Positions 1 through 27,026 of a DNA stretch of 27,026 nt are shown here, in pieces. Position 1 is the first letter of the stretch. Each line of letters opens with the position of its first letter. Source of the DNA: a virus. The notes under the pieces were generated by a model, which saw only the letters and a list, made by a program, of their open reading frames with translations, did not search any database and was not told the DNA's origin. A program made the translations under genes and the position numbers. Location: positions 1-27,026 of the IMG/VR virus record IMGVR_UViG_3300032893_000243. The stretch is one strand, 5' to 3'.

Positions 1-225
1 GTGAGTGTGATGTGCCAGGATCGCAACATCCGACCAGTCCTCCTGTTTCAGCACGAACTCGAGCTGGCGGCGATCGTACCACCTGGCTGGCGTGTCCGGC
101 CCCCACTTGATGGCGGCGCCGTGCGGCTCGAAACGCTTGTCCCTGATGTACGCCTCGGTCGATAGCTTCTTGAGGGTGTACTCGTCACCGAAGAAGGTTT
201 CGAAGTCTATGGTGACGATGCGCAT
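1..225 (-). CDS. Family A-type phage DNA polymerase, N-terminal part (cut by window edge)
   Basis: The reading frame from the ATG at 225 stays open for 75 codons to the window edge. The N-terminus reads MRIVTIDFETFFGDEYTL, which carries the DxE pair (D7, E9) of exonuclease motif I, followed by LSTEAYIRDKRFEPHGAAIKW and a tail ending LAHHTH, where phage polymerases place exonuclease motif II. This is the usual start of the DnaQ-like 3'-5' proofreading domain that precedes the polymerase domain in phage family A enzymes. It should replicate phage DNA in the cytoplasm. No clear Shine-Dalgarno precedes the start; the preceding gene stops 22 bases upstream, so coupling is possible. The polymerase domain itself lies outside the window, so the family is inferred from the exonuclease part. 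Confidence 0.8.
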   Translation of the reverse strand, partial: MRIVTIDFETFFGDEYTLKKLSTEAYIRDKRFEPHGAAIKWGPDTPARWYDRRQLEFVLKQEDWSDVAILAHHTH

Positions 226-246
226 GAGGGGCTATTCTGTGGTTAA

Positions 247-537
247 TCACTTCGTGTGCGTTATCACCCGGCAAATGCCATCAGGGTCAGGCTGATAGGC
301 AACTCCGTCGACGTAACAATCTGGGCGCGGCTCTCGTAGCCAATGGACAGCGTTCAGCGAACCATAGCCAGGCCAGTAAATCGGCCAGAAAAGGCCGCCG
401 ATAAACGCGCCAGCGCCATCGCTATTTGGGTGCTTATCGTAAATCCAACCGAACGTCAGAAATCCGACTAAGAGATAAGTGAGGACCATCGCGCCTACGA
501 TGGTGTCGCTGCCTGAGCATTCCGTCTTTTCAGACAT
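247..537 (-). CDS. Small two-segment membrane protein, unknown function
   Basis: This 96-residue protein has a hydrophobic segment at about residues 13-32 and a second Gly/Trp/Pro-rich one at about 42-58 (GAFIGGLFWPIYWPGY), followed by a polar tail. It probably sits in the host inner membrane. The start at 537 is supported by GAGGG four bases upstream. It lies between a coiled-coil protein and the DNA polymerase in the leftward early operon. I do not recognise a family; small early membrane proteins in phages sometimes act in superinfection exclusion or host takeover, but nothing here shows that. Confidence 0.7.
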   Translation of the reverse strand: MSEKTECSGSDTIVGAMVLTYLLVGFLTFGWIYDKHPNSDGAGAFIGGLFWPIYWPGYGSLNAVHWLREPRPDCYVDGVAYQPDPDGICRVITHTK

Positions 538-575
538 TTTTCCCTCTCATGAACTTACTATTTTCCAAATATGCA

Positions 576-878
576 TTAAGCGGCGCGATACCGTTGATAT
601 TCTCGACCGCGCTTACGAATGGTCACGATAGCGTCGTGCATTCCGTCCTTGCTCGCCTCGACCTGGATCAGCGCGTCGAGATGCCAGACGCAGATTTTTT
701 CGCCGGGGGCTGCATCTTCGGGCAACATCCATTTGGCGAGAGCGTTTGTGGCGTTCGCCAATTCGCATTCAGCGGAATTGACCTGCGACTTGGCGTACTC
801 AAGGCCCTTCTTTGCCTGCTCCCATCTCTCAATGAGGCGCTTGCCTTCGCCGGTTGCGGTGTCAGGCTCGGTCGGCAT
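576..878 (-). CDS. Small helical protein, unknown function
   Basis: This 100-residue protein starts MPTEPDTATGEG. A charged helix likely to form a coiled coil covers about residues 12-48 (KRLIERWEQAKKGLEYAKSQ). A segment with WMLPEDAAPGEKICVWHLDAL follows, then a basic C-terminus. The frame is open upstream to 989, but the start at 878 is chosen because GGAG lies nine bases upstream and the overlap with the preceding gene then shrinks to 17 bases. The function is unknown. It is part of the leftward early gene chain. Confidence 0.65.
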   Translation of the reverse strand: MPTEPDTATGEGKRLIERWEQAKKGLEYAKSQVNSAECELANATNALAKWMLPEDAAPGEKICVWHLDALIQVEASKDGMHDAIVTIRKRGREYQRYRAA

Positions 879-1107
879 TTTGCTGTTCTCCATGAACTTC
901 ATAAACTTCCGTAAGTGCGGAGCGTACTTCGACCAGCATCCGCATCGCGTCATTCGGGCGCCCATCGTCAACGTCGGCGCGGTCATCAAAGTATTCTTCG
1001 ACCTCTTTTAAGGCCGCGCGCTGGCGCTCGATGATCCTGCCCCTAGCCTCGATCTCCTTCATCGCGTCCGGCATGGCGAGGATTGTGTGCTCTGTGATCT
1101 GTCTCAT
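862..1107 (-). CDS. Small coiled-coil protein, unknown function
   Basis: This 81-residue protein has a predicted helix at about residues 15-40 (ARGRIIERQRAALKEVEEYF) followed by the acidic stretch DDRADVDDGRPNDAM and a second helix. The EYFDDRADV stretch is a type often seen in small hypothetical phage proteins, from memory. The ATG overlaps the stop of the preceding gene as ATGA, and GGAG lies five bases upstream. Its 3' end overlaps the next gene. Function unknown. Confidence 0.65.
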   Translation of the reverse strand: MRQITEHTILAMPDAMKEIEARGRIIERQRAALKEVEEYFDDRADVDDGRPNDAMRMLVEVRSALTEVYEVHGEQQNADRA

Positions 1108-1298
1108 GTGGGCTCCGTTCGGATGATTTCTGCTGGGCAGTAAATCTCGTGGGCTACATGCCCCTGGACGACCTCAAGTGTGTGCCATCCCTTCTTCGGC
1201 GTATTGTGAGCGCGGCAATGCGGGCAGACCAACTCAATGCACCGTTGACGCTCTAGCCGGCGACCGCGCTCGAATGCTTCGTCCACGATGTCTTGCAT
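1104..1298 (-). CDS. Small Cys-containing protein, possible zinc-binding
   Basis: This 64-residue protein has an N-terminal helix (MQDIVDEAFERGRRLERQRC) and then the sequence CPHCRAH with a later cysteine in IYCPAE. One CxxC pair plus further Cys and His residues could bind zinc, but the pattern is incomplete for any finger I know. The Shine-Dalgarno is weak. It is followed with an ATGA overlap by the next leftward gene. Function unknown. Confidence 0.6.
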   Translation of the reverse strand: MQDIVDEAFERGRRLERQRCIELVCPHCRAHNTPKKGWHTLEVVQGHVAHEIYCPAEIIRTEPT

Positions 1299-1317
1299 GT
1301 CATCTACTCAACTTCCG

Positions 1318-1410
1318 TTACGCGCTTCCTGCCGTCGCCAGCGCTTCGGCGTAGCCGTCGGGAACGGTCTTGTCGCGGTTCTTTTGATCGCATTCGTCGC
1401 AGTTAGTGGG
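1318..1410 (-). other. Open frame directly after an amber stop, in frame with the upstream gene
   Basis: After the TAG that ends the Acb2/Tad1-like gene the same frame stays open for 30 codons to TAA at 1318-1320. It reads PTNCDECDQKNRDKTVPDGY and continues EALATAGSA, which looks protein-like and has a CxxC pair. No ATG, GTG or TTG occurs in it, so it has no start of its own. It is either chance, a remnant of a longer gene, or an extension made by read-through. This 112-base gap between genes has no other candidate except an Arg-rich 29-codon frame that I take as a shadow. Confidence 0.25.
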
Positions 1411-1794
1411 CTAGGCGACGTTTTTGCCCTCGACGCCGCGCGCCATCCTGGCTTTTGTCCGCGACTTGAGTGCTTCGAGGCTCAGCAAGGCGTGATGAAG
1501 GGCTTCGCCGTTTTCCTTGCAAGCGAATGGTCCCGATTGGAACGAACGTAGCCGATCAATCACGATTGCCAGCAAGACCTCTTGTGTGATGCCGTTTACG
1601 CCCACTTCGCCGATGGGGCCGTTCTGAAAGCTGATATGGTGGTCGGCGATCTTGTGCGGCTTACCGCTGCCATCGTCGGTGGCCTCGATGCGGTATTCGT
1701 GGTTCGCGCCGCCAGCGCCGGGCTGGTCTGTGACCGTGATTTCAAGGCGGTCATTGACCGGGTTCGCAATGTGGTCCGTGATCTTTCTCAGCAT
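1411..1794 (-). CDS. Acb2/Tad1-family protein, probable anti-CBASS/anti-Thoeris nucleotide sponge
   Basis: This 127-residue protein starts at 1794, with AGGAG about eight bases upstream; the longer frame to 2037 overlaps two other small genes. The N-terminal half is beta-rich (LEITVTDQPGAGGANHEYRI). The core is FQNGPIGEVGVNGITQEVLL, then RLRSFQSGPFACKEN and a helical hairpin ending KSRTKARMARGVEG. This is the conserved pattern of the phage family now described as Acb2/Tad1 hairpin-domain proteins, which bind and sequester cyclic (oligo)nucleotide immune signals in the cytoplasm. F85, N95, R112 and R116 have the same mutual spacing as the ligand-contacting F82, N92, R109 and R113 that I recall for a clostridial Tad1. 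Which ligand this member binds cannot be read from sequence. Older annotations of the family as an ABC transporter ATPase are misleading. Confidence 0.8.
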   Translation of the reverse strand: MLRKITDHIANPVNDRLEITVTDQPGAGGANHEYRIEATDDGSGKPHKIADHHISFQNGPIGEVGVNGITQEVLLAIVIDRLRSFQSGPFACKENGEALHHALLSLEALKSRTKARMARGVEGKNVA

Positions 1795-1814
1795 GTCGTT
1801 CTCCTCTGAACTTG

Positions 1815-1961
1815 TTAATTTCCAAAAAGTGAGTTGAGCGCGCCAGCCATCACGGTGAGACACATCAAGATCGCGCTGATCCACACGAACGAGTCCGCGG
1901 GCACACCGTGATAAACGCCCGACCCGAAAAGAAACAAGACGTATAGATGCTCGAAGGTCAT
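1815..1961 (-). CDS. 48-residue membrane protein, unknown function
   Basis: The frame starts ATG at 1961 and ends TAA at 1815-1817. The protein reads MTFEHLYVLFLFGSGVYHGV at the start and has a second hydrophobic stretch, FVWISAILMCLTVMAGAL, at about residues 25-42, so it probably crosses the inner membrane twice. GGGAGG lies ten bases upstream. The start overlaps the stop of the previous small gene as ATGA. It sits directly upstream of the Acb2/Tad1-like gene, with a 20-base gap. No family recognised. Confidence 0.6.
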   Translation of the reverse strand: MTFEHLYVLFLFGSGVYHGVPADSFVWISAILMCLTVMAGALNSLFGN

Positions 1962-2059
1962 ATATTTCGGCCCTCCCAATGCGCCATCCAGAGCATCGCG
2001 GCGAGTGCCAGCGGGACGACGATAAAGTGAACAGCAAAGCTCGCGATTGTCGGCTGCAT
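1958..2059 (-). CDS. 33-residue single-pass membrane protein, tentative
   Basis: The frame reads MQPTIASFAVHFIVVPLALA, then AMLWMAHWEGRNI and a TGA that overlaps the next ATG. It would be one hydrophobic helix with a short polar tail. GAGG directly abuts the ATG, too close to be an ideal ribosome binding site. The ATGA overlap and the hydrophobic pattern support it; its size makes it uncertain. Confidence 0.45.
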   Translation of the reverse strand: MQPTIASFAVHFIVVPLALAAMLWMAHWEGRNI

Positions 2060-2081
2060 CCTCGTTAAGCGTTTTGCGCCT

Positions 2082-2118
2082 TTGACGCCAATTATGCGCT
2101 TTGCGCGTTGGGCGTCAA
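2082..2118 (-). other. Nested stem-loop downstream of a small gene
   Basis: TTGACGCC at 2082-2089 pairs perfectly with GGCGTCAA at 2111-2118, and inside the loop GCGC-TTT-GCGC forms a second hairpin. On the minus strand it lies one base after the stop of the 34-residue gene at 2120. No U-tract follows, so it is not a typical intrinsic terminator. It may stabilise or process the polycistronic mRNA. Confidence 0.45.
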
Positions 2119-2119
2119 G

Positions 2120-2224
2120 CTATTTCGCCAAGCGCACGCCGTCTCGCTTTTCCTTTTTGGCCTTTAGCTTCGTGACGCGATAGCCGGCGGCTTTCACCAT
2201 AGCGATAGCTTGTTCGAGTGTCAT
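2120..2224 (-). CDS. 34-residue basic protein, unknown function
   Basis: The frame reads MTLEQAIAMVKAAGYRVTKL followed by a Lys/Arg-rich tail and TAG. It has an N-terminal helix and a strongly basic C-terminus, as seen in small nucleic-acid-binding proteins. GGAG lies six bases upstream of the ATG, and the ATG overlaps the stop of the HTH gene as ATGA, which supports a real, coupled gene. No function can be assigned. Confidence 0.6.
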   Translation of the reverse strand: MTLEQAIAMVKAAGYRVTKLKAKKEKRDGVRLAK

Positions 2225-2463
2225 CGTGCGCTCCAATTCCATTGATTGACGTCAGGGATCTTGTAGTGGCGAAGGAACATCACGGCCAAGCAAGCGAGCT
2301 TGTAGCGCCTCCAGGCGTAGGGCGCGTGCGGCTTGCCTTGGCTGTTCTTGCCGGCCTCGTAGAGGAAGATAGACTCTTTGCTGTACCCTGTGAGATCGCT
2401 GAGCTCGGCCATGGTCAGACCCATGGCACGGCGCCAAGCGCGGGCTTGTTCGATCTCGCTCAT
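2221..2463 (-). CDS. XRE/Cro-like helix-turn-helix protein
   Basis: This 80-residue protein contains ARAWRRAMGLTMAELSDLTG followed by YSKESIFLYEAGKNSQGKP, which matches the pattern of an XRE/Cro-type HTH: a first helix, the turn with T-x-x-E-L-x-x-x-T-G and a recognition helix ending in Y/W-E-x-G. It should bind DNA as a small regulator. The start at 2463 has AAGGGAGG eight bases upstream and overlaps the stop of the previous gene as ATGA. It is internal to the leftward operon rather than next to a divergent promoter, so its operator is not obvious; palindromes at 4951-4969 and 5139-5155 are candidates. Confidence 0.75.
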   Translation of the reverse strand: MSEIEQARAWRRAMGLTMAELSDLTGYSKESIFLYEAGKNSQGKPHAPYAWRRYKLACLAVMFLRHYKIPDVNQWNWSAR

Positions 2464-2654
2464 GCTGCATCCTCCCTTGTGCGCCGCTTCACTTCTGCCA
2501 GCGCGCGGCCATAAGCATCGGTGAAAGTGTAGCCAACGAAAGCGCAGCGCGCACTGGTAACAGCATTATTTTTATAGACTTCATAGCCTTTGGCCGCACG
2601 GCGTATCCAATACACGCCGTCATCGTACACAATAGCGCCGATTCCCTCAGACAT
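2460..2654 (-). CDS. Small protein of unknown function
   Basis: This 64-residue protein includes YDDGVYWIRRAAKGYEVYKN and later YTFTDAYGRALAEVKRR. It is likely an alpha/beta protein with a short beta hairpin and a C-terminal helix. The start at 2654 has AAGGA about nine bases upstream and overlaps the end of the previous gene by eight bases. No family recognised. Confidence 0.6.
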   Translation of the reverse strand: MSEGIGAIVYDDGVYWIRRAAKGYEVYKNNAVTSARCAFVGYTFTDAYGRALAEVKRRTREDAA

Positions 2655-2883
2655 TCTGAATTTCCTTCTTCATCATATCCAAGCCCGAAATTGTCTCCAG
2701 AAAGTCGAACGCGGTCGCTGACCCGGTGTAGTCCTCGCTGCCGTCGACCTTGCGCGACCATGCAGTATAGAAGTTCTGCCAGCGCTCGATCTGGCGGTCG
2801 AGGAAGGGGATATGCTCGGTTTTGGGAAGCGTCTCGAGGTGTTGCGAGACGCGGGTTAGGTAGGCGGTGACGGGGGAGGTCAT
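2647..2883 (-). CDS. Small helical protein of unknown function
   Basis: This 78-residue protein starts MTSPVTAYLTRVSQHLETLP and continues with a Trp-rich helix (RQIERWQNFYTAWSRKVDG). A TTG start four codons upstream is possible, but the ATG at 2883 overlaps the preceding stop as ATGA, which fits the coupling seen through this operon. The ribosome binding site is weak. No function recognised. Confidence 0.6.
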   Translation of the reverse strand: MTSPVTAYLTRVSQHLETLPKTEHIPFLDRQIERWQNFYTAWSRKVDGSEDYTGSATAFDFLETISGLDMMKKEIQNV

Positions 2884-3269
2884 GACCGTACCCAATACGT
2901 CACACCGCTGAAGTCAATCGCGGTGTAGTCCATACGCAATTCGCGCGCCGCGCGGTCCCAATCAATACAGTTGTTAGGCCACGAGGCTTCGCTATTGATA
3001 GCGCCAATGTCATCGGCGAGCTCTTGCGCGTACTCTTTGAAGTATGAGTCGCGAATCAGTGTCTCGCCGTACTTCCAATCGGCGCAACCTTCACCCTCGC
3101 TGGCAAGCTCGCGCAACGCGACTAGTTCTAGCGCGTCGTCATCTTCTTCGAGTGCATTGATTTTGTCCTCGATCCCTTCGATGGATTCAAGTTCCTTAAT
3201 GCGCTCGATAACGTCGCGCGAGTCGATAACGTCGTCGCTGTTGCTGATTTCGCGTGTCTTGGTTGTCAT
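2880..3269 (-). CDS. Acidic phage protein, possibly ArdA-like antirestriction
   Basis: This 129-residue protein has an acidic helical N-terminal part (about residues 18-60, IERIKELESIEGIEDKINAL). Its C-terminal part reads GETLIRDSYFKEYAQELADD, then WPNNCIDWDRAARELRMDYT and FSGVTYWVR. The C-terminal pattern (acidic helix, then I-D-W/Y-x-x-x-A-x-x-L and a final aromatic strand) resembles the end of ArdA DNA-mimic antirestriction proteins and a common phage hypothetical family. ArdA proteins inhibit type I restriction by mimicking DNA charge; whether this one does is inference. CAAGGGAG lies nine bases upstream of the start at 3269. Confidence 0.55.
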   Translation of the reverse strand: MTTKTREISNSDDVIDSRDVIERIKELESIEGIEDKINALEEDDDALELVALRELASEGEGCADWKYGETLIRDSYFKEYAQELADDIGAINSEASWPNNCIDWDRAARELRMDYTAIDFSGVTYWVRS

Positions 3270-3302
3270 CTTTCATATCTCCCTTGGACTCGTCAGGCGC
3301 CG

Positions 3303-3392
3303 CTACCGCGGCTCGATTAAAAATACTGCCGTGATGAAGGCAACGCCGAGCAAGAACCCGACAATGCCAGAAATATACATGGCTGTGGTCAC
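3303..3392 (-). CDS. 29-residue single-pass membrane protein
   Basis: The frame starts GTG at 3392, overlapping the stop of the previous gene as GTGA, with GAGG seven bases upstream. It reads MTTAMYISGIVGFLLGVAFI and ends TAVFLIEPR before TAG. It is one hydrophobic helix with a short charged end. Overlap and ribosome binding site support it despite its size. Function unknown. Confidence 0.55.
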   Translation of the reverse strand: MTTAMYISGIVGFLLGVAFITAVFLIEPR

Positions 3393-3598
3393 GGATGCGC
3401 CTCGTTAGCCAAGACGTGCAGGCGAACCGCGTCGATGTCTCGCCGGCGCAAAGACAAGCGAAACTCCTCTGCCTCGGCAACCGTGCGGAACGAACGGAAC
3501 TCCATACCGTCATTGAACTTAACGACGCGGCCATCGTGCAGCGCGTTCATCCACTCGGCGTTGCCAATGGTCTTAAGCATGGACTTGGTAAAGCGCAT
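3389..3598 (-). CDS. Small basic protein, first gene behind the 3624-3652 promoter
   Basis: This 69-residue protein starts MRFTKSMLKTIGNAEWMNAL and continues DGRVVKFNDGMEFRSF before a helix with charged Arg/Asp residues. The frame is open to 3652, but the ATG at 3598 is chosen because CAAGGGAG lies six bases upstream and the promoter at 3624-3652 would start transcription only a few bases above it. It is the first gene of a sub-operon running to the DNA polymerase. Function unknown. Confidence 0.65.
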   Translation of the reverse strand: MRFTKSMLKTIGNAEWMNALHDGRVVKFNDGMEFRSFRTVAEAEEFRLSLRRRDIDAVRLHVLANEAHP

Positions 3599-3623
3599 GT
3601 CCGTCTCCCTTGGTTGATGGTGT

Positions 3624-3652
3624 ATAGTATCCTGTACTAGTGGGGGAGTCAA
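3624..3652 (-). promoter_or_regulatory. Sigma70-like leftward early promoter
   Basis: On the minus strand TTGACT (3647-3652) and TACTAT (3624-3629) are separated by 17 bases. The -35 matches consensus at five of six positions and the -10 at four. The -35 box overlaps the last bases of the Endonuclease VII gene. It would drive the genes from 3598 leftward. Confidence 0.6.
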
Positions 3653-4149
3653 GCGTCTTTTGTCGGCGGATCGAGATCGACCAGCAATTTCACCGGCTCT
3701 TGCGGATCTTTTACCTTTATTTTGCGTAGCTTCCGCGCCTTGGCCGGCTGTGCAAAAGTGCCTTCCATGACTTGCGCTATAAGCCGGTCATGCTTGTGGA
3801 AGCCGGGCAAGTCAATATAGCCGAGATAGTCCAAGAGGCCGATGATTCGGCGTGGATCGTCGTGCAAAAAACCTAAGCCTTTATTGCAGTTACCACAAAG
3901 CAAGCCTCGAATAGAGCCGGTTTGGTGGCAGTGGTCTATGGCGCGACCTTGGCCATTGAGCGGTAAGGTAATATTGCATCCTATATTAGCGCAGCGGCCG
4001 TTTTGCGCGTCATAGAGCGCCTGCAGCTGATATGGATTGAGCCGCGGTGCCTTGGAGTAAGGCTTAGGCGCTTTCACGCGCCAGAGAAGGCCGTCAGTGT
4101 CAATGCTCGATAGAAGGCTTTCGCCTAGACCCTTACGTCGTCTTGGCAT
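3649..4149 (-). CDS. Endonuclease VII-like HNH nuclease
   Basis: This 166-residue protein has the zinc and active-site pattern of phage T4-type recombination Endonuclease VII: CANIGC, then GRAIDHCHQTGSIRGLLC and GNCNKGLG, at about residues 53-95. The DHCH core supplies catalytic Asp/His residues and the two Cys pairs bind structural zinc. The helix RIIGLLDYLGYI follows and the C-terminus is basic. Such enzymes cleave branched DNA, or act as homing-type HNH nucleases. The ATG at 4149 has GGAG six bases upstream and overlaps the preceding paralogue by 17 bases; the open frame to 4209 is ignored. Confidence 0.85.
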   Translation of the reverse strand: MPRRRKGLGESLLSSIDTDGLLWRVKAPKPYSKAPRLNPYQLQALYDAQNGRCANIGCNITLPLNGQGRAIDHCHQTGSIRGLLCGNCNKGLGFLHDDPRRIIGLLDYLGYIDLPGFHKHDRLIAQVMEGTFAQPAKARKLRKIKVKDPQEPVKLLVDLDPPTKDA

Positions 4150-4486
4150 TGAGGTACTCCATAAGGCCAAGCAAGCGCTTTTGGTTGCGTTCGAGGATGC
4201 TAAGGGCAATGGAGCAGCCTTTGCATAGCATCTTGTTGGTTTCGACGTCTATCGCTCGACCACGACCAACGGCCGAGATTGGTTTGCGGCAACCTGGATT
4301 GGCGCATTTGCCGCCTTGAGCGTTGTGAATCGCACCTAATGTGTCTAGGGCCAGGCGGTAGTGGCGGCTGCGAACGCGCTTGACGGCTGTCTTGGACTTC
4401 TCCAAGCGCTTTGCAGCGGCTTCTTCCTGAGCCTTGGCCACGGCTGGCCAGTTCGGATTGCTGAAATCTATGCGGTGTCCTGCCAT
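4133..4486 (-). CDS. Degenerate Endonuclease VII-like zinc protein
   Basis: This 117-residue protein aligns by eye with the neighbouring Endonuclease VII: CANPGC matches CANIGC, GRGRAID matches GQGRAID, LCKGC matches LCGNC, and RLLGLMEYLN matches RIIGLLDYLG. The catalytic DHCH segment is replaced by DVETNKM and shortened, so both histidines are gone while the four zinc-binding cysteines remain. The N-terminal half is a basic helix region (RLEKSKTAVKRVRSRHYRLA). It is probably a DNA-binding relic or a regulator without nuclease activity. The ATG at 4486 has GAGG six bases upstream. It is the first gene of the leftward arm. Confidence 0.75.
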   Translation of the reverse strand: MAGHRIDFSNPNWPAVAKAQEEAAAKRLEKSKTAVKRVRSRHYRLALDTLGAIHNAQGGKCANPGCRKPISAVGRGRAIDVETNKMLCKGCSIALSILERNQKRLLGLMEYLNAKTT

Positions 4487-4519
4487 GCTAAACCTCGCGT
4501 AAAGCGTTGCTAAGCGTAG

Positions 4520-4549
4520 AGTAAACACACAAAATATGTTATTTGTCAA
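4520..4549 (-). promoter_or_regulatory. Sigma70-like promoter at the head of the leftward arm
   Basis: On the minus strand a perfect TTGACA (4544-4549) is followed after 18 bases by TTTACT (4520-4525), with a TG just before the -10. The first gene starts at 4486, about 30 bases downstream. No other minus-strand gene lies to the right, so this is the natural start of the leftward operon. Confidence 0.6.
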
Positions 4550-4939
4550 GGTCTAAGTGAATGCCAATATTTGCCAAGAATGCAAAATAAATGTAGGTGC
4601 GTGAGGCGCTATGGACCTATGCGTTAGGAGATTGGTGACACCTCGCTCTAGCAAGTAACTTCAATCCTCAGGGGCTATTATATTTATAGAGTTTAGTCAA
4701 TACATAATAATAATAAGCCTTTGTTTGGCCTAGCCTTTTGGCCTCAACACGCTGGCGGGTTATACCTGGTGTACAGAGTACGTATTAACCTGCCGCGCGA
4801 TGTGCTACTCCCACACAATACTAAAACTCCATACCAGACTACCTCCTATCGTACACAGTAGGATTGCAACTTGGGCATGGTTTGGAGGATGGCGCGCGAT
4901 ATTTCTTTTTAGTGCTGCGTCGTCCGAACCGCGCGCCGT

Positions 4940-4968
4940 TTGGAAAATCGAATAGTATTAGATACTAT
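4940..4968 (+). promoter_or_regulatory. Possible rightward promoter inside the palindrome region
   Basis: TTGGAA at 4940-4945 and TACTAT at 4963-4968 are 17 bases apart. Each matches consensus at four of six positions, and the -10 is identical to that of the leftward promoter at 3624. The -10 lies inside the right arm of the 4951-4969 palindrome, so a dimeric repressor bound there would block it. Confidence 0.35.
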
Positions 4969-4969
4969 T
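4951..4969. repeat. Perfect 8-bp inverted repeat, operator candidate
   Basis: AATAGTAT (4951-4958) and ATACTATT (4962-4969) are exact reverse complements around a three-base spacer. A second smaller one, ACTA-TTA-TAGT, overlaps its right edge at 4964-4974. The length and symmetry suit a dimeric HTH repressor. Confidence 0.5.
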
Positions 4970-5037
4970 ATAGTACTCTATAAAATACGACAGCCTTACT
5001 GCCCTATTTCCCAACGATCTCGCTATACCGACATCGC

Positions 5038-5073
5038 AAAAAACCCCACCCCCGCATGCGCTCGGGGATGGGG
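5038..5073 (-). terminator. Intrinsic terminator reading leftward
   Basis: In minus-strand RNA the arms complementary to 5063-5073 and 5044-5054 form an 11-bp G/C stem with one G-U pair and an eight-base loop, followed at once by six U residues (5038-5043). On the plus strand the same position is a C-A mismatch and no U-tract follows, so the orientation is clear. It would stop leftward transcripts entering the control region from the late side. Confidence 0.75.
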
Positions 5074-5136
5074 CAGGGAGACGGACACCTACACGTGCCG
5101 CACCGGGTGACCTGGGGAACGCGATCCGGCGCGGTC

Positions 5137-5165
5137 TTGTCCAAGGGAGTTGGACGCGCTATACT
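5137..5165 (+). promoter_or_regulatory. Rightward promoter of the late operon
   Basis: TTGTCC (5137-5142) and TATACT (5160-5165) are 17 bases apart; the -10 matches consensus at five of six positions, the -35 at four. Transcription would start near 5172, thirty bases before the first rightward gene. The large packaging/virion operon has no other obvious promoter on this strand. Confidence 0.6.
5139..5155. promoter_or_regulatory. Inverted repeat over the late promoter, possible operator
   Basis: GTCCAA (5139-5144) and TTGGAC (5150-5155) are reverse complements around GGGAG. The repeat covers the end of the -35 box and most of the spacer, where a repressor or activator would act. The left half plus spacer equals the CAAGGGAG motif used elsewhere as a ribosome binding site, so it could also be a coincidence. 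Confidence 0.35.
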
Positions 5166-5201
5166 TACAGCATCGAGGGTGCGAGCACAAGGGAGTTTCT
5201 C

Positions 5202-5429
5202 ATGGACAAGGACGCCGAAGACCATCTGCTTTTCCCCTCCCTGGACATCGAGCACTTGCGCCGGCTGCGCGCGCAGTTGCGCACCAACATCCCTGGCGAT
5301 CCGACGCATACGGCTGTGGTCTCTACACTCCTCGGCGCCCTGGTCGATCAGGAGATCGCCTATCGCCCGCCGGTCGTGGTCACTCGTCCGCCGGTCGAGG
5401 AGCCCGAGGTCGATCACCATTCGGTTTAA
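5202..5429 (+). CDS. Small protein of unknown function, first gene of the late operon
   Basis: This 75-residue protein starts MDKDAEDHLLFPSLDIEHLR, has a helix rich in Leu/Arg and ends with a Pro/Val/Glu-rich tail (VVVTRPPVEEPEV). CAAGGGAG lies six bases upstream of the ATG. It stops one base before the next gene's ATG, which suggests coupled translation. No family recognised. Confidence 0.65.
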   Translation: MDKDAEDHLLFPSLDIEHLRRLRAQLRTNIPGDPTHTAVVSTLLGALVDQEIAYRPPVVVTRPPVEEPEVDHHSV

Positions 5430-5430
5430 A

Positions 5431-5634
5431 ATGCCGTTCCTCCGCTCGACCGCGCTTGCCGCCGCCAACTGGGAGCCAGTGCGCACCAACGAGACGCTGG
5501 GCACGCTGACGGTCGAGTTCACCAACGGGCGGGAGTACACGCACGAGTGGGTGCCCAAGACGGTGTACGAGGGCCTGCTCGCCGCGGCGTCGCCCGGCTC
5601 GTACTACAATTCACAAATTCGAGGGGTCTATTGA
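5431..5634 (+). CDS. KTSC-domain protein
   Basis: This 67-residue protein is one whole KTSC domain: GTLTVEFTNGREYTHEWVP in the middle and AASPGSYYNSQIRGVY at the end follow the family pattern of strand, NG-x-x-Y hairpin, V-P, a short helix and a final S-x-G-x-Y/F-x-x-x-I-R. KTSC is named from the C-terminus of a lysyl-tRNA synthetase variant and is common in phages as a lone domain; its role is unknown. There is no good Shine-Dalgarno; the stop of the preceding gene is one base upstream, so it is probably translationally coupled. Confidence 0.8.
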   Translation: MPFLRSTALAAANWEPVRTNETLGTLTVEFTNGREYTHEWVPKTVYEGLLAAASPGSYYNSQIRGVY

Positions 5635-5771
5635 TGCGCCAACTCGACAAACTCGTGAAAGAACTCTGTGACGTGATCGACAAGTACTCGACGTTGCGCC
5701 AGTGTCAGATCGCCGCGGCGCTCGAGTATATCCGCTCGGGCGTGGTCAAAGAGCCCAAGAAAGCCGCGTGA
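5634..5771 (+). CDS. 45-residue helical protein, unknown function
   Basis: The protein reads MRQLDKLVKELCDVIDKYST and then a second helix with QIAAALEYIRSG and a Lys-rich end. The ATG overlaps the KTSC gene's stop as TGATG and GAGGGG lies about seven bases upstream. It is likely a small two-helix protein. Function unknown. Confidence 0.65.
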   Translation: MRQLDKLVKELCDVIDKYSTLRQCQIAAALEYIRSGVVKEPKKAA

Positions 5772-6586
5772 CCACCGCCGATCTATTTCACGCGCTCAAG
5801 CAGCGCTCGCTCAAGCTCGACAATTTCTTTCCGATCTACGACCGCCTGTTCGAGCGCTACCGGCATCGCGAGCACATCACTATCGTCGAAGTCGGCGTGC
5901 GCGACGGCGGCTCGCTCGAGCTCTGGCGTGCGCTGTTCCCCAACGCCCGCATCATCGGCGTGGACATCATGCCGGCGGCTGCACTTATGCGGCAGCAGGG
6001 CTTCGAGATTTACATCGCCGATCAGTGCGACCCGGTGTTCTGGGAGAATTTTTATCGCGACATAGGACCGATCGACATCCTGATCGACGACGGAGCGCAT
6101 ACCAACCGCGCGCAGATCGTCACGGTCGAGGCGGCGCTGCCGCACGTCCGCGACGGCGGGCTGATCCTCGTCGAGGACACGGTGACGAGCTACCTGGCCT
6201 ATCGCGGCAACCCGTCGCGCTATTCGTTCGTCAATTACGCGCAGCGCATGATCGCCGAAATCGCCAAGCGCTCGGAGTACCTGGCCGACCGGCCGCGCTC
6301 GCGGTTCACCGATGCGGTGTGGACGGTGCAGTTTTTCGATTCCATCGTCGCCATCGAGATCGACCGCCGGCTGTGCGGGCGCTCAAGCGTGGTCGTGGCG
6401 GGACAGGAGACGCTTGGCGCGGTAGGCTACGACAACAAGCCGCTACTCGGGCAGGGGCTGCGCAGGCGGGTACGCGGCGCCGCGCGCGTCTTGGGTCTGG
6501 AGAAATCCGCGATCGCGCTGTACGATGCGCTCAAGCGCTGGCAGTACGTGATCGAGAACCAAAGGCTGGGCAGATACTTTCGATGA
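5768..6586 (+). CDS. MycE/TylF-like sugar O-methyltransferase
   Basis: This 272-residue protein starts with GTG overlapping the previous stop (GTGA). Residues 41-50 (EVGVRDGGSL) are the SAM-binding motif I and IIGVDI (62-67) ends with the acidic residue that binds the ribose. PIDILIDDGAHTNRAQ (about 101-116) and LVEDTVTSY (134-142) match the metal-binding and catalytic stretches IDDGSH and ED-x-x-TSY of the Mg-dependent macrolide sugar O-methyltransferases MycE and TylF. The reaction expected is methyl transfer from SAM to a sugar hydroxyl. It sits directly before the terminase with an ATGA overlap, an unusual place for a glycan enzyme. The substrate is unknown; a surface polysaccharide is plausible given the O-antigen ligase-like gene at 25028. 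The C-terminal 90 residues are basic and less typical. Confidence 0.75.
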   Translation: MTTADLFHALKQRSLKLDNFFPIYDRLFERYRHREHITIVEVGVRDGGSLELWRALFPNARIIGVDIMPAAALMRQQGFEIYIADQCDPVFWENFYRDIGPIDILIDDGAHTNRAQIVTVEAALPHVRDGGLILVEDTVTSYLAYRGNPSRYSFVNYAQRMIAEIAKRSEYLADRPRSRFTDAVWTVQFFDSIVAIEIDRRLCGRSSVVVAGQETLGAVGYDNKPLLGQGLRRRVRGAARVLGLEKSAIALYDALKRWQYVIENQRLGRYFR

Positions 6587-8631
6587 CCGCGGTCGACGAC
6601 GTCATCCTTAAGCTCGGGCGGCACCGGCCGCTGGCGCACGAGGTCCTGTTCAAGCACCGGCACTCTGACAAGACGCCGCCGTTCCACCAGGAGATGATCG
6701 AGATTTGGCACTCCGCGCTGCAGCACGTCTGCACCATGGCGTTTCGCGAGGGAGGCAAGTCGACGATCGCCGAGGAGGCGCTGGCACTCGCCGCCAACTA
6801 CCGGCTGTTTCATAACTGTGTCATCGTCGGCAACACCGAGAAGCGCGCCTGCGAGCGTCTGACTGCGATAAAGTACGAGCTCTCGACCAACGAGTTGATG
6901 GCCGAGATGTTCGGGTTTCACGACGAGCACACGAGCAAGGTGTGGAATGAAGCGGAAGTCATCTTATCTAATAATGTTCGTCTCACCGCCCTGGGTCGAG
7001 GGCAGTCGCTACGCGGTACTAAATATCTCCAGTACAGGCCAGATTTCTGTTTTTGCGACGACGTCGAGGAAGTCGAGAAGGGGCAGGTCTACACCGACGA
7101 GGAAGCGCTCGAGACGATCCGGTGGTTCTTCAAGGTCTTGATCCCGGCTCTCGACAAGAACGCGAGGATACGAGTCAATGCCACTCCCCTCTCAGCCCAA
7201 TCGTTACCCATGGTCCTTGCGCGTGATAGGGACTGGGTTACAAAGGTATACCCTATCGAGTACCGGAACGATGTCGGCGAGCGAAAGGCTACCTGGCCTG
7301 GACGTTATCCCCTCGATTGGGTCGACAGCAAACGCGCTTCCATGGAACGAGTCGGTCTCCTCCACGACTACATGCAAGAGTACATGTGCGTAGCCGAGGA
7401 TCCAAAGACCAAGATTTTTAAGCAGGAAATGTTCAAGGTTCAACCGAGGGTGAGAACATGGGAACCGGTGTTTGCGATGTACGATCCGGCGCGGACGACG
7501 AAGGCCACGTCTGCGACCACGGGTTGGGCTGTGTTCTCGTGGATCGGGAACAGGCTGGTCGTCTGGGACGCGGGAGCTGGGCTGTGGAAGCCCGACGAGA
7601 TAGTCTCACATGTCTTCGCTGTGGCCGAACAATATTCCCCAGTGACGATTGGGGTCGAGGAAGACGGACTGAACGAGTTCTTGATGCAGCCCTTGCGTCA
7701 CGAGCAGTTGCGCCGTAACTTCATCATTCCCGTGGTGCCGCTGAAAGCACCCAAGGGCAAGATCGCCTTCATCGAAGGGCTACAGCCGTTCTTCTTGGCA
7801 GGGGAGATCAGCTTTGCGAAACAGTGTCCCGAGCTCGAACAACAGCTCCTCTCCTTCCCTGCCGGCAGAATCGACGCCCCAAACGCCCTCGCTTACGCGC
7901 TGCGTATGCGGCCTGGTCTTTGCGTATTCGAAGACTTTTCAAGCGAGCATGTTGCCAACGATTTGCTTGTGCGGGCGCGCACTCCAACTTGGCTCTGCCT
8001 CAACGCCTCAGCAGGACTTGTTACCGGAGTCGTCGTACAAGTCGTGGACGGCGGACTACACGTATTAGCCGACTACATTCGCGAAGGAGATGCCGGTGCG
8101 GTCCTGGCGAACATGGTTACGGACGCGCGTCTCGACTTCCCCGAGTGCCGTTGTGTTGCCCCTCTTGCTCATTTTGATACTTACGATCGCTTTGGTCTTA
8201 GGGGTGCTGTCGCACGCGTTCCAACGGAGTTGCGCCGCGGAGCATCCCTTGAAGTGGGGCGAGACGAGATACGGCGACTCCTTCGGCTGCAGATAAAAGG
8301 CTTCCCGGCATTTCGCGTCTCAACTAAGGCATCGTGGACGCTCAACGCCATGGCGGCCGGCTACGCGCGCGCAGTCGATAAGCGCGGCGTCGTTACCGAA
8401 CAGCCGACCGAGGGGCTCTACGCCACGCTGATGCAGGGACTGGAGGCGTTTACAGGGCTGATGCGGATTGGTACACTCTCCGACAGCGTGCCCAATTACC
8501 GGGTCACCGAGGGGGGCCAGCGGTATGTCTCTGCATTGCCGAACCGGACTGCTCCGCTTCCTGCTAAAGACGAGTTGCTGCGCGACTTTGGCGCTGTCAC
8601 TGATCGCGGGAATTTGTCGGCAAGACGCTGA
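6583..8631 (+). CDS. terL: Terminase large subunit with extra C-terminal domain
   Basis: This 682-residue protein is the DNA packaging motor. The ATPase shows a deviant Walker A, AFREGGKST (53-61), Walker B with acidic residues in FCFCDDVEE (155-163) and a coupling motif VNATP (198-202). The nuclease domain shows YDPAR with D301, VEED (358-361) and DAPNALAYAL with D431. Beyond about residue 465 there is a further part with WLCLNASAGLVTGVVVQVVD, then GGLHVLADYI, FDTYDRF and a helix ending GLEAFTGLM. This resembles a second RNase H-like nuclease domain in which the first catalytic Asp would be Asn474. The ATG overlaps the methyltransferase stop as ATGA. No small terminase subunit is recognisable nearby; one of the three small genes at 5202-5771 could fill that role. 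Confidence 0.88.
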   Translation: MTAVDDVILKLGRHRPLAHEVLFKHRHSDKTPPFHQEMIEIWHSALQHVCTMAFREGGKSTIAEEALALAANYRLFHNCVIVGNTEKRACERLTAIKYELSTNELMAEMFGFHDEHTSKVWNEAEVILSNNVRLTALGRGQSLRGTKYLQYRPDFCFCDDVEEVEKGQVYTDEEALETIRWFFKVLIPALDKNARIRVNATPLSAQSLPMVLARDRDWVTKVYPIEYRNDVGERKATWPGRYPLDWVDSKRASMERVGLLHDYMQEYMCVAEDPKTKIFKQEMFKVQPRVRTWEPVFAMYDPARTTKATSATTGWAVFSWIGNRLVVWDAGAGLWKPDEIVSHVFAVAEQYSPVTIGVEEDGLNEFLMQPLRHEQLRRNFIIPVVPLKAPKGKIAFIEGLQPFFLAGEISFAKQCPELEQQLLSFPAGRIDAPNALAYALRMRPGLCVFEDFSSEHVANDLLVRARTPTWLCLNASAGLVTGVVVQVVDGGLHVLADYIREGDAGAVLANMVTDARLDFPECRCVAPLAHFDTYDRFGLRGAVARVPTELRRGASLEVGRDEIRRLLRLQIKGFPAFRVSTKASWTLNAMAAGYARAVDKRGVVTEQPTEGLYATLMQGLEAFTGLMRIGTLSDSVPNYRVTEGGQRYVSALPNRTAPLPAKDELLRDFGAVTDRGNLSARR

Positions 8632-8950
8632 CGCACAGAACGCGCCGCTCGGCGGCTTCAGCACTCAGGTTGCGACGACTGTTTCCGCTGCCAACGGCTT
8701 CAGCAATCCGTCGCAGCTGGCGGCGAATGCCGGCCGGCAGTCTTGCTTGATCCAGTATATCGGCGCGGCGACGACGGCGACCGGCTATATTTTCTTTGGA
8801 CCAACCGCGCCGAGCGTGACCAGCACATCGTTCCAATTGACCAGCCGGCAGACTATCGGCTGCGGCTCGGGTGACGGCACGGTGGACAACAACGCGGTAT
8901 GGATCGCGGGCACAAACGTCGGCGACTTGTTCATCATCAAAGTCAAATAA
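8525..8950 (+). CDS. Secreted small beta-rich protein of the virion region
   Basis: This 141-residue protein has a signal peptide: positive start, hydrophobic core CCATLALSLIAG, and a likely cleavage after ADA at residue 37. The mature part (NAPLGGFSTQVATTVSAANG and on) is Ser/Thr/Gly-rich, probably all-beta, with two cysteines (in SCLIQYI and IGCGSG). The ATG at 8525 has GAGGGG about ten bases upstream and lies inside the end of the terminase gene, an overlap of 107 bases in another frame. The stop overlaps the portal start as TAATG. It may be a decoration or adhesion protein; the function is not known. Confidence 0.6.
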   Translation: MSLHCRTGLLRFLLKTSCCATLALSLIAGICRQDADAQNAPLGGFSTQVATTVSAANGFSNPSQLAANAGRQSCLIQYIGAATTATGYIFFGPTAPSVTSTSFQLTSRQTIGCGSGDGTVDNNAVWIAGTNVGDLFIIKVK

Positions 8951-11115
8951 TGGCCGAAGAAGACGACGTCCGAACCGGAGTCACCGACGAGGAAGACATC
9001 GTCGCGCCGGGCATGCAGACTTCATCGCGCGAGGAGGAGCTGCTCGACAAGCCCGGTGTCGAGAAGGCGTGTCTCGATCTTTACAAGGATATCGAGAAGG
9101 CATTTCAGGACCAGTGGGATCGAGAGAACTCGATTATGGACTACTGGGACATCTACAATTGTCAGCTCAGTCCGAACCAGTTCTATTCCGGTAACTCCAA
9201 GATTTTTGCGCCGATCGTGCACGACGCGATCAATGCGCGCGTGACCCGGTTCGTCAACCAAATATTCCCGCAATCGGGCAAGCACGTTGAGGTTTCGGCG
9301 TCCGAAGACAAGCCGATGGCGCTGCAGTCGCTGCTCGAGTTCTATATCCGCAAGTGCAAATTGCGCACCAAGGTCTTGCCGCCGCTTTTGCGCAACGGCG
9401 ATGTCGAGGGGCAGTACACTATCGCACTCGGTTGGGTGAAGAACGAGCGACGCGTGGCGATGCGCGTGCACAAGGAGCCGACAGTCGACGCGCTCTCGAT
9501 ACCGGGGGAAGAGGAGTTTGAAGACATCCAAGAGGAAACGATCGTCCATCAATATCCGAGCGTCGAGGTTATTGCGGACGCCGACTTCGTTCTCCTGCCG
9601 GCTACTGCGGCGTCGATCGACGAAGCGATCGAAGCGTCGGGCGGATCGGTAACGCTGCTGCGACGATGGTCGAAGGCCAAGATCCGGCAACTGATCCGCG
9701 ACGGCGAGATCGACAAGGCGGAAGGTCAGGCGCTCCTGCAGACTATGAACGCCAAGAAAACCGAACAATATCCGAACAAGCAGAAGGCGATGACGGATGC
9801 GGCCGGTGTCAAGTACGACGCGGGCAAGGCGACTGCTCTCGTCTACGAGACGTGGACCAAGCTTAAGATCGAAGGCGAGCGTCTGATCGTGCGCATCTAT
9901 TTTGGCGGCGACAAGCAGATACTCTCGGTGCGGCGCAATCCGTACTGGTGCGACAAGGTGCCGATATTGTCGTCTGCAGTCGAGAAGATCGAAGGTTCGT
10001 TCAAGGGCGTGAGCAAAGTCAAGTACGTCGACACCATCCAGTATGCGGCGAACGATGCTTTGAACGAAGGCATGGATGCGGCGGCTTATGCATTACTCCC
10101 GATCATCATGACCGACCCGGAGAAGAACCCGCGGGTCGGCTCGATGGTGCTCAATGTCGCCGCGGTGTGGGAGACGTCGCCCAAGGACACGCAATTCGCT
10201 CAGTTTCCGCCGCTGTGGAAGGATGCCTTTACGATTGTCAACTCGTGCAAGGATCAGATATTTCAGACGCTCGGGATCAATCCGGCGATGATGCCGCAGC
10301 AGATCATGGCGCCGGGTAAGAAGCCTAATCAGGCCATGATCGCCAACGAGCAGCAGGTCGATATCCTGACGACCGCGGACGCGGTGACCGGGGTCGAGGG
10401 CGAGATTTTGACGCCGATGCTGCAGTGGTTCATCGCGCTCGATCATCAGTTCCGCGACAAGCCGATGACGTTGCGCGCGTTCGGCGAGCTTGGCGTCCAG
10501 ATCGAGATGGAGGAGATCGAGCCAGTGCAGATGAACCGGCGGTTCGAGTTTCGCTGGTTCGGTGTCGAGGCGGCGCGCAACATGCAGCAGTTGCAGCAAC
10601 AAATGGCTACGGTCAACGTGCTTCGCGGCATACCGCCCCAGATGATTCCCGGCTATCAAATTCAGCTGGCGCCAATCATCGGGCAGCTTGTGGAAAACTC
10701 TTTCGGTCCACGACTCGGCGGCCAAGTATTTGTCGACATTCGCAAGCAGTTGACGCTCGACCCGCAGTTCGAGAACACCATGCTCGAGGCTGGCTTCCAG
10801 CTTGTGCCGCATCCGATGGACGACGACGCCGCGCACATCCAGGCGCACATGCAGCAGGCTCAGCAGGGCGGCGACTACCACGGCACGCTGCGCGCGCACA
10901 TCATGCGGCACCAGATGCAGATGCAGCAGAAGGCCGCCGCGACGGTCATGCAGGGGCAACAGGCCCTGCAGGGCGGCCAGCCGGGTGCTCCCGGCGGTGG
11001 CGGCGGACAGCCGCGTCAGGGCGCCGCTCCGGGCCAGCCGCGGATGCAGGGTCCGCCCGGCATGATTCATCAGGATCGCATGCACACAGGGATGCCACGA
11101 GCGGTGAGGGGGTAG
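8950..11115 (+). CDS. Portal protein
   Basis: This 721-residue protein follows the terminase and precedes the lysis and capsid genes, as portals do in podoviruses. The acidic N-terminus is followed by DQWDRENSIMDYWDIYNCQL and FAPIVHDAINARVTRFVNQI, typical of the portal wing region; the middle has DTIQYAANDALNEGMDAAAY and a long helical stem. The last 80 residues are low complexity, rich in Gln, Gly, Pro and Met (QQKAAATVMQGQQAL). Twelve copies would form the ring at the unique head vertex through which DNA passes. The ATG at 8950 overlaps the preceding stop. Family assignment rests on pattern, order and length. Confidence 0.8.
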   Translation: MAEEDDVRTGVTDEEDIVAPGMQTSSREEELLDKPGVEKACLDLYKDIEKAFQDQWDRENSIMDYWDIYNCQLSPNQFYSGNSKIFAPIVHDAINARVTRFVNQIFPQSGKHVEVSASEDKPMALQSLLEFYIRKCKLRTKVLPPLLRNGDVEGQYTIALGWVKNERRVAMRVHKEPTVDALSIPGEEEFEDIQEETIVHQYPSVEVIADADFVLLPATAASIDEAIEASGGSVTLLRRWSKAKIRQLIRDGEIDKAEGQALLQTMNAKKTEQYPNKQKAMTDAAGVKYDAGKATALVYETWTKLKIEGERLIVRIYFGGDKQILSVRRNPYWCDKVPILSSAVEKIEGSFKGVSKVKYVDTIQYAANDALNEGMDAAAYALLPIIMTDPEKNPRVGSMVLNVAAVWETSPKDTQFAQFPPLWKDAFTIVNSCKDQIFQTLGINPAMMPQQIMAPGKKPNQAMIANEQQVDILTTADAVTGVEGEILTPMLQWFIALDHQFRDKPMTLRAFGELGVQIEMEEIEPVQMNRRFEFRWFGVEAARNMQQLQQQMATVNVLRGIPPQMIPGYQIQLAPIIGQLVENSFGPRLGGQVFVDIRKQLTLDPQFENTMLEAGFQLVPHPMDDDAAHIQAHMQQAQQGGDYHGTLRAHIMRHQMQMQQKAAATVMQGQQALQGGQPGAPGGGGGQPRQGAAPGQPRMQGPPGMIHQDRMHTGMPRAVRG

Positions 11116-11117
11116 GA

Positions 11118-11558
11118 ATGCGAAAGCTGATCCTGATCGCGGCGCTCCTGTTCGCCGTCTCGCCGGCCTACGCGCGTCATCATGCGAGGCACCATCATCA
11201 CCGACATCACTACGTGCACGTCGTCCGCGCTTCCAACATGGCGGAAGGGCTCGGTCATGGACTTATCCACATGCTCAACTCGGCGCGGCCGACCGACTGT
11301 TATGGTATTGCTTGGTGCGGCTGTTACATGCGCCATGTCATGGGCGTTGCCGATCGCGCTTATAATCTCGCATCGAATTGGGCGCACTGGGGGTCTCCGA
11401 CTTTTCCGCACGTCGGCGCCGTTGTCGTCTGGCCGCATCATGTCGGTGTTATTACCGGTGGCGGCCCGGGGCATTGGGTTGTCACTTCGGGCAACGACGG
11501 GCATGCTGTGCGTACCCGGCCCCGTTCGCTAGGAGGCGCGATAGCGTTTCGAATATGA
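11118..11558 (+). CDS. Secreted Cys/His hydrolase with His-rich linker, probable lytic protein
   Basis: This 146-residue protein has a signal peptide ending AYA (residue 19), then a His cluster, HHARHHHHRHH (21-31). The core IAWCGCYMRHVMGVADRA (64-81), PHVGAVVVWPHHVGVITG (97-114) and VVTSGNDGHAVRTR (121-134) has the catalytic Cys, His and Asn/Asp order of NlpC/P60- and CHAP-like peptidoglycan amidases or peptidases. Similar proteins are frequent in Rhizobiales, which supports the host guess. It should act in the periplasm on cell-wall peptides. GAGGGGG lies upstream of the ATG, which starts three bases after the portal stop. Whether Cys67 or Cys69 is the nucleophile is unclear. Confidence 0.7.
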   Translation: MRKLILIAALLFAVSPAYARHHARHHHHRHHYVHVVRASNMAEGLGHGLIHMLNSARPTDCYGIAWCGCYMRHVMGVADRAYNLASNWAHWGSPTFPHVGAVVVWPHHVGVITGGGPGHWVVTSGNDGHAVRTRPRSLGGAIAFRI

Positions 11559-12154
11559 TCCAGGCAGCTCTTATCGCCGAGTGCAACCGGCTCTGGCCGA
11601 AGTGCTATATTTTGCCGAAACGCAAGCCGGAAGTAATGTCGGTTTCTCAGCGTCTTTGCGCGCCCGAGTCGAAAGCGCTTTATCAGCGCGTCTCCGCGCT
11701 TGTCTGGGGTACGCCCGATCGCTGGTGGTTCGTGGCGATCGTGCACGAGCGCGAGGCGTCAGGAAATTTTAAGGCTTCGATCGCACAAGGCGATCCGTGG
11801 AATGAGCGCTCGACGCACATCCCGCGCGGCATTGGACCCTTTCAAAGTTTCGTCGATGCGGCGCAGTTTACCTTACGCAAGTTGCCGCCTTATCCCGCGA
11901 AGTGGAGCGACTGGACAATCGGGGGTGTACTTGCTCTTTTTATCCAGTATAATGGAACCGGTTACGAGGACTGGCATCACGAAGTGTCGCCTTACGATTG
12001 GGGCGCAACCAACGTCGAGGAAATCGGTAAGTACATTGCGGACGGTAAGTACGATCCCACTGTGTGGGATACGCAGATTGGCTGCGCGGCGCTTATCAAA
12101 GGCATGATGGAAGTCGATTCGTCGATCAAAATCGAAGGCGCCGCAGCGGCATGA
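11555..12154 (+). CDS. Lysozyme-like endolysin candidate
   Basis: This 199-residue protein contains WWFVAIVHEREASGNFKASI (57-76), then QGDPWNERSTHIPRGIGPF and WTIGGVLALFIQYNGTGYED. The H-E-R-E segment followed by F-x-x-x-x-x-x-G-D-P and a THIP/VPxG block is the arrangement of a phage-associated lysozyme-like family in which a Glu near the start of the motif would be the catalytic acid. It has no signal peptide, as expected for a holin-dependent endolysin. The ATG overlaps the previous stop as ATGA; AGGAGG lies 18 bases upstream, too far to be ideal. I infer the muramidase activity from pattern only. Confidence 0.65.
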   Translation: MIQAALIAECNRLWPKCYILPKRKPEVMSVSQRLCAPESKALYQRVSALVWGTPDRWWFVAIVHEREASGNFKASIAQGDPWNERSTHIPRGIGPFQSFVDAAQFTLRKLPPYPAKWSDWTIGGVLALFIQYNGTGYEDWHHEVSPYDWGATNVEEIGKYIADGKYDPTVWDTQIGCAALIKGMMEVDSSIKIEGAAAA

Positions 12155-12657
12155 GAAAAGCATCTATCGCTGTTGTCTATGGCTTAGGCGGGGCGTGGTT
12201 CGATCCGCAGGCCGGCGAAAATTATCTCGTGTCGAGACTTAAAGCGATCGGGGTTGAAACAGGCAACTCGCCTTACCAGTATAACGACAGCCAAGGCGTT
12301 TATGACTTGCTGCACGCGGCGCCTGATTTCCGAGGGATCATCGGCGACAGCTTAGGTGCATGCAACGCGCCTCTTTTCGCTCAACAGTTCAGCGGTCGCG
12401 TCGACTATATTGCCGGGTTTCAACCGAGCGTGTACGGCAATCATGTTGCGGTGACGCCCAACGTCGTTCGCGCGCATTGCATCTATGATCCGTATTTCGT
12501 CGATACTGGCGGACTTGGTGCGTATTGCTGGGAGCTCGCCGCCGGCAATAAGACGACCAAGCTCATGGTAACCGAGCACCGCGGGGCGCACCCCGATGAT
12601 TACGGTTATTCGCAAGACATCGTGTTCAACGAGGTCAAGTCTTTGATCGGAGCCTAA
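12151..12657 (+). CDS. Alpha/beta hydrolase-like esterase in the lysis cassette
   Basis: This 168-residue protein begins MRKASIAVVYGLGGAWFDPQ, the first strand and oxyanion loop of a small alpha/beta hydrolase. Residues 63-72 (IIGDSLGACN) are a nucleophile elbow, G-D-S-L-G, with Ser67. Candidate acid and base residues are Asp113 or Asp118 (IYDPYFVDTG) and His143 or His147 (TEHRGAHPDD). It may hydrolyse an ester bond of an envelope lipid or polysaccharide, similar in place, though not in recognisable sequence, to the LysB esterases of mycobacteriophages. It overlaps the lysozyme-like gene as ATGA and is followed by the holin. A lid domain is absent; the protein is short for its superfamily. 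Confidence 0.65.
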   Translation: MRKASIAVVYGLGGAWFDPQAGENYLVSRLKAIGVETGNSPYQYNDSQGVYDLLHAAPDFRGIIGDSLGACNAPLFAQQFSGRVDYIAGFQPSVYGNHVAVTPNVVRAHCIYDPYFVDTGGLGAYCWELAAGNKTTKLMVTEHRGAHPDDYGYSQDIVFNEVKSLIGA

Positions 12658-12658
12658 A

Positions 12659-12970
12659 ATGCTGACGCTAAGTCCCGGTGCCCGCTTTTGCATTGGTTTG
12701 GCCATCACTCTTGCGATCGGTATCAGCTCGGGCGCGGTCGTTCTGACCAATGCGATTCCGGCCGATCTCATTAAGCCTGTGACGGCATGGGCCGGCATCA
12801 TCGCTTTTCTCGGCTCTGCGGCGCAGACCGGCCTCCAGGGTCTCGGCATGACGACTGCGAATAAAGTTGCAGCCGCGGCATCTGATCCCAACATCAAGCA
12901 GATCGTAACGACGACGGAAATCGCCAACTCGCCGACGTTTGCTCCGGTCGACAAGGTCGTGAGCAAATGA
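12659..12970 (+). CDS. Holin candidate
   Basis: This 103-residue protein has a hydrophobic segment at residues 9-29 (RFCIGLAITLAIGISSGAVV) and a second at about 39-62 (IKPVTAWAGIIAFLGSAAQT). The second half is polar. Two membrane segments, small size and position among lytic enzymes fit a class II-like holin that permeabilises the inner membrane at the end of infection. GGAG lies six bases upstream of the ATG, which begins one base after the hydrolase stop. Confidence 0.7.
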   Translation: MLTLSPGARFCIGLAITLAIGISSGAVVLTNAIPADLIKPVTAWAGIIAFLGSAAQTGLQGLGMTTANKVAAAASDPNIKQIVTTTEIANSPTFAPVDKVVSK

Positions 12971-13185
12971 GCGACCATTGGATCGAAGACGAGTTCTTAC
13001 GGTTCGAGGACTTCTCGAATCAGGAGATCGTCGAGGTCAAATCGGCCATTCCGATCGCGCTCGAGTTCATCAAGCTTCTGCAGAAAGACGAGCAGGACTT
13101 CACGAGGCTGTTCATGCTAGGCAAGCAGCTGCTCCCCGTTGCGAATATCGTTCTTACAAAGCTTAAAGGAAGGTTCCAGTCATGA
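12967..13185 (+). CDS. Small acidic helical protein in the lysis cassette
   Basis: This 72-residue protein starts MSDHWIEDEFLRFEDFSNQE and continues as an amphipathic helix region (IALEFIKLLQKDEQDFTRLF) with a basic end. It overlaps the holin stop as ATGA and the next start as ATGA. It has no signal peptide or strong membrane segment. Function unknown; an accessory or antiholin role is only a guess from position. Confidence 0.6.
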   Translation: MSDHWIEDEFLRFEDFSNQEIVEVKSAIPIALEFIKLLQKDEQDFTRLFMLGKQLLPVANIVLTKLKGRFQS

Positions 13186-13616
13186 ATTGGTCGGCCATTA
13201 TCGCGATCGTGACTAGCGTCATCAGTGACATCCCCGCGATCGTCAAAGCTTGGGATTCTGCACCGAGCAACGGTCTGGCGAAAGTCGGCGCCGTGATCGC
13301 TAATTCGCCGGTCGTGAACGATCTGGCCAATATCGGCGCGCAGCTGTTTCCAAAACTGTCTCCGACGATTCACGCCGCCGCGGCGGCGCTCGTAATCGCG
13401 CATCCGAACAACACGTCGTGGATCCAGAGCGCGCTCAATGTTCTTGCTTCAAGCGGCTATATCAGCCTGCCGGCGCAGCTGGTCGTAGACGGTCTTTACG
13501 GTCCCAAGACCTTCGCCGCGGTTGAGGCGGTGCAGACCAAGCTCGGCTTGCCGGTGACCGGCTTTGTCGCCGACGCCGAGTACAATGCCATCGCAGCGCT
13601 TCTTTCCAAGCTTTGA
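13182..13616 (+). CDS. Peptidoglycan-binding domain protein
   Basis: The C-terminal part of this 144-residue protein (about residues 78-144) matches the PG_binding_1 fold: WIQSALNVLASSG, then VVDGLYGPKTFAAVEAVQTK and LGLPVTGFVADAEYNAIAAL, with the D-G-x-x-G-P-x-T-x-x-A-V signature. The N-terminal part is hydrophobic and Ala-rich with no catalytic motif. It probably binds cell-wall peptidoglycan and may help target lysis proteins or form part of the lysis machinery. It overlaps the previous gene as ATGA. Confidence 0.8.
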   Translation: MNWSAIIAIVTSVISDIPAIVKAWDSAPSNGLAKVGAVIANSPVVNDLANIGAQLFPKLSPTIHAAAAALVIAHPNNTSWIQSALNVLASSGYISLPAQLVVDGLYGPKTFAAVEAVQTKLGLPVTGFVADAEYNAIAALLSKL

Positions 13617-13625
13617 GCCTCTGCT

Positions 13626-13883
13626 ATGGAAACCCTCTGGCCGTATCTTCTTCAGGCTGGCGGGCCTGCGGCAGTAGCTTGCCTCGGCTGGTGGTTATCT
13701 GGCCGCTTGCAAGATGTAAAAGACCATGCAGATGAGGGGCTTAGGCGCCACGAGGAAAAAGAGTTGGCGCGTTTTAACGAATCCGATCGGCTTGCGCAGC
13801 ATCGTCACGAGGAAAATATCGGGCGGTTTGTTCGGATAGAAACCAAGATCGGCTATACTTCTCCGAACGGTCATGGCTATTGA
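13626..13883 (+). CDS. Membrane-anchored coiled-coil protein, possible spanin-like
   Basis: This 85-residue protein has an N-terminal hydrophobic segment (about 4-24, LWPYLLQAGGPAAVACLGWW) and then a highly charged His/Glu/Arg helix (LQDVKDHADEGLRRHEEKEL and on). One membrane segment followed by a periplasmic coiled coil is the layout of an inner-membrane spanin such as Rz, and it lies last in the lysis cassette. No outer-membrane lipoprotein partner is visible inside or overlapping it. The ribosome binding site is weak. Confidence 0.5.
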   Translation: METLWPYLLQAGGPAAVACLGWWLSGRLQDVKDHADEGLRRHEEKELARFNESDRLAQHRHEENIGRFVRIETKIGYTSPNGHGY

Positions 13884-13980
13884 CACCCTTTTGTATTTAA
13901 TCCATCTTTTGACCTTCGCTTGACCCCCGTTACGGGTCGCCTCGACTGGTGGCCGTAAGTCACTTCATGGAGCGTGTGCA

Positions 13981-14736
13981 TTGGCGCAGGAAGGTGATCC
14001 CGAGGATGTTGTTGATCTCGAGCCGCAGGAAGATGCGGACGTAGAGCAACAGGATCTGGAGGTTGAGGAGCAAGAGACCGAGCCCGAACAGGACGAGGTC
14101 GATGCTGCCGCAGCCGCCACTCAGGATCGCCAAGAGCCCGGTGAGCAACGCCAGCAGCCAACTCGCGGTGAACAGCGGCAGCAGCGATTAGCCAATGAGC
14201 TTCGAGAAGCTCGGCAGCGCGAAGCCGACTTAAACCGCCGACTTGACCTGGCGCTCGCCGCGCGAAGCCCGCAGCCGCAACAGGGTGAAAGCCCCGAAGC
14301 CCGCGCGCAACGCTTGGCACTGTTGACGCCTGAAGAAAGGATTACTGCCGAGCTGCAGGAAGCCAGACGCGAATTTTCTGGCGAGTTGCAGCGGATGCGG
14401 TTTTCCAATCAGGATGGCACCGACAGGGCTGCTTTTCAAGCGAAGGCTACGGTCGACCCGCTTTACAAGAAGTGGGAGCCAAAAGTCGAGGCAGAACTGA
14501 CGCAGCTACGCCAGCAGGGCATGAACGTCGAGCGTGAGCGCCTGATGTACTACCTGATCGGCAAGGCAGCGGTTGAGGCACGAGGGGCATCGAAGGGCAC
14601 GCAGCGCGCCGCAGGGCAACAGCGGGTCCGACAGCAAACCACTCGGCCGGGCAATTCTGGCTCTGACGTAGCGGCGCAACGGCGTCCTGATCGTAGCAAT
14701 TCTCTCGAAAGGCGGCTGGAGAACCAGTCACTTTAA
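13981..14736 (+). CDS. Scaffolding protein
   Basis: This 251-residue protein lies directly before the capsid gene. The first 45 residues are strongly acidic (LEPQEDADVEQQDLEVEEQE), the middle is coiled coil rich in Arg, Glu and Gln (about 62-95), and the C-terminus is basic with VDPLYKKWEPKVEAEL before a Gln/Arg-rich tail. This composition and place are typical of podoviral scaffolding proteins that guide prohead assembly and then leave. The start is TTG with GGAG eight bases upstream; no in-frame ATG fits. The 97-base gap before it contains a perfect TTGACA at 13880 without a good -10. Confidence 0.75.
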   Translation: MAQEGDPEDVVDLEPQEDADVEQQDLEVEEQETEPEQDEVDAAAAATQDRQEPGEQRQQPTRGEQRQQRLANELREARQREADLNRRLDLALAARSPQPQQGESPEARAQRLALLTPEERITAELQEARREFSGELQRMRFSNQDGTDRAAFQAKATVDPLYKKWEPKVEAELTQLRQQGMNVERERLMYYLIGKAAVEARGASKGTQRAAGQQRVRQQTTRPGNSGSDVAAQRRPDRSNSLERRLENQSL

Positions 14737-14768
14737 GCGGCACTTAGGGGCGCCGCAGGAGAGAAGCG

Positions 14769-16115
14769 ATGGCCGTCAATCAGTCGTCATCCTTTCAGGC
14801 TGACATTGAAGCCTATATTGCCGACAAAACCCTTCCTCTCGCGCGCCGACAGCTGGTGGTTTACCAGTTCGGCGACCCGCTAACTCTCCCCAAAGGGCGC
14901 GGGCTTACCTATACCGCCACCCGATATAACCGCGTTTCCTTGCCGTGGGCGCCGCTCTCCGAGGGCGTGCCGCCGGTCGGCGAGGTCATGACGATCGGTC
15001 AGGTCACCGCGACCGCTCTGCAGTGGGGCGACAAGATCACCATTACCGACGTCGCGGAGATGACGATCAAGCACCCGCTGTTCAAGAAGGCGATCGAGCT
15101 TCTCGGCCTTCAGGTGGCGGAAACGCTGGAGCGCAACACCTTCAACAACCTGATGGGCGGCGCCCAGATCAACTACGTCAATTCCCGCGGCTCGCGGGCG
15201 TCGCTGACGACCGGCGACGTGATGAATACTCACGAGCTTAACCGCGCCTATGCGATGCTCGTGACTCTCGGCGCTCCGCGTTTCATGGGCGACGAGATGA
15301 CCGATACCAAGCTCGAGGCCGATGCCGGCGGGGCCAAGGCGTCGAGCAACCCACGGTCGATGCCGCATTACGTCTCGGTCATCCATCCGTTTCCGGCTTC
15401 GGACCTACGCGAGAACCAGGCGATCCAGACCGCGTGGTCGTACTCGGACATCAACCGGCTTTACAACTTTGAACTCGGCGAGTGGTCGGGTATCCGGTTC
15501 TGCATGTCGAACATGGTGCCGACTTTCACCGGCATCGCGCTCATCACCGGCACGCCGGGGTCCTCGGGCAACCTGGCGACTTCGACCACCTACAATATCA
15601 TCGTTACCGCCTCGGACACGCAAAACCAGTACGAAAGCCAGATTTACCAGGTGTCCGGTAACCTTTCCGTTACGGGCCCGAACGGCTCGATCGCGGTGAC
15701 GCTGCCGACGCTTGCCGGCTACACCTTCAACATTTATGTCGGCACCAGCTCGAGCCCGTCGAATCTGGGTGTCTGCGCAGCTGGCCCGACAAGCGGCCCG
15801 TTGCAGGGGCAGGCGACGCAGTTGGCCGGCGGTCAGACCGTGACCATCACCGGCATTGGTGTTGCGCAGATCCCGCCCGCGGCGCCGGCAACCGGTGTCA
15901 CCGTCTATCCGAATTTCGTGTTCGGCCGCGGCGCCTACGGTCAGGTCATGCTCGATGACACGAAGTTCACCTACCTCAAGGAAGCGGATAAGTCCGATCC
16001 GCTCAACCAGCTTCGCGTGGTAGGATGGAAGACATTCCACGGCACTCTGTTTTTAAACCAGCAGTTCATGATGCGAATTGAATCAACTTCTGCGTTCAAC
16101 TCCACGTTCGGCTAA
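14769..16115 (+). CDS. Major capsid protein, N4-gp56-like, with Ig-like insertion
   Basis: This 448-residue protein has VYQFGDPLTLPKGRGLTYTA (31-50) and LPWAPLSEGVPPVGEVM, then ALQWGDKITITDVAEM (83-98), ELLGLQVAETLERNTFNNLM and, near the end, FVFGRGAYGQVML (383-395). These are the landmarks of the N4-gp56 family of HK97-fold capsid proteins. Residues about 255-378 are an extra block rich in Thr, Ser and Gly (TSTTYNIIVTASDTQNQYES, TLAGYTFNIYVGTSSS) that looks like an Ig-like beta sandwich inserted before the last part. The insert would be displayed on the capsid surface. GGAG lies seven bases upstream of the ATG. Its 3' end overlaps the convergent nuclease gene by 20 bases. Confidence 0.88.
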   Translation: MAVNQSSSFQADIEAYIADKTLPLARRQLVVYQFGDPLTLPKGRGLTYTATRYNRVSLPWAPLSEGVPPVGEVMTIGQVTATALQWGDKITITDVAEMTIKHPLFKKAIELLGLQVAETLERNTFNNLMGGAQINYVNSRGSRASLTTGDVMNTHELNRAYAMLVTLGAPRFMGDEMTDTKLEADAGGAKASSNPRSMPHYVSVIHPFPASDLRENQAIQTAWSYSDINRLYNFELGEWSGIRFCMSNMVPTFTGIALITGTPGSSGNLATSTTYNIIVTASDTQNQYESQIYQVSGNLSVTGPNGSIAVTLPTLAGYTFNIYVGTSSSPSNLGVCAAGPTSGPLQGQATQLAGGQTVTITGIGVAQIPPAAPATGVTVYPNFVFGRGAYGQVMLDDTKFTYLKEADKSDPLNQLRVVGWKTFHGTLFLNQQFMMRIESTSAFNSTFG

Positions 16116-16581
16116 GATAGTTGATCGCGGAGACGAGCGTAGAAACGCTGTGGTGGAAATGCCCGATGACCAGATTGCAACTGGAGCAAAGCAACCCTCG
16201 GACTTTTCCAGTGTCGTGGCAGTGATCGACATGAAAGCGACCTTTACCTCCAGGTTTGTCGGTGCCGCAGATCGCGCAGCAGCCGTTCTGTTCTTGCAGC
16301 ATGCGCGCGAAAGCGCCGCGCTCAAGACCGTAGGATTTTTTCAGACCGTATTCATGCCAACGACCTGGATCGGCTTGTCTTCGTCGTTTTTGATCTTCTG
16401 CCATCTTCGCAAGATTTTGTCGGCGCCACGCGTCATGCCGAGCGCTATTACACGGCTTGCAATAAACTTGGTAACCGTGGACGGTGGCACTACTCTTGTG
16501 AAACTCCGACAGCGGTTTAGTTTGTCCGCACTTCGGGCATTCTTTTTCTCCGCTGGAAAGATCGAGTGGTTTGCCGCGCAT
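16096..16581 (-). CDS. Endonuclease VII-family HNH nuclease, antisense to the late operon
   Basis: This 161-residue protein has an N-terminal zinc finger-like part, ECPKCGQTKPLSEFHKSS (14-31) with YCKPCNSARH, and a C-terminal Endonuclease VII domain: CCAICGTDKPGG, then FHVDHCHDTGKVRGLLCSSC and NLVIGHF. All catalytic and zinc residues are present. Layout and placement match free-standing HNH endonucleases that spread between phages. It is the only minus-strand gene in the late region, sits between the capsid gene and the next structural gene, and has its own ribosome binding site (CAAGGGAG, eight bases upstream) and promoter (16609-16637). Confidence 0.88.
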   Translation of the reverse strand: MRGKPLDLSSGEKECPKCGQTKPLSEFHKSSATVHGYQVYCKPCNSARHDAWRRQNLAKMAEDQKRRRQADPGRWHEYGLKKSYGLERGAFARMLQEQNGCCAICGTDKPGGKGRFHVDHCHDTGKVRGLLCSSCNLVIGHFHHSVSTLVSAINYLSRTWS

Positions 16582-16608
16582 AGTTGCTTCTCCCTTGTTG
16601 GAATGTCC

Positions 16609-16637
16609 AACATAAAAGCAACTCTATAAGGAGTCAA
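16609..16637 (-). promoter_or_regulatory. Sigma70-like promoter of the antisense nuclease
   Basis: On the minus strand TTGACT (16632-16637) and TATGTT (16609-16614) are 17 bases apart; the -35 matches consensus at five of six positions and the -10 at four. The start codon at 16581 is about 28 bases further. The -35 box lies over the ribosome binding site of the plus-strand gene at 16641. Confidence 0.55.
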
Positions 16638-16640
16638 GCG

Positions 16641-16928
16641 ATGGCTTATAGGCTGACGTACACAGCGACTCTTTCCTGGGTCGGACCCGGCATGGGCCCT
16701 ATCGGCTCGCCGCAGAACTACGGCGCCGGATCGACCGGCAACGCGCAGGCGTTGACGCTTGGGAATACGGCTGGGGGGCAGTCGATTACGGGCACGGGCA
16801 CCAGTGGCGCGCTCGCTTCGGCCGACATCACGACGCTGACCAATGCCATGGCGGCTGATATCAGTGCCCAGATGAACCTGACGGCCAATCTCGGCAAGGC
16901 TCAGGGCTGGACTTCGGGTCAGCCGTAA
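16641..16928 (+). CDS. Small structural-region protein, unknown function
   Basis: This 95-residue protein starts MAYRLTYTATLSWVGPGMGP and continues Gly/Ser/Thr-rich with a helical end (LTNAMAADISAQMNLTANLG). AGGAG lies seven bases upstream of the ATG. In podoviruses this place after the capsid often holds a decoration or head-closure protein; I cannot say which. Confidence 0.6.
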   Translation: MAYRLTYTATLSWVGPGMGPIGSPQNYGAGSTGNAQALTLGNTAGGQSITGTGTSGALASADITTLTNAMAADISAQMNLTANLGKAQGWTSGQP

Positions 16929-16938
16929 GGAGGACTCG

Positions 16939-17475
16939 GTGGCCACCAAGACTCTTGGCACGAATGCCACGACGACTCTGACCGGCTTTCAGCTGCCCGC
17001 CTCCTATGTCGGGCAGAGCCTCATCAGCGATGCGGATTGGGCGACGGTCATGTCGTCGATCTTTGATGATTCTCGCAATCCGCAACAAAAGCTCAATCAG
17101 CAGATTATGAACGCTGCGCTGGTCCGCTCGGGCAACCTGGTTGTACCCAATCGCGGGGTGTTGCGCATCCTGCCGGGTGACTGGGTCGGCGTGGACCCAA
17201 ACGGCTGGCCAATTTTGATCGGCTACCAGTCGATGGCGGCGACTTTGACCGTGACCGGTACGCCGACGAGCGGCAGCGCTGCGCTGGCGAGCCTTTCGGC
17301 TAACGTCTTGCAGCAGGGGTGGTGGCCTGGGATGGCGCTTTCGGGCACTAATATTGCCTCAGGCGCGGTCATTTCGGCGATTGCCTCTGACGGCAAAAGC
17401 CTTACAATGAGCAAGAACGCGACCGGTTCGCCTGGTGCGACGACCATCACGGCGGGGTCGTGGACACACAGCTAA
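16939..17475 (+). CDS. Structural-region protein with C-terminal Ig-like module
   Basis: This 178-residue protein starts with GTG after AGGAGG at five bases. Residues 1-97 have a mixed fold (DADWATVMSSIFDDSRNPQQ, then RGVLRILPGDWVGVDPNGWP). Residues about 100-175 (ATLTVTGTPTSGSAALASLS, WPGMALSGTNIASGAVIS, SLTMSKNATGS) form a Thr/Ser/Gly beta-rich block of a type found repeatedly as an add-on module in virion proteins. It may be a capsid decoration protein. The assignment is by place and composition. Confidence 0.6.
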   Translation: MATKTLGTNATTTLTGFQLPASYVGQSLISDADWATVMSSIFDDSRNPQQKLNQQIMNAALVRSGNLVVPNRGVLRILPGDWVGVDPNGWPILIGYQSMAATLTVTGTPTSGSAALASLSANVLQQGWWPGMALSGTNIASGAVISAIASDGKSLTMSKNATGSPGATTITAGSWTHS

Positions 17476-17484
17476 AGGTGTTCA

Positions 17485-17988
17485 ATGACCAAACGAGACG
17501 TAGCGAGCGCGCTTGGCGAAATCGACAAGCGGCTTGACACAGCTATTCTTGACGACGAAACCCGCGCGGCGATCAAAGCGAAAGCGCGGGAGCATGTCGA
17601 TAAGAAGCGGCGTGACGAAGCGGAAGCGAAGCTTCTCGCCGTCGAAATTCGCAAAGCAGAAATCGAAGATCGTCCGACAGAGCAGGACGAAGACATCCTG
17701 ATTGACATCCCGCCGTTCGTCGCGGCCGAGAAGCTCGGCGGCGCCTGCATCACGCTCGACGGCAAGATGTTCTTCCATGGCGTGACCTATACCGTTCCGT
17801 ACTCCGTCGCGCGCACGCTCGACGACGTCATGGCACGGTCGTGGGAGCATGAGCGCGAGATCCACGGGCAGCGGCGCAAGGCCGATGTCAGCCGTCGGCC
17901 GCTCATGCAGACCATCCGTCCCGGCATGGAAGGACCCGTCGGCCGCGTCAATACCCGCTCGTTCCTTAACGAAAATACGAGCGTGTGA
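17485..17988 (+). CDS. Charged protein of the head region, unknown function
   Basis: This 167-residue protein starts with a highly charged helix (RAAIKAKAREHVDKKRRDEA and on), followed by an acidic stretch and a beta part with ACITLDGKMFFHGVTYTVPY. The C-terminus has RRPLMQTIRPGMEGPVGRVN. AAGGTG precedes the ATG. It lies between head genes and the adaptor gene. No function recognised. Confidence 0.65.
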   Translation: MTKRDVASALGEIDKRLDTAILDDETRAAIKAKAREHVDKKRRDEAEAKLLAVEIRKAEIEDRPTEQDEDILIDIPPFVAAEKLGGACITLDGKMFFHGVTYTVPYSVARTLDDVMARSWEHEREIHGQRRKADVSRRPLMQTIRPGMEGPVGRVNTRSFLNENTSV

Positions 17989-18446
17989 TGCTGGATAAAA
18001 CCAACAACGAACAGCCAGAAATCCTGGTTGGAGAAGACGGCAAGGAACTGGGCCTGAGCATCCGTTTGGCGTGCGCGGTCGGTCAGAACCGCTCGCTTGA
18101 GTTTGGTTTGGGCGTTCCTCTGCACTGGTCTGAAGACAGGATCAATGCGCAGGTCGACAAGATCATCAAGGTTGTTGAACGCCAAGCCGCCAAAGGCGAC
18201 TTGCTCTCGATCAAGGGCACGTTGCAGACGCTCGAACACCAGCTCGAGACGAATCGCCAGCAGATGCGCAACCACGAAGCGAATGCGCGCAATGCTTGGG
18301 TCGACAGCAAGAAGCATGGCGACTTCAAGCTGACGGGGCAAGCCGCGACGCAGATGCAGAACTTCGAGAATACCGAGCGAACGCAAATCGAAGCGATTAA
18401 GAAGCTCCGCGAGGAGTTGAAAGTTGTCGAGGAGCGATGCCGTTAA
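17988..18446 (+). CDS. Coiled-coil protein of the head region, unknown function
   Basis: This 152-residue protein has an N-terminal beta-like part (LGLSIRLACAVGQNRSLEFG) and a long helix from about residue 50 onward with heptad-like spacing (LQTLEHQLETNRQQMRNHEA) to its end (IKKLREELKVVEERC). The ATG overlaps the previous stop as TGATG; a GTG one codon earlier is an alternative. It could be a minor head or tape-like protein. Function unknown. Confidence 0.6.
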   Translation: MLDKTNNEQPEILVGEDGKELGLSIRLACAVGQNRSLEFGLGVPLHWSEDRINAQVDKIIKVVERQAAKGDLLSIKGTLQTLEHQLETNRQQMRNHEANARNAWVDSKKHGDFKLTGQAATQMQNFENTERTQIEAIKKLREELKVVEERCR

Positions 18447-19210
18447 CGGCGGCCCAAATATGCACGAGAGCTTGTCAAATTGCCCGCGTTCCAGGTTTTC
18501 TTACTGACGCGGGCAATTCGCTGAATGTCGTCTTGCAGGAACTCTGTCAAGACTGGGATTTCGAGCACGCCAAGAAGACCTACAACTTCAATTTCAATAC
18601 CGCGCAGTTGAACTATAACGGGCAGGCGTACCAGGAATTTCCGACTGACTATCTGCGTGTCATCAAGAACGAGTGCTGGTATTTCATCAGCGGCGTTCCC
18701 TACCCGATGATTCATCTCGATATGAGCGAGTTCGACATGCTCGTCGAGCAATCCGGCGTGTCGAATTTTCCGGTGTTTTTCTATGTCGACACTTCGGGTA
18801 ACGGGCTGTTCAACTCGTTGATCGCAGGCACTCCCGGTACGCTCGGTGTCCCCGTGGCTGTATTCTGGATGCCGCCGAGCGGCGCTTATGCGATGACGGT
18901 GCGGTACTATTCGCAGATGCCGGACATCACGACTCCATCGACTAGCTCTACCGTGCCCTGGTTTCCCAATCAGAACTATCTGATTACGCGCGTGGCCGGT
19001 GAGCTCATGAAGGACGCCGATGACGAGCGCGCAACAGCGTTCTTGTCCGACGATGAAGATCGTTATCCGAACGGAGCCGGTGTCATCCTTCGCAATTATC
19101 TGAAGATGCACGGGGACAAGGGTGATCGAGCAAGGACGGTGTCGCTCGATCGGCGTCGGTTCGGTCGTGCGTTTGATCGGCTTAAGAATACAAAACAGAT
19201 TGGGTGGTGA
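18437..19210 (+). CDS. Head-tail adaptor protein
   Basis: The 257-residue protein starts MPLTAAQICTRACQIARVPG, then LQELCQDWDFEHAKKTYNFN, YQEFPTDYLRV and YFISGVPYPMIHLDMSEFDM. The order (helix, L-x-x-L/W-D-F, an aromatic strand, F/L-P-x-D-Y/F-L-R, then a hairpin and further strands) is the usual look of podoviral adaptor or tail-connecting proteins that dock under the portal. GAGGAG precedes the ATG within the end of the coiled-coil gene. Assignment is by pattern and place. Confidence 0.65.
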   Translation: MPLTAAQICTRACQIARVPGFLTDAGNSLNVVLQELCQDWDFEHAKKTYNFNFNTAQLNYNGQAYQEFPTDYLRVIKNECWYFISGVPYPMIHLDMSEFDMLVEQSGVSNFPVFFYVDTSGNGLFNSLIAGTPGTLGVPVAVFWMPPSGAYAMTVRYYSQMPDITTPSTSSTVPWFPNQNYLITRVAGELMKDADDERATAFLSDDEDRYPNGAGVILRNYLKMHGDKGDRARTVSLDRRRFGRAFDRLKNTKQIGW

Positions 19211-19211
19211 G

Positions 19212-19928
19212 ATGAAAAAGCTTCTTGCCACTTTTCTTTTCTTTGCGCTTTTGACATCCGCACAGGCCCAAAAATCGAAGACGACGTTGCAGGCCGAGAT
19301 CGCTACGAGCCTCGCGAGCGGATCCGGCATCACTGCGGCGACGTTGCGCAGTGTGCTTGATGACATGGTTGTTTCATGGATCGACCTCTTGGGCGCTACC
19401 GGTACGGCAACGGGGGTTCTCAATAATTCTCCGTCGCTTACGACACCGACGATCGCCACGCCGACGATCAATGGCGGTGTGCTGAGCAACATAACTCTTG
19501 GGATCGTTGGTACGCCGTCGTTGACCGTCAACGGTATAAATGAAACTTTGCCGGCTCAACCGGCGACATTGGCGGCAATTAATCTTGCGAACACGTTTAC
19601 GGCGACGCAGACTTTCAATACTGTTATTGGCGCTACTCGAACGCAAACAGGAACAACCGACACTCTTCTTCCTAGCGATTGCGGAGAAGAAATTATTTAT
19701 ACGAACACGGCGACTGTGACCGTGACTATTCCTGCAACGCTACCAGTTCCTTGTTTCATTGCTCAATATCAGCACGGCACGGGAAAGGTCGTGAACAACG
19801 GTTCTGCGGTCGCAACTGCCACGCTGCATAGTTTTCACGGTTATACCGGTACCGCGGGGCAGTACGCTATCATCGGCATTAATATTCCGACAACGTCGAT
19901 CGCGATCTTAACGGGAGATGGTTCGTGA
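19212..19928 (+). CDS. Secreted tail-region protein, unknown function
   Basis: This 238-residue protein has a clear signal peptide, MKKLLATFLFFALLTSAQAQ, with cleavage expected after AQA at residue 19. The mature part starts with a helix containing TLRSVLDDMVVSWIDLL, then repeats of the TPTIATPTINGG type and a beta-rich end with two cysteines (SDCGEE, VPCFIA). The motif with TLRSVLDDMVVSW resembles starts of tail fibre-like proteins. The frame upstream to 19122 overlaps the adaptor gene and is ignored. Confidence 0.6.
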   Translation: MKKLLATFLFFALLTSAQAQKSKTTLQAEIATSLASGSGITAATLRSVLDDMVVSWIDLLGATGTATGVLNNSPSLTTPTIATPTINGGVLSNITLGIVGTPSLTVNGINETLPAQPATLAAINLANTFTATQTFNTVIGATRTQTGTTDTLLPSDCGEEIIYTNTATVTVTIPATLPVPCFIAQYQHGTGKVVNNGSAVATATLHSFHGYTGTAGQYAIIGINIPTTSIAILTGDGS

Positions 19929-20518
19929 TCGGTCGGATTCTCGCAGGTTGTTTTTTACTTTTCGCTCTGGGGCACGCAATTGCTCAAGTGGGGCAGGTCC
20001 CCGGCTGGCCGCCGATTCAAAATATCAGCGCCGCCGGTGTGACGTGCGGCGTAGTCTATTCAACATCCTTGTCCGGCGACAGCGGTCCTGAAGCCAATAA
20101 TGCTTTCAGAAGTGTATCAAGCCCGACGACAGGCGGAACAGGGTGCGGGCATGTCACTGTAGAATTTGTCGCCAGCGCTGCGGGCGGGGCGATGACGGTC
20201 ACTAAAGCGACGATCTGCATTCAAGGCGTGGCAAGCGCCTGCACGGCCACTCCGACAAGCCTTTTGGTTAGCGGCAGCTCGAGTTTTAGTGTGGCTCAAG
20301 GGACAACACAGACCAGCGACTCAACAGCGTTCACTTTTACGACCGGGCAGACTTTACTGGTTTCGCTTGATTTTGGTTCGCCTGCCAACGCACGAACTAA
20401 CGGGAGCGGGTCGTTTTATTTTTGTGTCAGCTGCTCGATAGCGGCTCAGGCCAGCCCTTCGGGGATGACGGTTTCTTCGGGTCAAGTCGGTTACGATAAA
20501 ATTACAGCGGCACCGTGA
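19925..20518 (+). CDS. Secreted disulfide-rich beta protein, paralogue of the next gene's C-terminus
   Basis: This 197-residue protein starts with GTG overlapping the previous stop (GTGA). The signal peptide MIGRILAGCFLLFALGHAIA ends at residue 20. Residues 41-197 form a Cys-containing beta domain: CGVVYSTSLSGDSGPEANNA, GTGCGHVTVEF, TICIQGVASAC and FYFCVSC, seven cysteines in the mature part. The domain recurs as the C-terminus of the following protein. It may be an exported adhesin or particle-associated receptor-binding module. The function is unknown. Confidence 0.65.
   Translation: MIGRILAGCFLLFALGHAIAQVGQVPGWPPIQNISAAGVTCGVVYSTSLSGDSGPEANNAFRSVSSPTTGGTGCGHVTVEFVASAAGGAMTVTKATICIQGVASACTATPTSLLVSGSSSFSVAQGTTQTSDSTAFTFTTGQTLLVSLDFGSPANARTNGSGSFYFCVSCSIAAQASPSGMTVSSGQVGYDKITAAP
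20045..20515 (+). repeat. First copy of a duplicated beta-domain coding segment
   Basis: This segment encodes the mature domain of the 19925 gene. It corresponds to 21286-21771 in the next gene, with shared stretches such as GDSGPEA-NAFRS, GCGHVTVEF-ASAAGG, FTVAQG-like and F-FTTGQ-LLVS. Many bases in the matching parts agree too, consistent with an in-tandem duplication. Confidence 0.75.
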
Positions 20519-20529
20519 GGAGAGTTTTA

Positions 20530-21774
20530 ATGTCGCGACTGTTTTTTGTTATTGCGAGATTGGGAATGCTCGTTGCGATGCTATCGCAAGTAGCAAGCGC
20601 GCAAATCGCGCCGTCCGGTCCCTTCGTGGCCGGGCACGTCCTTGGTGATAGCAGGAATAAGGCCGGGTGCATCAACGGCTCGGCCGACTTTCTGACCTAC
20701 CTCAAGGCTTACTTGCCGCCGAATTGGGCCGCTGCGACGCTCATCAATGATGCGCAGTGCGGACAGAACTTAGAGACGACGGATTTCAATTATAATCCGA
20801 TAGCCTACCCGAACTCAGGCTGGTGGAATTTCGATATCCTCGTGATGAGCAGCGTGAACAGCGCGCTCGGGGCACCGTCTGGCCCTGGTGCTCCGGCTGT
20901 CACGCCGGGCGGCGACAGCGCTGCGACGATGTATGGCTATATCCAAAACATCGCGGCAAAAGCGCTCAAGGCCGGGCACATTCTGGTCCTCGGTATCGAG
21001 CCGGCCGTTGGCTCGCTCAGTCCGACGCAACTCGCGCAATATCAACAATTGCAATTGATGCTTCTCCAAGCACCGCAGATGGGGCAGTATCTTGTGCGGC
21101 TGGACACGGTGTTCCCGACCAACGTGGACCCGGTCGACTATTTTGACGCCACGCACCTATACACCGCGACCGGGGCGCAAAAGATCGCGCAGCAGATCGG
21201 CTCGACGATCTCGCAGCAACAGTTCCAGCCGCCTTATCAGTGCGGCGATCAGTGCCAGATCGTGCAGCCGCCACCGCCATCGCCTTGCGTTCCGGGCACC
21301 GCATATTCGGCAACCCTGACTGGCGACAGTGGACCAGAGGCGGGAAACGCATTCAGGAGCGCTACGACCCCGACAATTACCGGGTCCGGCTGCGGACATG
21401 TCACCGTCGAATTCGCCGCGAGCGCTGCTGGCGGCCCAATGAACGTCAATCACGCTTCGATTTGCGTTCAGAGTTCAGGTAGCGGTTGTGCCTCCGCTCC
21501 GGTGCCCCTCTTGGTCGGCGGCAGTGCCAGCTTCACCGTCGCGCAGGGCGGGTCGGCGACCAGCGATCAGGCTGCATTCTCGTTCACCACGGGGCAGGTG
21601 CTACTGGTGTCGATTGACAACGGCTCGCCATCAAATGACCGTGCAACCGGCACCGGCCCTGGCTTCTATTATTGCGTCGGTTGCGCTACAGCGTTGCAGC
21701 AGAACCCAGCCGGACTGACAACTGTCTTAGGCCAAGGACCGATCGGATTCGACCAGGTTACCGTGTTACAATAG
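20530..21774 (+). CDS. Secreted SGNH-like hydrolase fused to the beta domain
   Basis: This 414-residue protein starts at the ATG 20530, with GGAG seven bases upstream; the in-frame GTG at 20515 is less favourable. A signal peptide ends about ASA at residue 24. HVLGDSRNKAGCINGS (36-51) is block I of an SGNH/GDSL esterase with Ser41; DATHLYTATGAQKIAQ (206-221) is block V with Asp206 and His209. The middle blocks are not clear. After a Pro-rich linker (VQPPPPSPC) a beta domain at about 253-414 repeats the previous protein, with cysteines in similar places. A deacetylase on host surface polysaccharide is plausible. It could be a tailspike-like protein with an unusual export signal. Confidence 0.7.
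   Translation: MSRLFFVIARLGMLVAMLSQVASAQIAPSGPFVAGHVLGDSRNKAGCINGSADFLTYLKAYLPPNWAAATLINDAQCGQNLETTDFNYNPIAYPNSGWWNFDILVMSSVNSALGAPSGPGAPAVTPGGDSAATMYGYIQNIAAKALKAGHILVLGIEPAVGSLSPTQLAQYQQLQLMLLQAPQMGQYLVRLDTVFPTNVDPVDYFDATHLYTATGAQKIAQQIGSTISQQQFQPPYQCGDQCQIVQPPPPSPCVPGTAYSATLTGDSGPEAGNAFRSATTPTITGSGCGHVTVEFAASAAGGPMNVNHASICVQSSGSGCASAPVPLLVGGSASFTVAQGGSATSDQAAFSFTTGQVLLVSIDNGSPSNDRATGTGPGFYYCVGCATALQQNPAGLTTVLGQGPIGFDQVTVLQ
21286..21771 (+). repeat. Second copy of the duplicated beta-domain coding segment
   Basis: This segment is the C-terminal domain of the SGNH-like gene and mirrors 20045-20515. Differences are spread across the domain, so the duplication is not recent or the copies are under separate selection. 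Confidence 0.75.
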
Positions 21775-21783
21775 TGGCTTCTA

Positions 21784-23469
21784 ATGCAGCGACAATCCAA
21801 AGTCATACCTTGGCGACCTCGCGGATTGTCCGATACGCTTGACGCGTCGAACACGTTTGCTGGCGCCATGTCGTCGCTGCAGAACCTTATTCCTGATCCG
21901 ACGACTCGCGGTTTGTGGCAGTGCCGACCGGCATCGCTGAAGATCGCTCTTTTTCCTCCTGCTTCGGGCGATTTCAATGCTACCGACTTTTCCCCGCTCG
22001 ATTTCAGCACTAGCCTTGTGCCTTATGGGTTGATCTCGGCCCTTAAGGTCATAGGCAATTTTGCTTATGGCATGGTCGCAAGCGGGGCGTTCTCAGGGCA
22101 CGACGAGGCTTTTTGCTACAACTTGTCGACCGGCGCCTTCGTGACCATCACCGGCATGACGAATACGAATTTGCCGACGAGCCCGGCAACGACGGGGACG
22201 TGGACTCCACCGACAATGTCCTTGATCGGTGCCAAGCTGGTCGTGACGCATCCTGGTTTTACTGGAGCAAGCAACGCGTGGTTCGGCGTTCTCGATATTA
22301 CTAATCCGGCAGCGCCGACTTGGACGGCACAGAATCTTACAGGCGCAATCACCTTCACGACGCCTCCAAGCGCTGTAGCTCAATTCAATTCACGCGCTTA
22401 TTGGATTACGAACGCTCCAGCTCAGCCCGCGGTTATTTTTTCCGATTCGCTCAATCCAACGAATTGCACGAACTCGACTCAGATTTTGACGTTTGGCGAT
22501 AACGTGCCTTTGACGGCGCTCGGGGGTTTGCCTTTGAGCAACCAACTGGGCGGCATCATCCAGTCCTTGATGGTGTTCAAGGGCGTACAGAATATCTATC
22601 AGATCACAGGCGACGCCGCGGCTACCGGCGGTCTTCAGCTTAACACTTTGAATATCGCGACCGGTACGCTCGCGCCCAACACGGTGGTATCGACGCCGAA
22701 AGGATTGGCTTTTGTTGCACCGGACGGCGTGCGGCTGATCGACTTTTTCGGTCGCGTCTCCGATCCCATCGGCTTGGACGGCATGGGGGTCACCGTGCCG
22801 TTTCTTTTCGCAGTGACGCCCTCGCGCATGTGCGCTGCTTGTAACGGTGATGTGTTGCGCGTCTCGGTGCAAAACGGCAACGCCAGCGGAAGCCCGAATC
22901 AGGAATATTGGTATGACCTCGCTCGGCAGATATGGTCGGGTCCGCATACTTTTCCGTTTTCTCAAATCCAACCTTACGCCGGGACTTTTATCGGAGCGCC
23001 AATCGGGGTTACGGCTTCGCTCTGGCAGTCTGACCCAGTGCAATCCATCACTAGCACTTTCGTCGAAAACAGTGTGCAGCTGTCCTGGGTGGCCTCGACG
23101 CCGTTGCTGCCAATAACCGATCAAATGGTAAACAAAGCCATGACCGAGGCTATTTGGTTTCTCGGTTTGTCGGCGTCTTTCCCGGTGGTTACCATCAGTG
23201 CGCTTGATGAAAACGCTTCCGTGCTCAATTCGGTTACGGTCAACGCCTCGGGTACGGCAACTATTTGGGGGTCATTCGTCTGGGGGGCGGCGTTGTGGGG
23301 CGGTCAGAATAACGCTATGGCACCGCGGCAATTGCAGTGGACTGAAGTTATCGTTTTTACTAGACTTCAGATACAGGCATCGGGGACGAGTGCCCAAGGC
23401 GTCAAGATCGGCACTTTGCAGTTTCGTTGGCAAATTCTTCGTTATCTGTCGAGCATCGCAGCCGCATGA
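21784..23469 (+). CDS. Tail hub/DNA-stabilisation-like protein
   Basis: This 561-residue beta-rich protein has no signal peptide, unlike its neighbours. It starts with MQRQSKVIPWRPRGLSDTLD and ASNTFAGAMSSLQNLIPDPT, an opening seen in phage tail proteins that list and bind surface repeats. The middle has GLAFVAPDGVRLIDFFGRVS, then MCAACNGDVLRVSV and QEYWYDLARQIWSGPHTFPF, the blade-like repeats of P22 gp10-type packaged-DNA stabilisation or hub proteins. It probably forms the tail channel below the adaptor. The assignment is moderate; no strong ribosome binding site precedes the ATG. Confidence 0.6.
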   Translation: MQRQSKVIPWRPRGLSDTLDASNTFAGAMSSLQNLIPDPTTRGLWQCRPASLKIALFPPASGDFNATDFSPLDFSTSLVPYGLISALKVIGNFAYGMVASGAFSGHDEAFCYNLSTGAFVTITGMTNTNLPTSPATTGTWTPPTMSLIGAKLVVTHPGFTGASNAWFGVLDITNPAAPTWTAQNLTGAITFTTPPSAVAQFNSRAYWITNAPAQPAVIFSDSLNPTNCTNSTQILTFGDNVPLTALGGLPLSNQLGGIIQSLMVFKGVQNIYQITGDAAATGGLQLNTLNIATGTLAPNTVVSTPKGLAFVAPDGVRLIDFFGRVSDPIGLDGMGVTVPFLFAVTPSRMCAACNGDVLRVSVQNGNASGSPNQEYWYDLARQIWSGPHTFPFSQIQPYAGTFIGAPIGVTASLWQSDPVQSITSTFVENSVQLSWVASTPLLPITDQMVNKAMTEAIWFLGLSASFPVVTISALDENASVLNSVTVNASGTATIWGSFVWGAALWGGQNNAMAPRQLQWTEVIVFTRLQIQASGTSAQGVKIGTLQFRWQILRYLSSIAAA

Positions 23470-25031
23470 AAAAATGGCTTAGCACGATCGCAGCGTCTTT
23501 CCTGCTGGTTACAGCCGGCTTCAATCTTCACAGCTACATCCGCGAAGCCAAGGCAGGTGTGACGTGTTCGGTGCCGTTCAATCTGACGAACGGAACGACG
23601 GCCGACGCGTCGCAGGTCATGGCGAACTACAACGCCTTGATTGCGTGCTTGGCGAACGCTGCTGCGGCCGGCGTCAACAATGATATTACGTCGTTGCTCG
23701 GTTTGACTACTCCGCTTCCGCCATCTGAAGGCGGCTCGACGGTTTTCATCGGGCAAACTCCGACTGCGTCAGGCAACACGATCGTTGTCGCTTCCACGAC
23801 GCCAAGCGGCTTTAGCTATACTAAAGGCTATACGGTCGTTTTCATTGCGCAGGCGACGAATGTTGCGACGCAGACGATCAACGTCAATAATCAGGGGGAC
23901 GTAAACCTCTTTAAGCAAAGTCCTTCAGGTCCGACCGCTTTAACCGGCGGGGAAATAGCGACCAATCAGATTGTTTCAGCGACCTATGACGGTACGGAAT
24001 TTCAAACCAATCCGGTGCCGAACGTTACGCCGAGTTTTGGTTTGTCGACGAATGCCAGCCAGACTGCGATTCAGATCAATACCAACCAGCCGCCCTACGG
24101 GTTTGACTCGCCGGTCAATTTGGGACTTCAGGCTTATGCCGACGCTGGTAACCTTCTGCATGTCAATATCGTGCAGGCAAATGGCCAGGCGCCGTCCGCA
24201 ACGAGCACGGGGCCTGTTCTTATTCCTTTTTCGAACCCCAATAATGGGCAAGTCAGCTGGGTTGCAGTCACTGCCTCGACGAGCATCAATACCAATGCCA
24301 CAGGCGCCTCGCTCGGCAGTTTGAATAATACTCCGTTTCGTTTTTGGATTGTCGCCTTCAACAATAGCGGAACGGTCGTACCGGCCCTTTTCAATGCTTC
24401 AGTTCCGACGCCGACGGTTCAAGTGTATCCTCTCGATACCAGCACGCCGCAGAGTTCGACCGCGGTGAGTGCCGCTGCGACTAGCCCCGGCGTCTTCTAC
24501 ACTCCGAACGGGACAACGGTCTCGTCGCAGCCTTTCACGATCCTGGGCTATCTTGAATATGCGAACGGTTTGGGGACCGCGGGTACCTATGCAAGCAACC
24601 CGACAAAGATTCAGCTATTTGGTCCCAGCATCAAAAAGCCGGGTGATACAGTACAAGGGCCGTTTTTCAACCAGGATGCTACCCTGGTAGGGCCTGGCGG
24701 CAGTTATCAAGCAAGTCGTGTGCAGCAAGGCATCACGCCGACGAGCAAGGTGAATTTGATCGAAGTTCACGGCGTATGGGCCGGGCAATGCGGCGGTTCA
24801 GATTCGATGTTCGTGGCTCCAGGGCGTATCGGGGCGGGTGCGTTTGGCGGTATTAATATCGTCGGCGCCGCGGGTACTGTCGACTTTACCGGAATGGTCG
24901 AAGGGATAGACGCTCCAGCTTCTGTGGCTTCTAATACCTATGCGATATTCTTAAAAAGCGGAGGAGGCTGTAGCATCAATTCGCTTGCCGGCAGTAACAG
25001 CACCATCAGCGTGCGGGAAATCCAGGGATGA
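23466..25031 (+). CDS. Tail fibre-like protein with signal peptide
   Basis: This 521-residue protein overlaps the previous stop as ATGA. The N-terminus is signal-like (MKKWLSTIAASFLLVTAGFN, cleavage possibly after AKA at 31). VTCSVPFNLTNGTTADASQV and MANYNALIACLANAA follow, the kind of opening seen on many phage tail fibres. The rest is Ser/Thr/Asn/Gly-rich beta structure (INVNNQGDVNLFKQSPSGPT, VSATYDGTEFQTNPV) with cysteines near the end. It probably binds the host surface. The export signal on a fibre is unusual. Confidence 0.65.
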   Translation: MKKWLSTIAASFLLVTAGFNLHSYIREAKAGVTCSVPFNLTNGTTADASQVMANYNALIACLANAAAAGVNNDITSLLGLTTPLPPSEGGSTVFIGQTPTASGNTIVVASTTPSGFSYTKGYTVVFIAQATNVATQTINVNNQGDVNLFKQSPSGPTALTGGEIATNQIVSATYDGTEFQTNPVPNVTPSFGLSTNASQTAIQINTNQPPYGFDSPVNLGLQAYADAGNLLHVNIVQANGQAPSATSTGPVLIPFSNPNNGQVSWVAVTASTSINTNATGASLGSLNNTPFRFWIVAFNNSGTVVPALFNASVPTPTVQVYPLDTSTPQSSTAVSAAATSPGVFYTPNGTTVSSQPFTILGYLEYANGLGTAGTYASNPTKIQLFGPSIKKPGDTVQGPFFNQDATLVGPGGSYQASRVQQGITPTSKVNLIEVHGVWAGQCGGSDSMFVAPGRIGAGAFGGINIVGAAGTVDFTGMVEGIDAPASVASNTYAIFLKSGGGCSINSLAGSNSTISVREIQG

Positions 25032-26200
25032 TCGCCGTTCTTTTTTTCGTGCTCGCGGTCCTGTGCGTCCCTGTCCTCCCCGATGGCGCCGAGATCCCGC
25101 GCTGGGCGCTGATGGCTTGCACGGCAGGCATCATGATTTTTAGGGTCGAGCTGACATCGACCTATTTCATCGTCATGGCGTATCTCGCCGGCATGGCGCT
25201 GCTCGCTCCTGGCGGGTACGACGCTACCTTGATCTTCGTTCACTTCGTCATCCTCTCGATCCTGTTTCTCTCTCGCTTCGATCCGCGGCAGGTCGCGATC
25301 GGCGCCGGCTTGGGTATGGCGGTGAACTCCTGCTTTATGTTGGCGCAGCACTACGGCTACACTGGCATCCCCATGCTCTCGCCGTTGCCCGGCCTGTTCT
25401 ACAATCGCAATATCGGCGCCGAGGCCGCGGCAATGGCACTCGCCTTGGTCGTAGGCTACCGACTCTGGTGGCTGGTCCCTGGCATCTTGCCAGTGCTCGT
25501 ATTCGGTTCGCGCGCCCCTATAATTGCGCTAGGGACCGCGGCTGCGTTCGCTGTCGGCCGGCGTTCACCGTTTCTCGGCATCATGACCTTTCTCGGCGGG
25601 GTGCTCTTTGTCGTGACCTGGATGCACGACTATGGGGGTCTCAAGGACTTGACCCAGCGGGTTGTGACTTGGGAAGACATGCTGCCGGCGCTGCGTCCCT
25701 GGGGTTGGGGGATAGGCTCGTTCATTCACGACTTCCCGCTTTATCAGCGCCACACGTCGGCCCTAACGCTTCGGTTCGAGAATGCCCACAACGACTTCCT
25801 TCAGCTCGTCTTTGAGCTTGGACTCGGAGGACTGCTCGCCGCTATCGCCGTGGCTGTCCAGCTCTGGCGCACCGCGCCGTCACCCGCCTGGTATGCATCT
25901 GTGGTCTTTCTGGTGGAGGGTTGCTTTGGATTCCCGCTTTATGAGCCTGTTACGGCGTGCATCGCTGCTGTCTGTGCGGGTCGCCTGTTTGCTGAGCATG
26001 TTGCTGTTTTCGACCTGCTCGCTGCTTGGGGACCACGAGTATGGGCTTGGGCTTCTGACCCACGACATGCGCCATTTCCTTTTGGCAAGCCGGCTCTTTC
26101 CCGAGATCAGATCCTACAGATCGGGGCCCGCTTACGCCGGAATAACCTTCGGCGATCCGAAAGTCGCGATACCCTTGATCGAAGCGGCTTTGCGGCATGA
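25028..26200 (+). CDS. O-antigen ligase/polymerase-like membrane protein
   Basis: This 390-residue protein has about ten hydrophobic segments. It carries the landmarks of the Wzy_C/WaaL family: FYNRNIGAEAAAMALAL (124-140), GSRAPIIALG (160-169), an Arg-led loop RVVTWEDMLPALRPWGWGIG (211-230) and AHNDFLQLVFELGLGGLLAA (253-272) with the His-Asn pair. Enzymes of this family join or polymerise lipid-linked glycans at the periplasmic face of the inner membrane. In a phage tail operon this suggests alteration of host LPS or another glycan. The ATG overlaps the tail fibre stop as ATGA. Beyond about residue 325 the chain is hydrophilic and overlaps the next gene by 260 bases. Confidence 0.75.
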   Translation: MIAVLFFVLAVLCVPVLPDGAEIPRWALMACTAGIMIFRVELTSTYFIVMAYLAGMALLAPGGYDATLIFVHFVILSILFLSRFDPRQVAIGAGLGMAVNSCFMLAQHYGYTGIPMLSPLPGLFYNRNIGAEAAAMALALVVGYRLWWLVPGILPVLVFGSRAPIIALGTAAAFAVGRRSPFLGIMTFLGGVLFVVTWMHDYGGLKDLTQRVVTWEDMLPALRPWGWGIGSFIHDFPLYQRHTSALTLRFENAHNDFLQLVFELGLGGLLAAIAVAVQLWRTAPSPAWYASVVFLVEGCFGFPLYEPVTACIAAVCAGRLFAEHVAVFDLLAAWGPRVWAWASDPRHAPFPFGKPALSRDQILQIGARLRRNNLRRSESRDTLDRSGFAA

Positions 26201-26348
26201 CCCCTACGCCCCGGACCTGTGGTACGGGCTGGCCCGGATGCAGTTGAAACTTGGGGATGAACCGGGGTATAATGCGGCACTGACGCAGCTCAAAAAGCTG
26301 ACGCCTGGGCTTGATTACCGCGTGGTCGCGGAACATGGAGGGGGTTAG
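25941..26348 (+). CDS. TPR-like protein with N-terminal hydrophobic segment
   Basis: The protein (135 residues from 25941) has a hydrophobic N-terminus (LLSVRVACLLSMLLFSTCSL), possibly a signal or lipoprotein peptide, though the residues before Cys are not ideal. The C-terminus reads AIPLIEAALRHDPYAPDLWY, then GLARMQLKLGDEPGYNAALT, like one and a half TPR units. Many Wzy-type ligases carry or pair with TPR segments, so it may partner the preceding gene. The start is uncertain: no good ribosome binding site lies before 25941 or before the in-frame ATG at 26067. Confidence 0.55.
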   Translation: MSLLRRASLLSVRVACLLSMLLFSTCSLLGDHEYGLGLLTHDMRHFLLASRLFPEIRSYRSGPAYAGITFGDPKVAIPLIEAALRHDPYAPDLWYGLARMQLKLGDEPGYNAALTQLKKLTPGLDYRVVAEHGGG

Positions 26349-26350
26349 CT

Positions 26351-27016
26351 ATGCTGCGTAAATTGATGGTGGCAGCGTTTGCGCTGTTTCTCGCTACTTC
26401 CTCTTGGATCAGTTTGCGGGCTGCAAACATCCCTCTCATTTCGGGCACGTCGACTCCAAGTGCGGCAGCGTGTAGCGAGGCGAGTCAGGAAGTCGCGTGT
26501 CTCAACGCCCTCATCAACCAGATCAATACCGGTGTCGCCGGCTATTACGCTGCGGTGATCGGTCCGGCGACGACGAATACGGCGGTATCGCAGACACTGG
26601 GCTCGATCTCGATCCCGACTTCGACTCTTTCAGTACCGGGCCAAGCCATCCACGCGCACTGCTACGGGCTAAGCAGTTCCGATACGGTGTCGAAAACGAT
26701 CAACCTTTCTTTTGGTTCGTTTACGGTTTCAACAGGTCCTTTCGGAGCCAACGTAGCCAATAATGCTTGGGAGCTTGAACTGCTCGTGACTGCAGCGACG
26801 TCGACCAATACGGTCGGCTTCGGCCGCGGCAGCATCCAGGCTCCAGCAGCGACCGCGGGCAACCTCGGCGGCGGTGCGACCACCGTAACACCAGTTGCAA
26901 CGAACGATCTGATCGACCTTCTCACGGCGCCAATCACAGTCAAGTGCGCGGCTTCGGAGGGAGGGAGCGTGGCATCGACCACGATGGAAAATCTCTACGT
27001 TGAACAGGTGAAGTGA
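26351..27016 (+). CDS. Secreted beta-rich tail-region protein
   Basis: The 221-residue protein has GGAGGGGG upstream of its ATG. A signal peptide, MLRKLMVAAFALFLATSSWI, is followed by cleavage near LRA at residue 24. The mature part has cysteines in AACSEASQEVACLNA, AHCYGL and VKCAAS, and a Ser/Thr/Gly beta-sandwich-like body (INLSFGSFTVSTGPFGANVA, WELELLVTAAT). It may be an adhesin or a particle-surface protein. Function unknown. Confidence 0.6.
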   Translation: MLRKLMVAAFALFLATSSWISLRAANIPLISGTSTPSAAACSEASQEVACLNALINQINTGVAGYYAAVIGPATTNTAVSQTLGSISIPTSTLSVPGQAIHAHCYGLSSSDTVSKTINLSFGSFTVSTGPFGANVANNAWELELLVTAATSTNTVGFGRGSIQAPAATAGNLGGGATTVTPVATNDLIDLLTAPITVKCAASEGGSVASTTMENLYVEQVK

Positions 27017-27026
27017 TGGCACGACA
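27016..27026 (+). CDS. Start of the next gene (cut by window edge)
   Basis: An ATG overlaps the TGA of the preceding gene as TGATG and is followed by GCA CGA CA. Only three and a half codons are visible, so nothing can be said about the product; the overlap is the same kind used across this operon. Confidence 0.4.

Follow-up and report, generated by a model that had tools for sequence, protein, structure and literature searches.

A phage-encoded Tad1 homologue behind a promoter with apparently exchangeable cargo on a soil virus fragment

Tad1 stands for Thoeris anti-defence 1, while Acb2 consists of a short N-terminal helix and two antiparallel helices and is devoid of a beta-sheet. Tad1 forms a hexamer whose subunits share six pockets for gcADPR and dinucleotides, while trinucleotides occupy another two sites (PMC12043709). 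Binding of gcADPR and trinucleotides is conserved across the tested Tad1 homologues, the dinucleotide range differs among them, and for Tad1 of SBSphiJ7 anti-Thoeris activity was verified experimentally (PMC12043709). The gp184 protein of the jumbo phage phiKZ has been described as a Tad1 with activity against both CBASS and Thoeris (PMC12043709; PMC13282480), and also as being injected by the phage. Furthermore, the Panoptes defence is tripped by some co-expressed Tad1 proteins (PMC12657218).

The window analysed here is an entire virus record, a 27,026-bp fragment of a soil phage for which no near-identical known phages were found. Terminase and major capsid genes, backed by matches to annotated phage genes, are located on the plus strand, and the large ORF adjoining the terminase gene probably encodes the portal protein. 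The minus strand carries, over about 4.5 kb towards the left end, two endonuclease VII-like genes, an ArdA-like gene, an HTH gene, small membrane protein ORFs, and tad1. Due to the presence of terminase and capsid genes on the same record, tad1 is considered phage-encoded, and the strand layout of the genes suggests that the left arm including tad1 is expressed early. The features of this arm are as follows.

1411..1794, minus strand: tad1 homologue of 127 aa with an N-terminal beta-sheet and two long C-terminal helices; F85, N95, R112, and R116 are the putative ligand residues.
1795..1814, minus strand: ribosome-binding site AGGAG (CAAGTTCAGAGGAGAACGAC-ATG), just 5' of the tad1 start codon.
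1815..1979, minus strand: ORF of 54 aa with a TTG start between promoter and tad1; hydrophobic stretches, maximal 19-residue hydropathy of 2.09.
2091..2118, minus strand: sigma-70-like promoter TTGACG-16-CATAAT, the top score in the region; same hexamers in the sister phage L218, 92% identity over 38 bp.
2221..2463, minus strand: small HTH protein; this upstream gene is conserved in the sister phage with 82% identity.
2880..3269, minus strand: ArdA-like protein of 129 aa; 22.6 bits with the ArdA Pfam model, 1e-7 with a PHROG anti-restriction family; a weak assignment.
3259..3304, minus strand: 46-bp leader with ribosome-binding site, 98% identical at 2393-2438 of L218.

The product of 1411-1794 is a Tad1 homologue, which adds a hitherto unannotated protein to a known family. 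Searched alone against all PDB chains, it matched only Tad1 proteins and phiKZ gp184, with E-values of 3e-13 to 1e-12 against solved Tad1 structures and CmTad1 as the top single-sequence match (3e-13). A profile built from 39 viral sequences reached Tad1 chains down to 7e-27 and, besides gp184, no other chain up to E 5; Acb2 chains were thus absent from the matches in this range. The protein also matches PHROG 2428, a family of unknown function, at 5e-29, and scans with Pfam, NCBIfam, and PADLOC yielded no matches. All three sequence motifs quoted by an earlier note on this DNA as the family core are indeed present. The hairpin HMM search proposed in the same note failed, as the Acb2/Tad1 hairpin model PF24729 does not match the window protein even at E 10. 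The model does match 26 of the 39 aligned family sequences (best 8e-9) and the positive controls SBSphiJ7 Tad1 and cbTad1, so the miss reflects a sensitivity limit of this short model; in the window protein, the second half of the hairpin has diverged. Among the 26 is L002, 73% identical to the window protein, with a match below the cut-off. Since the model misses members such as the window protein, sponges are undercounted when annotated by the current PF24729.

Residues F85, N95, R112, and R116 correspond in the PDB alignment to F82, N92, R109, and R113 of cbTad1 (numbering of 8kbg_D, whose aligned stretch begins one residue earlier than in 7uav), which we take to be ligand contacts. As the earlier note had stated, they occur at these positions with a spacing of 10, 17, and 4 residues that is identical to cbTad1. 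All four are invariant in the alignment of the window protein with 38 viral relatives, most of which fall into a single branch, separate from the Bacillota members with biochemical data. When SBSphiJ7 Tad1, CmTad1, cbTad1, and the PhiPA3 protein are added, N95, R112, and R116 are still invariant, and F85 is replaced by Y in PhiPA3.

Among the described proteins, cbTad1 of a Clostridium botulinum prophage (PDB 7UAV, 7UAW, 8SMD, 8KBE, and 8KBF) resembles window Tad1 in full-length fold, F/N/R/R pocket, and length, but is 40% identical over the aligned part and about 32% identical in structural alignment; the fourth strand is followed by a loop that reads GPIGEVGVNGI in the window protein and GARKEEKSQHGV in cbTad1. 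CmTad1 (PDB 8KBB; 8KBC with cAAA; 8KBD with cAAG) has the FQxGPIxExGxNG loop and the helical hairpin in common with window Tad1, but the sequence match spans residues 52-124 only, and the tree places CmTad1 among the Bacillota members. Pocket residues and hairpin are likewise found in SBSphiJ7 Tad1, which differs by an identity of 35% and a dissimilar N-terminal part. The jumbo-phage proteins phiKZ gp184 and PhiPA3 gp217 contain a homologous C-terminal domain with the same N/R/R residues, but also a long N-terminal extension that window Tad1 lacks. A comparable extension was observed in a 265-aa protein of an Endomicrobium MAG (L102:7431-8228) with a C-terminal Tad1 domain matched by PF24729.

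In the tree, window Tad1 falls into a group of mainly proteobacterial phages that is separate from the Bacillota group; support within the tree is patchy, and cbTad1 and PhiPA3 are situated on long branches. Tad1 relatives are spread over unrelated phages and over contigs from many phyla. Across about 100 loci, no conserved genetic partner of tad1 was detected and a terminase-like gene, near tad1 in 13 loci, is the sole recurring neighbour; therefore no linked system is indicated. Window Tad1 is a well-supported, unannotated addition from a branch of phages in which we encountered no solved structure.

Judged from sequence and predicted fold, the gene very probably encodes a Tad1 sponge for host immune nucleotides. 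Hexamer, binding, ligand range, and anti-defence effect are transferred here from the studied Tad1 proteins, and gcADPR and cyclic trinucleotides are the expected ligands. By this analogy, Tad1 would be produced from the minus-strand operon, assemble as a trimer of dimers, and sequester the nucleotides of host immunity in uncleaved form. Six pockets between the protomers would take up the Thoeris signal gcADPR, and in case of some homologues also cyclic dinucleotides, and the two trimer faces would take up the cyclic trinucleotides of CBASS. Effectors would then stay inactive and the infected cell would live long enough for phage replication.

Due to an identity of only 40%, the ligand specificity could differ from that of cbTad1. 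A rival reading is a Tad1 fold with a shifted ligand range, e.g., a protein that mainly binds CBASS di- or trinucleotides, or an undescribed host nucleotide signal, and gcADPR only weakly. The placement of window Tad1 among mainly proteobacterial phages, outside the Bacillota branch with SBSphiJ7 and CmTad1, is consistent with such a shift, as are the second hairpin helix, which in the 39-sequence alignment has diverged from most relatives, and the variable dinucleotide range of the tested Tad1 proteins (PMC12043709). However, the four residues of the gcADPR pocket are invariant, and binding of gcADPR and trinucleotides is the conserved property of the tested homologues (PMC12043709), so that we regard a shifted range as rather unlikely.

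That tad1 is a decayed or non-functional remnant appears highly improbable. Nothing speaks directly for it, although PF24729 does miss the protein, and against it stand an intact minus-strand frame of 127 codons (1794 to 1411), a good ribosome-binding site, the invariant pocket residues, and a dN/dS of about 0.10-0.16 relative to near relatives, from which we conclude that the gene is under purifying selection.

The AlphaFold2 monomer model of window Tad1 (pLDDT 86.4) comprises strands at residues 3-5, 17-21, 33-40, and 46-55 and helices at 71-87 and 93-118. The best 20 Foldseek rows for this model are all Tad1 (E 6e-11 to 1e-7), followed by a row at 0.2, and the VIA-align comparison to cbTad1 gave a Z of 13.9, a TM of 0.84, and 2.6 A over 124 residues, compared to Z values of at most 6.9 for unrelated rows. 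According to the model, the protein is of the Tad1 type, with its N-terminal beta-sheet and two long helices, and not of the Acb2 type. Of the Acb2/Tad1 family assignment made previously, the Tad1 part is therefore retained on sequence and fold, and the Acb2 part is dropped. Although one Pfam hairpin family is common to both, the chance of an Acb2-type sponge is negligible, and Acb2 as the closest family is ruled out by the full-length homology to Tad1 chains, the profile matches free of Acb2, and the four N-terminal strands.

The Tad1 gene is preceded by the 54-aa ORF at 1815..1979, which probably encodes a small membrane protein and gave no match in a family search, and by the promoter at 2091..2118. 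Two repeats at 2069-2118 of the window (minus strand), the palindrome GCGCAAAGCGC and the inverted repeat TTGACGCC/GGCGTCAA, overlap with this promoter-like site and possibly represent an operator of the HTH protein encoded at 2221-2463. For the palindrome itself no operator role is claimed, as its occurrence over the whole window is within chance expectation.

The window phage groups with viral contigs whose capsid proteins are 70-93% identical. With a profile that does find the window gene, tad1 was detected in none of 30 records of related phages, the majority of which span 41-47 kb. The closest relative is L218 with 88% identity for terminase and portal each, and 93% for the capsid (L106 of the same contig). 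L218 keeps the HTH gene (82%), the 2647 gene (74%), and the promoter (L218:1425-1452, minus strand). Behind this promoter, tad1 gives way to genes for a small hydrophobic protein and for a restriction alleviation protein of the Lar type. The Lar-type gene (L218:805-1020, minus strand) is supported by a Pfam match of 1.2e-7, above the cut-off. Similarly, the 46-bp leader is followed in L218 by a gene for an unrelated 100-aa protein instead of the ArdA-like gene. Since the same promoter precedes tad1 in the window and a Lar-type gene in L218, the slot behind it seems to hold exchangeable counter-defence genes, which, with two phages, is a lead rather than a demonstration. Tentatively, one may extend this to a so far uncultivated soil-phage lineage in which swappable counter-defence genes, Tad1 here and Lar-type in the sister phage, dock at a slot provided by a conserved early promoter and leader. 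In other members of the lineage, anti-defence proteins not yet described would then be enriched among the genes of this slot. A conserved promoter with swapped cargo could in this way guide the search for anti-defence candidates in related soil phages.

The earlier note had also proposed a counter-defence island with an antirestriction-like gene. The former is borne out in part by the Lar-type gene in the equivalent slot of the sister phage. In case of the latter, the PHROG anti-restriction match agrees, but the ArdA Pfam score remains under the 27-bit cut-off of PF07275. Weak ArdA matches occur in 14 of 23 relatives of the 2880-3269 protein, and ArdA (2w82) is the top, non-significant Foldseek row for its predicted fold (E 0.11). 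The product is probably, though not provenly, a relative of ArdA, an anti-restriction DNA mimic.

On the plus strand, an ORF upstream of the terminase gene (5768-6586) resembles by eye a SAM-dependent methyltransferase; it has no relative in the related phage loci examined. Directly after the capsid gene, a zinc-finger ORF is located in antisense (16096-16581, minus strand), which looks endonuclease VII-like and is possibly a homing endonuclease. Relatives of the endonuclease VII protein of the left arm (3649-4149) were observed in 15 related loci, in most of them, e.g., L109 and L119, likewise directly after the capsid gene.
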